The notes under the pieces are model-generated. The model did no database searches and was not told where the DNA came from. It was given only the letters and a program-made list of their open reading frames with translations. A DNA stretch of 64,000 bases from Xenophilus azovorans DSM 13620 (GTDB lineage: Bacteria; Pseudomonadota; Gammaproteobacteria; Burkholderiales; Burkholderiaceae_C): contig NZ_JQKD01000016.1 in NCBI RefSeq assembly GCF_000745855.1, positions 62,001 through 126,000 of the forward strand. The letters run 5' to 3'. Shown here one piece after another: positions 1 to 64,000 of this stretch (positions are counted from its first letter, which is position 1; each line of letters starts with the position of its first letter). The position numbers were made by a program, and so were the translations under genes.

Positions 1-1
1 G

Positions 2-685
2 CCCCTGCGCGACCCCCAGCCCCTGCTCGACCGGACGATCCACGAATGGGGCGGCCACCAGGACCTCTGGCTGTTCGGCTACGGCTCGCTGATCTGGCGG
101 CCCGAGTTCGACTTCGCCGAGCGGCGCCCGGCCAGGGTGCACGGCTGGCACCGGGCGCTGAAGATGTGGAGCCGCGTCAACCGCGGCAGCCCCGACAACC
201 CCGGCCTGGTGTTCGCGCTGCTGGCCGGCGGCAGTTGCCAGGGGCTGGTGTTCCGCGTGCCGGCCGTGCAGGGCCTGGAGACGCTGGGCCGCCTGTGGCT
301 GCGCGAGATGCCCACCGGCGTGTACGACCCGCGCTGGCTGCACTGCATCACGCCGGGCGGGCCGGTGCGGGCGCTGGCCTTCACACTCTCGCGCCGCAGC
401 CCCAACTTCACCGGCACCCTGCCCGACGCGCGCTACCGCGAGATCTTCGCCAGCGCCACCGGGCGCTACGGTACCTCGCTCGACTACGCACGCCAGACCC
501 TGGAGGAGCTGCGCCGCCACGGCATCCGCGACCAGGCCCTGGCGCGCCTGCTGCGGCTGGCCGGATCGCTCGAAGAGGCGGCATCGGCTGACGCGGCGGC
601 GACGGGCGGCGGGGCTACGCTGCATCTTCCCAGCCAGCCGGCCCCCGCCCGCCAGCCGCCTTCTTCATCCAACGGAACCACCTGA
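2..685 (+). CDS. ChaC-type gamma-glutamylcyclotransferase, 5' end cut by window
   Basis: The reading frame is open from base 2, so the true start lies outside the window; a GTG at 137 is internal and would remove the substrate loop. Residues around 63-90 encode the family signature FGYGSLIW, and further on comes LREMPTGVYDP, whose Glu corresponds to the catalytic acid of ChaC proteins. Family members cleave glutathione to 5-oxoproline and Cys-Gly in the cytosol. The last 45 residues or so are an Ala/Pro/Ser-rich tail without recognisable fold. The stop lies one base before the start of sodC, so the two genes are probably cotranscribed. Substrate assignment rests on family membership only. Confidence 0.85.
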   Translation, partial: PLRDPQPLLDRTIHEWGGHQDLWLFGYGSLIWRPEFDFAERRPARVHGWHRALKMWSRVNRGSPDNPGLVFALLAGGSCQGLVFRVPAVQGLETLGRLWLREMPTGVYDPRWLHCITPGGPVRALAFTLSRRSPNFTGTLPDARYREIFASATGRYGTSLDYARQTLEELRRHGIRDQALARLLRLAGSLEEAASADAAATGGGATLHLPSQPAPARQPPSSSNGTT

Positions 686-686
686 C

Positions 687-1232
687 ATGATCCGCACGAA
701 CACCCTCGCGACGGCCGCCGCCGTCATCGCCGCCGCGGCAGCGCTGTCGGCCTGCAGCGGCATGGGCACCGGCCGCGCCGCGGCCCGCGCCGACCTGCGG
801 CCCACCGCGGCCGTCCAGCCCAACACGACCACCGGCACCGTCCGCTTCACCGCGCTGGACCACGGCGTGCGCGTGGCCGGCGAGGTGCGCGGCCTGCCAC
901 CAGGCACCGAGCACGGCTTCCACATCCACGAGAAAGGCGACTGCGGCGACAACGGCAACGCCTCGGGCGGGCATTTCAACCCCGCCGGCGGCACGCATGG
1001 CAAGTTCGGCTCCGCCGGCACCCATGCGGGCGAACTGCCGAGCCTGGTGGCCGATGCGTCGGGCGTCGCGCGCTTCCGGGTCGACGTGCATGCGATCTCG
1101 CTGAGCGAGGGCGCGGCCAACAACGTGGTCGGCCGCGCGCTGGTGGTGCACCGCGACCGCGACGACTTCACCACCCAGCCCGCCGGCAACTCCGGCCCGC
1201 GCATCGCCTGCGCGGTGATCGTGCCGGGCTGA
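687..1232 (+). CDS. sodC: Periplasmic lipoprotein Cu/Zn superoxide dismutase
   Basis: This 181-residue protein starts with a signal peptide ending in a lipobox (LSAC), so the mature form is probably a lipid-anchored periplasmic enzyme. It dismutates superoxide. The copper/zinc ligands are visible in order: HGFHIHEKGDC, SGGHFNP, GTHG, GTHAG and VVH. The disulfide pair is the Cys of KGDC and the Cys of RIACAV, and the electrostatic/active-site loop ends in GPRIAC. One oddity is that the segment normally reading HxGDLP, whose Asp is a zinc ligand, reads HAGELPS here, an Asp-to-Glu change. The gene follows the ChaC gene by one base. A GC-rich hairpin lies just after the stop. Confidence 0.93.
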   Translation: MIRTNTLATAAAVIAAAAALSACSGMGTGRAAARADLRPTAAVQPNTTTGTVRFTALDHGVRVAGEVRGLPPGTEHGFHIHEKGDCGDNGNASGGHFNPAGGTHGKFGSAGTHAGELPSLVADASGVARFRVDVHAISLSEGAANNVVGRALVVHRDRDDFTTQPAGNSGPRIACAVIVPG

Positions 1233-1237
1233 ACGGC

Positions 1238-1258
1238 GGGGCGCCTATGAGGCGCCCC
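1238..1258. terminator. Stem-loop between convergent sodC and ROK-like gene
   Basis: A perfect 8-bp stem (GGGGCGCC / GGCGCCCC) encloses the loop TATGA between the convergent sodC and ROK-like genes, and includes the latter's stop codon. The + side is followed by pyrimidine-rich sequence but no clean T run, so termination is plausible rather than shown. Confidence 0.4.
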
Positions 1259-2360
1259 TGCCCTTCTTCCCGTTCTTCTTCCCCTCCTTGGGCGCCGGCT
1301 TCCTGTTGACGTAGCTGGCGTTGCCCAGGCCGGTGCCGACGGTGAGCACCGCCCAGCGCTTGACGTCGCGCATGAAGGGCAGCTCCGACAGGCCCTGCAC
1401 CACCGCGTCGTTGTGCATCAGCACCTGCGTCGGCGCCTCGCCGACGAGCGGCAGCTGCTCGCGCAGCGCCGTCGGCAGGTGGAAGCTGTCGGCCGCCCAG
1501 TTGCCCGGCAGGTTCTGCGCGCCGCGCGCGATGGTGCCGTCCTCGCGGATCAGCCCCGGGCAGGCGATGCCGACGAAGGGCGCCAGGCGGATGCGGTGGC
1601 GGCGGCTCCAGGCGATCATCTCCTGCAGCATGTTGACCAGCCCGTCCACCAGCGCGGTGCGGCTGGGCTCGTCGTCGGCGTGGCGCCACTTGATGCGCCG
1701 CGCGACCCGGGCGCGCGACAGGTCCTGCGCCTTGCCGCGGCGGAACTCGACGATGCCGCAGCGCACGTTGGTGCCGCCGATGTCCAGCGCCAGCAGCGCG
1801 TCGGCGTGCTCGGCGAAGTGCGGCGGCGCCAGGTGCACCCAGCCGATCAGGCCGCCGTCGTCCGCCTCGTGGCGCAGCCGCGCCAGTTCCACCGGCACGC
1901 CGTCCGCATGGCACAGCGCGGCCGCCTGCAGGATGGTGCGCTCGCCGACCTCGCTTTCGGAGAAGCCGCCGCCGATGACGACGCGGCGCACGCCCTTCCA
2001 GCTCTTCTGCCGCATGAAGCGGCGCACCACCTGCGCCAGTTCGTCGGCGAACACCTCGACCGAGCCGCGCAACAACTCCGCGGCCTGCCGGCCGGCCTTG
2101 CCGCGCAGGGCGCGGTCCAGCGTCTTCTTGCCGAGCTTGGCCGAAGGCAGCCGGCCCAGGGGGTCGGCATGGCCCTCGTCGCGCAGGCGGCGGCGCCGCT
2201 CGTCCAGCAGGCGGCGGAAGGCGGTCTGGCTGGCGCGGTCGCCGATGAAGCCGTCGTCGTCCTCCACCTCCAGGTTGTAGCCGGCGATGTCCACCAGCGG
2301 CAGTTCGGTCGGGCCGTGGTGCGCGCCGACGACGCTGGGTGCGTGGGCCTTCTTCGTCAT
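1245..2360 (-). CDS. ROK/ASKHA-type sugar-kinase-like protein with unusual motif order
   Basis: This 371-residue protein is read from ATG at 2360; a longer frame to 2405 has no better start. A ROK phosphate-1 motif LALDIGGTNVR appears only at about residue 190. It is followed by GIACPGLI, HNDAVVQGL and the phosphate-2 motif TVGTGLGNASY, after which the protein ends in a Lys-rich tail. About 60 residues before the phosphate-1 motif lies RRVVIGGGFSES, which resembles the adenosine-binding Gly-rich motif that ROK kinases carry near their C-terminus. The ROK zinc motif is not seen. The fold is probably that of an ATP-dependent sugar kinase, but the substrate is unknown. It is convergent with sodC and divergent from the osmolyte transporter gene. 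Confidence 0.7.
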   Translation of the reverse strand: MTKKAHAPSVVGAHHGPTELPLVDIAGYNLEVEDDDGFIGDRASQTAFRRLLDERRRRLRDEGHADPLGRLPSAKLGKKTLDRALRGKAGRQAAELLRGSVEVFADELAQVVRRFMRQKSWKGVRRVVIGGGFSESEVGERTILQAAALCHADGVPVELARLRHEADDGGLIGWVHLAPPHFAEHADALLALDIGGTNVRCGIVEFRRGKAQDLSRARVARRIKWRHADDEPSRTALVDGLVNMLQEMIAWSRRHRIRLAPFVGIACPGLIREDGTIARGAQNLPGNWAADSFHLPTALREQLPLVGEAPTQVLMHNDAVVQGLSELPFMRDVKRWAVLTVGTGLGNASYVNRKPAPKEGKKNGKKGRGAS

Positions 2361-2445
2361 GTTCCGATGTTGCGCGGCGGCGGAGGCCGGCGCGTGTAGG
2401 AGCACGGCGGCAGTGCGTTGCGGGGCCGATCGCTAAACTGCCGCG

Positions 2446-3975
2446 ATGCGTACCTGGCTGACGAAGGCCCTCGGCCTGCTGGCGATGCTGACGCTGGGCT
2501 TCGGCATGCACGGCGCCGCGGCGCAGGACGGCCGGCCGCTGACCATCGGTTCCAAGCGCTTCACCGAGTCGTACATCCTGGCCGAGCTGCTGGCGCAGGC
2601 CGCCGCGCCGCACCTGCCGGCGCGGCCCGTGGTGCGGCAGGGGCTGGGCAACACGGCCATCGTGTACGAGGCCCTGCGCTCGGGCGCGATCGACCTCTAC
2701 GCCGAATACACCGGCACCATCTCGCAGGAGATCCTCAAGAGCCCCCGCCCGCTGTCGATGCAGGCGATGAACGAGGCGCTGCGCCCGCTGGGGCTGGGCA
2801 CGGCGGTGCCGCTGGGCTTCAACGACGGCTACGCCTTCGCCATGCGCGCCGATGCGGCGCAGCGCCTGGGCATCCGCACGCTGAGCGACCTGGCGAAGCA
2901 CCCCGAACTGAAGCTGGGCCTGACCAACGAGTTCATCGGCCGCGCCGACGGCTGGCGCGGCGTGCAGTCGCACTACGGGCTGCCGCAGACGCCCACCGGC
3001 CTGGACCACGGCATCGCCTACGACGCCATCTCGGCCGGGCAGGTGGACGTGATCGACATCTACACCACCGACGCCAAGATCGGGCACCTGGGCCTGGCGG
3101 TGCTGGAAGACGACCGGGCGTACTTCCCGCGCTACGACGCGGTGCTGCTCTACCGGCTCGACGTGCCGCAGCGCTTCGCGCCGGCATGGGCGGCGTTGCA
3201 GGCGCTGGCGGGCCGCATCGACGAGCCCGCGATGATCGGCATGAACGCGCGGGCGGAGCTGGAGGGCGCGGGCTTCGACGCGATCGCGCGCGACTTCCTG
3301 GCCGCGCGCGGCGGCGGCGCCGCGCCCGCCGCTTCCGCGGCCGGCGCGGGCGGCTTCATGGCCCGGCTGTTCGGCCCGGACCTGGGCCGCCTGGCGCGCG
3401 AGCACGTGCTGCTGGTGGCCGTGTCCACCGGCATCGCGGTTCTGCTGGGCGTGCCGCTGGCGGTGGCCGTGTTCCCGCATGCGCGGCTGCGGGCGCTGGT
3501 GCTGGCAGCCACCGGCCTGCTGCAGACGGTGCCCTCGCTGGCCCTGCTGGCGGCGCTGATCTCGCTGCTGGGCGCCATCGGCACCCTGCCCGCGCTGGTG
3601 GCGCTCACGCTGTACGCGCTGCTGCCCATCATGCGCAACACGGTGGCCGGCCTGGCCGAGGTGTCGGCGGGGCTGCGGCAGGCCGGCACCGCACTGGGCA
3701 TGACGGGCGCGCAGAACCTGCGGCTGGTGCAACTGCCGCTCGCGCTGCCGACCCTGGTGGCCGGCGTGCGCATCGCCGCCACCATCGGCGTGGGCACCGC
3801 CACGCTGGCCGCCTTCATCGGCGCCGGCGGCTTCGGCGAGCGCATCGTGACGGGCCTCGCGCTCAACGACCGCGCCCTGCTGATGGCCGGCGCGCTGCCC
3901 GCCGCCGTGCTGGCGCTGGCGAGCGAGCTGCTGTTCGAGGCGCTGGAATGGTGGCTGCGGCGCGGGCGGGGCTGA
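2446..3975 (+). CDS. Osmoprotectant/betaine ABC transporter binding protein fused to permease
   Basis: The 509-residue protein begins with a signal peptide (cleavage near HGAAAQ). Residues of roughly 25-285 form an OpuAC/ProX-type binding domain, with family motifs such as IGSKRFTESYILAELL and LYAEYTGT. The C-terminal part, from about 310, is a BPD-type permease with five or six hydrophobic helices, and the coupling-loop sequence LRQAGTALGMTG is visible. Family members import glycine betaine, choline or related quaternary amines. No ATP-binding subunit is adjacent: the gene stands alone between oppositely oriented neighbours. A TAAACT hexamer 7 bp before the ATG resembles a -10 element and would give an almost leaderless mRNA. 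Confidence 0.88.
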   Translation: MRTWLTKALGLLAMLTLGFGMHGAAAQDGRPLTIGSKRFTESYILAELLAQAAAPHLPARPVVRQGLGNTAIVYEALRSGAIDLYAEYTGTISQEILKSPRPLSMQAMNEALRPLGLGTAVPLGFNDGYAFAMRADAAQRLGIRTLSDLAKHPELKLGLTNEFIGRADGWRGVQSHYGLPQTPTGLDHGIAYDAISAGQVDVIDIYTTDAKIGHLGLAVLEDDRAYFPRYDAVLLYRLDVPQRFAPAWAALQALAGRIDEPAMIGMNARAELEGAGFDAIARDFLAARGGGAAPAASAAGAGGFMARLFGPDLGRLAREHVLLVAVSTGIAVLLGVPLAVAVFPHARLRALVLAATGLLQTVPSLALLAALISLLGAIGTLPALVALTLYALLPIMRNTVAGLAEVSAGLRQAGTALGMTGAQNLRLVQLPLALPTLVAGVRIAATIGVGTATLAAFIGAGGFGERIVTGLALNDRALLMAGALPAAVLALASELLFEALEWWLRRGRG

Positions 3976-3996
3976 AGCCCGCCGCAGCGTGCCGCA

Positions 3997-5439
3997 TCAG
4001 GCGTTGGTGTAGGCCGTCTTCACCGTGGTGAAGAACTCCTGCGCGTAGCGGCCCTGCTCGCGCGGGCCATAGCTGCTGCCCTTGCGCCCGCCGAAGGGCA
4101 CGTGGTAGTCCACCCCCGCGGTGGGCAGGTTCACCATCACCATGCCGGCCTGCGCGTGGCGCTTGAAGTGGGTCGCGTACTTCAGGCTCGTCGTCGCGAT
4201 GCCCGCCGACAGCCCGAACGGGGTGTCATTGGCCACCGCCAGCGCCTCGTCATAGTCCTTCACCCGGATCACGCTGGCCACCGGCCCGAAGATCTCCTCG
4301 CGGTTGATGCGCATGCCGGGCGCCGACTCGCTGAACAGCGCCGGCGCCATGTAGTAGCCCTCGGTATCGCGCTTCAGGCGCTCGCCGCCCACGGCCAGCG
4401 TGGCGCCTTCGCTCCTGCCGATCTCCACGTAGCTCAGGTCCTGCTCGATCTGCGACTGGCTGGAGACCGGCCCGATGTCCGTGCCCTGCGCCAGCGCGTC
4501 GCCCACCTTGAGCTTCGCCATGCGCGCCTTCATCGCCTCGATGAACTTCGGGTAGATGCCCTCGGTGACGATCAGGCGGCTGGAGGCCGTGCAGCGCTGG
4601 CCGGTCGAGTAGAAGGCGCTCTGCACGCACAGCTCCACCGCCTGCGCGAGGTCGGCATCGTCCAGCACCACCTGCGGGTTCTTGCCGCCCATCTCCAGCT
4701 GCACCTTCTTGTGCGTCTCGGCGCAGGCCACGGCGATGCGCCCGCCCACGCCCACCGAGCCGGTGAAGCTGATGGCATGGATGCCGGCGTGGTTGACCAG
4801 CGCGTCGCCGATCACGCTGCCGCGGCCCATCACCAGGTTGAACACCCCCGCCGGAATGCCCGAGCGGTGGATGATCTCCGCCAGCGCCCAGGCGCTGCCG
4901 GGCACCAGGTCGGCCGGCTTGAGCACCACGCAGTTGCCGAAGGCCAGCGCCGGGGCGATCTTCCAGGCGGGAATGGCGATGGGGAAGTTCCACGGCGTGA
5001 TCAGGCCCACCACGCCCACGGGCTCGCGGGTGATCTCGATGCCGATGCCGGGGCGTACCGAGGGGATCGCCTCGCCGGCGAGGCGCAGGCACTCGCCGGC
5101 GAAGAACTTGAAGATCTGGCCTGCGCGTGCCGCCTCGCCGATGCCCTCGGCCTTCGTCTTGCCCTCCTCGCGCGCCAGCAGCGTGCCCAGCTCCTCCTTG
5201 CGCGCCAGGATCTCGTTGCCGATCTTCTCCAGCGCCTCCGAGCGGGCCTGGACGCCGCCGGTGGACCAGGCCGGGAAGGCCGCCGTCGCCGCGGCCACGG
5301 CGGCATCGACCTGCGCGGCGTCGCCCTGCGTGTAGCGGCCGATCACGTCCGACAGGTCGCTGGGATTGACGTTGGGGCTGTAGCCCGTGCCGGCGACCCA
5401 CTCGCCATGGATCAGGTTGTTGAACTCATTCACGGGCAA
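3997..5439 (-). CDS. Aldehyde dehydrogenase, probably 2,5-dioxovalerate (2-oxoglutarate semialdehyde) dehydrogenase
   Basis: This 480-residue NAD(P)-dependent aldehyde dehydrogenase has TPWNFP in the cofactor domain, the Glu of LEMGGKNP and the catalytic Cys of TGQRCTASSR, and is full length for the family. It is the last gene of the leftward run Bug - kdgD - gudD - SMP-30 - ALDH. KdgD makes 2-oxoglutarate semialdehyde, so the natural role is its oxidation to 2-oxoglutarate, the final step of oxidative uronate/aldarate breakdown. The family alone would not fix the substrate; the assignment comes from context. It ends 22 bp from the convergent osmolyte transporter gene. Confidence 0.88.
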   Translation of the reverse strand: MPVNEFNNLIHGEWVAGTGYSPNVNPSDLSDVIGRYTQGDAAQVDAAVAAATAAFPAWSTGGVQARSEALEKIGNEILARKEELGTLLAREEGKTKAEGIGEAARAGQIFKFFAGECLRLAGEAIPSVRPGIGIEITREPVGVVGLITPWNFPIAIPAWKIAPALAFGNCVVLKPADLVPGSAWALAEIIHRSGIPAGVFNLVMGRGSVIGDALVNHAGIHAISFTGSVGVGGRIAVACAETHKKVQLEMGGKNPQVVLDDADLAQAVELCVQSAFYSTGQRCTASSRLIVTEGIYPKFIEAMKARMAKLKVGDALAQGTDIGPVSSQSQIEQDLSYVEIGRSEGATLAVGGERLKRDTEGYYMAPALFSESAPGMRINREEIFGPVASVIRVKDYDEALAVANDTPFGLSAGIATTSLKYATHFKRHAQAGMVMVNLPTAGVDYHVPFGGRKGSSYGPREQGRYAQEFFTTVKTAYTNA

Positions 5440-5469
5440 TGTCCTCGTTGCTGCTGGGATAGGGCCGGC

Positions 5470-6570
5470 CTACACCGCCGCATGCGTCTCCACGTAGAGC
5501 GCGTAGAGCGAATGGCTGCTCGCCATGTAGAGCCGGTTGCGCTTGGGTCCGCCGAACGCCAGGTTGGCGCAGCGCTCGGGCAGGCGGATGAAGCCGATGG
5601 GCCGGCCGTCCTTGTCGAACACTTTAACGCCGTCCATCTCCTCGGGATGGCCCAGGGGCGGGTACGCCTTCATGCCGCCGCCGATGTCGGCCGGCTCGGA
5701 GGCCAGCGCGCCGCTGAAGCCCCAGCCGCACCAGAGGTTGCCGTCGCGGTCCACCTTGAAGCCGTCGAAGGCGCCGGGCCCGCCGGCGTCGATGAGCTTG
5801 GTCTTGTTCGACAGGCCGGTCCCGTCGGCCGAGACGTCGAAGCGCCACATGCTGCGGTTCGGCGTGCCCTTCCACTCGATCACGTACAGGTGCTTCTCGT
5901 CCGGCGAGAAGGCCAGGCCGTTGGGGTTGACGATGTCCGTCACGACGGCGGTGATCCGCCCGTCCCTGCCGATGCGGTAGACGTTGGTGGTCGCCTGCTC
6001 GGGCGTGGCGCGCGAGCCCTCCCATTCGCCGTTGATGCCGAACAGCGGATCGGTGAACCAGATGCTGTCGTCGGACTTGACGACGACGTCGTTCGGCGCG
6101 TTCAGGCGCTTGCCCTCGAAGCGGTCGGCCAGCACGGTCATGCGGCCGTCCTTCTCTGTTCGCACCACGCGGCGCGTGACCGAGTGCTCGCAGGTCACGA
6201 GGCGGCCCTGGCGGTCGCGCGCGTTGCCGTTGGCGTAGTTCACGCCCTGCTTGTGCACCGAGAAGCGGCCGGTCTTCTCCTCGTACTTCATGAGCCGGTT
6301 GTTCGGGATGTCCGACAGGATCAGCGTGCCCGTCTCGGGGAAGTACGCCGGCCCTTCGGCCCAGCGCATGCCGCTGCCGAGCTGCTCGAGCGTGCTGCTG
6401 TAGATGCGGTACTTGGCGAAGCTCGGGTCCAGGATGTGGACCGCCGGGTCGGGGTAGCGCTGGTGCGGCCTGAAATCGAAGGACTGGGCGGCGGCTGCGC
6501 TGCCCAGCGCGCCGAGGGCCGAGGCGCCGGCGGCCCCGAGCAGGCGGCGGCGGTTCATGGTCTGGCTCAT
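5470..6570 (-). CDS. Tat-exported SMP-30/gluconolactonase-family protein
   Basis: The 366-residue protein starts with a twin-arginine signal (NRRRLLGAAG, then a hydrophobic stretch to AAAAQS), predicting folded export to the periplasm. The rest is a six-bladed beta-propeller of the SMP-30/gluconolactonase/LRE type, with the metal-binding features EGPAYF, LNAPNDVVV and [10 protein letters not shown]. Family members hydrolyse sugar lactones. The gene sits between gudD and the aldehyde dehydrogenase, so an aldarolactone is a reasonable substrate. A second, cytoplasmic SMP-30 gene lies in the divergent arm at 11796, so the two may act on lactones in different compartments. The substrate is inferred. 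Confidence 0.8.
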   Translation of the reverse strand: MSQTMNRRRLLGAAGASALGALGSAAAAQSFDFRPHQRYPDPAVHILDPSFAKYRIYSSTLEQLGSGMRWAEGPAYFPETGTLILSDIPNNRLMKYEEKTGRFSVHKQGVNYANGNARDRQGRLVTCEHSVTRRVVRTEKDGRMTVLADRFEGKRLNAPNDVVVKSDDSIWFTDPLFGINGEWEGSRATPEQATTNVYRIGRDGRITAVVTDIVNPNGLAFSPDEKHLYVIEWKGTPNRSMWRFDVSADGTGLSNKTKLIDAGGPGAFDGFKVDRDGNLWCGWGFSGALASEPADIGGGMKAYPPLGHPEEMDGVKVFDKDGRPIGFIRLPERCANLAFGGPKRNRLYMASSHSLYALYVETHAAV

Positions 6571-6619
6571 GTCGTGTCTCCGGTGATCGATCCCGTCGCG
6601 AGGGCTGGGCGCCGCGCGC

Positions 6620-7957
6620 TCAGCGCACCATGCAGGGACGCTTGTTGTCGAAAGTCCAGCCCGGGATCAGGTACTGCATGGCGACGGCGTCGTCGCGCCC
6701 ACCCAGGCCGTGCTCCAGGTACAGCGCATTGGCGCGCTGCAGCGCCTCGCGGTCCACCGTCACGCCCAGGCCGGGCGCCTGGGGCACCTCGATGAAGCCG
6801 TCGCGGATCTGCAGCGGGTTCTTCGTCAGGAACTGGCCGTCCTGCCAGATCCAGTGCGTGTCGATGGCGGTCACCCTGCCCGGCACCGCCGCCGCCACGT
6901 GGGTGAACATGGCCAGCGAGATGTCGAAGTGGTTGTTGGAGTGCGAGCCCCAGGTCAGCCCCCAGTCGCGGCAGGTCTGGCCCACGCGCACGCTGCCGGC
7001 CATGGTCCAGAAGTGCGGGTCGGCCAGCGGGATGTCCACCGACTGCAGCGCCAGCGCATGCGCCATCTGGCGCCAGTCGGTGGCGACCATGTTGGTGGCG
7101 GTGGGCAGGCCGGTGGCGCGGCGGAACTCGGCCATCACCTCGCGGCCCGAGAAGCCGCCTTCGGCGCCGCAGGGGTCTTCCGCATAGGCCAGCACGCCGC
7201 GCATGTCGCGCATCATGCGGACGGCGTCCTTCAGCAGCCAGCCGCCGTTGGGGTCCAGCGTGACGCGCGCCTGCGGGAAGCGCCGGGCCAGTGCGGTGAC
7301 GGCCTCGACCTCCTGCTCGCCGGGCAGCACGCCGCCCTTGAGCTTGAAGTCGTTGAAGCCGTAGCGCGCGTGCGCGGCCTCGGCCTGGCGCACGATGGCC
7401 TCGGGCGTCATGGCCGCCATGTGGCGCACCTGGATCCAGTCGTCGGTGCCGGTGGCGTCCTCGCCGGGCTTCAGGTAGGGCAGGTCGGTCCTGTCGGAAG
7501 GGCCGACGAAGAACAGGTAGCCCAGCACCTCCACGCGCTCGCGCTGCCGGCCCTCGCCGAGCAGCGCCGCCACCGGCACGCCCAGGTGCTGGCCGAGCAG
7601 GTCCAGCAGCGCCGACTCGATGGCCGTGACGGCATGCACCGCGACGCGCAGGTCGAAGGTCTGCAGCCCGCGGCCGCCCGCGTCGCGGCCCGCCAGCGCC
7701 TGCTGCACCCGCTGCAGCAGCTGCAGGTGCGCGCCCAGCGGCTGGCCCGCCAGCAGCGGCCGGCTGTCTTCCAGCGCCTGGCGGATGGCCTCGCCGCCGG
7801 GCACCTCGCCCACGCCGGTGTGGCCGGCGCTGTCGTGCACCAGCAGCACGTTGCGCGTGAAGAAGGGACCGTGCGCACCGCTCAGGTTCATGAGCATGCC
7901 GTCGCGGCCGGCGACGGGGACGACCTCGATCCCGGTGATGGTGGGCGTGTGGGACAT
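6620..7957 (-). CDS. gudD: D-glucarate dehydratase
   Basis: At 445 residues it matches the length of GudD, an enolase-superfamily enzyme that dehydrates D-glucarate (and L-idarate) to 5-keto-4-deoxy-D-glucarate. Catalytic and metal positions are all visible in order: the Lys pair of DFKLKGG, Asp of TLDPNGGW, Glu of AEDPCG, Asn of ATNM, His of [10 protein letters not shown] and Asp of AIDTHW. It lies directly downstream of kdgD (28 bp), which uses its product, in the left arm controlled by the GntR regulator. It differs from the enolase protein at 15638 by retaining the glucarate-dehydratase-typical NNHFD sequence. Confidence 0.92.
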
Positions 7958-7985
7958 GGCGAAGGCTCCGCTCGGCCGCGCCCGC

Positions 7986-8903
7986 CTACTGCGGGCCCAG
8001 CTTCTCGATCAGCGCGGCCAGGTCGCCGGCCTCGGCGTCCGTCAGGTCCGACAGCGGCGGGCGCACCGGGCCGGCGCCGTGGCCGACGATCCGGGCGCCG
8101 GCCTTCACGATGCTCACGGCATAACCCGGCCGGCGGTTGCGGATGTCCAGGTAGGGCATGAAGAAGTCCTTGAGCAGGCGGTGCTGGGTCGGCTGGTCGT
8201 CGTCGCGCACGGCCTCGTAGAACTGCATCGCCGTCTTCGGGATGAAGTTGAAGACCGCCGACGAATACACCGGCGTGCCCAGCGCCTTGTAGGCCGCGGC
8301 ATAGACCTCGGCCGTGGGCAGGCCACCCAGGTAGCTGAAGCGGTCGCCCATGCGCTGGTAGACCGCCACCATGGCCTCGATGTCGCCCACGCCGTCCTTG
8401 AAGCCCACCAGGTTGGGGCAGCGCTCGGCCAGGACGGCCAGCGTGTCGGGCTTGTACCGGGCCTGCGCGCGGTTGTAGACGATCACGCCGAAGTCCACGC
8501 TCCGGCACACCGCCTCCACGTGGGCGATCAGCCCCTCCTGGCTGGCCTCGGTCAGGTAGTGCGGCATCAGCAGGATGCCGTGCGCGCCGGCCTGCTCGGC
8601 GGCCTGCGCGTAGGCGACGGCCTGCCGCGTCGGCCCGCCGGCGCCGGCAATGATCGGCACCGTGCCGCGGCACACGTCCACGGCGGTCTGGATGATCTGC
8701 GGGTACTCCTCGGGCGTGAGCGAGAAGAACTCGCCCGTGCCGCCGGCCGCGAACAGCGCGCTGGCGCCGTAGGGCCCCAGCCATTCGAGGCGCCTGACGT
8801 AGCCGGCGCGGTCGAAGTCGCCGTTCGCGTCGAAGTCGGTGACGGGAAAGGACAGCAGGCCCGAACTCATGATCTGCTTGAGTTCCTGGGGGGTGTAGCT
8901 CAT
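7986..8903 (-). CDS. kdgD: 5-dehydro-4-deoxyglucarate dehydratase (decarboxylating)
   Basis: A 305-residue member of the DHDPS/N-acetylneuraminate lyase family. It converts 5-keto-4-deoxyglucarate to 2-oxoglutarate semialdehyde, water and CO2. The Schiff-base lysine is in [10 protein letters not shown] and the supporting Tyr in VIVYNRA. The start [24 protein letters not shown] is characteristic in sequence and position of KdgD (shown here only as an N-terminal landmark; core motif SFPVTDF). It sits between gudD (28 bp) and the Bug gene (61 bp) in one operon. Its presence means this organism uses the dehydratase/decarboxylase route rather than the GarL aldolase route of E. coli. Confidence 0.92.
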
Positions 8904-8964
8904 GGTGTGTGTTCCTGGGATGAAGAGATGGGGACGGGGAAGGACGGGCGGGATCGGCGCGGCA

Positions 8965-9942
8965 TCACTCGATGCGCAGGCCGGCCTCCTTCACGAGCTG
9001 CGCCCAGCGCGCGCGCTCCTTGTTGAAGAACTGCTCCTCCTCGGCCGGCGCCATCGTCACGACCTCGGCGCCCTGCCCGGCCAGGCGCGAGCGGATGTCG
9101 GCCGAGCGGATGACCGCGATCAGTTCGCGGTTCAGGCGCTGCACCACCGCATCGGACGTGCCGCGCGGCGCGCGCACGCCCTGCCAGGTGCCGGACTCGA
9201 AGCCGGGCACGCCCTGCTCGGCGATGGTGGGCACCGAGCCCACCAGCGGCATGCGCGTGGCCTTCGACACGCCCAGCAGCTTGAGCTTGCCGCTCTGCAC
9301 GTGCGGCAGCGTGGCCAGCATGCCGTTCATGAGCACCTGCGTCTGGCCGGCCACCGTGTCCTGGATGGACTGCACGCCGCCCTTGTACGGCACGTAGACC
9401 CACCTGGCCCCGGTGGCGCGCTCGACCGCCACGCCCGCCAGGTGCGGCGCGCTGCCGGTGGCGGTGACGGCGAAGTTCAGGTCGGTGGCCTTGGACAGCG
9501 CCACCAGTTCCTTCAGGTTGCCGGCCTTCACCGAGGGGTGCACCACCAGCAGGTGCGGCGAATAGGCCAGCATGGTCACGCCGCGCAGGTCGCGGGAGGG
9601 GTCGAAGGCCAGCTTCGTGTAGACGGAGGGGCTGATCGCCAGCGCGCCCACGTCGCACAGCAGCAGCGTGTAGCCGTCGGGCGCGGACTTGGCCACCAGG
9701 TCGGCGCCCAGGTTGCCGTTGGCGCCCGGCTTGTTGTCGACCACGACGGGCTGCCCCAGCGCATCCGACAGCGGCTGGCTGATGGCGCGCGCGATGATGT
9801 CCGACGAGCCGCCCGGCGGATACGGCACCACGATGCGGATGGGCCTGGACGGCCAGGCGTCCGCGGCGCGCACGGACAGGGGAGCGGCCACGGCCGCGGC
9901 GCTCAGGGCCGTGCCCAGCCATTGGCGTCGGTTCAGGTGCAT
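8965..9942 (-). CDS. Bug/TctC-type periplasmic binding protein, first gene of left aldarate arm
   Basis: The 325-residue protein has a Tat-like or Sec signal peptide ([11 protein letters not shown]...RAAD), then the Bug family signature [24 protein letters not shown] and VPYKGG. Bug proteins bind organic acids in the periplasm. Here the neighbours suggest an aldarate or uronate, but no TctA/TctB membrane partners are present. ATG at 9942 is preceded by a good TGGAGA ribosome site. A promoter with an overlapping GntR-type operator lies just upstream, so this is the first gene of the operon leading through kdgD and gudD. Confidence 0.88.
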
Positions 9943-9976
9943 GCGCTGTCTCCAGGGTTGGACGAATCAATCATCA

Positions 9977-9989
9977 GTCATCGTACAAC
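9977..9989. promoter_or_regulatory. Candidate GntR operator, left aldarate arm
   Basis: On the minus strand the site reads GTTGTACGATGAC, matching 11 of 13 bases of the perfect palindrome GTTGTACGACAAC at 10877. It overlaps the -10 element of the promoter that drives the Bug-kdgD-gudD operon, an arrangement suited to repression. FCD-type GntR proteins are known to bind TNGTNNNACNA-like sites. Confidence 0.6.
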
Positions 9990-10009
9990 TTGGAATGACT
10001 GTTTGCCAA
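9980..10009 (-). promoter_or_regulatory. Candidate sigma-70 promoter of left aldarate operon
   Basis: On the minus strand TTGGCA (10009-10004) is followed after 18 bp by TACGAT (9985-9980). It lies 38 bp upstream of the Bug start at 9942, and its -10 is inside the candidate GntR operator. Confidence 0.5.
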
Positions 10010-10021
10010 GACCCCGGACAC

Positions 10022-10039
10022 AAAAAAGCCGTGCCGGCT
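10022..10039 (-). terminator. Intrinsic terminator of gntR gene
   Basis: Read on the minus strand, a short stem AGCCG-GCA-CGGCT is followed by six T residues, seven bases beyond the stop of the GntR gene. The stem is short, but the T run is clean. Confidence 0.55.
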
Positions 10040-10045
10040 GGCGGC

Positions 10046-10852
10046 TCAGCGCGCGGCGCTGCCGCCCTCTCGCTGCGCCGCCTCTTGCGCCAGGCGCAGG
10101 CGCTCCCGACTGTTGGTCAGGTGGATGCGCATGGCCGCACGGGCCGAGTCCGGGTCGCGCCGCGCGATCGCCGCCAGGATCTCCTCGTGCTCGCGGTTCA
10201 CCCGGCTGAGGTATTCGCCGCCGCGGTCCTGGTTGCGGATGGCATGGACCCGGGTGCGCGGGATGATGGTCGTGCCCAGGTGGGTCATGATGTCCGCGAA
10301 GTACGGGTTGCCGGTGGCCTGCGCGATCTGCAGGTGGAAGCGGAAGTCGGGCGAGACCGTGTCCCCCGCCGCCTGCACGTTGCGCTCGAACTCGTCCAGC
10401 GCCTCGCGCATGCCCTGCAGGTGCTCCTCGGTGCGGCGCAGCGCGGCCAGGCCGGCGGACTCGGTCTCCAGGCTGATGCGCAGTTCCAGCACCGCCAGCA
10501 CGTCCACCGTGGTCGCGATGTCGGCCGCCTCCAGCCGGAACATGCCGGCCATGCCGCCGCCGCGCGGCCGCAGCACGAAGGTGCCGATGCCGTGGTGCGT
10601 CTCCACCAGGCCCGCGGCCTGCAGCTTCGACAGCGCCTCGCGCACCACGGTGCGGCTGACGCCGTAGGCCTGCATGATGGCCGACTCGGTCGGCAGCTTG
10701 TCGCCGGGCCGGATCTTCTGCGCGCGGATCTTGTCGCCCAGGTCTTCCACCAGGCCGTGGGCGAGGCTGCGGCCGCGCCGGCGGGGCGGCGGCGCGGGCC
10801 GCGAATCCCCCGGTTCGGAGGGCTGGGGCATCCCCGTTGACAGGCGCGACAT
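10046..10852 (-). CDS. GntR-family (FCD/FadR subgroup) regulator of the aldarate locus
   Basis: From ATG at 10852 the protein has 268 residues. The winged-helix domain contains LVEDLGDKI, PGDKLPTES and YGVSRTVVREALSKL, and is followed by an all-helical FCD effector domain with the metal-binding pattern seen in DFRFHLQIAQATGNP and INREHEEI-like NREHEEIL. FCD regulators typically sense acids and repress catabolic operons. It stands between two divergent arms of uronate/aldarate genes, and both arms carry a matching operator. ATG at 10876 would also be in frame, but a TATGAT -10 element falls inside that extension, so 10852 is preferred and would give a nearly leaderless mRNA. Confidence 0.85.
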   Translation of the reverse strand: MSRLSTGMPQPSEPGDSRPAPPPRRRGRSLAHGLVEDLGDKIRAQKIRPGDKLPTESAIMQAYGVSRTVVREALSKLQAAGLVETHHGIGTFVLRPRGGGMAGMFRLEAADIATTVDVLAVLELRISLETESAGLAALRRTEEHLQGMREALDEFERNVQAAGDTVSPDFRFHLQIAQATGNPYFADIMTHLGTTIIPRTRVHAIRNQDRGGEYLSRVNREHEEILAAIARRDPDSARAAMRIHLTNSRERLRLAQEAAQREGGSAAR

Positions 10853-10858
10853 GCGCTC

Positions 10859-10888
10859 ATCATAATTCGCCGCCATGTTGTACGACAA
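10859..10888 (-). promoter_or_regulatory. Candidate sigma-70 promoter of gntR
   Basis: On the minus strand TTGTCG (10888-10883), 18 bp, then TATGAT (10864-10859). The -35 lies inside the GTTGTACGACAAC palindrome, which would allow autorepression. The expected start point is close to ATG 10852. Confidence 0.5.
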
Positions 10889-10889
10889 C
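10877..10889. promoter_or_regulatory. Perfect palindromic GntR operator at gntR/udh junction
   Basis: GTTGTACGACAAC has perfect arms GTTGT and ACAAC around three bases and fits the TNGTNNNACNA consensus of FCD-type GntR regulators. It lies between the divergent gntR and udh genes, and a near copy is found over the left-arm promoter at 9977. Confidence 0.65.
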
Positions 10890-10936
10890 AGATGACGTAC
10901 AGCCTGACGCCCGACGGTCCGCCACTGGAGACACGC

Positions 10937-11785
10937 TTGCCTGCCGCCATCGCCCCAGAGTCCGATCCCGCTCGCGTGCACCCCCATCCCCTGCCCCGCC
11001 TGCTGCTCACGGGCGCCGCCGGGGGCCTGGGCCGGGTGCTGCGCGAGCGGCTGACGCCCTTCGCCCGCGTGCTGCGCGTGTCCGACGTCGCGCCGCTGGG
11101 CGCGCCGCGCGGCCCGCATGAGGAGGTGGTGCCCTGCGACCTGGCCGACAGGCGCGCCGTCGATGCCCTGGTGGCCGGCTGCGACGCCATCGTGCACCTG
11201 GGCGGCGTCTCGGTGGAGCGGCCCTTCGAGGAGGTGCTGGAGGCCAACATCCGGGGCGTCTTCCACGTCTACGAGGCGGCCCGCCGGCACGGCACGAAGC
11301 GCGTGGTGTTCGCCAGTTCCAACCACGTGACCGGCTTCTACCGGCAGGACGAGCGCATCGACGCCCATGCCGCGCGCCGGCCCGACGGCTACTACGGCCT
11401 GTCGAAGTCCTTCGGCGAGGATCTGGCGCAGTTCTATTTCGACCGCTACGGCGTCGAGACGGTGAGCATCCGCATCGGCTCCTCGTTCCCCGAGCCGGCC
11501 AACCGCCGGATGATGAGCACCTGGCTCAGCTACGACGACCTGGTGCAGCTCGTCGACAAGGCGCTGTTCACGCCCGGCGTCGGACACAGCGTCGTGTACG
11601 GCATGTCGGCCAACCGGACCGTCTGGTGGGACAACCACGCCGCCGCGCACCTGGGCTTCGCGCCGAAGGACAGCTCCGAGGTCTTCCGCGCCCGGGTCGA
11701 GTCGCAGCCGCCCGTGCCGGCCGACGACCCGAACGCCATCTACCAGGGCGGCGGCTTCACCGCCCAGGGCCCCTTCGGCGACTGA
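10937..11785 (+). CDS. udh: NAD-dependent uronate dehydrogenase
   Basis: An SDR-type protein of 282 residues from TTG 10937. It oxidises D-glucuronate or D-galacturonate to the aldarolactone. The Rossmann motif LLLTGAAGGLGR, the substrate-binding HLGGVSVE, VFASSNHVTGFY and the catalytic YYGLSKS are all typical of uronate dehydrogenases, as are the later RIGSSFPEP and TWLSYDD. The TTG is chosen because TGGAG stands six bases upstream and because known Udh proteins start near the Rossmann motif. ATG 10892 is in frame but has no ribosome site and touches the operator. The next gene is a lactonase 10 bp away, the next enzyme of the pathway. Confidence 0.9.
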   Translation: MPAAIAPESDPARVHPHPLPRLLLTGAAGGLGRVLRERLTPFARVLRVSDVAPLGAPRGPHEEVVPCDLADRRAVDALVAGCDAIVHLGGVSVERPFEEVLEANIRGVFHVYEAARRHGTKRVVFASSNHVTGFYRQDERIDAHAARRPDGYYGLSKSFGEDLAQFYFDRYGVETVSIRIGSSFPEPANRRMMSTWLSYDDLVQLVDKALFTPGVGHSVVYGMSANRTVWWDNHAAAHLGFAPKDSSEVFRARVESQPPVPADDPNAIYQGGGFTAQGPFGD

Positions 11786-11795
11786 GAGGCCGGCC

Positions 11796-12683
11796 GTGAC
11801 GGCGGAACTCGTGCTCGACGCGCGCAACGGCACCGGCGAGAGCCCGGTGTGGCACGCCGCCGAACAGGCGCTGTACTGGGTGGACATCCCCGCGCGGGCG
11901 ATCCACCGCTGGTCGCCGGCGGACGGCCACCGCCAATGGACCACCGGCGAGATGCCCGCCTGCATCGCGGCGCGCGCCGGCCGGCCGGGCCAGTGGGTGG
12001 CGGGCATGGAAAGCGGCATCTTCGCGCTGCAGCTCGGCGACGACGGCCGCGCCGCGGCGACGCCGCTGGCCACCGTCGCGCACGCGGCGCCGGCCATGCG
12101 CTTCAACGACGGGCGCTGCGACCGCCAGGGCCGGCTGTGGGCCGGCACCATGTGCCTGGACATGGCCGCCGCGGTGCGCGCCGGCGCGTGGTACCGCTTC
12201 GGCGCCGGCGACGACGCCCTGCCCCCTCGGCTCACCGGCTTCATCGTCCCCAACGGCCTGGCCTTCAGCCCCGACGGCCGCACCATGTACCTGTCGGACT
12301 CGCACCCCGAGGTGCAGGCGGTGTGGGCCTTCGACTACGACACCGACAGCGGCACGCCCGCGAACCGGCGCCTGTTCGTGGACATGGCGCCCCTGCCCGG
12401 CCGCCCGGACGGCGCCGCCGTGGACGTGGACGGCTGCTACTGGATCTGCGGCAACGACGCCGGCCTGGTGCACCGCTTCACGCCCCAGGGGCGGCTGGAC
12501 CGCTCGCTGGCCCTGCCCGTGAAGAAGCCCGCCATGTGCGCCTTCGGCGGGCCGCGGCTGGACACGCTGTACGTGACCTCGATCCGCCCCGGCGGCGACC
12601 TGTCCGGCCAGCCGCTGGCCGGCGGCGTGTTCGCGCTCGACCCGGGCACCCAGGGCATCGCCGAACCGGCCTTCGCCGGCTGA
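11796..12683 (+). CDS. Cytoplasmic SMP-30/gluconolactonase-family lactonase
   Basis: This 295-residue six-bladed propeller has no signal peptide. Metal-site segments are [35 protein letters not shown] and [14 protein letters not shown]. The family hydrolyses aldonolactones and aldarolactones. Placed between udh and the TRAP transporter genes, it most likely opens the galactaro- or glucarolactone produced by Udh. The start is not strongly marked; GTG 11796 follows GAGAGGCCG, an acceptable ribosome site. Confidence 0.85.
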
Positions 12684-12736
12684 ATCCGCACAACGACTCA
12701 CAACACCACCACCAAGAAGGAAAGAGGAAGGCAAAC

Positions 12737-13702
12737 ATGATCAAGAACACCCTGATCGCATTGGCGGCCGCCGCCGGCTGCCTGGCCGTGCAGGCGCGCG
12801 AATTCCGCTCCGCCGACGTGCACAACAGCGACGACTACCCCACCGTGGCGGCGGTCAAGCACATGAGCCAGCTGCTGGAGCAGCGCAGCGGCGGCAAGTA
12901 CAGGATCAAGGTCTTCAACAAGAGCGCGCTGGGCTCGGAGAAGGAGACGCTGGATCAGGTCAAGATCGGCGCGCTGGAGATGAACCGCGTGAACATCAGC
13001 GCGCTCAACTCCATGTGCCCGAAGACGCTGGTGCCCACCATGCCCTTCCTCTTCGACTCCATCGCCCACATGCGCAAGACGCTGGACGGCCCCGTAGGCG
13101 ACGAGATCCTCAAGGGCTGCGAGCACGAGGGCCTGGTGGGCCTGGCCTTCTACGACAGCGGCGCGCGCTCCATCTACGCCAAGAAGCCCGTCAGGACCGT
13201 GGCCGACACCAAGGGCATGAAGATCCGCGTGCAGCAGTCCGACCTGTGGGTGGCGCTGGTCGGCGCCATGGGCGCCAACGCCACGCCGATGCCGGCCGGC
13301 GAGGTCTACACCGCGCTCAAGACCGGGCTGATCGACGCGGCCGAGAACAACATCCCCTCCTACGAGGGCTTCAAGCACTACGAGGCGGTGAAGTTCTACT
13401 CGCACACCGAGCACTCCATGGCGCCGGAGGTGCTGGTCATCTCCAAGGTGATCTTCGACAAGATGTCGAAGGCCGACCAGGACCTGTTCCGCCAAACGGC
13501 CAAGGAGTCGGTGGCGTTCCAGCGCCAGAAGTGGGACGAGCAGGAGGCCAAGGCGCTGGACATCGTGGTCAAGGCCGGCTCCACCATCGTCAAGGACGTG
13601 GACAAGGCCTCCTTCAAGGCCGTGATGCAGCCGGTGTACGACAAGTTCATCACCACGCCGGACCTCAAGCGCCTGGTCAAGGCCGTGCAGGACGGCAAGT
13701 GA
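12737..13702 (+). CDS. dctP: TRAP transporter substrate-binding protein DctP
   Basis: The 321-residue protein has a signal peptide ending near AVQARE and a DctP fold with the organic-acid-binding region [14 protein letters not shown], whose Arg contacts the substrate carboxylate in this family. It delivers a substrate to the DctQ/DctM permease encoded immediately downstream. Its position between lactonase and dehydratase genes suggests a uronate or aldarate. ATG 12737 is preceded by the strong ribosome site GAAGGAAAGAGGAAGG. The stop overlaps the GTG start of dctQ by four bases (GTGA). Confidence 0.93.
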
Positions 13703-14259
13703 GCCACCCGCTGGAAGAACTGGCGGCAGGCCTGCCCGCGCCGCAGGCGCAGCGGCCCGCGGCGCGCGGCGCCTACACGCGCCTGTGCGCCGCGTTGTCC
13801 AAGGCCAGCCTGCTGCTGGCCGTGGCGATGCTCATCGCCATCATCGTCTGCGTGCAGTACCAGGTGGTGGGCCGCTACGTGTTCAACGACACGCCCACCT
13901 GGGCCGAGGGCCTGGCGCTGCAGCTGGTGCTCTACGTCACGGCGCTGGCCGTGGCGGTGGGCGTGCGCGATGCGGGCCACATCGGGCTGGAGTCGCTCGT
14001 CTCGCTGCTGCCCGAGGGGCCGCGCCTGAAGCTGGAAGTGCTGATCCACGCGCTGGTGGCGCTGTTCGGCGCCATCATGGCCTTCAGCGGCTGGCAGTGG
14101 ACCGTGCTCAAGTGGAGCGACATGAAGCCCATGATGCACGTGCCCGTGGGCATGGACTACCTGGCGCTGGTGGTGGCGGGCGCGCTGATCGTGATGTTCT
14201 CCATCGAGCACATCATCGCCCTGCTGCGCGGGGAGGACGTGGAGCCGGCCTGGCACTGA
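13699..14259 (+). CDS. dctQ: TRAP transporter small permease DctQ
   Basis: This 186-residue membrane protein has four predicted hydrophobic helices and the DctQ-family features VVGRYVFND and TWAEGLA. It forms the small subunit of the sodium-coupled TRAP permease with DctM. The start is GTG 13699, overlapping the dctP stop; no ATG gives a complete first helix. A Pro/Ala-rich N-terminal segment of about 30 residues precedes the first helix. Confidence 0.88.
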
Positions 14260-14317
14260 GGCCGCCGCCACGCACGCGCACAAGACAACAACAACTGGAA
14301 AAGAACGGAGACGTCCG

Positions 14318-15619
14318 GTGGAACTGGCGGTACTTTCCTTGAGCTTCCTGGCGCTGCTGGTGCTGGGCGTGCCGGTGGCCTTCTCGATCGGGCTGGCCTC
14401 GGTGGCCACGGTGCTGTATGCGGGCCTGCCCGTGGCGGTGGTGTTCCAGAAGATGGTCGGCGGCATGCAGATCTTCAGCTTCCTGGCCATCCCCTTCTTC
14501 GTCTTCGCCGGCGAGCTGATGCTCTACGGCGGCATCGCGCAGCGCATCGTGCGCTTCGCCAACAGCCTGGTGGGCCACGTGCGCGGCGGCCTGGGCATGA
14601 GCAACGTGGTGGGCTGCACGCTCTTCGGCGGCGTGGCGGGCTCGCCGGTGGCCGACGTCTCGGCCATGGGCTCCGTGATGATCCCGCTGATGAAGAAGGA
14701 GGGCTACGACGCCGACTACGCCGTGAACGTGACCACGCACGCGGCCCTGGTCGGTGCGCTGATGCCCACCTCGCACAACCTGATCATCTTCACGCTGGCC
14801 ACCACCGGCATCGCCTCGGTCAGCGTGCTGAGCCTGATCCTCGCGGGCCTGGTGCCGGCGCTGCTGCTGACGGTCTGCAACCTGGGCGCCGCCTACTGGG
14901 TCGCCATCCGGCGCGGCTACGCGATCCGCGGCGCCTTCCCGGGCTGGGGCGAGGTGCTCGCCTCCTTCGTCGCGGCGCTGCCGGGGCTGCTGATCGTGGC
15001 GATCATCCTGGTGGGCATCCTCTCGGGCGTGTTCACGGCCACCGAGTCGGCCGCCACCGCCGTGCTGTGGGCGCTGCTGGTCACGGTGCTGGTGTACCGC
15101 TCGCTCTCCTGGAAGGACTTCCTCAAGGCCTGCGCCAAGGCCTGCAAGACCACCGGCATCGTGCTGCTGCTGATCGGCATCAGCTCGGCCTTCGGCTACT
15201 TCATGGCGCTGTACGAGGTGCCGCAGAAGACCGGCGAGCTGATGACCAGCGTCTCCAGCAGCCCCTGGGTGATCTTCCTGATGATCAACGTGCTGCTGTT
15301 CCTGCTGGGCACCTTCCTGGACATGGCGGCCACGATCCTGATCTGCACGCCCATCTTCCTGCCCATCGCCATGCAGTTCGGCATGAGCCCGGTGCAGTTC
15401 GGCATCGTCATGCTGATCAACTGCGCGCTGGGCCTGAACACGCCGCCCGTGGGCACCACGCAGTTCATCGGCTGCGCCATCGGCGGCGTCTCGGTGGGGC
15501 AGGTGATGCGCTCCATCCTGCCCTTCTACGGCGCGCTGACCCTGTGTCTGCTGCTCGTGACCTACGTGCCGCTGTTCTCCACCTGGCTGCCCACCCTTTT
15601 GAACGCGCCGCTGAAGTAG
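14318..15619 (+). CDS. dctM: TRAP transporter large permease DctM
   Basis: The 433-residue protein has about a dozen hydrophobic helices and DctM landmarks such as [24 protein letters not shown] and NTPPVGTT. It is the transport channel of the TRAP system. The GTG start at 14318 follows ACGGAGACG. It is the third gene of the DctPQM set, and the fourth gene of the likely substrate pathway follows after 18 bp. Confidence 0.93.
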
Positions 15620-15637
15620 CGCTGCTTTCCGTCTGCC

Positions 15638-16933
15638 ATGCCCACGTCCCACGCCATCCGCCACGTCCGCATCACGCCCATCGCCTTCCGCGATCCGCCG
15701 CTGCTCAACGCGGCGGGCATCCACGAGCCCTGGGCGCTGCGCTCCATCGTCGAGATCGAGACGGCCTCGGGCCGCGTCGGCATCAACGAGAGCTACGGCG
15801 ACCAGCCCATGCTGGATGCGCTGGCCAAGGCCGCGCCAGCCCTGCCCGGGCTGTCGCCGTGGGCGCTCAACGAGATGGAGCGGCGCGTCGCGGCGCTGGT
15901 CGCGCCGCCGGCGCAGACGGCCTCGGAGTTCCTGGGCCAGCAGGTCTCGCTGGCGCCGGGCACCCACGTCTCCAAGACGGTCGCGAAGGTCGTCAGCGCC
16001 TTCGAGGTGGCGATGCTCGACCTGCAGGGCCAGCTCGCGCAGGCGCCCGTGGTCGACCTGCTGGGCGGCGCGGCCCGCGACAGCGTGCCCTTCTCCGCCT
16101 ACCTCTTCTACAAGTACGCCGAGCACATCGACAGGCCCTACGCGCCCGACGCCTGGGGCGAGGCGCTCACGCCGCAACAGCTCGTCGCCCAGGCGCGGCG
16201 CATGATCGGACAGTACGGTTTCCAGAGCATCAAGCTCAAGGCCGGCGCGCTGCCGCCCGAACAGGAGGCTGCCGGCATCCTGGCCCTGGCCGACGCCTTC
16301 CCCGGCACGCCGCTGCGCATCGACCCCAACGGCAACTGGACGGTGGACACCAGCCTGAAGATCGTGCGGCAGCTGCGCGGCGTGCTCGAGTACTACGAGG
16401 ACCCGGCTCCGGGCCTGGAGGGCATGGCCGCCGTGGCGCGCGAGTGCGACGTGCCGCTGGCCACCAATATGGTGGTCACCGACTTCGCCGAGTTCCGCCG
16501 CAACGCCGACATGGGCTGCCCGGTGAAGATCGTGCTGAGCGACCACCACTACTGGGGCGGCCTGCGCGCGACGCAGCGGCTGTCCACCCTGTGCCGGACC
16601 TTCGACCTCGGCCTGTCCATGCACAGCAACTCCCACCTCGGCGTCAGCCTGGTGGCGATGACGCACCTGTGCGCCAGCGTGCCGCTGCTGACCTATGCCT
16701 GCGACACGCACTACCCGTGGCAGGACGAGGAGGTCATCGAGGGCGGCCGGCTGCGCTTCGACCAGGGCAGCCTGCGCGTGCCCACCGCGCCGGGCCTGGG
16801 CGTCGCGCTGGACCGCAAGGCGCTCGCCCGCCTGCACGACAACTACCTGCGCTGCGGCATCCGCCACCGCGACGACCTGGCGCAGATGCGCAAGTACGAC
16901 CCGGCCTTCACCGGCAGGCAGCCCCGTTTCTGA
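15638..16933 (+). CDS. Glucarate-dehydratase-like enolase superfamily protein
   Basis: A 431-residue relative of glucarate dehydratase. All catalytic positions are kept: [38 protein letters not shown] and ACDTHYPW. It differs from the GudD at 6620 in the His-loop (SHLG instead of NHFD), so it may prefer another aldarate such as galactarate or an epimer, or be an inactive-on-glucarate homologue like E. coli GudX. It is placed between the TRAP genes and a Bug gene in the right arm. The exact substrate cannot be read from sequence. Confidence 0.8.
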
Positions 16934-17023
16934 ATGCGCCACCCACGCCGACGACAACAGGTGGCCACCGCGCGCACGCGCTGCGCACTTCCTTCCCTTC
17001 CCATCCCACACAGGAGACTTTCC

Positions 17024-18019
17024 ATGCAACGCCGCACGCTGATCCATCGCTCCCTCGCCGCCGGCACCCTGCTGCTGGGCGGCGCGTTCGCCGCCCTGCC
17101 CGCCGCGGCGCAGGGCGCCTGGCCCACGGGCAAGGCCATCACCTACATGGTGCCCTTCCCGCCCGGCGGCAACACCGACACCCTGGCGCGCGTGATCGCC
17201 CAGCCGCTGGGCACGGCGCTGGGCACGCCGGTGGTCATCGAGAACAAGGGCGGCGCCGGCGGCAGCGTGGGCTCGGCCATCGTCGCGCGCGCGCCGGCCG
17301 ACGGCTACACCATCCTGGGCGGCACCATCAGCTCGCACTCCATCAACGTGAGCCTGTATTCCAAGCTGGACTACGACCCCGTCAAGTCCTTCACGCCGGT
17401 GGCCATGCTGGGCTCGGGCCCGCTGGTGCTGGTGGTGCCCTCCGCCAGCCCCTACAAGACGCTCGACGACGTGCTGGCCGCCAGCAAGGCCAAGCCGGGC
17501 GGCCTGTCCTCGGCCTCGCCGGGCACCGGCACCTCGCCGCACATGGCGCTGGAGCTGCTGGCCTACCAGTCGGGCGTGAAGTTCACGCACGTGCCCTACA
17601 AGGGCAGCGGCCCGGCCGTGCAGGACGTGGTCGGCGGCCAGGTGGACATGATGTTCGACACCACGCTGATCGTCGGCCCGCACATCCAGTCCGGCAAGCT
17701 GCGCCCCATCGCCGTGAGCAGCTCGAAGCGCGTGGACTCGCTGCCGGACGTGCCGACCATCGCCGAAGCGGGCCAGAAGGGCTTCGACATGGGCTCCTGG
17801 CAGGCTGTGTTCGCGCCGGCGGGCACGCCCAAGCCCATCGTGGACCGGCTGCACGCCGAGATCATGAAGATCATCGCAACGCCCGAGGTGCAGGCGCGGC
17901 TGAAGGGCTTCGGCATGGTGCCCTCCACCATGACGCCCGCCGAGCTCGGCGAGTACCAGAAGGCCGAGGTCGCCAAGTGGGCGCAGGTGATCAAGGCGGC
18001 CGGCATCAAGGCCGAATGA
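17024..18019 (+). CDS. Bug/TctC-type periplasmic binding protein, right aldarate arm
   Basis: The 331-residue protein has a signal peptide (cleavage near PAAAQG) and Bug motifs [25 protein letters not shown] and [12 protein letters not shown] 17024 follows CAGGAGAC. Its stop overlaps the garD start by four bases (ATGA), so the two are translationally linked. The ligand is probably an aldarate, which would make this the second binding protein, besides DctP, in the same operon. Confidence 0.88.
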
Positions 18020-19584
18020 GTACCGGCCAGGCGGCGGGCATCCGGGCGCCCCTGTACATCCGGATGCACGAGGCCGACAACGTCGCCATCGTGGCCAACG
18101 ACGGCGGCCTGCCGGCCGGCACCGTGTTCCCCTGCGGCCTGACGCTGGTGGACAAGGTGCCGCAGGCGCACAAGGTGGCGCTGGCGGACATCCCCGAGGG
18201 TGCGCCGGTGCGCCGCTACGGCGTGGCCATCGGCTACGCGCTGAAGGACCTGCCGCGCGGCAGCTGGGTGCACGAGCGCCTGCTGCGCATGCCCGAGGCG
18301 CGCGCGCTGGAGGGCCTGCCCATCGCCACCGTGCGGCCGCCCGTGCAGCCGCCGCTGGAGGGCTTCACCTTCGAGGGCTACCGCAACGCGGACGGCTCGG
18401 TCGGCACGCGCAACATCCTGGCCATCACGCAGACCGTGCAGTGCGTGGCCGGCGTGACGGCATACGCCGTGCAGCGCATCAAGGCCGAACTGCTGCCCCG
18501 CTACCCGAACGTCGACGACGTGGTGGCGCTGGAGCACGGCTACGGCTGCGGCGTGGCCATCGACGCGCCCGACGCCGCGGTGCCGATCCGCACGCTGCGC
18601 AACATCAGCCTGAACCCGAACTTCGGCGGCGAGCTGATGGTCGTCAGCCTGGGCTGCGAGAAGCTGCAGCCCGAGCGGCTGCTGCCGCCGGACGCGATCC
18701 CGCTGGCCGCGGACGCGCCGGCGCCGGACGTGGTCTGCCTGCAGGACGAGGGGCACGTCGGCTTCATGTCGATGGTCGACTCGATCCTGCGCCAGGCCGA
18801 GACGCACCTGGCGCGCCTGGACGCCCGGCGGCGCGAGACGGTGCCCGCCAGCGAGCTGGTGGTGGGCGTGCAGTGCGGCGGCAGCGACGCCTTCAGCGGC
18901 GTGACGGCCAACCCCGCGGTGGGCTTCTGCACCGACCTGCTGGTGCGCGCCGGCGCCACCGTGATGTTCAGCGAGGTGACCGAGGTGCGCGACGGCATCG
19001 ACCAGCTCACCGCGCGCGCCGCCACGCCCGAGGTGGCGCAGGCCATGATCGAGCAGATGGCCTGGTACGACGCCTACCTCGCCCGGGGCCGCGTGGACCG
19101 CAGCGCCAACACCACGCCCGGCAACAAGAAGGGGGGCCTGTCCAACATCGTCGAGAAGGCGATGGGCTCCATCGTCAAGAGCGGCAGCGCGCCCATCGCC
19201 GGCGTCGTCGCGCCCGGCGAGAAGGCACGGCGCAAGGGCCTGCTCTACGCCGCCACGCCGGCCTCCGACTTCATCTGCGGCACGCTGCAGCTGGCGGCCG
19301 GCATGAACCTGCACGTGTTCACCACCGGCCGCGGCACCCCCTACGGGCTGGCGCAGGTGCCGGTGATCAAGGTCGCCACGCGCACCGAACTGGCGCGCCG
19401 CTGGCACGACCTGATGGACGTCAACGCCGGCCGCATCGCCGACGGCGAGGCGAGCATCGAGGACGTGGGCTGGGAGCTGTTCCGCCTGATGCTCGAGGTG
19501 GCCAGCGGCCGCCGGAAGACCTGGGCCGAGCAGTGGAAGCTGGCCAACGCGCTGGTGCTGTTCAATCCCGCGCCGGTGACCTGA
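18016..19584 (+). CDS. garD: Galactarate dehydratase
   Basis: At 522 residues this matches GarD, an iron-dependent UxaA-family dehydratase that turns galactarate into 5-keto-4-deoxyglucarate. Typical segments are [16 protein letters not shown] and HKVAL in the SAF-like N-terminal domain, then [25 protein letters not shown] and [11 protein letters not shown] in the catalytic domain. The conserved Cys residues of GYGCG, LGCEK and VQCGGSD are present. It closes the right arm and supplies the substrate of KdgD from the left arm. ATG 18016 overlaps the Bug stop. Confidence 0.93.
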
Positions 19585-19623
19585 GAAGGCGCGGACGCAT
19601 CCCGTCGCGGCGGGGGCCGCCGA

Positions 19624-19629
19624 TAGAAT
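19624..19629 (+). promoter_or_regulatory. Candidate -10 element of psd promoter
   Basis: TAGAAT within CGATAGAATC stands 30 bp before the preferred psd start. The -35 region is poor. The predicted start point near 19636 makes TTG 19639 unlikely as the initiation codon. Confidence 0.4.
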
Positions 19630-19659
19630 CGCCCACCTTTGGCCGCCCCCGAACCGACC

Positions 19660-20532
19660 TTGTCCGACCGCCTCTCCGTCCTGCCGCAGTACCTGTATCC
19701 GAAGAAGGGGCTGACCTCGTTCGCCGGGTGGGTGGCGCGCGGCGAGCACGGCGCGGTCACCACGGCCATCATCCGCCGCTTCGTGCGCAAGTACGGCGTC
19801 GACATGGGCGAGGCGGCCGAGTCCGACATCGCCCGCTACGCCAGCTTCAACGACTTCTTCACCCGCGCCCTGAAGCCCGGCGCCCGCCCCATCGCCGATG
19901 CGCCGCTGGTGTGCCCGGTGGACGGCGCCATCAGCCAGTTCGGCCGCATCGAGGGCGACCAGATCTTCCAGGCCAAGGGCCACCGCTACACCGCCACCGC
20001 CCTGCTGGCCGGCGACGCGGCGCTGGCGCAGCGCTTCCGCGACGGCAGCTTCGCCACGCTGTACCTGAGCCCGCGCGACTACCACCGCATCCACATGCCC
20101 TGCGACGGCCGCCTGCTGCGCATGAGCTACGTGCCGGGCGAGCTGTTCTCGGTCAACCCCGTCACGGCGCGCGGCGTGCCCGGGCTGTTCGCCCGCAACG
20201 AGCGCGTCGTGTGCCTGTTCGAGTCGGCCGGGCACGGTCCCTTCGTGCTGGTGCTGGTGGGCGCGACCATCGTGGGCAGCATGGCCACGGTGTGGCACGG
20301 CGTGGTCAACCCGCCGCGCGGCGGCCAGGTGCGCGAATGGCGCTACGAGGACCAGGACATCACGCTGGCGAAGGGCCAGGAGATGGGCCGCTTCCTGCTC
20401 GGCTCGACGGTGGTGCTGCTGTTCCCCGCCCCCGCGCTGGCCTTCAACCCGGACTGGGCGCCGGGCCGCGCCGTCCGTCTGGGCGAATGCATGGCCGGCA
20501 TGGCGGGCGCGCCGTCAAGTCCGGCCGGCTGA
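19660..20532 (+). CDS. psd: Phosphatidylserine decarboxylase proenzyme
   Basis: This membrane-associated enzyme makes phosphatidylethanolamine. Self-cleavage at LLGS in the C-terminal region produces the pyruvoyl prosthetic group. The conserved LYLSPRDYHRIHMP histidines and the VDG near residue 85 are visible. From TTG 19660 the protein starts SDRLSVLPQYL, the usual start of beta-proteobacterial Psd, giving 290 residues. An in-frame TTG at 19639 would add seven residues but sits at the predicted transcription start. No pssA gene is adjacent. Confidence 0.92.
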   Translation: MSDRLSVLPQYLYPKKGLTSFAGWVARGEHGAVTTAIIRRFVRKYGVDMGEAAESDIARYASFNDFFTRALKPGARPIADAPLVCPVDGAISQFGRIEGDQIFQAKGHRYTATALLAGDAALAQRFRDGSFATLYLSPRDYHRIHMPCDGRLLRMSYVPGELFSVNPVTARGVPGLFARNERVVCLFESAGHGPFVLVLVGATIVGSMATVWHGVVNPPRGGQVREWRYEDQDITLAKGQEMGRFLLGSTVVLLFPAPALAFNPDWAPGRAVRLGECMAGMAGAPSSPAG

Positions 20533-20576
20533 TCTGAGGCTTGCACGCCACAACCCGCTCCGTACCTGCACGGCCA

Positions 20577-20593
20577 GCTACGAAACTTGTAGC
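20577..20593. repeat. 17-bp palindromic element, copy 1
   Basis: GCTACGAAACTTGTAGC has 5-bp perfect arms. The same architecture recurs at 25547 (GCTATGAAATCCATAGC; 12 of 17 bases identical, arms compensated). It lies upstream of the HxlR-like gene, so it could instead be that regulator's own operator. Confidence 0.45.
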
Positions 20594-20662
20594 ATCCCGG
20601 ATGCCGCGCCCCAAAGAGGCGCTCCGCCCCCGGCGCGCACGACACAACGAGGAGATGTCCTG

Positions 20663-21001
20663 ATGAGCAGCAAGGAGAACACGGCCATCAGCCAGTTGCT
20701 GGCACTGCTGGAGGCCCGCTACGCGCTGCGCGTGCTGTGGGCCCTGCGCGATGGCCATCCGCAGACGTTCCGGCTGCTCCAGGACAGCGTGGGCGGCATC
20801 ACGCCCAACACCCTCAACACCCGCATCAAGGAACTGCGCGAGGCCGGCCTGCTCGGCCACGGCAGCGACGGCTACTGCCTCACCCTGGCCGGGCAGGACC
20901 TGCTCAAGCGCCTGTCGGACCTGCAGGCCTTCGCCAGCAAGTGGCAGGTGGCGCAGGTGCACCGCAGGGAGCCGGCGCCGCTGCCGGCCAAGGTCGGCTG
21001 A
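20663..21001 (+). CDS. Small HxlR-like winged-helix regulator
   Basis: A 112-residue protein consisting of one winged-helix domain: ISQLLALLEARYALRVLWAL, then the recognition segment GITPNTLNTRIKELREAGLL and a wing ending in GYCLTLAGQDLL. This is the layout of HxlR-type regulators, though the N-terminal Cys common in that family is missing, so a redox role is unlikely. ATG 20663 follows a GAGGAG ribosome site. It is flanked by psd and an FKBP gene; no target is evident. Confidence 0.78.
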   Translation: MSSKENTAISQLLALLEARYALRVLWALRDGHPQTFRLLQDSVGGITPNTLNTRIKELREAGLLGHGSDGYCLTLAGQDLLKRLSDLQAFASKWQVAQVHRREPAPLPAKVG

Positions 21002-21108
21002 GGCGCGGCGGCGGCGCGCCTCGCTACACTGCGCGGCCCGTGCCCGGCATGGCGCCACGCCATCGCCGCGCGATCCTTCCCGCCCCCTGCCCCCTGAGGA
21101 GCCCGCCC

Positions 21109-21456
21109 ATGCCCACCACCCCTTCCGGCCTGCAGTACGAGGACACCGTCGTCGGCGACGGCGCCGAGGCCCAGCCCGGCCACCACGTGCACGTCCACTA
21201 CACCGGCTGGCTCTACAACGACGGCCAGCAGGGCGCCAAGTTCGACTCCAGCCGCGACCGCGGCCAGCCCTTCTCCTTCCCGCTCGGCGCCGGCCACGTC
21301 ATCAAGGGCTGGGACGAGGGCGTCGCCGGCATGAAGGTCGGCGGCCAGCGCACGCTCATCATCCCGCCCGGCCTGGGCTACGGCGCCCGCGGCGCCGGCG
21401 GCGTCATCCCGCCCAACGCGACCCTCAAGTTCGACGTCGAACTCCTCGGCGTCTGA
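21109..21456 (+). CDS. FKBP-type peptidyl-prolyl isomerase
   Basis: This compact 115-residue cytosolic FKBP has the family core: VHYTGWL, KFDSSRDRGQPFSF, GHVIKGWDEGVAGMKVGG and IPPGLGYG. It accelerates cis/trans isomerisation of prolyl bonds. No signal peptide or extra chaperone domain is present, so it corresponds to the minimal FkpA-C-domain/FKBP12-like type. ATG 21109 is preceded by TGAGGAGC. It lies just upstream of the heat-shock genes but has its own promoter context. Confidence 0.92.
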   Translation: MPTTPSGLQYEDTVVGDGAEAQPGHHVHVHYTGWLYNDGQQGAKFDSSRDRGQPFSFPLGAGHVIKGWDEGVAGMKVGGQRTLIIPPGLGYGARGAGGVIPPNATLKFDVELLGV

Positions 21457-21549
21457 CCCGCCCGGGCCCGGCCCGGACGCCCCCGTCCCCACCCCATCGG
21501 CGGCGCGCTTTCCATTGGAAATTTCAAGCGCGCCGGCCGGCGCTGCGCC

Positions 21550-21577
21550 CTTGAAAAAGACCCTGCGGGCCCCAGGT
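21550..21577 (+). promoter_or_regulatory. Sigma-32 heat-shock promoter of grpE
   Basis: CTTGAAA (21550-21556), 13 bp, then CCCCAGGT (21570-21577), close to the sigma-32 consensus CTTGAAA-N11-15-CCCCATNT. It lies 42 bp before the grpE start. Confidence 0.75.
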
Positions 21578-21618
21578 GGTCGGCAACCCCGTTTCCAGAC
21601 CTCTTTTCCCCAGACCAC

Positions 21619-22185
21619 ATGACGGAGAACACCCCCCCGCACACCGACCAGCCCGGCACCGCCCGCAGCCCTGAAGAACAGGAGGCGGCGCAGGCCGCCA
21701 GCGAGGCCGATGCGCAGGCCCAGGCCGTGAACCTCCAGGCCGAACTGGATGAACTGAAGGCGAAGAACGCCGAACTGGCCGACCAGTACCTGCGCGCCCA
21801 GGCCGAGGCGCAGAACGCCCGCCGCCGCGCCGAGGACGAGGTCTCCAAGGCCCGCAAGTTCGCGCTCGAAGGCTTCGCCGAGAGCCTGCTGCCCGTGCTG
21901 GACAGCCTGGAGGCCGGCCTGGCGGTCAAGGAAGCCACCAACGAGCAGATCCGCGAGGGCGCCGAGGCCACGCTGCGCCAGCTCAGGAGCGCGCTGGAGC
22001 GCAACAAGGTGATCGAGGTCGCGCCCGCCGTGGGCGCCAGGTTCGACCCGCACCTGCACCAGGCCATCTCGATGGTGCCGGCCGAGCAGGAGGCCAACAC
22101 CGTGGTGAGCGTGCTGCAGAAGGGCTACACCATCGCCGAGCGCGTGCTGCGCCCGGCCCTGGTCATGGTGGCGGCCCCCAGGTAA
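21619..22185 (+). CDS. grpE: Nucleotide exchange factor GrpE
   Basis: The 188-residue protein has a Glu/Ala-rich N-terminal region, a long coiled coil (about residues 35-90, including [19 protein letters not shown]) and the C-terminal beta-wing with HLHQAISMV and [17 protein letters not shown]. It releases ADP from DnaK. It is the first gene of grpE-dnaK-dnaJ and has a good sigma-32 promoter. Confidence 0.96.
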
Positions 22186-22290
22186 GGCACAGGCTGCACA
22201 CAGGAAATTCCCTGGCGAGTCCTTGAATACCCCAGGGTTATCCACACGTTCATCCACAACCCCATTCATCGCATTCAGGAGCACAACGAC

Positions 22291-24240
<1,950 letters not shown>

Positions 24241-24257
24241 CCAGGCGGCTTTGACGA

Positions 24258-24292
24258 GGCTGGGGCTCCCGCAACGGGGCCCCGGCCTTTTT
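24258..24292 (+). terminator. Intrinsic terminator between dnaK and dnaJ
   Basis: A 12-bp stem (GGCTGGGGCTCC / GGGGCCCCGGCC, two G-U pairs) with loop CGCAAC is followed by TTTTTGCTTTT. It would attenuate read-through from dnaK into dnaJ, which starts 35 bp further on. Confidence 0.8.
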
Positions 24293-24326
24293 GCTTTTCC
24301 ACCAGCCCGTTGCAGACGAAGACCCC

Positions 24327-25466
24327 ATGGCAACCAAACGCGACTACTACGAAGTCCTCGGCGTTCCCAAGAACGCCAGCGATGACGAGATCAAGAAGGC
24401 CTATCGCAAGCTGGCGATGAAGTACCACCCCGACCGCAACCAGGGGGATGCCGCCGCCGGCGCCGAGGCGAAGTTCAAGGAGGCCAAGGAAGCCTACGAG
24501 ATGCTGTCCGACGGACAGAAGCGCGCGGCCTACGACCAGTTCGGCCATGCCGGCGTGGATCCGAACATGCGCGGCGGCATGGGCGGCGCCGACGGCTTCG
24601 GCGGCTTCGCCGAGGCCTTCGGCGACATCTTCGGCGACGTGTTCGGCGGCGGCGGCAGCCGGCGCGGCGGCGGCCGGCAGGTGTTCCGCGGCAGCGACCT
24701 GAGCTACGCGATGGAGATCACGCTGGAGGAAGCGGCCGAGGGCAAGGAGGCGCAGATCCGCATCCCGAGCTGGGACGACTGCGGCACCTGCCACGGCAGC
24801 GGCGCCAAGCCGGGCACCAAGCCCATCACCTGCACCACCTGCCATGGCGCCGGCGCGGTGCAGATGCGCCAGGGCTTCTTCAGCGTGCAGCAGACCTGCC
24901 CGCAGTGCCGCGGCACCGGCAAGATCATCCCCGAGCCCTGCCCCACCTGCCACGGCCAGGGCAAGATCAAGAACAACAAGACGCTGGAGGTGAAGATCCC
25001 CGCCGGCATCGACGACGGCATGCGCATCCGCAGCACCGGCAACGGCGAGCCGGGCACCAACGGCGGGCCGCCGGGCGACCTGTACATCGAGATCCGCGTG
25101 AAGAAGCACGAGGTCTTCGAGCGCGACGGCGACGACCTGCACTGCGTGGTGCCGGTGAGCATCACCACCGCGGCGCTGGGCGGCGAGATCAAGGTGCCCA
25201 CGCTCACGGGCATGGCGGCCATCGACATCCCGGACGGCACGCAGAGCGGCAAGCAGTTCCGCCTGCGCGGCAAGGGCATCAAGGGTGTGCGCTCCAGCTA
25301 CCCCGGCGACCTGTACTGCCACGTGCGCATCGAAACGCCCGTCAAGCTCACCGAGCACCAGCGCAAGCTGCTCAAGGAGCTGGACGATTCGCTCAGGAAG
25401 GGCGGCACCAAGCACAGCCCCAACGAGAAGGGCTGGTTCGACCGGGCCAAGGAGTTCTTCAACTGA
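24327..25466 (+). CDS. dnaJ: Co-chaperone DnaJ (Hsp40)
   Basis: The 379-residue protein starts at ATG 24327. It has the J domain with YHPDRN, a Gly/Phe region ([16 protein letters not shown]), four zinc-finger repeats ([32 protein letters not shown]) and the C-terminal substrate-binding domain with GDLYCHV. It stimulates DnaK ATP hydrolysis. A strong terminator sits between dnaK and dnaJ, so dnaJ is expressed by partial read-through or its own start. Confidence 0.97.
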
Positions 25467-25490
25467 GCGGCGCGCGGCACGACCGCCCCG

Positions 25491-25526
25491 AAGCGCATGA
25501 CGGCCCCAGGCCGCATGCGCTTTTTT
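25491..25526 (+). terminator. Intrinsic terminator after dnaJ
   Basis: Perfect 9-bp stem AAGCGCATG / CATGCGCTT around a GC-rich loop, continuing into TTTTTT and CTTG. It lies 25 bp after the dnaJ stop. Confidence 0.85.
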
Positions 25527-25546
25527 CTTGTCTCCGCCCGTGGGCC

Positions 25547-25563
25547 GCTATGAAATCCATAGC
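25547..25563. repeat. 17-bp palindromic element, copy 2
   Basis: GCTATGAAATCCATAGC has perfect 6-bp arms and the same pattern GCTAYGAAAYNYRTAGC as the element at 20577. It lies just after the dnaJ terminator. Confidence 0.45.
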
Positions 25564-25637
25564 GCACCTGCCCCGCTCCCCGGCGGCTGCGAAATTCGCC
25601 CGGATTATTCCATTGAAACATTCTGAATTATCTCCGG

Positions 25638-25662
25638 ATTGAATTCGAACAAGCAATTCAAT
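25638..25662. promoter_or_regulatory. Inverted repeat upstream of sigma-54 promoter
   Basis: ATTGAATT, nine bases, AATTCAAT: perfect 8-bp arms about 270 bp upstream of the sigma-54 promoter candidate, a distance usual for enhancer-binding activators. It does not match the NtrC consensus closely. Confidence 0.35.
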
Positions 25663-25932
25663 GCGGTCGGCCGAGGCCCGCGTTCTTCCCGACAACGGGA
25701 ATTAGCCGGCGCGCGTTATTCCTTTCCGGCGGGTTGATATAGGTCTTTCAGCCGGGTAATTTAGCCAAGGGCCATCCACACCGCGTCCATCTTCCCGGCG
25801 TGCCGGCGCGGCCTCCGTGGCTCCCGGGCAACGCCCGCTCGCAGAGAGGAAACGGCGGTGCGAATGCGGCCCAGTCCGACTTACAAATTCGTATTCCCGA
25901 AAACGCCGTCCTGGTGCGGGCCCTGCCACGAT

Positions 25933-25948
25933 GGGCACGGCTTTTGCT
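25933..25948 (+). promoter_or_regulatory. Sigma-54 promoter candidate for prkA operon
   Basis: The segment GGGCACGGCTTTTGCT has GG and GC separated by exactly ten bases and matches TGGCACG-N4-TTGCW at all but the first position. The start point would be near 25958. The homologous yeaGH operon of E. coli is known to use sigma-54 under nitrogen starvation. Confidence 0.6.
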
Positions 25949-26183
25949 GACGAAAAAACGCGCCCTCACGGAACTTTTTTGCATGATCGAATTTCCTAAA
26001 AATCGATGCAGCACGACAGGAATTTCCTCGAGGCGCAGTTTGTTCTATGCTGGACTCGTCGGTCTGCCATTGGGAGTTTTTTTCGGGGTACGCAAGCTGT
26101 CATCATCGAAACGCCTCGCACGATGCAGCCTGCCGCCCGGACGCCCGGCGCGCAGCCTTGTTGACTCGTTGGAGGTGTGAACC

Positions 26184-28106
26184 ATGGATGTGATCAGCAA
26201 CTTCACCGCCCGCTACGAGCGCACGCGTGAAGAGGTCCTGTCGCTGCAGGAGTACCTGGACATCTGCAAGCGCGACGCGACCGCCTACGCGACGGCCGCC
26301 GAACGGATGCTCCAGGCCATCGGCGACCCCGAACTGGTCGATACGCGCAACGACCCGCGGCTGTCGCGCATCTTCGCCAACAAGGTCATCAAGATCTACC
26401 CGGCCTTCCGGGAGTTCTACGGCATGGAGGACTCGATCGAGCAGGTCGTCTCCTACTTCCGCCACGCCGCCCAGGGCCTGGAGGAGAAGAAGCAGATCCT
26501 CTACCTGCTCGGCCCGGTAGGCGGGGGCAAGAGCTCCATCGCCGAGCGGCTCAAGCAGCTGATGGAGCATGTGCCCTTCTATGCCATCGAGGGCTCGCCG
26601 GTGAACGAGTCGCCGCTGGGCCTGTTCGACCCGGCCGAGGACGGCGAGATCCTGGAGAAGGAATACGGCATCCCGCGGCGCTACCTGCAGCGCATCCTCT
26701 CGCCCTGGGCGGTCAAGCGCCTGGAGGAGTACGGCGGCGACATCCGCCAGTTCAAGGTGGTCAAGCGCTACCCGTCGGTGCTCAAGCAGATCGCGGTGGC
26801 CAAGACGGAGCCGGGCGACGAGAACAACCAGGACATCTCCTCGCTGGTGGGCAAGGTCGACATCCGCAAGCTGGAGACCTATGCCCAGGACGACCCGGAC
26901 GCCTACAGCTACTCCGGCGGCCTGTGCCTGGCCAACCAGGGCCTGCTGGAGTTCGTGGAGATGTTCAAGGCGCCGATCAAGGTGCTGCACCCGCTGCTGA
27001 CGGCCACGCAGGAGGGCAACTTCAAGGGCACCGAGGGCTTCGGCGCCATCCCCTTCGACGGCATCGTGCTGGCCCACAGCAACGAGAGCGAGTGGAAGAC
27101 CTTCCGCAACAACAAGAACAACGAGGCCTTCCTCGACCGCATCTACATCGTCAAGGTGCCCTACTGCCTGCGCGTGTCCGAAGAGGTGCGCATCTACGAC
27201 AAGCTGGTGCGCAACTCCTCGCTGGCACAGGCACCCTGCGCGCCGGGCACGCTCAGGATGATGGCGCAGTTCTCGGTGCTCACGCGGCTGAAGGAGCCCG
27301 AGAACTCCAGCATCTTCAGCAAGATGCAGGTCTACGACGGCGAGAGCCTGAAGGACACCGACCCCAAGGCCAAGTCGATCCAGGAGTACCGCGACTACGC
27401 GGGCGTGGACGAGGGCATGGCGGGCGTGTCCACCCGCTTCGCCTTCAAGATCATCTCCAAGGTCTTCAACTTCGACAGCACCGAGGTGGCGGCCAATCCG
27501 GTGCACCTGATGTACGTGCTGGAGCAGCAGATCGAGCGCGAGCAGTTCCCGCCCGAGACGGAGCAGAAGTTCATCGGCTACATCAAGGAGCTGCTGGCGC
27601 CGCGCTACGCGGAGTTCATCGGCAAGGAGATCCAGACCGCCTACCTCGAAAGCTACAGCGAGTACGGCCAGAACATCTTCGACCGCTACGTGACCTACGC
27701 CGACTACTGGATCCAGGACCAGGAGTACCGCGACGTGGACACCGGCGAGGTGTTCGACCGCGCCGCGCTCAACGCCGAGCTGGAGAAGATCGAGAAGCCC
27801 GCCGGCATCGCCAACCCGAAGGACTTCCGCAACGAGATCGTCAACTTCGTGCTGCGCGCCCGCGCCGGCAACAGCGGGCGCAACCCGCTGTGGACCAGCT
27901 ACGAGAAGCTGCGCTCGGTGATCGAGAAGAAGATGTTCTCCAACACCGAGGAGCTGCTGCCCGTCATCAGCTTCAACGCCAAGAGCAGCGCCGACGAACA
28001 GAAGAAGCACGAGGACTTCGTCACCCGCATGGTCGAGAAGGGCTACACGCCCAAGCAGGTGCGCCTGCTGTGCGAGTGGTACCTGCGCGTGAGAAAGAGC
28101 TCGTGA
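26184..28106 (+). CDS. prkA: PrkA/YeaG serine protein kinase (AAA+-like)
   Basis: The 640-residue protein has the length and domain order of E. coli YeaG. An N-terminal AAA-type domain carries the Walker A sequence LLGPVGGGKSSIAERL near residue 110. It is followed by the segments YEGSPVNESPLGLF-like AIEGSPVNESPLG, GGLCLANQGLLEFVEMFKA, and a C-terminal PrkA kinase-like region ending in RKSS. YeaG-type proteins are linked to stress and nitrogen-starvation survival; kinase or protease activity has been reported for homologues. It is first of three genes with DUF444 and SpoVR, a widely conserved trio. It follows a long leader with a sigma-54 promoter candidate. Confidence 0.93.
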   Translation: MDVISNFTARYERTREEVLSLQEYLDICKRDATAYATAAERMLQAIGDPELVDTRNDPRLSRIFANKVIKIYPAFREFYGMEDSIEQVVSYFRHAAQGLEEKKQILYLLGPVGGGKSSIAERLKQLMEHVPFYAIEGSPVNESPLGLFDPAEDGEILEKEYGIPRRYLQRILSPWAVKRLEEYGGDIRQFKVVKRYPSVLKQIAVAKTEPGDENNQDISSLVGKVDIRKLETYAQDDPDAYSYSGGLCLANQGLLEFVEMFKAPIKVLHPLLTATQEGNFKGTEGFGAIPFDGIVLAHSNESEWKTFRNNKNNEAFLDRIYIVKVPYCLRVSEEVRIYDKLVRNSSLAQAPCAPGTLRMMAQFSVLTRLKEPENSSIFSKMQVYDGESLKDTDPKAKSIQEYRDYAGVDEGMAGVSTRFAFKIISKVFNFDSTEVAANPVHLMYVLEQQIEREQFPPETEQKFIGYIKELLAPRYAEFIGKEIQTAYLESYSEYGQNIFDRYVTYADYWIQDQEYRDVDTGEVFDRAALNAELEKIEKPAGIANPKDFRNEIVNFVLRARAGNSGRNPLWTSYEKLRSVIEKKMFSNTEELLPVISFNAKSSADEQKKHEDFVTRMVEKGYTPKQVRLLCEWYLRVRKSS

Positions 28107-28137
28107 GTTCCGGCAGGCATTCCAGGGAGTAACCGCC

Positions 28138-29430
28138 ATGGCCCCGCTGCAGCAGATCATCGACCGCCGGCTGTCGGGCAAGAACAAGTCGGTCGGCAAC
28201 CGGGAGCGCTTCCTGCGCCGCTACCGTGCGCAGATCCGAGAGGCCGTGCGCAAGGCGGTGAGCGGGCGCGGCATCCGCGACCTGGAACAGGGCGAGGACG
28301 TCTCGCTGCCCCGGCACGACGTGTCCGAACCCACCTTCGGCCACGCCCCGGGCGGCAGCCGCGAGTACGTGCATCCGGGCAACCAGGAGTTCGTCAAGGG
28401 CGACCGCATCGAGAGGCCGCGGGGCCAGGCCGGCGGCGGCACGGGCAGCGGCGAGGCGAGCGACAGCGGCGAGGGCGAGGACGACTTCGTCTTCCGCCTC
28501 ACGCGCGAGGAGTTCATGCAGGTCTTCTTCGAGGACCTCGCCCTGCCCCACCTGGTGCGCACGCAACTGGCCGAGGTGCCGGAGTGGAAGACCCACCGCG
28601 CCGGCTTCACCAGCGAGGGCACGCCCAACAACCTGCACGTGGTGCGCTCCATGCGCGGCGCGCTGGCGCGGCGCATCGCCCTGGGCGGCGAAGACCGCAA
28701 GGAGCTGCGCCGCCTGGCCGAGCACCTGGCCCGGCTGCAGGCGCATCCCGACGCCGCCACGGCGCTGCTGCGCAAGGAGATCCACGAGACCGAGCTGGCC
28801 ATCGAGGAGCTGCGCAAGCGGGCGAAGCACGTGCCCTACATCGACCCGATCGACCTGCGCTACCGCAGCCGGGTGCGCACGCCGGTGCCCAGCGCCAAGG
28901 CGGTGATGTTCTGCCTGATGGACGTCTCGGGCTCGATGGACGAGGCGCGCAAGGACATGTCCAAGCGCTTCTTCATGCTGCTGTACCTGTTCCTCACGCG
29001 GCACTACGAGAAGATCGATCTGGTGTTCATCCGCCACCACACGCAGGCGCAGGAAGTGACCGAGGACGAGTTCTTCCACGCCACCGAGACCGGCGGCACC
29101 GTGGTCTCCAGCGCGCTGCTGCTGATGCGCGACATCGTCCGCGCACGCTACCCCAGCAACGAGTGGAACATCTACGGCGCCCAGGCCAGCGACGGCGACA
29201 ACTGGCACCAGGACAGCGGCCGCTGCCGCGAGCTGCTGGACGAGGCGCTGCTGCCGCTGGTGCGCTACTACGCCTACGTGCAGGTGGCCGAGGCCGAACA
29301 GAACCTGTGGCAGGAATACACGCAGCTCGAGGACGCGCACCCCAACTTCGCCATGCGCAAGGTCTCCAGCGCACAGGACATCTACCCGGTGTTCCGCGAG
29401 CTGTTCAGGAAGGAGGGCACGCCGGCATGA
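28138..29430 (+). CDS. DUF444/YeaH family protein with VWA-like domain
   Basis: A 430-residue YeaH homologue. The N-terminal half is basic and Gly-rich (RFLRRYRAQIREAVRKAV; then GGGTGSGEASDSG). The C-terminal half is a von Willebrand A-like domain with the MIDAS sequence MDVSGSMDE near residue 262 and a later TGGTVVSS. It probably acts with PrkA, possibly as an adaptor; no enzyme function is established. ATG 28138 follows GGGAGTAACC. Its stop overlaps the SpoVR-family start (ATGA). Confidence 0.9.
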   Translation: MAPLQQIIDRRLSGKNKSVGNRERFLRRYRAQIREAVRKAVSGRGIRDLEQGEDVSLPRHDVSEPTFGHAPGGSREYVHPGNQEFVKGDRIERPRGQAGGGTGSGEASDSGEGEDDFVFRLTREEFMQVFFEDLALPHLVRTQLAEVPEWKTHRAGFTSEGTPNNLHVVRSMRGALARRIALGGEDRKELRRLAEHLARLQAHPDAATALLRKEIHETELAIEELRKRAKHVPYIDPIDLRYRSRVRTPVPSAKAVMFCLMDVSGSMDEARKDMSKRFFMLLYLFLTRHYEKIDLVFIRHHTQAQEVTEDEFFHATETGGTVVSSALLLMRDIVRARYPSNEWNIYGAQASDGDNWHQDSGRCRELLDEALLPLVRYYAYVQVAEAEQNLWQEYTQLEDAHPNFAMRKVSSAQDIYPVFRELFRKEGTPA

Positions 29431-30965
29431 AGACACCCTCCTCCGCGCCCCGCTTCGAGCGCGCCGCCGAGCCGCTGCCCAGCCCCTCGGACTGGACCTT
29501 CGAGCTGATCGAGCGCTACCACGGCGAGATCGCCCGTACCGCGAAGGCCTTCGGCCTGGACACCTATCCCAACCAGCTGGAGATCATCACCGCGGAGCAG
29601 ATGATGGACGCCTACGCCAGCGTCGGCATGCCGGTGATCTACCGCCACTGGTCCTACGGCAAGCAGTTCATCGCCACCGAGAAGAACTACCGCCGCGGCT
29701 TCATGGGCCTGGCCTACGAGATCGTCATCAACTCCGACCCCTGCATCGCCTACTTGATGGAGGAGAACACCATGGCCATGCAGGCCCTGGTGATCGCCCA
29801 CGCGGCCTACGGCCACAACAGCTTCTTCAAGGGCAACTACCTGTTCCGCATGTGGACCGATGCGTCGTCGATCATCGATTACCTGGTCTACGCGAAGAAC
29901 TACATCGCCGAGTGCGAGGAGCGCCACGGCCTGGACGCGGTGGAAGACCTGCTGGACTCCTGCCACGCACTGATGAACTACGGCGTGGACCGCTACCGCC
30001 GGCCGCAGAAGCGCTCGCTGGCGCAGGAGATCGCGCGCCGCGAGGAGCGTGAGCACCACATGCAGCGGCAGATCAACGACCTGTGGCGCACCGTGCCCAA
30101 GCCCAGCGCCGACGCCGCGGAGCCGGCGGCCGCGCGCCGCTTCCCCGAGGAGCCGCAGGAGAACCTGCTGTACTTCATCGAGAAGAACGCCGCCCTGCTG
30201 GAGCCGTGGCAGCGCGAGGTGGTGCGCATCGTGCGCAAGATCGCGCAGTACTTCTACCCGCAGCGCCAGACGCAGGTGATGAACGAAGGCTGGGCCACCT
30301 TCTGGCACTACAGCCTGCTCAACAGCCTGTACGACCAGGGCCTTCTGGCTGACGGCTTCATGCTGGAGTGGCTGTCCTCGCACACCGCCGTGGTCTACCA
30401 GCCGCCGGTCAGCCACCGCGGCTACAGCGGCATCAACCCCTACGCGCTGGGCTTCGCCATGTACAGCGACCTCAAGCGCATCTGCGAGGAGCCGACCGAG
30501 GAGGACCGCGTCTGGTTCCCCGACATCGCCGGCAGCGACTGGCTCAAGACGCTGGACTGGGCGATGCGCAACTTCAAGGACGAGAGCTTCGTCGGCCAGT
30601 TCCTCAGCCCGAAGGTGATGCGGGACTTCCGCTTCTTCGCGATCCGCGACGACGAGGAAGAGCCCGAGCTGGAGGTCAGCGCCATCCACGACGAGGCCGG
30701 CTACCGCTCGCTGCGCGAGTCGCTCTCGCGCCAGTACGACATCGGCAACCGGGAGCCCGACATCCAGGTCTGGAACGTGGACCTGCGCGGCGACCGCTCC
30801 CTCACGCTGCGCCACACGCAGCGGCACAACCGGCCGCTGCACGAGGACACGCCCGAGGTGCTCAAGCACGTGGCGCGGCTGTGGGGCTTCGACGTCCACC
30901 TCGAGAGCGTGGACGGCGCGGGCCACATCGGCTACCGCAAGTCGGTGAGCCCCAAGCGCACCTGA
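29427..30965 (+). CDS. SpoVR/YcgB family protein
   Basis: At 512 residues it matches the SpoVR family, named for a Bacillus spore-cortex gene but common in non-sporulating proteobacteria. Family landmarks are YPNQLEIIT, HWSYGKQF, YEIVINSDPCIAYLMEENT, AHAAYGHNSFFKGN, NEGWATFWHY and PYALGF. The several conserved His and Glu residues in AYGHNSFF and NEGWATFWH suggest a metal site, which is an inference. It is translationally coupled to the DUF444 gene and ends the operon 14 bp from a convergent enolase-superfamily gene. Confidence 0.92.
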   Translation: MKTPSSAPRFERAAEPLPSPSDWTFELIERYHGEIARTAKAFGLDTYPNQLEIITAEQMMDAYASVGMPVIYRHWSYGKQFIATEKNYRRGFMGLAYEIVINSDPCIAYLMEENTMAMQALVIAHAAYGHNSFFKGNYLFRMWTDASSIIDYLVYAKNYIAECEERHGLDAVEDLLDSCHALMNYGVDRYRRPQKRSLAQEIARREEREHHMQRQINDLWRTVPKPSADAAEPAAARRFPEEPQENLLYFIEKNAALLEPWQREVVRIVRKIAQYFYPQRQTQVMNEGWATFWHYSLLNSLYDQGLLADGFMLEWLSSHTAVVYQPPVSHRGYSGINPYALGFAMYSDLKRICEEPTEEDRVWFPDIAGSDWLKTLDWAMRNFKDESFVGQFLSPKVMRDFRFFAIRDDEEEPELEVSAIHDEAGYRSLRESLSRQYDIGNREPDIQVWNVDLRGDRSLTLRHTQRHNRPLHEDTPEVLKHVARLWGFDVHLESVDGAGHIGYRKSVSPKRT

Positions 30966-30978
30966 AGCCGCTTCGTGT

Positions 30979-32091
30979 TCAGGCCGTGGCCTGGCGGTAG
31001 CGCGCCCAGGCCTGCGGCGTGGGCGTTGTGCCGGCGCCGGGCTCGGCGGGCAGCCGGAAGTGCCCGTCCACCACCTCGGCCGGATCGGTGAAGCAGTCCT
31101 TGATCCACGGGATGTATTCCAGCACCTCGCAGGCCGGATGGGCATAGCTCAGGTGCACATGCACCTGGCTCATCTCGCCGGCGTGCGGCGCCACCGGCAG
31201 GCGGAAGGCGTGGGCCGCCTCGCACACCTGCAGCACCTCGCTCAGGCCGCCCATGCGCGTGCTGTCCGGCTGCACCCAGTGGATCGCCTGCTGGGCGAAG
31301 AACTCGCCGAAGGCGTCGGCCGTGTAGAGCTGTTCGCCCAGCGCGACCGGGATGCGGGTGGCGCGCGCCAGTTGCGCGTGGCCCTTCACGTCGTCGTGCC
31401 ACAGCGGCTCCTCGAACCAGAACACGTCGAAGGGCTCGGCACCGCGGCAGAAGCGCAGGCAGCTCGCCAGGTCCCACTTGCCGTTGCCGTCGACGGCCAG
31501 CGTCACCTCGGGGCCAACGGCCTCGCGCACGGCAGCCAGGCGGCGCAGGTCGCGCTCCACGGTGGAACCCACCTTGATCTTGATGCCGGTGAAGCCCTGC
31601 TCCACCGCGCGGCGCGCGCCGGCCACCAGCGCCTCGTCGTCGATGCTCAGCCAGCCGATGTCGGTGTTGTAGGCGCGGACCTTCTCGCGCACCTGGCCGC
31701 CGAGCAGCTTCCACAGCGGCGCGCCGGCCGCCTTGGCCTTCAGGTCCCACAGGGCCACGTCGAGGGCCGCGAGCGAGAGCGTGGTGATGCCCGCGCGGCC
31801 GATCCACTGCAGCGCCGGGTTGCGCGCCAGCTTCAGCCACAGGCGGCGCACGTCGCCGGCGTCCTCGCCCAGCAGCAGCGGGGCGTGGCAGGTCTCGATG
31901 CAGCGGGCGATGAGCTGGTCGCTCGGCAGGTGCGCGTGCGTGCCGGTGAAGCCGTGGCCCGACACGCCTTCCTCGGTGTCGATGCGCGCGCCGACCACGC
32001 CCCAGTGCGTGATGGCGTGCGTGCTGTCGGCGATCTGCGAGCCCGTGACGGGCACGTGCAGGATGAAGGGACTGACCGAGGTGATCTTCAA
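30979..32091 (-). CDS. Mandelate racemase/enolase superfamily sugar-acid enzyme
   Basis: Read from TTG 32091, chosen because GGAGA lies five bases upstream; no ATG opens the N-terminal capping domain correctly. The 370-residue protein has the capping domain and the barrel with [30 protein letters not shown] and [10 protein letters not shown]. Those positions supply the Lys, the three metal-binding acids and the His of an MR-type active site. It is probably a sugar-acid dehydratase or epimerase, of unknown substrate. It is not close in sequence to the two glucarate-type enzymes of the aldarate locus. A lipoprotein hydrolase gene precedes it. Confidence 0.8.
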
Positions 32092-32192
32092 GCGCGTCTC
32101 CGTTGCCGTGGTTCGGCGGCGGCGGCGCGCGCCCCGACGGGCACCGCAAGGAAAACACCGCCGCCTGCCCGGCCGACGCACTGTAGCGCCGA

Positions 32193-33044
32193 TCAGGGCG
32201 ATGCGAACTGCTGCAGGAAGGCGGCCGTGACGGCCCGCGCCTGCGGCAGGTGGATCAGCGTGTGCGGCGCCTGCGCCAGCAGGACCACCATAGCCTGCGG
32301 GTTGGCCTGCAGGGCGGCCGCGCAATGCCCGCGGGCCTGCGGCTGACCGAGCCAGGCGTTGGTGGCCGAGAAATACGGGTCGGCCATGCCGATCACGTTC
32401 AGCACCGGCCGCCCGGGCGTGGCGGCGGTCGAGGCCCGCTCGACGAAGTAGTTGTCTTCGCAACTCCACGCATAGATGATCCGGCCGGCGAAATCGTCTG
32501 CGCCATGCCGCGCCACGGCCACGGCGCCCTCGCTGGTGCCGGCCAGCACCAGGCGCCGGGGGTCGGCCCAATCGCTGGCGGCCAGGGCCTGCTGGGCCAG
32601 GGCGATTTCCGAGGCCCTCAGTGCATGGATGCGTTCGTAGGTCGGCTTGTCGATCGGCGACGTGTATCGCAGGCGCCCCGGCAGCGCGAATGAATCGGGC
32701 GCCACGCTGGCAATGCCCAGGCCCGCCAGCCAGCGCTGCCACTCGGCGATGGCCGGCAGGCCGAGCCCGGACGAGCCATGCAGGAACACCACCACCGGCA
32801 CCCGCCCCGGCTGCAGCCGGGGCATGTCGCGCCAGCGCCCGACGTAGGGCGCGCCGCCCGTCAGCCTGGAGGGTAGTGCCACCTGCGCTCCTTCGATCGC
32901 CGCGCGCGAGGACGCCGCGTCGTGCATGGTCGCCGTGCCCTGCACCTTGCCGCCGGGAGTGCCGTGGACGCCGCCCAGGGGCGCGCAGGCGGCGAGCGAG
33001 AGGAGCAGCGCGAGGACCGCGCCGCGATGAAGCATGGATGTCAT
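32193..33044 (-). CDS. Putative lipoprotein alpha/beta hydrolase
   Basis: The 283-residue protein has a lipoprotein signal (LSLAAC) and an alpha/beta-hydrolase core: [10 protein letters not shown] forms the oxyanion region, LAGTSEGAV the nucleophile elbow with Ser, [10 protein letters not shown] the likely acid and APHTLIHLP the His. It resembles dienelactone-hydrolase-like proteins and would act at the periplasmic face of a membrane. The substrate is unknown. It is divergent from the LysR gene, whose promoter shares the 69-bp gap. Confidence 0.72.
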
Positions 33045-33113
33045 GGCGCCAGTCTAGGAGCGGCCTACTGTTGCGTCCATTGCATTGATCTGATCGTTTA
33101 TTCTCCATCTTGC

Positions 33114-34064
33114 ATGAATATCACCCAGCGCCAGCTGCGCCTCTTCACCGTCGTCGCGGCGCTACAGAACATGTCGCGTGCCGCGCGCACCATGCACCTG
33201 AGCCAGCCAGCGCTCACCCGTGCGCTGCAGGAGTTCGAATCCCAGCTCGGCGCGCCGCTGTTCCACCGTACCACCCGGCGCGTCGCGCTGACGCCGGCGG
33301 GCGAGAGCCTGCTGCCGACGGCGCAGCGCCTGCTGCACGACCTGGACCTTGTCGGCGAGGCGATGGCGCACCGGGTTGCCGGAGCGCAGGGGGTGGTCTC
33401 CATCGCCGTGGGCACGGCCTTCGGCTGCACGGTGCTGGCGCCGGCGCTGAAGCGCTTCGCGGCGACCCATCCAGGCGTGCAGGTGCGCGTCATCGACGCC
33501 AACAGCGCCGCCATCACCCGTCGTGTGGTCGATGCCGAGGTCGATCTCGGCATCGGCACCCCCGTGGGAGACGTCCGCCTGCTGGCCTGCCACCGCATGC
33601 TGCAGGCGTCGCTGGGCGTGCTCGCGCACGCCGCCGCCTACCGCCTGCCGCGCGCGCTCACGGCCGAGCGGGCGGCCGAGCTGCCGCTGCTCAAGGAGTC
33701 CGACGACACCAGCATCATGCAGGCGCTACGGGTGCACGGCTCGCCCCTGGTGGCCCACATGGCGGGCGGCACGGAGGTCAACAGCCTCGCGCTCCAGTTG
33801 TCGCTGGCGCAGGCCGGCGTGGGCGTGGCGGTGCTGTCCGCGCTGGGTGCGTCGCACGCCATGGCGCAGGGCCTGCGCTTCGTCCCGCTGCGCCCCGTCG
33901 TCAGGCGCGAGGTGTTCCTGATGCACCGGCGCGACCGCCTGCCCGCGCCCGCCGCCGAGGCCCTCCTGGGTGCCGTCGCGCACGCCCTGCGCGCCGCGCC
34001 GCTGCACCGCGGCGTGGTGGTGGACCCTGCCTTCAAGTGGCGGCCGGACAGGGCTTCGCGGTGA
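33114..34064 (+). CDS. LysR-family transcriptional regulator
   Basis: The 316-residue protein has the N-terminal HTH ([37 protein letters not shown]) and a periplasmic-binding-type effector domain starting near residue 95. ATG 33114 is chosen because LysR proteins start just before this HTH. It is divergent from the lipoprotein hydrolase and enolase genes at 30979-33044, which are its most likely targets, following the usual LysR arrangement. Confidence 0.9.
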
Positions 34065-34085
34065 ACGGCGGCGCGAGCGCCCCGA

Positions 34086-34535
34086 TCAGCCGCTGATCCG
34101 CACCAGCGCCTCGATCGCCAGCGGGTAGCCCTTGACGCCCAGGCCCACGATGATCCCGCGCGCCGCTGGCGAGATGTAGGAATGGTGGCGGAATTCCTCG
34201 CGCGCATGCACGTTGGAGATGTGCAGCTCGATCAGCGGCACGCTCGCGCCCTTGATGGCGTCGTGCAGCGCGATGGAGGTGTGGGTGTAGGCGCCAGGAT
34301 TCATCACCACGCCCAGCATCGTGCCGGCCGCCACCTCGCGGCCGGCCTCATGGATCCAGTCGATGAGCTGGCCTTCCCAGTTCGACTGGCGGCACTCGAC
34401 GGCCACGCCGAGCCGGTCGCCGGCCTCCTGGCACAGGCGCTCGACGTCGGCCAGCGTCTCGTGGCCGTACTGCGCCGGTTCGCGCGTGCCCAGCAGGTTG
34501 AGGTTGGGACCGTTGAGGACGAGGATCTTCTTCAT
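34086..34535 (-). CDS. aroQ: Type II 3-dehydroquinate dehydratase
   Basis: This 149-residue enzyme catalyses the third step of the shikimate pathway and acts as a dodecamer. Landmarks are [16 protein letters not shown], the Tyr of [36 protein letters not shown] with the catalytic His, and a GIIVGLG end. It is a single-gene unit divergent from the formaldehyde-response operon. Confidence 0.96.
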
Positions 34536-34611
34536 GGCGGCAATGGCTTGCAGTGGGTCTGGCCGGGCATCTTAGAACGTGCCTGCGCGGTCCGCGCGCA
34601 GGGACTTGCCA

Positions 34612-34631
34612 ATACTCCCCCCGGGTATAAA
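34612..34631 (+). promoter_or_regulatory. Candidate FrmR operator overlapping frmR -10
   Basis: ATAC-T-CCCCCC-GG-GTAT (34612-34628) is a C/G-tract inverted repeat of the type bound by CsoR/RcnR/FrmR proteins. It abuts the -10-like TATAAA (34626-34631), nine bases before the frmR ATG. Confidence 0.6.
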
Positions 34632-34639
34632 CTGGCGGC

Positions 34640-34915
34640 ATGCCCCACTCGCCCGACGAGAAGAAGAAGGCGCTGCTGCGCGTGCGCCGCATCCGCGGCC
34701 AGACCGAGGCGCTGGAGCGCGCCCTCGAGGCTGGCGCCGACTGCGGCCCGGTGCTGCAGCAGCTCGCCGCGATCCGCGGGGCCGTCAACGCCCTCATGTC
34801 CGAGGTGCTGGAGTCGCACATCCGCGAGGAGTTCGGCCAGCACGCGGGCAAGGACCCGCGCCATGCGCAGCGGGTGCAGGACATGACCCAGCTCGTGCGC
34901 ACCTATCTGCGGTAG
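34640..34915 (+). CDS. frmR: Formaldehyde-sensing repressor FrmR
   Basis: A 91-residue all-helical CsoR/RcnR-family protein. The Cys of GADCGPVLQQLAAIRGAVN and the His of EVLESHIREEF are at the positions known for formaldehyde sensing in FrmR. It represses the downstream glutathione-dependent formaldehyde genes. ATG 34640 lies just behind a TATAAA -10 element overlapping a C-rich inverted repeat. The adjoining adhC gene confirms FrmR rather than a nickel or copper regulator. Confidence 0.92.
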   Translation: MPHSPDEKKKALLRVRRIRGQTEALERALEAGADCGPVLQQLAAIRGAVNALMSEVLESHIREEFGQHAGKDPRHAQRVQDMTQLVRTYLR

Positions 34916-36076
<1,161 letters not shown>

Positions 36077-36083
36077 GACCGCC

Positions 36084-36767
36084 ATGGCCGACGCCTCGGC
36101 AGCCCCCGCCGCCGGCCGCGTCGCCGCCGTGGCCGGCGCCAGCGGACTGGTGGGCCGCTGCCTGATCGAGCGGCTGTGCGCCGATCCGGCCGTGGCCGAA
36201 GTGCACGCGCTCGTGCGGCGCCCGCTGCCGCTGGCCCATCCCAGGCTGCGCTGCCACGTGGTCGATGTCGCCGCGCTGCCGGCCTTGCCGCCGCTCGACG
36301 AGGTCTACCTGGCGCTGGGCACCACGATCAAGACCGCGGGCAGCCAGGCGGCCTTCCGCGCGGTCGATTTCGACGCCAACCTCGCCGTCGCGCAGGCGGC
36401 CCTGGCGGCCGGCGCGCGCCGGGCCGGCCTGGTGAGCGCACTGGGCGCCAGCGCGCGATCGTCGGTGTTCTACAGCCGCGTCAAGGGCGAACTGGAAGAC
36501 GCGCTGGCGGCCCTGCCCTTCGAGGCCCTGGTGATCGCCCGGCCGTCGATGCTGCGCGGCGACCGCCACGCGCTGGGACAGCCGGCGCGCCGCGGCGAGC
36601 TGCTGTGGGCCCGCCTGGAGGCGGTGCTGCGGCCGATCGTCCCGCGCCGACTGCGCGCCATCGCGGCGGCCGACGTGGCAGCGGCGCTGGCCCGCGCGGT
36701 CCCCGCCGCCCGCGGGCGCGAGGTGCTCGACTCCTCGGCCATGCAGGGCGCCGCCGCATCCTCCTGA
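36084..36767 (+). CDS. NAD(P)-binding oxidoreductase inserted between frmA and fghA
   Basis: A 227-residue Rossmann-fold protein of the NAD(P)H-binding/epimerase group: VAGASGLVGRCLIERL at the N-terminus, VDFDANLAVAQAA, and the Tyr-Lys pair in FYSRVKGELE. Homologues are often annotated as NAD-dependent epimerase/dehydratase or Htatip2-like. It starts eight bases after frmA and ends 21 bases before fghA, so it is part of the formaldehyde operon. No known step of formaldehyde detoxification needs it; its function is open. Confidence 0.82.
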   Translation: MADASAAPAAGRVAAVAGASGLVGRCLIERLCADPAVAEVHALVRRPLPLAHPRLRCHVVDVAALPALPPLDEVYLALGTTIKTAGSQAAFRAVDFDANLAVAQAALAAGARRAGLVSALGASARSSVFYSRVKGELEDALAALPFEALVIARPSMLRGDRHALGQPARRGELLWARLEAVLRPIVPRRLRAIAAADVAAALARAVPAARGREVLDSSAMQGAAASS

Positions 36768-36788
36768 ACCTCTCCTGGAAAGACAGAC

Positions 36789-37619
36789 ATGGAACGCATC
36801 GAACAACACGCCAGCTTCGGCGGCCGGCAGGAAGTGTGGAAGCACGCCTCCGACACCCTCGGCTGCGACATGAAGTTCGGCATCTACCTGCCCGAGGCCG
36901 CGCTGCGCGGCGAGAAGCGCCCGGTGCTGTACTGGCTGAGCGGCCTGACCTGCACCGAGCAGAACTTCATCACCAAGGCCGGCGCGCAGGCGCACGCGGC
37001 GCGGCACGGCCTGATCGTGGTGGCGCCCGACACCAGCCCGCGCGGCGAGGGCGTCGCCGACGACCCGGCCTACGACCTGGGCCAGGGCGCGGGCTTCTAC
37101 CTCAACGCCACCCAGGCACCGTGGGCGCCGCACTACCGCATGCAGGACTACGTGGCCGACGAACTGCCGGCGCTGGTCGAGCGGCACTTCGCCGCCGGCG
37201 ATGCGCGAGGCGTCTTCGGCCACAGCATGGGCGGCCACGGCGCGCTGGTGACGGCGCTGCGCCATCCCGGCCGCTACCGCAGCGCATCCGCCTTCGCGCC
37301 CATCGTCGCGCCGACGCAGGTGCCGTGGGGACAGAAGGCGCTGACGGCCTACCTGGGCAGCGACCGCGAGGCCTGGAAGGCCTGGGACACGGTCGAACTG
37401 GTGAAGACGGCGAAGGAGCGCCTGCCCCTGCTGGTGGACCAGGGCGATGCCGACGAATTCCTGGCCGAGCTGCGGCCCGAACTGCTGAAGGCCGCCTGCA
37501 ACGCCGCCGGCCATCCGCTCACGCTGCGCCTGCAGCCGGGCTACGACCACAGCTATTACTTCATCGCCAGCTTCCTGGCCGATCACTTCGCCCACCACGC
37601 AGCCGCCCTCGCGGCCTGA
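36789..37619 (+). CDS. fghA: S-formylglutathione hydrolase
   Basis: The 276-residue esterase-D-family serine hydrolase releases formate and glutathione from S-formylglutathione. It carries FGHSMGGHGAL (nucleophile Ser), DQGDADEFL (Asp), GYDHSYYFI (His) and the conserved YWLSGLTCTEQNF. It follows the NAD-binding gene by 21 bp and completes the glutathione-dependent formaldehyde pathway begun by frmA. Confidence 0.96.
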   Translation: MERIEQHASFGGRQEVWKHASDTLGCDMKFGIYLPEAALRGEKRPVLYWLSGLTCTEQNFITKAGAQAHAARHGLIVVAPDTSPRGEGVADDPAYDLGQGAGFYLNATQAPWAPHYRMQDYVADELPALVERHFAAGDARGVFGHSMGGHGALVTALRHPGRYRSASAFAPIVAPTQVPWGQKALTAYLGSDREAWKAWDTVELVKTAKERLPLLVDQGDADEFLAELRPELLKAACNAAGHPLTLRLQPGYDHSYYFIASFLADHFAHHAAALAA

Positions 37620-37650
37620 GAGGCGGGAATGCGGTGGCTATGATCGCGCG

Positions 37651-38136
37651 ATGCCCCATGCGCCCCGTGGTCCCGCCTTCTGCCCCCTGCTGAGCTACGA
37701 GGTCAACAGCACGTCGGACGTCCTGCGGCGCAGTGCGGCGCTGCGCTTCCGGCGCGAGCAGGACTGCAGCCTGATGGAATGGCGCACGCTGGCGCTGATC
37801 GAGCACCTGCAGCCGGTCACGCTGCGCGCGCTCACCGACTATTCCAGCACCGACAAGGCGCAGATCAGCCGCATCGTGACAGGGCTGGTGGGCCGCGGCA
37901 TGGTGCGGCGCCGCGCGCACCGCACCGATGCGCGCTCGGCGGAACTGGCCCTCACCGCCGCCGGCACGCGCACGCTGGCCGGGCTGGTCGCGGCGGCCCG
38001 CGACCGCGACCGCGCGCTGCGCGAGGTGCTGAGCGCCGAGGAGGCCGAGCAGCTCGTCGCGGCCCTGAACAAGCTCAAGGCGCGCGCGCAGGAACTGATC
38101 GCGCAGGAAGAAGAAGCGCTGGCCGCGCGCGGCTGA
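37651..38136 (+). CDS. MarR-family regulator
   Basis: A 161-residue winged-helix protein: EWRTLALIEHLQ, then YSSTDKAQISRIVTGLVGRGMVRRR and the wing with DARSAELALT. It shares a convergent end with the Rieske oxygenase gene (2 bp gap). Aromatic or other small acids are common ligands of this family. The Bug-Rieske operon is the nearest candidate target, and its promoter region contains a GTTGAT-N3-ATCAAC palindrome; the link is inferred. Confidence 0.85.
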   Translation: MPHAPRGPAFCPLLSYEVNSTSDVLRRSAALRFRREQDCSLMEWRTLALIEHLQPVTLRALTDYSSTDKAQISRIVTGLVGRGMVRRRAHRTDARSAELALTAAGTRTLAGLVAAARDRDRALREVLSAEEAEQLVAALNKLKARAQELIAQEEEALAARG

Positions 38137-38138
38137 TC

Positions 38139-39353
38139 TCAGCTCGCCTCCGGCGCCGCCGCGTCGAGGAAGTTGCCGGCCTCGAAGCGCACCAGGTCGT
38201 CGGCCGGGTCGAAGCGCACGCCCGCCGGGTCGCGCCCCTCCTCCACCGCCTTGACCTGCGCCTGCACCAGCCGCCGCAGCAGCACGATGCCGCGGTCGCT
38301 GGTCGCCAGGTTCTCGTGGCCGTGCCAGGTGATGTCGCCCTGGCTCTTCTGCGCCTCGTAGTCGCCGGGGAAGCGGCGGTGCTCGTCCTCGCTCAGCTCG
38401 CTCCACAGCTTGCCGTTCTGCCGCGAGCGGAAGCCCGTCAGCTCGCCCGGCTGCCGCACGCGCGCCACCGTGTAGATGCGGAAGTGCGTGTCGTCGATCG
38501 GCAGCACGAAGCCGATCGACTCCACCCGCGCGTACTGGCCCACCCGCGGGTTGGGCACGACGCGCCAGGTCGGCATGCAGGCCTCGGTGACGCGGCGGAA
38601 CACCGAGCCGTCGTCCAGCGTGCGCAGCGAGGTCACCTTCACGCCCTTGTCGGTCGTCTCGAAGCTGATGGTCGGCGCGCGCAGCATCGCGTCGGTGAAC
38701 TGCACGCCTGAGAAGGTGCCGTGCAGCACCAGCACGTGCCACGGGTCGACCACGTTCTCGTAGTGCTGGAACCAGTTGCAGTCGACCACCACCGGGCCGC
38801 CGCCGCCGATGCTCTGGTCGTCGGCCTCGACGAATTCGCCCTCGGCCAGGTCCTCGAAGGGCTCGAAGCGCGGCAGCACGGGCTGCCGCTCGGGCGGACC
38901 CATGTAGGCCCAGACCAGCCCATAGCGCTCGGCCACCGGGTAGGCCGGCTGCAGCATGCGGCCGATGCGGCTGCCGCCGCCGGGCTCGCAGGGCTGCTCC
39001 AGGCACTCGCCGGTGGGGCCGAACTTCCAGCCGTGGTAGCAGCAGCGGATGCCATCCTGCTCCACCTTGCCGTAGTAGAGCGAGGTGCCGCGATGCGCGC
39101 AGCGCGGATGCAGCAGGCCCGCCTCGCCCTCGCCGGTGCGAAAGAGGATCAGGTCCTCGCCCAGCACGCGGATCTGGCGCGGCGTATCGGTGGCGTCGCT
39201 GGCGAGGCCGACCGGATGCCAGTAGCGGCGCAGCAGTTCGCCCATCTGCGTGCCGCGGCCGGTGCGCACGAGTTCGTCGCGGATGCCGGGCTCCGGCAGC
39301 TCGTAGGCACTGCGGATGGGGATGAGGCGGCGGTGTTCCTGGGGGGAGTTCAT
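38139..39353 (-). CDS. Rieske non-heme iron oxygenase, large subunit (phthalate-dioxygenase-like)
   Basis: The 404-residue protein has a Rieske cluster near residues 85-110 (CAHRG ... CCYHGW) and the mononuclear iron motif DPWHVLVLHG, with its two His ligands. The overall layout is that of single-component-type oxygenases acting on aromatic acids such as phthalate or vanillate. No reductase or ferredoxin gene lies nearby, so the electron partner must be encoded elsewhere. The Bug gene 31 bp upstream is probably in the same operon and could deliver the substrate. The substrate cannot be named from sequence alone. Confidence 0.85.
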   Translation of the reverse strand: MNSPQEHRRLIPIRSAYELPEPGIRDELVRTGRGTQMGELLRRYWHPVGLASDATDTPRQIRVLGEDLILFRTGEGEAGLLHPRCAHRGTSLYYGKVEQDGIRCCYHGWKFGPTGECLEQPCEPGGGSRIGRMLQPAYPVAERYGLVWAYMGPPERQPVLPRFEPFEDLAEGEFVEADDQSIGGGGPVVVDCNWFQHYENVVDPWHVLVLHGTFSGVQFTDAMLRAPTISFETTDKGVKVTSLRTLDDGSVFRRVTEACMPTWRVVPNPRVGQYARVESIGFVLPIDDTHFRIYTVARVRQPGELTGFRSRQNGKLWSELSEDEHRRFPGDYEAQKSQGDITWHGHENLATSDRGIVLLRRLVQAQVKAVEEGRDPAGVRFDPADDLVRFEAGNFLDAAAPEAS

Positions 39354-39384
39354 GGCATCGTGGTTCCGGGGTGGATGTCGCGGC

Positions 39385-40383
39385 TCATTCGGGCTCCACG
39401 CCCGCGGCCTTCATCAGCGCCAGCCATTGCGGCGCGTCGCGCTCGTAGACGGCGGCCAGTTCCTCCGGCGTGCCGGCCACCGGGTCCTGTCCCTGGTCGA
39501 TCAGGCGCTGCGACACCTCGGGCGTACGGATGGCGGCCACGAAAGCCTGGTTCAGTTTGCGGATCACCGGCGCCGGCGTGCCGGCCGGCACGTACACGGC
39601 CACGTAGCCCGCCAGCTCGAAGCCTTCCAGGCCCTGCTCGCCGAAGGTGGGCAGCTCGGGCAGGCCGCCCGAGCGGCGCGGCCCCGTCATGCCCAGCGCC
39701 TTGACGGCGTTGGCGCGCACCAGCGGCCGCGCGCTCACCGGGCTGCAGAAGGTGCTGTCGATCACGCCGCCGCGCAGGTCGGTGAGCGCGGCCACGTCGC
39801 CCTTGTAGGGCACGTGCTGCATCGGCAGCCCGTGGCGCATGCGCAGCAGCTCGCCGAACAGGTGCGCCGAGGAGCCCTTGCCCCAGCTGCCGTACGAGAT
39901 CGGCCGGCCCTGCGCCTTGGCCCAGCGCACGAAGCCCTGCAGGTCGGCGTACGGCGCATTGGCCGGGCCCGCGAACATCACGCTGCCCATCGACACCTGC
40001 GTCACGGGCGCGAAGCTGCGCGCCGGGTCGTAGGGCAGCTTCTTGTACGCCCCGGCGTTGTTGATGGTGGTGCTGCTGGTGGTGACGAGCACGGTGTAGC
40101 CGTCCGGCGCCGCGCTGGCCACCGCCTCGGCGCCGAGGATGGTGGCCGCGCCGGGCTTGGCCTCCACCACCACGGGCTGGCGCACCTCCTGCGCGACGCG
40201 GTCGGTCATGGCGCGCACCGCCACGTCGATGGCGCCGCCGGCGGCGAAGGGCACGACCACGCGGATCGGCCGGGACGGGAAAGCCTCCTGCGCGCGCAGC
40301 GCGGGGCAGGCGGCCGCGGCCGCGCCGGCCGTGAGCAGGCGCAGCGCATCGCGCCGCCGCGCATCGAATCGAAAGGCTGTCAT
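39385..40383 (-). CDS. Bug/TctC-type periplasmic binding protein upstream of Rieske oxygenase
   Basis: From ATG 40383 the protein has 332 residues, a signal peptide with RRRDALRLLTAG (Tat-like) and Bug motifs PIRVVVPFAAGGAID, APDGYTVLV and VPYKGD. It is the first gene of a two-gene operon with the Rieske oxygenase. A perfect inverted repeat (GTTGAT-GCT-ATCAAC) lies 28 bases upstream of the start. The ligand is probably an aromatic acid, inferred from the neighbour. Confidence 0.87.
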   Translation of the reverse strand: MTAFRFDARRRDALRLLTAGAAAAACPALRAQEAFPSRPIRVVVPFAAGGAIDVAVRAMTDRVAQEVRQPVVVEAKPGAATILGAEAVASAAPDGYTVLVTTSSTTINNAGAYKKLPYDPARSFAPVTQVSMGSVMFAGPANAPYADLQGFVRWAKAQGRPISYGSWGKGSSAHLFGELLRMRHGLPMQHVPYKGDVAALTDLRGGVIDSTFCSPVSARPLVRANAVKALGMTGPRRSGGLPELPTFGEQGLEGFELAGYVAVYVPAGTPAPVIRKLNQAFVAAIRTPEVSQRLIDQGQDPVAGTPEELAAVYERDAPQWLALMKAAGVEPE

Positions 40384-40410
40384 GGGCGTCTCCGTGGGGT
40401 TCGTTATTTT

Positions 40411-40425
40411 GTTGATGCTATCAAC
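40411..40425. promoter_or_regulatory. Perfect palindrome in Bug-Rieske promoter region
   Basis: GTTGATGCTATCAAC: 6-bp perfect arms around three bases, in the 117-bp gap between the Bug gene and the divergent VOC gene. It is a plausible operator for a MarR or GntR/IclR-type regulator; the MarR gene at 37651 is the nearest candidate. Confidence 0.5.
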
Positions 40426-40500
40426 GAGTTGGACGCAGGTCAAACCGGCACTAGCATGGGCGCGCCGCACGCACTTCGCCGCACCCGCCTCCACCCGCCC

Positions 40501-40890
40501 ATGCGCATCGATCACATCGCCCTCTGGACCGACGACCTCGACCGCTGCGTCCGCTTCTACGCCGAGCACTTCGGCGCCGAGGCCGGGCCGCTGTACCGCA
40601 ACCCCGCCAAGGGCTTCGCCTCGCGCTTCCTGTCCTTCGCGGGCGGGGCGCGCATCGAGGCGATGAGCACCACCGCGCTGCGCCCCGAGCCGGCCGCGCC
40701 CGGCGCGCAGCGCATGGGCTGGACGCACGTGGCGATGGCGGTCGGCTCCGAGGCGCAGGTCGACGCGCTCACGGCGCGGCTGCGCGAGGCCGGCCACCCG
40801 GTGCTCGACGGCCCGCGCCGCACCGGCGACGGCTACTACGAGAGCGTGGTGCTCGATCCCGACGGCAACCGCATCGAGATCACGGCATGA
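40501..40890 (+). CDS. VOC/glyoxalase-like protein
   Basis: A 129-residue single-domain vicinal-oxygen-chelate protein: RIDHIALWTDDLDRCVRFY at the start, THVAMAVGSEAQVD in the middle and VVLDPDGNRIEIT at the end. The His of DHIAL, His of THVAM and Glu of RIEIT correspond to metal-binding positions. VOC enzymes range from glyoxalase I to lyases and resistance proteins, so the activity is not assigned. It is divergent from the Bug-Rieske operon and may be controlled by the same palindrome. Confidence 0.82.
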   Translation: MRIDHIALWTDDLDRCVRFYAEHFGAEAGPLYRNPAKGFASRFLSFAGGARIEAMSTTALRPEPAAPGAQRMGWTHVAMAVGSEAQVDALTARLREAGHPVLDGPRRTGDGYYESVVLDPDGNRIEITA

Positions 40891-40951
40891 GCCCACGCCC
40901 GGCCGTTCCGAAGGGGGCTCGCACCGCGGTGCGAAGCACGGAGGTTGCCCG

Positions 40952-41317
40952 ATGAGCCAATTGAGCGACACCCTGCACGACGTCTTCGCCAGCCTGGGGC
41001 CGGTGCGCATCGCGCGCATGTTCGGCGGCTACGGCGTCTACCACGACGACCTGATGTTCGCGCTGGTGGTGCGCGAGGTGCTCTACCTGAAGACCGACGC
41101 GCAGACGCTGCCGCACTTCGAGGCGCTGGCGCTGCCGGCCTTCAGCTTCGAGCGCCAGGGCAGGAAGATGACGACCTCCTACCGCCAGGCGCCCGAGACG
41201 GTATTCGAGGACCGGCAGGCGGCCGCGCTGTGGGCACGGCGCGCGGTCGAGGCGGCCCTGCGCACGGCCAACGCCCCCAGGCCGACGCGCAAGACGAAGA
41301 AGAAGCCTGGCCGCTGA
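40952..41317 (+). CDS. TfoX N-terminal-domain protein
   Basis: A 121-residue protein consisting only of the TfoX-N fold: MFGGYGVYHDDLMFALV, YLKTDAQT and SYRQAPETVFED, ending in a Lys/Arg-rich tail (RKTKKKPGR). The TfoX/Sxy family is known for the competence regulator, but stand-alone N-domain proteins are widespread and uncharacterised. The C-terminal TfoX domain needed for competence control is missing. It ends four bases from the convergent radical SAM gene. Confidence 0.85.
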   Translation: MSQLSDTLHDVFASLGPVRIARMFGGYGVYHDDLMFALVVREVLYLKTDAQTLPHFEALALPAFSFERQGRKMTTSYRQAPETVFEDRQAAALWARRAVEAALRTANAPRPTRKTKKKPGR

Positions 41318-41320
41318 AGG

Positions 41321-42415
41321 TCAGAACAGGCTGCCCTGCCCGTCCTCCCGCGGCGGGCGGAAGGCCGAGAGGTCCATCACGATGCGCTCGCGGTTGAAGC
41401 CGATGCGCCGCGTGGCCTTGGCGAAGCGCTGCCCGATCAGCTCGGCCCAGGTGCCGGTGCCTTTCATGCGGGTGCCCCAGTCGGCGTCGTAGTCCTTGCC
41501 GCCGCGCATCTCGCGGATGCGCGCCATGATGCGCGCCGCGCGCTGCGGGTGGTGCACGTCGAGCCACTCGCGGAACAGCGGCGCCACCTCCCACGGCAGG
41601 CGGATCACCGTGTAGAAGGCGCTGCGCGCGCCGGCGTCCCAGGCGGCCTCGAGCACCTGTTCCATGTCCTCCGTGACGAAGGGAATCTGCGGCGCCACGC
41701 TCACGCCCACCGGCACGCCTGCCTCGGCCAGCGTGCGGATGGTGCGCAGCCGACGGTGCGGCGCGGCGGCGCGCGGCTCCAGCGCGCGTGCGACTTCGCC
41801 GTCGAGCGTGGTCACGGTCACGTAGACGGCCGCCAGGTGCTGCGCGGCCATGGGTGCGATCAGGTCGAGGTCGCGCTCCACGGCGCTGGACTTGGTGACC
41901 AGCGCGAAGGGGTGCCGCGCCTGCTGCAGCACCTCGATCACCGAGCGCGTGAGGCGCAGTTCGCGCTCGATGGGCTGGTAGCAGTCGGTGGCGGTGCCGA
42001 TGGCGATCTCGGCCGGTTGGTAGCGCGGGCGTGCCAGTTCCTGGCGCAGCACCTGGGCGATGTTGCGCTTGGCGATCAGCTTGGTCTCGAAATCGAGGCC
42101 CGGCGAGAGGTTGAGGTAGCTGTGCGTAGGCCGGGCGAAGCAGTAGATGCAGCCGTGCTCGCAGCCGCGGTACGGGTTGAGCGAGCGCTCGAAGGGGATG
42201 TCGGGCGAGTCGTTGCCGCCGAGCACGGACTTCGCGTCCTCGAAGCGCACCTCGGTGGCCACGGCGTCCGGGGCGGCGGTGACGAAGTCCTCTTCCTCGA
42301 GCGTGCCCCAGCCGTCGTCGAAGCTGCCCCGCGCCTCCTTCTCGAAGCGGTGCGCCAGCCGCGAGGCCGCGCCGCGGCCCTTGATGGCATGCAGGGGGAT
42401 GTGGGTGTCGGCCAT
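41321..42415 (-). CDS. PA0069-type radical SAM protein (SplB-like)
   Basis: Starting at ATG 42415, the 364-residue protein has the radical SAM cluster motif CEHGCIYC inside NPYRGCEHGCIYCFAR near residue 90. It is related to the DNA photoproduct lyase SplB and to Rv2578c/PA0069-type proteins, whose reaction is unknown. The start is close to a strong LexA box at 42420-42439, so the gene should be SOS-controlled, which fits a DNA-repair role. ATG 42415 is chosen because longer frames run through the LexA box. It is divergent from a GbsR-like regulator. Confidence 0.88.
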   Translation of the reverse strand: MADTHIPLHAIKGRGAASRLAHRFEKEARGSFDDGWGTLEEEDFVTAAPDAVATEVRFEDAKSVLGGNDSPDIPFERSLNPYRGCEHGCIYCFARPTHSYLNLSPGLDFETKLIAKRNIAQVLRQELARPRYQPAEIAIGTATDCYQPIERELRLTRSVIEVLQQARHPFALVTKSSAVERDLDLIAPMAAQHLAAVYVTVTTLDGEVARALEPRAAAPHRRLRTIRTLAEAGVPVGVSVAPQIPFVTEDMEQVLEAAWDAGARSAFYTVIRLPWEVAPLFREWLDVHHPQRAARIMARIREMRGGKDYDADWGTRMKGTGTWAELIGQRFAKATRRIGFNRERIVMDLSAFRPPREDGQGSLF

Positions 42416-42419
42416 GGAA

Positions 42420-42439
42420 TACTGTACATAAATACAGTT
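42420..42439. promoter_or_regulatory. LexA (SOS) box before radical SAM gene
   Basis: TACTGTACATAAATACAGTT contains CTGT-N8-ACAG and matches the E. coli consensus TACTGTATATATATACAGTA at 17 of 20 positions. It ends five bases from the ATG of the radical SAM gene at 42415. Confidence 0.85.
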
Positions 42440-42483
42440 TTCATCGCTTATCGACATTTCAACGGCGGCGCTCTCTTCGATCA

Positions 42484-42503
42484 ATTTCTTTGTTGACAGA
42501 AAT
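42484..42503. promoter_or_regulatory. Candidate GbsR operator, copy 1 (regulator promoter)
   Basis: ATTTCT-TTGTTGAC-AGAAAT has perfect 6-bp arms and covers the -35 element TTGACA of the regulator's promoter. A near copy lies at 43163 before the downstream operon; the shared core is ATTTCT-N-T-N-TTGAC-N-GAAAT-N-TCG-N-AA. Confidence 0.65.
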
Positions 42504-42520
42504 TTCGGAAACCATACACT
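42493..42520 (+). promoter_or_regulatory. Sigma-70 promoter of GbsR-like gene
   Basis: TTGACA (42493-42498), 16 bp, TACACT (42515-42520). The ATG at 42528 is only eight bases beyond, so the mRNA would be leaderless or nearly so. Confidence 0.65.
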
Positions 42521-42527
42521 GAGCGCC

Positions 42528-43130
42528 ATGGAACTGACCGAACTGCAACGCAAGTTCGTCCTGCACTGGGGCGAGATGGGCTCGATGTGGGGCGTCAACC
42601 GCACCGTCTCGCAGATCCACGCCCTGCTCTTCGTGCACGGCAAGCCCATGCATGCCGAGGCGCTGTCGGAGACGCTGAACGTCGCCCGCTCCAACGTGAG
42701 CAACAGCCTCAAGGAGCTGCAGGCCTGGAACCTGGTGCGCGTGACGCACGTGCTGGGCGACCGGCGCGACTACTTCGAGACCAGCGTCGACGTGTGGGAG
42801 CTGTTCCGCACCGTGGTGCGCGAGCGAAAGGAGCGCGAGTTCGACCCCACCACCCGCCTGCTGCGCGAGATCGTCGCCAGCCCCGACTTCGCCCGCGAGC
42901 CGGCCGACGCGCAGGACCGCATCCGCGCGACGATGGAACTGATGGACAAGCTCGGCGCCTGGGCCGACGAGATGCTGCGCCTGTCGCCCGGCACGCTGGA
43001 CAAGGTGCTCAGCCTGGGCGCCAGCGTGCAGCGCTTCGTGCGCGGCGACGCGGCGGCCAGGGCGCCCCGGCCCGGCGGCCCGGACGGCGACGACGAGGCC
43101 GACCGCCATGCCAGCCTGCCCATGCTCTGA
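42528..43130 (+). CDS. GbsR/MarR-family regulator
   Basis: A 200-residue GbsR-type protein: RKFVLHWGEMGSMWGVNRTVSQIHALLFVHGKPM, of which the core GSMWGVNRTVSQIH is the family signature, then LNVARSNVSNSLKELQ as recognition helix. The C-terminal region (about residues 85-170) is helical and ends in a disordered Asp/Gly-rich tail. GbsR of Bacillus senses choline, but most homologues have unknown ligands. It is followed by its own terminator and by an operon whose upstream region repeats the regulator's operator-like sequence. Confidence 0.88.
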   Translation: MELTELQRKFVLHWGEMGSMWGVNRTVSQIHALLFVHGKPMHAEALSETLNVARSNVSNSLKELQAWNLVRVTHVLGDRRDYFETSVDVWELFRTVVRERKEREFDPTTRLLREIVASPDFAREPADAQDRIRATMELMDKLGAWADEMLRLSPGTLDKVLSLGASVQRFVRGDAAARAPRPGGPDGDDEADRHASLPML

Positions 43131-43154
43131 GATCGCTTTCCGGTCTCTTTTTTT
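43129..43154 (+). terminator. Intrinsic terminator after GbsR-like gene
   Basis: Stem GAGATCG / CGGTCTC (one G-U pair), loop CTTTC, then seven T residues. It separates the regulator from the following operon. Confidence 0.7.
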
Positions 43155-43162
43155 GCACCTTT

Positions 43163-43182
43163 ATTTCTGTTTTGACTGAAAT
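43163..43182. promoter_or_regulatory. Candidate GbsR operator, copy 2 (operon promoter)
   Basis: ATTTCT-GTTTTGAC-TGAAAT, with ATATCGAAAG following, repeats the site before the regulator at 42484. It lies 17 bases before the first gene of the operon. A -10 element at standard spacing from TTGACT would fall on the start codon, so the true promoter position is unclear. Confidence 0.6.
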
Positions 43183-43198
43183 ATCGAAAGTGACGATC

Positions 43199-43660
43199 AT
43201 GAAGGCCAGCCCCGCCTATCCGCTCACCCTCTACTACGACGGCAGCTGCCGCCTGTGCAGCGGCGAGATCCGCCACCTCCAGGCGCGCGACCGCGCCGGC
43301 CGGCTCGCCTTCGTGGACTGCTCGCCGGCGGACTTCACCGGCGGCCCCGCCCCGCGCGCCGCGCTGATGGAGGCCATCCACGCGGTGGACGCGGCGGGCC
43401 GCGTCTACGTCGGCATCGACACCTTCCGCGCCGCCTACGCCGCCGCCGGCCTGCCGCTGGTGAGCGGCCTGCTCGGCCTGCCGCTCGTCTCGCAGGCCGC
43501 GCGGCGCGCCTACCCGGTGCTGGTGCGCCACCGGTACCGCCTGCCGGGCTGGCTGATCGGCCCGCTGTTCGAGCGTGCGGCGCGCCGTGCCGCACGCCGC
43601 AGCGCAGGCTGCCGGGAGGGCGCCTGCACCGTCCCCGGCGGCGCACAGGGAGGCCGCTGA
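43199..43660 (+). CDS. DCC family thiol-disulfide protein (DUF393)
   Basis: The 153-residue protein has the DCC-family start LTLYYDGSCRLCSGEI with a CxxC thiol pair, the LAFVDCSPADF segment and a C-terminal RHRYRLPGWLIG typical of the family. The fold is thioredoxin-like; a redox role is inferred. It is the first gene of the GbsR-linked operon, and its stop overlaps the next start by one base. The C-terminal end is Arg/Ala-rich. Confidence 0.85.
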   Translation: MKASPAYPLTLYYDGSCRLCSGEIRHLQARDRAGRLAFVDCSPADFTGGPAPRAALMEAIHAVDAAGRVYVGIDTFRAAYAAAGLPLVSGLLGLPLVSQAARRAYPVLVRHRYRLPGWLIGPLFERAARRAARRSAGCREGACTVPGGAQGGR

Positions 43661-44547
43661 TGCGCGTCCTGCTCGCCGGCGCCAGCGGCTTCGTCGGCCG
43701 CGCCGTGGCGCACGCACTCACCGGCGCGGGGCACACGGTCATTGCCCGCAGCCGCCGCAGCGCGCCCGCGCTGGACTTCACCCACGCCACGCGGCCGCAG
43801 GACTGGCGGCCCCACCTCGCCGGCATCGACGCCGTGGTCAACGCGGTCGGCGTGCTGCGCGATTCGCCGCGCGCGCCGATGGCGGCCGTCCATGCCGCCG
43901 CCCCGCAGGCGCTGTTCGAGGCCTGCGCGCAGGCCGGCGTGCGGCGCGTCGTGCACATCTCCGCGCTGGGCATCGAGCGCAATCCGACCCGCTACGCGCA
44001 GACCAAGCGCGCGGCCGACGCGGCGCTGCTGCGGCTGACGCAGGCCGGCGCGCTCGACGGCCTGGTGCTGCGGCCGAGCCTGGTCTTCGGCAGCGGCGGC
44101 GCGAGCAGCCGGCTGTTCGTCGCGCTGTCGCACCTGCCGCTGCTGACGCTGCCGCGCCCCGTGCTGCACGCCCGCGTGCAGCCGCTGGCGGTGGACGAAC
44201 TGGCCGAGGCCGTCGCCGCGCTGCTCCCGACGTGCGGGCAGGGCGGGCTGATGGAACTCGGTGGACCCGAGGCGCTGACGCTGGCCGGCTTCATCGCCAG
44301 CCTGCGCGCGCAGCGCGGCGCCACCCCGGCCCGTGTGCTGCCCCTGCCCGGCTGGGCCACCCGCGCCAGCGCCTGGCTGGGCGACCAGGTGCCCGTCTCG
44401 CCCTGGTGCAGCGAGACGCTGGCGCTGCTGGCCACCGACAACATCGCCGCACCGGGCCGGCTCGCGCATCTGCTCGGCCGGCCGGCCACGCCGCCTTCCG
44501 CCCTGCTCGCCACGCTGGCCGGGCCGCCGGCTGCCCACGCCGCATGA
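43660..44547 (+). CDS. SDR-type NAD(P)-binding protein
   Basis: The 295-residue protein has the Rossmann motif VLLAGASGFVGRAV, VVNAVGVLRDS and the YAQTKRAADAAL Tyr-Lys pair. Related proteins of the complex-I NDUFA9-like/YesF type are often fused to or next to a DoxX-like membrane protein, as here. The start overlaps the DCC stop; the stop overlaps the DoxX remnant start (ATGA). The substrate is unknown; quinone- or lipid-linked chemistry is a guess from neighbours. Confidence 0.82.
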   Translation: MRVLLAGASGFVGRAVAHALTGAGHTVIARSRRSAPALDFTHATRPQDWRPHLAGIDAVVNAVGVLRDSPRAPMAAVHAAAPQALFEACAQAGVRRVVHISALGIERNPTRYAQTKRAADAALLRLTQAGALDGLVLRPSLVFGSGGASSRLFVALSHLPLLTLPRPVLHARVQPLAVDELAEAVAALLPTCGQGGLMELGGPEALTLAGFIASLRAQRGATPARVLPLPGWATRASAWLGDQVPVSPWCSETLALLATDNIAAPGRLAHLLGRPATPPSALLATLAGPPAAHAA

Positions 44548-44802
44548 ACCCCATTCGCGCCCTGCACCTGAGCCTGGTCGCCGTCTGGCTGGGCACGGCG
44601 CTGGCGAGCGCCCTCGAAGCGCACGGCCAGAGCGCGCAACTGCTGCACGACGCGGGCATCGCCGACCCACGCTGGCAGGCCGCGCTGATCTGGGCCGGCG
44701 TTGTGGCTGCATCCGCTCGGCCCGCTGCTCAAGAACCTGCCCATCGCCGCCGCCCTGTGGCTGCTGATGAACGCCCACGACCACGGAGGAAGCACCGCGT
44801 GA
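44544..44802 (+). pseudogene. DoxX-like membrane gene with internal deletion and frameshift
   Basis: Codons 1-52 from ATG 44544 encode the usual start of a DoxX-like protein (LHLSLVAVWLGTAL, GQSAQLLHDAGI). From 44701, in the +1 frame, the usual C-terminal end follows: LWLHPLGPLLKNLPIAAALW to a stop at 44802. The middle, about 45 residues with two transmembrane helices in relatives, is missing, and the join shifts the frame. In the original frame translation runs on without a stop through the next gene to 45269. Either a true deletion or an assembly error explains this; ancestry as DoxX is from recalled family features. Confidence 0.7.
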
Positions 44803-45269
44803 ACACCTACCTGCTCCTGAAGACCGCCCACATCGTCTCCAGCGTGGTGCTGGTGGGCACGGGCTTCGGCTCGGCCTTCTACCTCTTCTTCGCCAACCGC
44901 AGCGGCGACGTGCGGGCGCAGGCCGTCGTCGCGCGGCTGGTGGTGCGGGCCGACCTGTGGTTCACCACGCCGGCCGTGGTCGCCCAGCCCGCCACCGGCA
45001 TCGCGCTGGCCCACATGGCGGGCTGGCCGCTGGCGACGCCGTGGCTGGCCTGGTCGATCGCGCTGTACCTGCTGGCCGGGGCCTGCTGGCTGCCGGTGCT
45101 GTGGCTGCAGCTGCGCATGGCCCGCATGGCGCAGCAGGCGGCCGTACAGGACGCGGCACTGCCCGCCGGCTACCTGCGCCTGGCGCGCTGGTGGGAAGGG
45201 CTGGGCTACCCCGCCTTCGCCGCCATGCTGGCCGTGTACTGGCTGATGGTGAACAAGCCGGCCTTGTAA
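44799..45269 (+). CDS. DUF2269-family integral membrane protein
   Basis: A 156-residue membrane protein starting at GTG 44799, behind the strong ribosome site GGAGGA. It has four hydrophobic helices with LLKTAHIVSSVVLVGTGFGSAFY and a C-terminal GLGYPAFAAMLAVYWLMV. This matches the DUF2269 (YozB-like) group, of unknown function; the conserved His of KTAHIV is kept. It overlaps the stop of the DoxX remnant by four bases (GTGA), so the original operon was translationally coupled. Confidence 0.82.
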   Translation: MNTYLLLKTAHIVSSVVLVGTGFGSAFYLFFANRSGDVRAQAVVARLVVRADLWFTTPAVVAQPATGIALAHMAGWPLATPWLAWSIALYLLAGACWLPVLWLQLRMARMAQQAAVQDAALPAGYLRLARWWEGLGYPAFAAMLAVYWLMVNKPAL

Positions 45270-45293
45270 ACGCCCCGAAAGAGAGGACTGCCG

Positions 45294-46217
45294 ATGACAC
45301 ACGCTCCCACCTGCACGACCTCCGGCGCACCCGCGGCGGCGCACCGCGCCCCGACATCGCAGGACACGCAGGCCTACTTCACCGAGACGGCGCACGACTA
45401 CCGCGCCTGGAGCCCGGGCTACAACATGCACTTCGGCTTCTGGCGCGCGGGGCTGAATCCGCTGCGGCGCGAGCCCATGCTGGAGGCGATGAACCATGCG
45501 GTGGGCGAGGCCCTGGCCCTGCCCGCCGGCACGCCCGCCTGCGTGGTGGACCTGGGCTGCGGCGCCGGTGCGGCGGCGCGCACGCTGCTGCGCCGCTGGC
45601 CGCTGCTGCATGCGGTGACGGTGACCAACGTGCCGGTGCAGAACGACATCGCCCGCGCGCTCGATGCGCCGGCCGGCGTGGCCGGCCGGGCGGTGCACCT
45701 GGCCGCCGACTTCACCCGCACCGGCCTGCCCGCCGCCCAGGCCAACGGCGCCTGGGCGCTGGAAAGCGCCTGCTACGCGCCCGGCGACGACAAGCGCGCC
45801 TTCTGCCGCGAGGCGGCGCGGCTGCTCAAGCCCGGCGCGCGGCTGGTGGTGGTCGACGGCTTCCTGCTGCGCGGGCGGCCCGGGCGCATCGCCGGCCGGC
45901 TGCACCGCCTCTGGGCCGACAGCTGGGCGGTGCCCACCCTGGCGCGCCGGGACGACTTCCTCGCCGCGCTGCGCGCCGAGGGCTTCGAGCAGGTGCGCTT
46001 CCGTTCGCTGCGCTGGCGCATCGCGCCGAGCGCGCTGCACGTGCCCTGGCTCGCCACGCGCTTCGCCATCGCCGCGCTGTGGAAGGCGCGCGGTCGCCTC
46101 ACGCCCTGGCGCCGCCGGCACATCGTCGCCAGCTACTGCGCGCTGGCGCTGGGCCTGTTCTGGCGCGATTTCGACTATGGCATGGTCACGGCCGTGCGAG
46201 CACACGACAAGACATGA
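45294..46217 (+). CDS. SAM-dependent methyltransferase
   Basis: A 307-residue class I methyltransferase with motif I VVDLGCGAGAAARTL near residue 82 and the later GARLVVVDGFLL. The region YNMHFGFW before motif I resembles sterol, tocopherol and cyclopropane-type small-lipid methyltransferases, suggesting a hydrophobic acceptor. It starts 24 bp after the DUF2269 gene and overlaps the membrane-SRPBCC gene (ATGA). Acceptor substrate unknown. Confidence 0.8.
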   Translation: MTHAPTCTTSGAPAAAHRAPTSQDTQAYFTETAHDYRAWSPGYNMHFGFWRAGLNPLRREPMLEAMNHAVGEALALPAGTPACVVDLGCGAGAAARTLLRRWPLLHAVTVTNVPVQNDIARALDAPAGVAGRAVHLAADFTRTGLPAAQANGAWALESACYAPGDDKRAFCREAARLLKPGARLVVVDGFLLRGRPGRIAGRLHRLWADSWAVPTLARRDDFLAALRAEGFEQVRFRSLRWRIAPSALHVPWLATRFAIAALWKARGRLTPWRRRHIVASYCALALGLFWRDFDYGMVTAVRAHDKT

Positions 46218-47242
46218 ACGACACGACCGACCTGCCGCAGCCTGCGCAGTCCCGCACCCTGGCCTTCTCCGGCTGGTACCCGTACCTGATGGGCGCCGTC
46301 GTCGGGCTGGGCCTGCGGCTGGTGTTCAGCGGCAGCCCCGGCGGCCGCTACTCGGCCATGCTGGCAGCCTTCATCTACCTGGCGCCGGCGCTGTGCGGCG
46401 CGGTGACGGTGTACGTGGCCGAGCGCCGCGCACGCCGCGGCTGGCGCTACTACCTGTTCGCGCCCTGGCTTTCCACGGCGCTGATGGTGGCCGGCGCGCT
46501 GACGATCCTGGTCGAGGGCTGGATCTGCGCCATCGTCATCTTTCCGCTGTTCATGCTGCTGGGCAGCGTGGGCGGCCTGCTGATGGGGCTGCTGTGCCGG
46601 CTCACCCGCTGGCCGCGCCACGCGCTCCACGGCTTCGCGGTGCTGCCCCTGGCGCTGGGCATGGTGGAGCCGGACCTGCCCAACCCCGTGGCGCGCTCGC
46701 AGGCCAGCCACGCCACCTTCATCGCCGCGCCGCCCGACAGCGTGTGGGCGGCGCTCAACGACGTGCGCGGCATCCGCGAGGAGGAGCTGGCCGGCGTGTG
46801 GGCCTACCGCATCGGCGTGCCGCGCCCGCTGGAGAGCATCACCGAGACCGTTGCCGTCGGCCCCGACACGCCCGTGGGCCGCATCCGCCGCATGCAGTGG
46901 GACCGCGGCGTGCGCTTCGACGGCCTCGTCACGACGTGGCAACCGGGGCGCGAGCTGGCCTGGCGCTACCGCTTCGGGCCCGGCTCGGTGCCGCCCGGCG
47001 CGCTGGACGACCACGTGCAGGTCGGCGGCCACTACTTCGACCTGAACGAGACCCGCTTCACGCTGACGCCCAGGGACGGCGGCACCGAACTGCGCATCGA
47101 CGTGCACTGGCGCACCAGCACGCACTTCAACTGGTACGCGAACGCCGCCGCGCGCCTGCTGATCGGCAACTTCACGGAGGGGATCCTGGACTTCTACAAG
47201 GCCCGCGCGGAGCAACTGGCGCTGGAGGGCGGACAGCGATGA
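46214..47242 (+). CDS. Membrane protein with C-terminal SRPBCC-like domain
   Basis: The 342-residue protein has about four transmembrane helices in its first 150 residues. The remainder, beginning near HATFIAAPPDSVWAALNDV, is a START/SRPBCC-like lipid-binding fold, typical of polyketide cyclase/dehydrase relatives. A membrane anchor fused to a hydrophobic-ligand-binding pocket suits a lipid- or quinone-handling role. It is coupled by overlapping starts and stops to both neighbours. Function unknown. Confidence 0.75.
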   Translation: MNDTTDLPQPAQSRTLAFSGWYPYLMGAVVGLGLRLVFSGSPGGRYSAMLAAFIYLAPALCGAVTVYVAERRARRGWRYYLFAPWLSTALMVAGALTILVEGWICAIVIFPLFMLLGSVGGLLMGLLCRLTRWPRHALHGFAVLPLALGMVEPDLPNPVARSQASHATFIAAPPDSVWAALNDVRGIREEELAGVWAYRIGVPRPLESITETVAVGPDTPVGRIRRMQWDRGVRFDGLVTTWQPGRELAWRYRFGPGSVPPGALDDHVQVGGHYFDLNETRFTLTPRDGGTELRIDVHWRTSTHFNWYANAAARLLIGNFTEGILDFYKARAEQLALEGGQR

Positions 47243-47856
47243 CGCAGGCCCCCGTCTTCCGCAGCGTGCTGGGCGAGGCCGCCTGGCAGCGCCTGGGCGA
47301 AGTGGTGCGCCGCCACTACAGCCTGCGCCCCTTCTCCGGCGACAGCGTGACGGTGCGGGGCCGCATGGACGAGGTCTGGCGCGGCCGCTGGGCCTGGCTG
47401 CTGCTGCCCGCGGGCCGCCTGTTCGGCGCGCTGGTGCCCTATCAGGGCCGCGACGTGCCGATCGAGGTGCACTACCGCTGCCACCCCGACAGCGCGCGGC
47501 TGTCCTGGGACCGCCGCTTCCGCTTCGCGGGCCGGCCGGTCTTTCATTTCCGCTCCTTCATGGAGGCCGCGCCGCACGCGCGCCACGAGGTCGTCGAGTA
47601 CGTGCGCTTCGGCCTGGGCCTGCGGCTGCGCGTGAGCGCGGAGGATGGCGCGCTGGTGTTCCGCGACGCTGGCTACGTGTGGCGGCTCGGCCGCGGTCCG
47701 CGTGTGCCGCTGCCGCTGCACCTGCTGCTCGGCCGCGCCTACGTGGAGGAGCGCCCCGTGCCGGGCGACGACGGCGCCTTCACCATGCAGATGCGCATCC
47801 GCCACCCGTGGTGGGGCGACGTCTTCCGCTACAGCGGGCGCTTCCGGCTGGACTGA
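47239..47856 (+). CDS. DUF4166-domain protein
   Basis: The 205-residue protein begins RSVLGEAAWQRL and RRHYSLRPFSGDSVTVRGRMDEV, typical of DUF4166, a domain often found next to or fused with SDR proteins of the type at 43660. It has no signal peptide or membrane segment. It ends the GbsR-linked operon, 20 bp before the convergent trmJ. Function unknown. Confidence 0.82.
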   Translation: MTQAPVFRSVLGEAAWQRLGEVVRRHYSLRPFSGDSVTVRGRMDEVWRGRWAWLLLPAGRLFGALVPYQGRDVPIEVHYRCHPDSARLSWDRRFRFAGRPVFHFRSFMEAAPHARHEVVEYVRFGLGLRLRVSAEDGALVFRDAGYVWRLGRGPRVPLPLHLLLGRAYVEERPVPGDDGAFTMQMRIRHPWWGDVFRYSGRFRLD

Positions 47857-47875
47857 GAAGGTGTGAACACCGGCG

Positions 47876-48598
47876 TCAGCGCCGCCGCGTGTCGGTCATC
47901 GCCTTGGCGATGCCGCGCAGGATGTGAATCTCCTCCGGCGTGGGCTGCGCGCGGTTGAAGAGCTGCGTCAGGCGCGGCATCAGCTTCTTGGGCGCTGCCG
48001 GGTCGAGGAAGCCGATGTCCACCAGCGCGCGCTCCCAGTGGTCCAGCATGCCCGCCACGGCCGCGGCATCGGCGGCCGGCGGCACGGGCGTCGCGTCGCG
48101 CACGGCGAAGCCGCCGAGCGCGCAGCGCCACTCGTAGGCGATCACCTGGATCGCAGCGCCGAGGTTGAGCGAACCGAAATCCGGCGCGGTGGGAATCGAG
48201 AGCGCGACGTGGCAGCGATAGACGTCCTCGTTGCGCATGCCGAAGCGCTCGGAGCCGAACAGCAGACCCACGTGCTGCGGCGTGCCCTCGGCCACCAGCG
48301 AGGCAAAGTGCTCGCGCGGCGCCCGCGTGGGCGGGCCGAAGTCGCGCGGCACCATCGCGGTGGCGGCCAGGTGGGTCAGGCCGTCCAGCGCCTCGTCCAG
48401 CGTGTCGACGATGCGGGCCTTCTCCAGCACGTCCAGGGCGCCGCTGGCGCGCTGGATGGTCTCCTCGCGCCGCAGCACGTTGGGCCAGCGCGGCGCCACC
48501 AGCACCAGGTCGTCGAAGCCCATGGTGCGCATGGCGCGCGCGGCGGCGCCGACGTTGCCGGCATGGCTGGTCTGGATGAGGATGAAGCGGGTGCGCAT
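47876..48598 (-). CDS. trmJ: tRNA (cytidine/uridine-32-2'-O)-methyltransferase TrmJ
   Basis: A 240-residue SPOUT-fold enzyme that methylates the ribose at position 32 of several tRNAs. Motifs are ILIQTSHAGNVGAAARAM, LLFGSERFGM and LSIPTAPDFGSLNLGAAIQ, which form the knotted SAM site. It is a stand-alone gene between the GbsR operon and the iron operon. Confidence 0.93.
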   Translation of the reverse strand: MRTRFILIQTSHAGNVGAAARAMRTMGFDDLVLVAPRWPNVLRREETIQRASGALDVLEKARIVDTLDEALDGLTHLAATAMVPRDFGPPTRAPREHFASLVAEGTPQHVGLLFGSERFGMRNEDVYRCHVALSIPTAPDFGSLNLGAAIQVIAYEWRCALGGFAVRDATPVPPAADAAAVAGMLDHWERALVDIGFLDPAAPKKLMPRLTQLFNRAQPTPEEIHILRGIAKAMTDTRRR

Positions 48599-48665
48599 CG
48601 GAGGCGGGGCAGAGACGGGAAACGGGCCGCCATTGTGGCCGCGCCCGCGCGCCCTCGCCGCCGCC

Positions 48666-48947
48666 TCAGCGCGCCTTGCGGCGCTCCCAGGCGACCAGCG
48701 CGAGGATGACCACCCCGGCGCTCAGGCTGATGTGGCCGCACCAGGCCACCAGGCCCAGCGACCAGCCCTGCGCATCGACGGCGATGGCCAGCGAGGCCAG
48801 CAGTGCCGCCCAGCCGCCGATGCGCAACGCGCGCGAGCGGCAGGGTTCGAGTTCGCGGCCGAACAGGTCCTGCTGGTGGCGGTCCATCGCCAGCGCCAGC
48901 AGGGCGAAGGCCAGCAGCGAGACGACGGAGACGGCGGCGTGGCTCAT
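48666..48947 (-). CDS. DUF3325 small membrane protein
   Basis: A 93-residue protein with three hydrophobic helices and a central LAMDRHQQDLFGR, typical of DUF3325. Such genes accompany PepSY-type iron reductases in siderophore operons (the pseudomonad FpvG-FpvK group is the best-known example). It is the last gene of the iron operon, and its ATG overlaps the PepSY stop by four bases. Probably an accessory of the reductase; inference from context. Confidence 0.8.
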   Translation of the reverse strand: MSHAAVSVVSLLAFALLALAMDRHQQDLFGRELEPCRSRALRIGGWAALLASLAIAVDAQGWSLGLVAWCGHISLSAGVVILALVAWERRKAR

Positions 48948-50623
48948 CGGGCAGCCTCCTGCAGCGCCGGCTCGCCCACCGGTTCGTCCGGCGGCGGCGC
49001 GGCCGGGCGGCGCGCGGCCGCGGCCTGGCGCTGCGGGCGCAGCTTGGGCTTGTGGCGCGCCGTGCGGATCGCCAACGCCACGTGCAGCGCGGCCAGCGCC
49101 AGCAGCGTGAGTTCCAGCCCGGCGAAGATCCAGTCGCCGGCGCGCAGGCTGGCGAGCAGGCCCCGGTCGGTGGTCAGGGCATTGAGCACCGGCAGCAGCG
49201 CCAGCGCCGCAGCGCCCGTCCACAGCAATTCGATCCAGGCCCGCCGGGCCGGCCGCAGCAGCGCCCAGGCCAGCGTCGCGCCCCACACGATGAAGAAGGC
49301 GTGCACCTCCCATTCGGCACGCTGCGCCAGCCCCAGCGGCAGCAGCCGGTTGGCCCACAGCATGCCGGCCATGGCGATCGACAGGCCGGCGATGGCGGCG
49401 ATGTTCAGCCGCTCCACCAGCCGGAAGCCGAAGTACGGCCGCTCGGGGTCGGGCAGCTTGGCGCGGCGCTTGACGGTCCACAGCACCAGCCCCGTACCCA
49501 CCATCGCCGTGCCGGCCAGGCTGACGAGGAAGTACAGCCAGCGCGTCACCGTGTCGCCGAAGCGGCCCAGGTGCAGCGCGTACATCACGCCACGCGTCTC
49601 GGCGGCAGGGCCGACGCTGTCCTTGGCCTGCAGCAGCCGCCCGGTGGGGCCCTCGAAGAGCAGGAACTGCGGGCTGACCGAGGCGCGGCCCTCGTCGCCG
49701 CGGGTGATGCTCACGCGTGCGCTCGCGTCGCCGGGGTGGGTGATGGTCACGCGGTTGATGTTGTCGCGGCCCCAGCGCGCCTGGGCCTGACGCACCATGT
49801 CCTCGATCGGCGCCAGCGTCGCGGCCTGCCCGCTGGGCTTGCCGGGCTGGACGAAGGCGCTCGTCTCGGCGCGCAGCTGCTGGCGCTCGGCCGGCGTCTT
49901 GAAGGCCGCCTGCTCGCCCCACGGCATGTACAGCGACATCAGCGTCACCAGCCCGGTGTAGGTGATCATGGCGTGGAAGGGCAGCCCGAAGACCGACAGC
50001 GCGTTGTGCGCGTCCAGCCAGCTTCGCTGCCCCTTGCCCCAGCGGAAGGTGAAGAAGTCGATGAAGATCTTCTTGTGCGTGATCACCCCGCTGACGATGG
50101 CCACCAGCATGAACATCGCGCAGAAGCCCGCCAGCCAGCGCGCCCACAGCACCGGCATGTAGTGGAACTGGAAGTGGAAGCGGTAGAAGAACTCGCCGCC
50201 GCCGGTGTCACGCGCCGCCACCTTGTGGCCGGTGGCGGGGTCGAAGGTGGCGCTCTGGAAGGCGCGCCGCCCTTCCACGCCGGGCGTGCGCCAGAAGGCG
50301 CCGGCGGTGTTGTTGCGCGCGTCGGGCAGGCCGATGCTCCACTGCGGGCTGCCCGCGGCCACCGTCTGCAGTTCGCCGGCGATGCGCGCTGCCACCAGCG
50401 CCGGGTCGGGCACCTCGGCCTGGTGCGCCAGCTCGGGCCGCATCCACTGGGAGATCTCGTCCTTGAAGTAGCTCACCGTGCCGGTGAGGAACATGGCGTA
50501 GAGGAGCCATCCCACCAGCAGCCCGGCCCAGATGTGCAGGTCGGACATGGTCTGGCGGATGCCGCGCGGCTGCGGCGCAGCCTTGGCCTTGGCCGGCGTC
50601 GTGTCGTTGCTGCGGCGGCTCAC
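48944..50623 (-). CDS. PepSY-domain inner-membrane protein, probable siderophore-iron reductase
   Basis: A 559-residue PepSY_TM protein. An N-terminal helix (HIWAGLLVGWLLYAMFLTGT), a PepSY region, further helices (VSGVITHKKIF, FHAMITYTG with His residues that may ligate heme) and a C-terminal cluster of four helices are visible. Relatives such as FpvG reduce ferric siderophores in the periplasm. It is cotranscribed with DUF3649 and DUF3325 partners and a TonB receptor. A Pro/Ala-rich C-terminal tail of about 40 residues is unusual but simple. Confidence 0.87.
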   Translation of the reverse strand: MSRRSNDTTPAKAKAAPQPRGIRQTMSDLHIWAGLLVGWLLYAMFLTGTVSYFKDEISQWMRPELAHQAEVPDPALVAARIAGELQTVAAGSPQWSIGLPDARNNTAGAFWRTPGVEGRRAFQSATFDPATGHKVAARDTGGGEFFYRFHFQFHYMPVLWARWLAGFCAMFMLVAIVSGVITHKKIFIDFFTFRWGKGQRSWLDAHNALSVFGLPFHAMITYTGLVTLMSLYMPWGEQAAFKTPAERQQLRAETSAFVQPGKPSGQAATLAPIEDMVRQAQARWGRDNINRVTITHPGDASARVSITRGDEGRASVSPQFLLFEGPTGRLLQAKDSVGPAAETRGVMYALHLGRFGDTVTRWLYFLVSLAGTAMVGTGLVLWTVKRRAKLPDPERPYFGFRLVERLNIAAIAGLSIAMAGMLWANRLLPLGLAQRAEWEVHAFFIVWGATLAWALLRPARRAWIELLWTGAAALALLPVLNALTTDRGLLASLRAGDWIFAGLELTLLALAALHVALAIRTARHKPKLRPQRQAAAARRPAAPPPDEPVGEPALQEAAR

Positions 50624-50919
50624 GAGGGGCTTCCTCCGTTCCAGACGGACCAGGCGGCCAGCCCCAGCGGCACCGCCGCCACCAGCAGCCCGGCCCAGGC
50701 GCGCCGCGCGCTGCGCACGGCGAACACCCAGATCACCGCGCCTGCGTACACCACGAAGCTGGCCAGCATGCCCGTGAGCACGGCCTGCGCGCGGTCGATC
50801 GGCAGCGCCACCGCGGCCACGCTGGTCAGCGCCGCCAGCGCATAGCCGCCCAGCACCGCGGCGGCGATGCGCGAGACGAGCGGCCCCGCGCCCAGGGCCT
50901 TGGCGAGCACGGCGCTCAC
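50620..50919 (-). CDS. DUF3649 small membrane protein
   Basis: A 99-residue protein with three hydrophobic helices, matching DUF3649, a family that co-occurs with PepSY iron reductases. It overlaps the genes on both sides by four bases, so it is expressed with them. No catalytic residues are apparent. Confidence 0.8.
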   Translation of the reverse strand: MSAVLAKALGAGPLVSRIAAAVLGGYALAALTSVAAVALPIDRAQAVLTGMLASFVVYAGAVIWVFAVRSARRAWAGLLVAAVPLGLAAWSVWNGGSPS

Positions 50920-51638
50920 TTGTTGGGCGCCGCCGCCGGGCCGGCGGGGATCGGCGCCACGCCGGCCGCCTTCACGTAGGTCAGCGTGGTCACGTAGCTC
51001 ACGCCGTCGTACTTCTCGCCGGCCCGTTCGCCCGGCGTGCGGTCGATGTGGCTCACCTCGGCCACGTACTGGCCCTTCCAGGGCATGTCGAACTTCACCA
51101 GGCCCTGCTCGTCGGTGTGGCCCTCCTTGGCCCAGCCCGACTGCGTGACCAGCGCGACCTTGGCCTTGGGCAGCGGCTGGCCCTTGAAGAACAGCTTGAA
51201 CTCGCCCGGCTGGCCGGCCGGCACCAGGTCCAGCGCCAGCTTGGGCTGCTGCGCGGCGAAGCCGGTGATCAGGCGCGCGCCCGGGTGGTACCAGCTCGTC
51301 ACCTCCTTGTCGCCCTGCTTGAACTTGCGCAGCGGGTAGCTCGCGTCCTCGGCCACGATGGACTCGCCCTGGCGCGCGGCGAAGGGCAGCGCGAAGCCGC
51401 TGGCGGTCTTGCTGCCGTCGGCGCTCTTCTCCTCGCCCTGGGCCGACACCAGCGTGGCAGCGGGCTTGCCGAACTTGTCGAGCAGGCCCGGCGAGGCCTC
51501 GCGCAGGTTGTCGCCGAACTCGCCGAAGCGGATCACGGCGCTGCCCTTGGCGGGCTGTTCGAGCCAGATCTGGTGGGCGCTGGCCGAGGCGGCGGCGAAG
51601 CCGAGGGCGGCGGCCAGAAGGGTCAGGGTCCTGGTCAT
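50916..51638 (-). CDS. DUF4198 periplasmic protein
   Basis: The 240-residue protein has a clear signal peptide (ending ASASAH) and a beta-rich DUF4198 domain, with the start HQIWLEQP and the carboxypeptidase-like segment LPKAKVALVTQSGWAKEGHTDEQGL. The family is annotated for periplasmic cobalt/nickel transport components. Here it lies in a Fur-box-headed operon, so iron is more likely the metal. The N-terminal His after signal cleavage could coordinate metal, which is speculative. Confidence 0.8.
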   Translation of the reverse strand: MTRTLTLLAAALGFAAASASAHQIWLEQPAKGSAVIRFGEFGDNLREASPGLLDKFGKPAATLVSAQGEEKSADGSKTASGFALPFAARQGESIVAEDASYPLRKFKQGDKEVTSWYHPGARLITGFAAQQPKLALDLVPAGQPGEFKLFFKGQPLPKAKVALVTQSGWAKEGHTDEQGLVKFDMPWKGQYVAEVSHIDRTPGERAGEKYDGVSYVTTLTYVKAAGVAPIPAGPAAAPNK

Positions 51639-51655
51639 GCGTTTCTCCTTTGAAG

Positions 51656-52594
51656 TCAAGCGTTGGCCCCGGCCTGGCGCAGGATGGCCGGCAGGGTGCA
51701 GATGAAGGTGCTCATGTGGTTCTCGTCGTCCAGTTCGAGCAGGCGGGCCTGCAGGCCCCGCGCGTGCAGCGGCCGCAGGCGCCCGTGCATGGCGCGCACC
51801 GTGGACAGCATGCGCTGCGAGCGCTCGGAACGGCCGGGCACCTCGTCGCGGGCAACGGCCAGCAGCACCCGTGCGGGCAGGCGCGGCGCAGCCGGCAGCG
51901 CCTCGGCGCCGGCGAGGAGCGCGTGCTCGTTCACCCAGATGGACGGACTGATCGCGGCGATCGAATGGAAGGCCGCCGGGCGCTCGAGCAGCGCGTGCAG
52001 TGCGAACAGCCCGCCCAGCGAATGGCCGGCCAGCGACACGCGCCGCGCGTCGACCGCATGGTGTGCCGTCAGCGCCGGCACCAGTTCGTCCAGCAGGAAG
52101 GCGAGGAAGGCATCGGCCCCGCCGGGGCGGGCGCCCAGGCGCACACCCTCCTCGGTCCCCAGCCCGGTGGACGCGGGCACGAGATCGAAGGTGCGGCGCG
52201 CGAGATGCAGCGGCGCATCGCCCGGATAGCCGATGCCGACCACCAGCGGCACGGCGCCCGCGGCGCCGGGCATGGACGGCAGCCGGACCAGCGAAGCCGC
52301 CGCCCCGAAGTAGGCGTTGCCGTCGGTGAAGAGCAGCACCGGCCGGCCACCCGCCGGCGCCGCGGCGGAGGGCTCGGCCACGAAGACGCGGTAGTCCCGG
52401 CCGCCGCGCGAGCGCATGTCGAAGGCCCGCGTGCCGGGCAGCGGCACCGGCGCCGCGGCGTCGTGCGGCGCGGCGTCCTGCGCGGCGCCCCGCCCCGCGA
52501 ACAGGGCCGCGCCGGATGCGGACAGGCTGCGCAGCCATTGCCGGCGATGGCTCGGCATCGGCGCGAAGGGGCGGACTGCTGCGGGACGGCTCAT
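51656..52594 (-). CDS. Siderophore-esterase-like alpha/beta hydrolase (IroE/EstD-type)
   Basis: The 312-residue protein has an N-terminal Tat- or Sec-like export signal (HRRQWLRSLSASGAALFAG). The core carries LLFTDGNAYF, LAGHSLGGLFALHAL with the nucleophile Ser, and ENHMSTF with the likely His, as in IroE/Fes-type esterases that cleave siderophores. Its place after the TonB receptor suggests hydrolysis of an imported siderophore in the periplasm. ATG 52594 is used; ATG at residue 13 (MPSHRR) is an alternative closer to the signal. Confidence 0.82.
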   Translation of the reverse strand: MSRPAAVRPFAPMPSHRRQWLRSLSASGAALFAGRGAAQDAAPHDAAAPVPLPGTRAFDMRSRGGRDYRVFVAEPSAAAPAGGRPVLLFTDGNAYFGAAASLVRLPSMPGAAGAVPLVVGIGYPGDAPLHLARRTFDLVPASTGLGTEEGVRLGARPGGADAFLAFLLDELVPALTAHHAVDARRVSLAGHSLGGLFALHALLERPAAFHSIAAISPSIWVNEHALLAGAEALPAAPRLPARVLLAVARDEVPGRSERSQRMLSTVRAMHGRLRPLHARGLQARLLELDDENHMSTFICTLPAILRQAGANA

Positions 52595-52608
52595 GTGCGC
52601 AGGTGCCC

Positions 52609-55059
52609 TCAGAAATCGACCGAGGCCGACAGCAGGAAGGTGCGCGGCGTGCTGACCTGAAGCAGGCCGTCGCGGAAGCCGGCATCCCAGTAGGCCTTGT
52701 TCGTCGCGTTCTGCACGGTGGCGCGGAAGGTCACGGGCTTGCCCGACACCTCCGTCGCATACCGCGCGCCGAGGTCGTAGCGCGTCCAGGCCGGCAAGCG
52801 CTGCGTGTTGGCGGCGTTGCCCCAGGACCAGCTGTTGTGGATGGCCAGCGCGGTCAGCGTCAGGCCCGGCACGCCGGGCACGTCCCATTCGCCGCCGAGG
52901 TTGAACTTCCACTTGGGCGATGCGAATGGAACGTTGCCCTCGTTCACGCCGTTGGCGGTGCGGGTGAGCTTGCCGTCGGTGAAGGCCGCGCCGCCCAGCA
53001 CGCGCACGCCCCTGGCGACCTCGCCGAACACGCTCCACTCGAAGCCGCGGTTGCGCTGCTCGCCCGAGCCGTCCACGGCGTAGCGGCTGCCGGTGTAGAC
53101 GTTGATGAAGCTGGGCTTCTTCAGCTCGTAGACGGCGAAGGTGTTGGTCCAGGTGCCCAGGTCCCACTTCACGCCGACCTCGGCCTGCCTGGTCTTCACG
53201 GGCGGGAAGACCTCGCCGTAGTTGGTGGCGTTGACGTCGGACACCTGCTGGCCGCTGGTCAGGCCCTCGATGTAGTTCGCGTACACCGAGACGTTCGGTA
53301 CCGGCTTGAACACCACGCCCACCATCGGCGTGGTCGCCTTGGCGGCGTAGTGGCTGCTCTCGCGGACCAGCAGGTTCAGCGGGCTGTTGACGTTGTTCGA
53401 CAGCGGCGAGAAGCCCCTGACCGACACGCGCTGTTCGCGCGCGCCCAGCGTCAGGCGCAGGCGATCGCCGGCGAAGCTCAGGGTATCGGCCACGGCGATG
53501 CTGCTCAGTTCGGTCGACGTGCTGGGAACCGTGGGGAAGTCCGAACCGGTGAGCTGCATCTGCGCGGGCGCGTAGAGGTTCGATCTGTAGAACGGCGTCG
53601 GGCGCGAGTTGGAAATGCCGTAGTCCAGCGACAGGCTCGTGCCGCCGATGTTCCATTCGTGCTTCACCGGGCCGGTGTGCAGCGTGCCGCGCAGCCCGGC
53701 CTCCAGGGCGCGCGTGTCGTGGTAGCTGCTGCTCGGGTAGAGGTTCCCGCTGAAATTGCCCCACGGATCGACGTTGCGCGCCGCCGAGGAGGTGTAGCCG
53801 GTGTTCACGTGGTGCCGCTGGCCGATGGCGGCGTAGGCCGTGAGGTTGTCGAGGATGTCCACTTCCCCGCGCACGGCGCCGCCGGTGTCGCGGGCGTCGT
53901 GGTAGGTGCCGGGGAACAGGTTGGTGCCGGGATCGGGCGGGGTGGTCACCCAGGCGGTGGTGTGCGTGACACCGCCGTTCATGCCGCCGTTGACGCGGTA
54001 GTGCATGTCGTAGGCGTCCAGCGAGAAGCGCACGCGATCGCCGCGGTAATCGACGGCCACCGCGCCCAACTGGCGTCGGATCGACTGGCCGTCGATGGCC
54101 GTGCCGCCGCTGCTGCTGGCGCCGTTGACGCGCACGCCCCATTGCTTGCGCTCGCCGAAGCGCCTGCCGATGTCCACCGCCAGCCCGGCCTGCGAATCCG
54201 AGGCGTAGCTGGTGGTCAGGCGCGTGAGGGGCTCGTCCTCGGCGCGCTTGGGCACGATGTTGATGCCGCCACCCACCGCGCCGCTGGGCGCCTGGCCGTA
54301 GAGCATGCCGCTGGGCCCGCGCAGGACCTCCACCCGCTCGGCGATCTCCACCGGGACGCGGCTGTAGGGCAGCACCCCGTACATGCCGGACAGTGAGATG
54401 TCGTAGCCGTAGAGCGTGAAGCTGCGCGCCTGGTAGAACTCCAGCACGTAGCTCGACGAGCTGGCCTGCCGGATGGAGGGTTCGGCCGCCAGCACGTCGA
54501 ACACGGTGCGCGCCTGCTGGTCCTCGATGGTCTTGGCGGTGTAGGCGGTGACGCTGAAGGGCGCGTCCATGACGTCCACGTTGCCCAGCAGGCCCAGGCG
54601 CGCCGCCTTGGCCACCTGCCCGCCCGCATAGACCGGCGGCGCACCGCTCACCGAGGTGGCCGTCACGGTCACCGCGGCCAGCGTCGGGTCGTCGGCCGCG
54701 GCGGGACCGGAAGGCACCGCAGCGGCGGCCGTACGCGCCTGCACGCTCAGCGTGCCGTTGGCGGTGCGCACCAGGCTCAGGGCGCTGCCCTGCAGGGCAG
54801 CCTCCAGCGCCTGTTCGGCGGTCAGCGTGCCCTGCACGGCCGGCGCGCTCAGGCCGCGCACCAGTTCGGGCGCGACGGAGATGGACTGGCCGCTCTGCTC
54901 GGCGATGCGCAGCAGCGTGGCGCCCAGCGGCCCGGCCGGAAGGTCGAAGCGATGCGAAGCGGCAGCCGGCTGGGCCGGCGCCTGGGCGCAGGCCAGCAGG
55001 CAGGCGCAGGCCAGCAGCGCGGTGCGCGGCCGGCGGCGGGATCGGAAATGCAGTGGCAT
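52609..55059 (-). CDS. TonB-dependent siderophore receptor with N-terminal signalling domain
   Basis: At 816 residues, this outer-membrane receptor has a signal peptide, then an STN signalling domain (RFDLPAGPLGATLLRIAEQ; about residues 35-110), then a plug domain (DAPFSVTAYTAKTIED; RVEVLRGPSGMLYGQ) and a 22-strand barrel that ends in the aromatic Phe of ASVDF. The STN domain transmits ligand binding to FecR, encoded upstream, and onward to the ECF sigma. Ligand unknown; iron-siderophore from the Fur box and neighbours. ATG 55059 is used; the long nested inverted repeat at 55079 lies just upstream. Confidence 0.92.
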   Translation of the reverse strand: MPLHFRSRRRPRTALLACACLLACAQAPAQPAAASHRFDLPAGPLGATLLRIAEQSGQSISVAPELVRGLSAPAVQGTLTAEQALEAALQGSALSLVRTANGTLSVQARTAAAAVPSGPAAADDPTLAAVTVTATSVSGAPPVYAGGQVAKAARLGLLGNVDVMDAPFSVTAYTAKTIEDQQARTVFDVLAAEPSIRQASSSSYVLEFYQARSFTLYGYDISLSGMYGVLPYSRVPVEIAERVEVLRGPSGMLYGQAPSGAVGGGINIVPKRAEDEPLTRLTTSYASDSQAGLAVDIGRRFGERKQWGVRVNGASSSGGTAIDGQSIRRQLGAVAVDYRGDRVRFSLDAYDMHYRVNGGMNGGVTHTTAWVTTPPDPGTNLFPGTYHDARDTGGAVRGEVDILDNLTAYAAIGQRHHVNTGYTSSAARNVDPWGNFSGNLYPSSSYHDTRALEAGLRGTLHTGPVKHEWNIGGTSLSLDYGISNSRPTPFYRSNLYAPAQMQLTGSDFPTVPSTSTELSSIAVADTLSFAGDRLRLTLGAREQRVSVRGFSPLSNNVNSPLNLLVRESSHYAAKATTPMVGVVFKPVPNVSVYANYIEGLTSGQQVSDVNATNYGEVFPPVKTRQAEVGVKWDLGTWTNTFAVYELKKPSFINVYTGSRYAVDGSGEQRNRGFEWSVFGEVARGVRVLGGAAFTDGKLTRTANGVNEGNVPFASPKWKFNLGGEWDVPGVPGLTLTALAIHNSWSWGNAANTQRLPAWTRYDLGARYATEVSGKPVTFRATVQNATNKAYWDAGFRDGLLQVSTPRTFLLSASVDF

Positions 55060-55078
55060 GGTGTGGTCGCTCTTCGGG

Positions 55079-55118
55079 GTCGTTGGTCGGATGGCTCTCA
55101 AGCCATCTGTGCAACGAC
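55079..55118. promoter_or_regulatory. Nested inverted repeat between fecR and the TonB receptor gene
   Basis: GTCGTTG-GTCG-GATGGCT-CTCA-AGCCATC-TGTG-CAACGAC: two 7-bp perfect stems separated by a symmetric 4/4 internal loop, with a 4-base apical loop. It ends 20 bases before the receptor start and can form a strong mRNA hairpin or a dimer binding site. There is no T run, so it is not a simple terminator. Confidence 0.55.
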
Positions 55119-55217
55119 GCACCCGAAAGTGATCACCCGCGCGGCGGACGGCGGCTCGCGCCGCAGGCCGCAAGGCGCCGCAGCGCCCGTCCGTACCGCC
55201 CCTCGCGCCGCGCCGCC

Positions 55218-56186
55218 TCATGCCTCGTCCCGCGCGCTGATCGCGGTGAGCCAGCCGCCGTAGCGCGCCAGCCGGATCGGCAGCGTCTGGGCCAGCGAGT
55301 CGAGCACGCGCTCCGGGTCGTCGAGCGCGAAGGCGCCCAGCACCCGCAGCGAGGCGGCGCGCCGGGAGACGCGGATGAAGCCCGCACGGTAGGGACGCAG
55401 CTGCGCCACCACCTCGCCCAGCGGCAGGTCGTCGGCCACCAGCATGCCGCGGCCCCAGGCGGCCAGGCCCGCGGCCGGGCCGGGCACGTCGGCGACGGCG
55501 GCCGCGTCGAAACGCACCGCCTCGCCTTCCTGCAGCCGGCGCTCGCGGCCGGCACACGTGCGCACCTGCGCCTGGCGCGCCAGGGCCCCGGCCAGGGTCC
55601 ACGCCTCTTCCTGCCGCACCAGGAGGCGCGCCGCATCGGCGCGCACCTCGCCTTCGGCCGTGCGCACGACGAAGGGCCGCGCGGCATCGGGCTCGGCCGT
55701 GGCCACCAGCGCGCCGGCGCGCAGGAGGACCAGCCGCTCCGCCGCGCCGAAGCGCACGTCCACCGCCGAGCCGGCATTGAGCAGCAGGCGGCTGCCGTCC
55801 TCCAGCGCGAATTCGCGGCGCTCTCCGATGCCGGTGCGCAGATCGGCCAGCCAGGCGCCGGCCGGCCCGTGGCGGTATGCCAGCCAGCCCGCGGCGGTGC
55901 CAACGCCGGCCAGCGCCAGCACCCCGCCGAGCGCACGGCGCCGGCCCGGCAACGCCAGTGCGGCCCGGCGCGCGGCGGCATCCGCCTTGACGGGCGCGAC
56001 CGCACGGCGCACGCCCTGCTCGACCTCGGCCCAGGCCTGCCGGTGGCGCGCGTCGGCCTGCAGCCAGGCCCGGTGGCGCTCCCGGTCGGCGGCGCCGGCT
56101 TCGCCCGAGTGCAGCGTCACCATCCAGCCGATGGCGACGTCGCGCAGGCTCGGGGCGGCAGCGGCGCGGCGACCCATGACCCTCAC
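55218..56186 (-). CDS. FecR-family anti-sigma/signal transducer
   Basis: A 322-residue protein. Its cytoplasmic N-terminal DUF4880-like domain (RDVAIGWMVTLHSGEAG, DARHRQAWAEVEQ) binds the sigma factor, followed by a single transmembrane helix (ALGGVLALAGVGTAAGWLAY, about residues 85-105) and the periplasmic FecR domain with a C-terminal STN-like region. It conveys the ligand signal from the receptor to the sigma. Its ATG overlaps the sigma gene's stop by four bases. Confidence 0.92.
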   Translation of the reverse strand: MRVMGRRAAAAPSLRDVAIGWMVTLHSGEAGAADRERHRAWLQADARHRQAWAEVEQGVRRAVAPVKADAAARRAALALPGRRRALGGVLALAGVGTAAGWLAYRHGPAGAWLADLRTGIGERREFALEDGSRLLLNAGSAVDVRFGAAERLVLLRAGALVATAEPDAARPFVVRTAEGEVRADAARLLVRQEEAWTLAGALARQAQVRTCAGRERRLQEGEAVRFDAAAVADVPGPAAGLAAWGRGMLVADDLPLGEVVAQLRPYRAGFIRVSRRAASLRVLGAFALDDPERVLDSLAQTLPIRLARYGGWLTAISARDEA

Positions 56187-56668
56187 GCCCCGGCCGCCGC
56201 GCAGCAGGCGGCGATGGCGCGCGCCATGGCACGGCGCACACTGATGACGGGCATGCCCAGGCGCTCGCCGATCTCGCGGTAGCCCAGGTCCTCGAGCTGG
56301 TTCAGCATGAACACCTGCCGCGTGCGCAGCGGCAGGCGGCCGAGCACGGCGTCCAGCCGCTGCAGCGCCTGCAGCACCGCGACGCGGTCCTCGGCGGAAG
56401 GCGCCACCTCCTCCGGCTGCGCGGCCAGGGCCTCCAGCCAGGCCCGCTCCAGGTCGCGCCGGCGCCAGAACTCGTACAGCACCCGGCGCGCCACCACCGT
56501 CAGGTAGGCCCGCGGCTCGCGCAGCGGCACCTGGCGGCCGCCGCGCTCGGCGCGCAGCAGCTGCTCGAAGGTGTCATGCGACAGGTCGGCGGCCTGGTGC
56601 GCGCAGCCGATGTGCCGGCGTAGCCAGTTCTCCAGCCAACCGTGGTGCGCCTCGTAGAGAGCCTGCAC
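56183..56668 (-). CDS. FecI-type ECF sigma factor
   Basis: The 161-residue protein has sigma region 2 (ADLSHDTFEQLLRAE, RAYLTVVARRVLYEFWRRR) and region 4 (LPLRTRQVFMLNQLEDLGYREIGERLGMPVISVRRAMARA). It directs RNA polymerase to the downstream receptor gene when released by FecR. The start is GTG 56668, 14 bases downstream of a Fur box, so it is repressed by iron-loaded Fur. It heads an eight-gene iron operon running to 48666. Confidence 0.92.
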   Translation of the reverse strand: MQALYEAHHGWLENWLRRHIGCAHQAADLSHDTFEQLLRAERGGRQVPLREPRAYLTVVARRVLYEFWRRRDLERAWLEALAAQPEEVAPSAEDRVAVLQALQRLDAVLGRLPLRTRQVFMLNQLEDLGYREIGERLGMPVISVRRAMARAIAACCAAAGA

Positions 56669-56681
56669 GGAGTTTGTAGCA

Positions 56682-56700
56682 AATGGGAATTGTTCTCATT
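56682..56700. promoter_or_regulatory. Fur box upstream of sigma gene
   Basis: AATGGGAATTGTTCTCATT is a near-palindrome (AATGNGAA..TTCNCATT) of the Fur 19-bp type. It lies 14 bp before the GTG start of the FecI-type sigma gene and 100 bp before suhB; a TAGAAT hexamer on the minus strand (56703-56698) overlaps it. Confidence 0.7.
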
Positions 56701-56727
56701 CTATATGCCATGAGACCGCGGCGTCGG

Positions 56728-56733
56728 TAGAAT
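56728..56733 (+). promoter_or_regulatory. Candidate -10 element of suhB promoter
   Basis: TAGAAT inside CGGTAGAATCCCGG, 72 bp upstream of the suhB ATG. The -35 is weak. The same hexamer in the same context precedes psd. Confidence 0.4.
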
Positions 56734-56805
56734 CCCGGGGTTTCGCACGCATCGCCGTGCGCGCCCGGCCCGGCTCTCCCGGCTGCTTCGTTCCTCGCAC
56801 AACCC

Positions 56806-57840
56806 ATGTCGTCCAACCTGCACCCCATGCTCAACGTGGCCATCAAGGCCGCACGCGCCGCCGGCGCGCTCATCAACCGCGCCGCGCTCGACGTCGAGGC
56901 CGTGCGCGTCTCGCAGAAGCAGGTGAACGACTTCGTGACCGAGGTGGACCACGCGAGCGAGGCGGCGGTCATCGAGACGCTGCTGTCCGCCTACCCCGGC
57001 CACGGCATCCTGGCCGAGGAATCCGGCCGCGAGCACGGCGCGAAGAACGCCGACCACGTCTGGATCATCGACCCGCTGGACGGCACCACCAACTTCATCC
57101 ACGGCTTCCCGTTCTACTGCGTGTCGATCGCGCTCGCGGTGCGCGGACGCATCGAGCAGGCGGTGGTCTACGACCCGACGCGCAACGACCTGTTCACCGC
57201 CTCGCGCGGGCGCGGCGCCTTCGTCAACGACCGGCGCATCCGGGTGAGCAAGCGCACGCGGCTCTCGGAGTCGCTGATCTCCACCGGCTTCCCCTTCCGC
57301 ACCGGCGACAACTTCAAGCAGTACCTGGCCATCATGGCCGACCTGATGCCGCGCGCCGCCGGCCTGCGCCGCCCCGGCGCCGCCGCGCTGGACCTGGCCT
57401 ACGTGGCCGCCGGCCACGCCGACGCCTTCTTCGAGACCGGCCTGAACATCTGGGACGTGGCGGCCGGCTCGTTGCTGGTGACGGAAGCAGGCGGCCTGAT
57501 CGGCAACTTCGCGGGCGAGGCGGACTTCCTCGAGCAGCGCGAGTGCCTGGCCGGCAACCCGCGCATCTACGGCCAACTCGTGCCGCTGCTGGGCAAGTAC
57601 AGCAAGTTCGCCGGCGTCGACGACAAGCTCGCCGCCACCGAGCGCATGCGCGCGGTCGATCCGTCCCGCCAGGGCGGCGGCGCGGACGTCTACGCCCGAT
57701 CCACCGTCGGGCTGCGCGAGGAGGCGTCCGCCGCCGAGGCAGAAGCGCCGGCCGCCCCCGCCGAGCCGCAGCGCCCCGCGCGCCGCCTGATCCGCGCGCC
57801 CCGCCCCGCCGGCGACACGCAGGAGCCCGGCGCCGAGTGA
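56806..57840 (+). CDS. suhB: Inositol-1-monophosphatase / SuhB with C-terminal extension
   Basis: The IMPase fold occupies residues 1-270: [10 protein letters not shown], the metal motif [15 protein letters not shown] and [15 protein letters not shown]. SuhB acts as phosphatase and, in E. coli, as a component of the rRNA antitermination complex with NusA. The protein is 344 residues, about 75 longer than E. coli SuhB. The extra C-terminal tail is disordered and rich in Ala, Glu, Pro and Arg (ending [12 protein letters not shown]). It is translationally coupled to the FUSC gene (GTGA overlap). Confidence 0.93.
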
Positions 57841-60119
57841 TCGAGGGCGCCCGCCGCACCGCCTCGCAGCGCACGCGCGCGGCGCTGCGCCTGCTGCTGG
57901 GCACCGACCTGGCCTGCGGGCTGTCGGTGGCGCTCGGGCTGTTCCTGATCTCCGGCGGCGTGCACCTCTGGCTGGGCGCGGCCGCCGCGGCCTCGGCCGC
58001 CACCGGCGTCATCATCGCCAGCCCGCCCGACCGCCCCTGGCCGCGCCGCGGCAAGCTGCGCCAGCTGCTGCCGGCGCCGCTGCTGGGCGTGCCCCTGTTC
58101 TTCGCGGTGCAGTTGCTGCACCACGCGCCGTGGCGGCTGGGCCTGCTGCTGGTGCCGGCCACCTTCCTCGCCTTCCTGGCGATGGCCTGGGGCAAGCGCG
58201 GCATCGGCATCGCCATCGTGGTGATGCTGGCGATGGTGTTCTCCATGGCGACGCCCGCCCCGGCCGACTGGCACGAGGCGCTGCAGCGCAGCTGGCACGC
58301 GGCGCTGGGCGCGGCGCTGTACGTGGTCTACGCCACGCTGATGAACCTGGCTCTCAACGCGCGCTACCGCGTGCAGGCGATGGCCGAGCTGCTGCTGGCG
58401 CTGGCGGCGCTGATGCGCACCGAGGCGCGGCAGTTCACCGCGCGCGACGAGTCCAGCGACGTGCGCGAGGTGGCCCGCCCCCTGCTGGGCCTGTTGCTGC
58501 GGCAGCAGGCCGCGCTGGCCGACCAGCAGCAGGCCACGCGCGACCTGGTCTTCGAGTCGCTGCGCACGCCGCGCCGCCAGCGCCTGGCCGGCATGCTGCT
58601 GACGGTGCTGGAGATGCGCGACCACCTGCTGGCCAGCGAGCTGGACCTGGAGACGCTGCGCAGCCACCCGCGCCAGGCGCCGGTGCTGGCCGCCCTGCGC
58701 GAGCTGTTCGAGGCCATGGCGCAGGACGTGGAGGACCTGGCCGACGCGATGCTGGCCTTCCGCACGCCGGCGCCCATCCCCGACCGCCGCGCCCAGCTCG
58801 GCGCCATCCGCGCCGGCCACGCCGAGGAGACGCACGAGGCCGCCGCGCCCACCGCCGGCCCCTCCCCCGCCATGCTGGCGCGCGGCCTGGCCAACCGCCT
58901 GGGCCACCTGAACGACGAGACGGTGCGCCTGGCGGCCCTGGCGCGCGGCGACGCCGCGCCCGACCTGGCCATCGTGCGCGCCCACTGGCGGCTGTTCGTC
59001 AGCCCCACCGACTGGTCGCTGGCGCCCTTCCTGGCGCTGTGGCGCTGGGACGCGCCGCCGCTGCGCCATGCCATCCGCGCGGCGCTGGCGCTGGGCGCGG
59101 GCTACCTCGTCGCGCTGGCGATGCCCTGGGGCTCGCACGACTACTGGATCCTGCTGACCATCGTGGTGGTGCTGCGCGGCAGCCTGGCGCAGACGCTGGA
59201 GCGGCGCAACCAGCGCGTGGCCGGCACGCTGGCCGGCTGCGTGCTCGCGGTCGCGCTGCTGGCCTCGCACCCCGGCGCCGGCGAACTGCTGCTGGTGATG
59301 AGCTTCGCGCAGGCCATCGCGCACGGCATGGCGGTGCGCAACTACACCGTCACCGCCGTCGGCGCCACGGTGCTCGGGCTGGTGCAGGCGCACATGCTGT
59401 TCGCCGGCGCCAGCCCCACCTTCGCCCTGTTCGAGCGCATCGGCGACACGCTGATCGGCGCCGGCCTGGCCTGGGCCTTCTGCTACGTGCTGCCCTCGTG
59501 GGAGCGCACCCAGCTGCCGGCCCTGGTGCGGCGCACGCTGGCGGCGCAGTCGCGCCACGCACGGCTGGCGCTGGCGCTGGGCCAGCAGCACGCGGTCGAC
59601 AGCCGGCCCGAGCTGGACTGGCGGCTGGCCCGGCGCGAGGCCTTCGACGCGCTCTCGGCGCTGGTGCAGGCCACGCAGCGCGCGCTGTCGGAGCCGCGCG
59701 CCGTGCAGCCGCCGCTGGAATACCTGCAGCGCCTGCAGGCCCACTGCTACCAGTTGCTGGCGCAACTGTCGGCGGTCAAGTCGATGCTGCTGCTGCGCCA
59801 GGACCGCCTGCAGCGCGAGGCCATCGAGGGCCCGCTGGCGCGCGCCGCCACGCACATCGAGGCGGCCATCGGCAGCGCCGCGCAACAGACCGGCCAGGCC
59901 CTGCAGGACGACACAGCGCCGGCCTCGCTGGCGGCCGGCCCGGTGCCGCTGCTCGATCCCTTCGACAACGACATCACCCCCTGGCTGCTGCGCCGGCTGG
60001 ACCTGGCCGTCGGCCTGGCCGGCCAACTGCGCGACGACGCGGCCCGCATCCTGCAGCACACGGCCAGCGGGCTGCCCGATTCGCCCTCGCCCCCGGCCCG
60101 CCCCGGCACGGCCGCCTGA
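57837..60119 (+). CDS. FUSC-family membrane protein (YccS/YhfK-like)
   Basis: From GTG 57837 the protein has 760 residues. Two blocks of transmembrane helices (about residues 20-175 and 400-530) flank a large soluble helical domain, the layout of YccS/YhfK and of aromatic-acid efflux AaeB relatives. Landmarks are [15 protein letters not shown] and [13 protein letters not shown]. It is probably an inner-membrane efflux protein; the substrate is unknown. No membrane-fusion partner (AaeA type) is adjacent. Confidence 0.85.
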
Positions 60120-60207
60120 TTCCCCGCACCGCCCCGGCCGCCGAGCGCCGGCGGCGGCTTTCCCACCGCCGCGCCATGCGGCCGATTCCCTGGAGGACTT
60201 CCATCCG

Positions 60208-61290
60208 ATGACCCTGAACACCCTGCTCGACCACCCCTGGTTCCACACCTGGGTCGCCGCCCTGATCGCCATCGTCGCCGCCGGCATCGCCCACCGCATC
60301 GCGCAGGCGGTGCTGGTGCGCGTCACCCGGCCCATGCCGGCGCTGCAGTCGGCCGTGCGCACGGCCCGGGCCGCCGCCGCCTTCGTGCTGCCGCTGCTGG
60401 CGCTGCAGGCGGTGTGGCAGGCCGCGCCGGACGACCTGCACTTCATCGGCCGCGTGCGGCACCTCAACGGCCTGGCGCTCATCGCCTGCGCCACCTGGCT
60501 GGTGGTGAGCGTGATCCGCGGCTTCGCCGACGGGCTGATCGCCGCCCATCCGGTGGACGTGGCCGACAACATGAACGCCCGCCGCATCCACACGCAGACC
60601 CGCGTGATCGCGCGCACCACGATGATCATCGTGGGCATCATCGGCGCGGCGATGATGCTGATGACCTTCCCCGGCGCGCGGCAGGTGGGTGCCAGCCTGC
60701 TGGCCTCGGCCGGCGTGATCGGCATCGTCGGCGGCCTGGCGGCCAAGCCGGTGTTCAGCAACCTCATCGCCGGGCTGCAGATCGCGCTGACGCAGCCCAT
60801 CCGCATCGACGACGTGCTGATCGTCGACGGCGAGTGGGGCCGCGTGGAGGAGATCACCGGCACCTATGTCGTGCTGCGCATCTGGGACGAGCGGCGGCTG
60901 ATCATCCCGCTGAACTACTTCATCGAGAACACCTTCCAGAACTGGACGCGCAACAGCGCGCAGCTGCTGGGCTCGGTGTACTTCCACGTCGACTACGGCA
61001 TGCCGCTGGCGCCGCTGCGCGCCGCGCTGGAGCGCGTGGTGAAGGCGGCGCCCGAGTGGGACGGCCGCTTCTTCAACCTGGTGGTGACCGACGCCACCGA
61101 GCGCACCATGCAGATCCGCGTGCTGTGCACCGCCGCCAGCTCGGGCCAGGCCTGGGACCTGCGCTGCCGCGTGCGCGAGGGGCTGATCGACTACATGCAG
61201 CGCGAACACCCGCAGCACCTGCCGCGCCTGCGCATCGAGGGCGAGAAGGACGCCGGCACGGCGCCGCCGGCCACCGCTGCCGCGGCCTGA
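60208..61290 (+). CDS. MscS-family mechanosensitive channel
   Basis: The 360-residue protein has four or five N-terminal helices, the pore helix GLAAKPVFSNLIAGLQIALTQP, and the beta domain with RIDDVLIVDGEWGRVEEIT, LRIWDERRLIIPLNYF and FQNWTR. It opens on membrane tension to release solutes. It lies 88 bp after the FUSC gene and may be cotranscribed. The Gly/Ala-rich pore helix is partly atypical. Confidence 0.92.
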   Translation: MTLNTLLDHPWFHTWVAALIAIVAAGIAHRIAQAVLVRVTRPMPALQSAVRTARAAAAFVLPLLALQAVWQAAPDDLHFIGRVRHLNGLALIACATWLVVSVIRGFADGLIAAHPVDVADNMNARRIHTQTRVIARTTMIIVGIIGAAMMLMTFPGARQVGASLLASAGVIGIVGGLAAKPVFSNLIAGLQIALTQPIRIDDVLIVDGEWGRVEEITGTYVVLRIWDERRLIIPLNYFIENTFQNWTRNSAQLLGSVYFHVDYGMPLAPLRAALERVVKAAPEWDGRFFNLVVTDATERTMQIRVLCTAASSGQAWDLRCRVREGLIDYMQREHPQHLPRLRIEGEKDAGTAPPATAAAA

Positions 61291-61302
61291 CGCGAAGGCC
61301 GG

Positions 61303-61800
61303 CTACGCGCGGGTGCGCCGCGCCCGGTCCGCCTTGGGCAGCTCGGCCTGCGCGACCATCGCCTCGGCGCGCGCCTGCAGCGCCGCCAGCGACGCGTCCA
61401 GGCCGCGCGCCGCCTCGCCGTCGAGCACCGCCAGCAGTTGCGCGTTGATCTGCGAGACCAGCGGGAACAGCTCGCCGTGCAGCGCGCGCCCCTCGGCCGT
61501 GAGGTCGAGCAGCACCTGCCGCCGGTCGCAGCCCGGCTGGGTGCGCGAGACCAGCCGCTTGGCCACCAGCGAGCCGATCGCCTTGGAGGTGCGCGCCCGG
61601 TCCAGGCGCGCCTGCTCCGCAAGCTGCGACGAACTCAGCGCCCCCCGGTTGGCGAGCGTGGCGATCAGCCGCCACTCGCGCCGCGTGATGCCGAAGCGGC
61701 CCTCGCACAGCCGGATGACCATGCTGCCGGCCACCGACAGCAGCCGGCTGATGCGGTAGAGCAGCAGCCCGTCCAGTGGCGGCGGCGCAGGTGTGGACAT
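61303..61800 (-). CDS. MarR-family regulator divergent from Bug-sulfatase genes
   Basis: The 165-residue winged-helix protein carries ITRREWRLIATLANRG, LSSSQLAEQARLDRARTSKAI and the wing GCDRRQVLLDLT. It is divergent from two Bug genes and a sulfatase gene, and the 107-bp gap contains the perfect palindrome ACAATCGATTGT, its likely operator. Ligand unknown. Confidence 0.88.
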   Translation of the reverse strand: MSTPAPPPLDGLLLYRISRLLSVAGSMVIRLCEGRFGITRREWRLIATLANRGALSSSQLAEQARLDRARTSKAIGSLVAKRLVSRTQPGCDRRQVLLDLTAEGRALHGELFPLVSQINAQLLAVLDGEAARGLDASLAALQARAEAMVAQAELPKADRARRTRA

Positions 61801-61829
61801 GGGGTTAACACGGAAGACAGTTGATTAGA

Positions 61830-61841
61830 ACAATCGATTGT
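61830..61841. promoter_or_regulatory. Perfect 12-bp palindrome, candidate MarR operator
   Basis: ACAATCGATTGT, in the divergent region between the MarR gene and the first Bug gene, preceded by GTTGATTAG, which repeats half of it. MarR proteins typically bind such AT-rich palindromes in divergent promoters. Confidence 0.6.
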
Positions 61842-61907
61842 GGGACTTCCAGAATGCCGGATGCTCCCGGGACCGCCCGGACGAACGCCCCTACGCTGGA
61901 GACACCC

Positions 61908-62894
61908 ATGAACGCTCTCGCCCTGCGCCGCCGCGACGCGCTGGCCGCCCTCGCAGGCCTGGCCTGCACCGCCCCCTTCGCCCCGGCCCATGCCTTCACG
62001 CCCGGCCAGCCGGTCAAGGTGCTGATCGGCGTGCCCGCCGGCGGCACCCAGGACGTGCTGACCCGCGCCATCGCCCAGCAGGTGCGCGATTCGCTCGGCC
62101 CGGTCGTCATCGACAACCGCTCCGGTGCCGCCGGGCGCATCGCGGTGGAGGCGGTGAAGAACGCCGCGCCCGACGGCCACACGCTGCTGCTGGGCACGGC
62201 CAGCATGATGACCATGTTCCCCAGCGCCTACCGCAACCTGAGCTACGACCCGATCCGGGACTTCCAGCCCCTCATCAACGCCGCCCGCTTCGAGCTGGCG
62301 CTGGTGGTGCACCAGTCGGTGCCCGCGAACAACCTGGCCGAGTTCATCGCCTGGGCCAAGGCGCAGGGCGATGCGCTGAGCTTCGGCTCCTACGGCGCCG
62401 GCACGCCCTCGCACTTCCTGGGCGAGATGCTCAACCGCGCGGCCGGGCTGAAGATGGTGCACGTTCCCTACCGCGGCTCCACCCCGGCGCGGCAGGACGT
62501 GATGGGCGGCCAGGTGCCGGTCTACTTCGACACCGTCGGCGGCGCGCTGCAGATGCGCCCCGGCGGCCGCGTGAAGGTGCTGGCCACCAGCGGCGAGAAG
62601 CGCTCGCCGCTCATGCCCGACCTGCCCTGCTTCGTCGAGGCCGGCTACAAGGACGTGGTGGCCACCGCCTGGTTCGCCTACTACGCGCCGCTGAAGACGC
62701 CGAAGGACGTGGTCGAGAAGCTGCGCGCCGAACTCATGCGTGCCGTGAACACGCGCGAGGTGCGCCAGCAGCTGCTGGCCAACGGCATGTACCCCGCTGC
62801 CGACGACGCGCAGGCGCTGCTGAAGACCATGCGCGAGGACACGGCGCGCTGGAGCGCGATCATGAAGGCCGTCAACTTCCAGGCCAACGATTGA
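61908..62894 (+). CDS. Bug/TctC-type periplasmic binding protein (first of tandem pair)
   Basis: From ATG 61908, with a CTGGAGAC ribosome site, the 328-residue protein has a Tat-like signal (RRRDALAALAG) and the family motifs VKVLIGVPAGGTQD, APDGHTLLL and VPYRGS. It is followed after 14 bp by a second Bug gene and then a sulfatase. Ligand unknown; regulated, by position, by the divergent MarR protein. Confidence 0.88.
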   Translation: MNALALRRRDALAALAGLACTAPFAPAHAFTPGQPVKVLIGVPAGGTQDVLTRAIAQQVRDSLGPVVIDNRSGAAGRIAVEAVKNAAPDGHTLLLGTASMMTMFPSAYRNLSYDPIRDFQPLINAARFELALVVHQSVPANNLAEFIAWAKAQGDALSFGSYGAGTPSHFLGEMLNRAAGLKMVHVPYRGSTPARQDVMGGQVPVYFDTVGGALQMRPGGRVKVLATSGEKRSPLMPDLPCFVEAGYKDVVATAWFAYYAPLKTPKDVVEKLRAELMRAVNTREVRQQLLANGMYPAADDAQALLKTMREDTARWSAIMKAVNFQAND

Positions 62895-62908
62895 ACAGGA
62901 CGCCACGC

Positions 62909-63868
62909 ATGAAAGCCCTTTCCCGACTCGTCACCCTGATCGGCGCGGCCCTGCTCGCGGCCGCCGCCTCCGCCCAGCCGCTGGACGGCCCGCTGCGCAT
63001 CGTGGTCGGCTACGCGCCGGGCGGCGCCACCGACCGGGTGGCGCGCCTCGTCGGCGACCGCCTGACGCAGAAGCTGGGCGTACCGGTGGTGGTGGAGAAC
63101 AAGCCGGGCGCCGGCGGGCGGCTCGCGGCGCAGCAGGTCAAGGCCACGCCCGCGGGCCAGAACGTGCTGATGGTCGCCAACCCCGCCGTGATGGTGGTGG
63201 CGCCGCTGGTCTTCAAGGACAGCGGCTACGACCCGGAGCGCGACTTCCACGCCGTCTCGCACGTCAACGACTACGAGTTCGGCGTCGTGGTCTCCGGTGC
63301 CGTGCCGGTGAAGGAGCTGCCCCACCTGCTGGCCTGGATGCGCGCCAACCCCACCAAGGCCAACGTCGGCGTGCCCGCCACTGGCAGCCTGCCGCACTTC
63401 TTCGCGCTGATGCTGGGCCAGAAGGCGCAGGTGCCCACCGAGGTGGTCGGCTACCGCGGCTCGGCCGCGGTGATGACCGACCTGATCGGCGGCCAGTTGC
63501 CGATCGCGGTCGACACCTTCGACGTGCTGCTGCCGCAGCACGAGGCGGGCAAGGCGCGCATCCTCGCGATGTCGGGCACGAAGCGCTCGGCCTTCGCGCC
63601 CGACGTGCCGACCTTCAAGGAGGCCGGGCTCGACCTCTCGGCCCTCGGCTGGAACGCCTTCTTCGCGCCGGCCTCGATGCCCGCGGAAAAGGTCGATCGC
63701 CTCGCCAGGGAGATCGAGGCCGTCATGCGCGAGCCTGAGACGCAGCGCAAGTTCACCGACGCGAAGATGATGCCGGTGGCCAGCACACGCGCCCAGACCG
63801 AGGCCATGCTCAAGGCCTATCGCGCGCAGTGGGCGCCCGTCGTCAAGACCTCCGGGTACCAGCCATGA
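62909..63868 (+). CDS. Bug/TctC-type periplasmic binding protein (second of tandem pair)
   Basis: A 319-residue protein with a Sec signal peptide (cleavage near AAASAQ) and motifs [18 protein letters not shown] and VGYRGSAA. The usual PDGYTLL segment is replaced by PAGQNVLMV, and the protein clearly differs from the previous Bug protein, so the two probably bind different ligands. Its stop overlaps the sulfatase start (ATGA). Confidence 0.88.
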
Positions 63869-64000
63869 ATCGTCCGAACCTCATCTTCATCGTTGCCGAC
63901 GACCTGGGCTACGCCGACCTGGGCTGCTACGGCGGGCGCGAAGCCTCCTTCGGCCCCGTCTCCCCCGTGCTCGACCGCCTGGCCGCGCGCGGCATCCGCT
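63865..64000 (+). CDS. Sulfatase/alkaline-phosphatase-superfamily enzyme, 3' end cut by window
   Basis: Only 45 codons are visible, with the typical sulfatase start [23 protein letters not shown]; its metal-binding Asp pair ([10 protein letters not shown]) is visible. The catalytic Cys/Ser motif lies beyond the window. It is translationally coupled to the second Bug gene. Sulfate-ester hydrolysis is the family's usual role. Confidence 0.85.

Follow-up and report, generated by a model that had tools for sequence, protein, structure and literature searches.

Gene layout of the locus

The window analysed here is a stretch of 64,000 nt from Xenophilus azovorans DSM 13620 (assembly GCF_000745855.1, contig NZ_JQKD01000016.1, positions 62,001-126,000). 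At 42528-47856 it contains eight genes read in one direction, delineated computationally from the window ORF and gene calls combined with family searches. The genes and the associated signals are as follows (gene calls being unreliable for low-GC loci):

42484-42503, no strand assigned: predicted operator site 1, ATTTCTTTGTTGACAGAAAT, overlapping the -35 element of the gbsR promoter
42493-42520, plus strand: sigma-70-like gbsR promoter, TTGACA-16-TACACT
42528-43130, plus strand: gbsR, GbsR-type (MarR superfamily) regulator of 200 aa, putative autorepressor
43129-43157, plus strand: candidate terminator-like hairpin and T-run after gbsR
43163-43182, no strand assigned: predicted operator site 2, ATTTCTGTTTTGACTGAAAT; its end lies 16 nt upstream of the dcc start
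43199-43660, plus strand: dcc, DCC1-like thiol-disulfide oxidoreductase family (PF04134) with CxxC; alternative in-frame GTG start at 43190
43660-44547, plus strand: sdr, NDUFA9-like NAD(P)-binding SDR with Ser-Tyr-Lys retained
44544-44802, plus strand: doxX remnant (DoxX_3) with an internal deletion of ~119 bp and a frameshift relative to intact relatives
44799-45269, plus strand: DUF2269 (PF10027), four-helix integral membrane protein, GTG start
45294-46217, plus strand: mt, class I SAM-dependent methyltransferase
46214-47242, plus strand: membrane-SRPBCC, hydrophobic in its N-terminal part, with an SRPBCC-like domain at the C-terminus
47239-47856, plus strand: DUF4166 (PF13761), predicted calycin-type beta barrel

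Start and stop codons overlap at dcc/sdr, sdr/doxX, mt/membrane-SRPBCC and membrane-SRPBCC/DUF4166, and 24 bp separate DUF2269 from mt. These overlaps, together with the linkage of the regulator to the gene modules across 80 loci, agree with the preliminary description of the cluster as one unit and support its assignment as a single transcription unit.

Two conserved palindromes as probable operator sites

The two palindromes, each of 20 bp, are alike in architecture and lie 679 bp apart; the motif proposed for both in the preliminary description (ATTTCT-N8-NGAAAT-N-TCG) fits each of them exactly. The motif recurs upstream of orthologous operons: in the loci of named relatives, site 1 was recovered with at most 2 mismatches over its 16 fixed positions in 80 out of 80 cases and site 2 with at most 2 of 16 in 74 (at most 3 in all 80), as against at least 4 mismatches in 393 of 400 random control windows. 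Exact matches number 135 in 1.10 Mb of the relatives' DNA, every one of them at these two places; an exact site 2 is absent from 19 of the 80 loci, which counts against our preferred reading. Where site 1 is exact (74 loci), the distance from its start to the gbsR ATG is 41-55 bp, with the start at -44 in 53 of them. The palindromic part of the proposed motif is upheld by this comparison; the TCG tail is not conserved as a whole at site 1, where 81% of 27 rows have the C and less than half have the T or the G. A fuller operator consensus is approximately ATTTCTGT-N4-ACAGAAAT, and of 29 further loci, 25 also have the core TTTC-N10-GAAA upstream of gbsR.

Within the 6.5-Mb genome of the organism itself, ATTTCNNTNNTNACNGAAAT occurs twice, only at the two operator places. 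With up to one mismatch allowed, TTTCNGTNNNNACNGAAA is matched at four additional places, versus a control count of 1. One of them (C11:51526) is upstream of a minus-strand gene run leading to cydA and fits the cyd paralogue, and the other three showed no clear link.

Viewed in a single genome, the locus could be taken for a set of neighbouring genes with a chance motif and no regulated unit at all. This explanation is contradicted by the conservation of the operators in 80 relatives relative to random windows and by the regulator-module linkage, and we rejected it, its probability being close to nil.

Promoter, terminator and the role of site 2

The promoter attributed to gbsR is well supported, its -10 element being conserved by column in the relatives. 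This element ends only 7 nt upstream of the ATG, a distance at which the gbsR mRNA is probably leaderless. The terminator also attributed to gbsR fared less well: it is weakly supported, with one terminator-like hairpin against 0.5 expected in shuffled sequence, and this hairpin was not seen in the five relatives folded, all of which keep a T-run.

In the 59 loci where it could be measured, the distance from the end of site 2 to the next start is at most 21 nt in 46 and 27-35 nt in eight. As this gap is usually too small for a -10 element and a start point after the site, site 2 may act as a roadblock instead of a promoter operator, a point that weighs against the preferred reading. The promoter scan at site 2 yielded TTGACT-17-GATCAT, which overlaps the start codon; a separate promoter there is possible.

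The regulator and known GbsR-type systems

As stated in the preliminary description, a GbsR-like regulator heads the operon: its product matches PF12802 (39.2 bits, cut-off 27), and its solved relative is MJ223 (1ku9), which is named as a template for GbsR in a survey available in part (PMC6207618). According to the available text of this survey, the GbsR, OpcR and OpuAR regulators, which have a MarR-like DNA-binding domain in common with the window regulator, have as their targets cytochrome bd, the synthesis of betaine, the uptake of osmoprotectants and further transporters. Of 179 members, 73 received no assignment, chiefly those from Euryarchaeota and Bacteroidetes, and an operon of the window type is not among the four classes given there. 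A regulon for osmoprotectants (choline or glycine betaine), like that of the first-described GbsR from Bacillus, would fit the family name and the best NCBIfam match, CudC, which is far under its cut-off (42.8 vs. 218 bits). There is, however, no betaine gene among the families of the operon and none of its genes supports such a regulon, so that we consider it very improbable and rejected it.

A likeness in layout is provided by CydE-cydAB of Alishewanella sp. WH16-1 and CioR-cioAB of Chromobacterium violaceum, where a GbsR-type autorepressor is likewise the first gene of its own operon. For CydE, repression and a DNase footprint (TATTTCAGAAATTTCTGAAAGTTCA) have been reported; in the accessible part of that report (PMC6096048) the first footprinted site has the half-sites and spacing of the window palindromes, whereas the second is unlike the first, in contrast to the two similar sites of the window. 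CioR represses cytochrome bd and controls its induction by cyanide, for which its authors blame metals (PMC11837568, available in part). Given the same architecture in the CydE footprint and the conservation described above, the window palindromes are very probably the operator of a GbsR-type repressor. The conserved palindrome over the gbsR -35 element and the comparable CydE footprint would fit autorepression, binding being predicted in the present case.

The targets of CydE and CioR are cytochrome bd genes, whereas the window operon has none: neither cydA nor cydB was matched in the window, in any of the 80 relatives or in any of the 29 further loci, and the only cydA of the genome is on contig C11. 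In a tree of 68 regulator rows (Alishewanella CydE and Bacillus GbsR not among them), an 18-row clade of cydAB-linked regulators (15 cyd, 3 paralogues; support 100/99) excludes the window regulator. Regulators of this neighbouring clade adjoin cydA/cydB in 15 hand-picked loci, mostly with the same kind of site; the core TTTC-N10-GAAA, which the window sites contain, lies within 200 nt upstream in 12 of these 15, a count made without a shuffled control.

The DCC, SDR, DoxX and DUF2269 genes

The DCC protein matches PF04134 with 78.7 bits, and D[GAS]xCxxC is kept in 59 of 63 orthologues. The profile of the SDR is nearest to the 39-kDa/NDUFA9 subunits of complex I (so named in 27 of the best 30 rows), which are also its closest solved relatives; the window SDR differs from NDUFA9 in that its gene adjoins DoxX and DUF2269 and in largely retaining Ser-Tyr-Lys. 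DoxX_3 (PF13781) is intact in the relatives and not full-length in the window. The earlier claim that doxX is broken was thus correct, the cause being the ~119 bp deletion and not a single-base change; a simple sequencing error was discarded on the same grounds, and mis-assembly is possible. Reading from the doxX start, which shares the frame of DUF2269, no stop is met before that of DUF2269 (241 aa), hence a DoxX-start/DUF2269 fusion could also be made. With DoxX broken, the first module may be impaired in X. azovorans DSM 13620.

DUF2269 matches PF10027 with 197 bits (aligned 2-150 of 150), contains a single invariant His and was found in 47 of 200 genomes across the phylum. No Foldseek match was obtained at E≤0.001; among the matches listed in a second structure comparison, the highest scores (Z 15.0 for a designed bundle, at most 12.5 for cytochrome b6f) appear uninformative for a predicted helical bundle. 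The published mentions of DUF2269 that were retrieved are a table row and a remark that DUF989 of PuuD is distantly similar to it.

The SDR-DoxX-DUF2269 set also occurs far outside the relatives, where SDR and DoxX are mostly parts of a single long protein. In 19 of 29 phylum-wide loci (with flanks of ~1.5 kb, too short to show a nearby regulator), DUF2269 has an SDR protein of 418-446 aa as its direct neighbour, and all five of the long proteins scanned out of these 19 end in DoxX_3. In other Pseudomonadota the three domains follow the order of the window, the difference being that SDR and DoxX are fused there and separate genes here. One locus with longer flanks (L171) has the SDR-DoxX fusion and the regulator together. 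Our literature search returned no functional study of SDR-DoxX_3 fusions next to DUF2269. Overall, this gene arrangement supports the view that SDR, DoxX and DUF2269 form a unit.

The operon could be linked to respiration, with SDR-DoxX-DUF2269 working as an oxidoreductase on the NAD(P)H:quinone side or assisting the respiratory chain, and with induction, as for cytochrome bd, upon a block of the main terminal oxidase. The cyd-linked neighbouring clade and its sites, the binding of such a site by CydE, the control of cytochrome bd by CioR and the resemblance of the SDR to NDUFA9 are all consistent with this view. On the other hand, cydA and cydB matches are missing from the window, its 80 relatives and the 29 further loci, NDUFA9 is itself a complex I subunit, so that resembling it is no proof of electron transfer, and the single invariant His of DUF2269 is too few for a bis-His haem. 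We consider this alternative possible but doubtful.

The methyltransferase, membrane-SRPBCC and DUF4166 genes

The methyltransferase profile is closest to small-molecule methyltransferases (e.g. 5gm1, 6uv6, 3bus and MitM). The membrane-SRPBCC protein scores below the cut-off of PF10604 (23.3 vs. 27.4 bits), as does its counterpart in one relative (L110). The DUF4166 structure model (pLDDT 93.9) is predicted to have the fold of nitrobindin and other calycins, with a best Z of 10.6 against nitrobindin (144 residues at 3.7 Å, 12% identity) and a Foldseek E of 5.9e-4, suggesting a calycin-type beta barrel. DUF4166 is present in 26 of 250 family genomes, and no literature on it was found by family name.

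Alternatively, the operon could detoxify or tailor foreign hydrophobic compounds, with these compounds inducing it through the regulator. Small hydrophobic ligands are often bound by regulators of the MarR superfamily, and the methyltransferase profile, the patchy spread of DUF4166 and the exchange of modules would fit such a role. However, the families of the window operon include no efflux pump, and the phylum-wide occurrence of DUF2269 better suits a general function; this explanation is, in our view, rather unlikely.

Conservation of gene order

The expectation that gene order would be conserved in relatives was confirmed by module, while the full eight-gene order is confined to the window among the 81 loci compared. 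Neither outcome that the preliminary description named as refuting, a motif missing upstream of orthologous operons or a gene order restricted to this strain, was thus observed at the level of modules. Most relatives carry one module, either SDR-DoxX-DUF2269 or methyltransferase-SRPBCC-DUF4166, and only 5 of 80 mix genes of both. The modules being mostly apart, they need not act on one substrate. At least one relative of the operon genes, in any orientation, accompanies the regulator in 27 of the 29 further loci without cydAB; the regulator stands without a recognised operon relative in L231 and L241, which speaks against the preferred reading. In L246 and L248, DUF4166 and the first module are found together under a GbsR of this group. 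The literature search returned no description that we recognised as this operon.

Proposed function

We propose, as a reading whose chances we consider about evenly balanced, that the operon is autorepressed and serves NAD(P)H-dependent chemistry with a hydrophobic molecule of the membrane phase as substrate. A GbsR-type dimer would bind both 20-bp palindromes, at the -35 element of its own promoter and just upstream of the second gene, and shut off both until a signal releases it. The NDUFA9-like SDR, its putative membrane partners DoxX and DUF2269, and DCC would constitute a membrane-associated NAD(P)H-dependent module; the small-molecule methyltransferase and two putative hydrophobic-ligand proteins (membrane-SRPBCC and calycin-like DUF4166) would constitute a second. 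Acting together in or at the inner membrane, the products might shuttle a hydrophobic molecule as well as reduce and methylate it. Computation provides the genes, operators, conservation, module structure and the assignments of folds and families, while repression, complex formation, substrate and signal are what we infer here.

The substrate would most likely be one common to every cell (a quinone, an isoprenoid or a damaged lipid), as no core biosynthetic enzyme is present in the window operon or recurs among the recognised operon genes of the relatives. The preliminary description suggested that a membrane lipid or quinone is modified or transported. This would fit the NDUFA9-like SDR, DoxX, DUF2269, the calycin-like DUF4166 and SRPBCC, and we retain a lipid or quinone role as possible. 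Hopanoid modification was considered and dropped, as the genome (assembly 99.6% complete) gave no match to squalene-hopene cyclase.

More tentatively, SDR(NDUFA9-like)-DoxX_3-DUF2269 could represent an undescribed, Pseudomonadota-wide membrane NAD(P)H oxidoreductase complex acting on the quinone/isoprenoid pool. In Burkholderiales it would have been recruited by a CydE-like repressor into a programme against respiratory stress. In Variovorax/Xenophilus, this regulator might have either replaced or supplemented it with a module of methyltransferase and lipid carriers answering the same stress.

Significance

The switch, i.e. the regulator with its two predicted sites, is convincing from sequence comparison, and as a defined operator-regulator pair it ties three families of unknown function (DUF2269, DUF4166 and DoxX_3) into one regulon. 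The operator is specific enough for searching other genomes. A derepressed gbsR mutant would turn on all products at once, offering the simplest route to the substrate. For the GbsR family, the operon would add a target class beyond osmoprotection, transport and cytochrome bd.

Operon composition and neighbourhood

The eight co-directional genes and the two copies of a palindromic motif listed in the preliminary description were confirmed in the sequence at the positions assigned to them, as follows together with two neighbouring genes:

41321-42415, minus strand, PA0069-family radical SAM protein (464.5 bits against a cut-off of 360), divergent from gbsR
42484, site 1, palindrome at the gbsR promoter
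42528-47856, gbsR, dcc, SDR, DoxX (broken), DUF2269, methyltransferase (MT), membrane-SRPBCC and DUF4166 genes
43163, site 2, palindrome just before dcc
48944-50623, minus strand, PepSY_TM protein, one of a run of minus-strand genes close to the operon

The Pfam families MarR_2, DCC1-like, Epimerase/NAD_binding_10, DUF2269, Methyltransf_25/11 and DUF4166 were matched above cut-off in the operon, and the membrane-SRPBCC protein matched PF10604 below it. The window is part of an assembly of 6.54 Mb in 132 contigs. Its GbsR protein has its nearest relatives in Xenophilus (Comamonadaceae), as judged by a collection scan and a 68-row tree, which makes Xenophilus or a close relative the probable source.

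The only CTGT-N8-ACAG in the window, CTGTACATAAATACAG at 42422-42437, lies in the stretch that separates gbsR from the divergently oriented radical SAM gene; we take it to resemble a LexA (SOS) box, which presumably serves the latter gene. In 36 of the 80 relatives the same pattern precedes gbsR by 95-107 bp.

Two conserved probable operator sites

Of the 135 relatives found by a regulator-query scan of the genome collection, the best 80 were supplied as named loci; these are not independent, 36 being from Variovorax and the gbsR DNA of L081 and L082 being identical. In their 1,104,321 bases the exact pattern ATTTC-N10-GAAAT occurs 135 times, 74 times as site 1 and 61 times as site 2, and nowhere outside these two sites; a reversed control pattern has 0 occurrences in the same bases. 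Over 16 fixed positions, site 1 is present with at most two mismatches in 80/80 loci and site 2 in 74/80, the remaining six having three. Among 400 random windows of 150 bases, drawn from the same loci and possibly including real sites, 393 gave at least four mismatches and seven gave 0 or 1; for site 2 this control is unmatched in seven loci where gbsR is followed by a long gap (including the six with three mismatches), since 720 bases were searched there instead of 150.

An exact site at -44 is present in 27 of the 44 loci outside Variovorax, and column statistics were computed for these; as they were chosen by their outer ATTTC and GAAAT, the invariance of those positions is built in. Among columns free of this selection, T(-37) and TTGACA (-35 to -30) show no variation either; columns -39, -38 and -36 are variable, and positions -80 to -46 carry 0.0-0.6 bits. 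The -10 element is conserved as TAgAcT (-13 to -8), and seven bases separate its end from the ATG, from which we infer that the gbsR mRNA would be leaderless. Overall, gbsR is predicted with considerable confidence to encode an autorepressor acting through two operators.

Wider loci and cyd-linked regulators

Further loci were hand-picked from match lists for genomes of the family and order, rather than drawn at random. In a set of 29, assembled without the cydAB-adjacent loci, the paralogue loci L176, L177 and L180, and L181 (a copy of L085), TTTC-N10-GAAA lies within 200 nt upstream of gbsR in 25 (counted without a shuffled control). At least one operon relative, anywhere in the locus and in either orientation, is present in 27 of the 29; none was found within loci L231 and L241.

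In 15 hand-picked loci the regulator adjoins cydA/cydB, and the core site is present in 12 of them (e.g. TTTCAGTAATTACTGAAA). These 15 rows and three paralogues, including that of the own genome, split from the 50 other rows of the tree on a branch supported at 100/99, some rows being long-branched. On contig C11 of the own genome, a cyd-type site at 51526 lies upstream of a minus-strand gene run leading to the only cydA, with the GbsR paralogue ~11 kb away on that contig; the interval C11:40264-51543 holds this second GbsR-type gene, which belongs to the cyd clade and has both cydA and a cyd-type operator at a distance of a few kb. In two genomes of the same genus there is a cyd-like site, ATTTCAGTAATTACCGAAAT or the complement of it (L175:6884 and L178:7066), near which no operon genes were found; in L175 an ABC transporter gene begins ~0.4 kb beyond it.

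Among published repressors of cytochrome bd genes, CydE protects TATTTCAGAAATTTCTGAAAGTTCA and a second, unlike site in DNase footprints, and its repression is reported to be relieved by sulfate (Xia et al. 2018, PMC6096048); the first site shares its half-site and spacing with the window palindromes. CioR directly represses cioRAB (PMC11837568).

Two modules and their exchange

Modules were typed by tblastn, the queries being the window proteins together with an intact DoxX, that of L085; weak relatives would escape this procedure. Thus typed, gbsR-dcc is followed by SDR-DoxX-DUF2269 (the first module) in 27/80 relatives and by MT-SRPBCC-DUF4166 (the second) in another 27/80; the other 26 comprise partial forms (some ended by the contig), four Variovorax SDR-MT mixtures, and L085, which has the first module plus MT. 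Compared with these 80 relatives, the window alone has all genes of both modules. Xenophilus shows three states: the first module in L096, the second in L081 and the mixture in L085. Elements of both sides also meet in L247 (gbsR, MT, two DCC, SDR, DoxX and DUF2269), in L246 and L248 (SDR, DoxX, DUF2269 and a DUF4166 gene, all next to the regulator) and in L242 (DUF4166 with DCC and SDR). Modules are thus exchanged under a single regulator.

Elsewhere in the family, DUF4166 neighbours an epimerase-DUF1731 protein (L034 and L044), and a saccharopine-dehydrogenase-DUF4166 fusion adjoins a DCC protein (L047).

Individual proteins and SDR-DoxX fusions

In 40 aligned SDR rows the glycine motif and Ser are conserved throughout, Tyr in 34 (Phe in six) and Lys in 39. 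The nearest solved relatives by SDR profile are the 39-kDa subunits of complex I, a name given to 27 of the 30 best rows (the very best, 9g83_P, is labelled just as an epimerase); by methyltransferase profile they are 5gm1 and other small-molecule methyltransferases. DUF2269, with one invariant His, is modelled as four long helices (pLDDT 95.8), for which a fold search gave no informative match; DUF4166 is confidently modelled as a calycin barrel (pLDDT 93.9). At the sequence level the DUF4166 profile hits no more than short segments of DNA-binding proteins (best 1.6e-4), matches that were judged spurious.

Relative to L085, L096, L154 and L131, the window DoxX lacks ~119 bp. The start of the broken DoxX gene is in frame with DUF2269, and the 241 codons of 44544-45269 read through without a stop, so that a fusion protein may be made.

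DUF2269 was matched in 47/200 genomes of the phylum, 42 above cut-off. In 19 of the 29 loci fetched for these genomes (the window's own excluded) its immediate neighbour is an SDR protein of 418-446 aa, and all five of those 19 that were scanned (L186, L192, L197, L201 and L206) end in DoxX_3. The SDR-DoxX fusion recurs in L171 (separate search), L188 and L209. By a first count SDR was absent from five of the 29 loci, among them L188, yet L188 carries the fusion by Pfam; L184, L185 and L189 have tandem DUF2269 and no SDR within flanks of ~1.5 kb.

A conserved GbsR operon class

SDR, DoxX and DUF2269 probably form one functional membrane unit. A native molecule of the membrane phase is a tentative candidate for the substrate; that it is specifically a quinone seems rather unlikely. 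A GbsR family survey of 179 proteins placed 106 in four classes and left 73 unassigned (PMC6207618), and the window operon falls in none of these classes as set out in the parts of the survey accessible to us. The operon represents a conserved class of GbsR operon that is, as far as searched in that material and in an open-access library, undescribed; as a kind of system it is not new.
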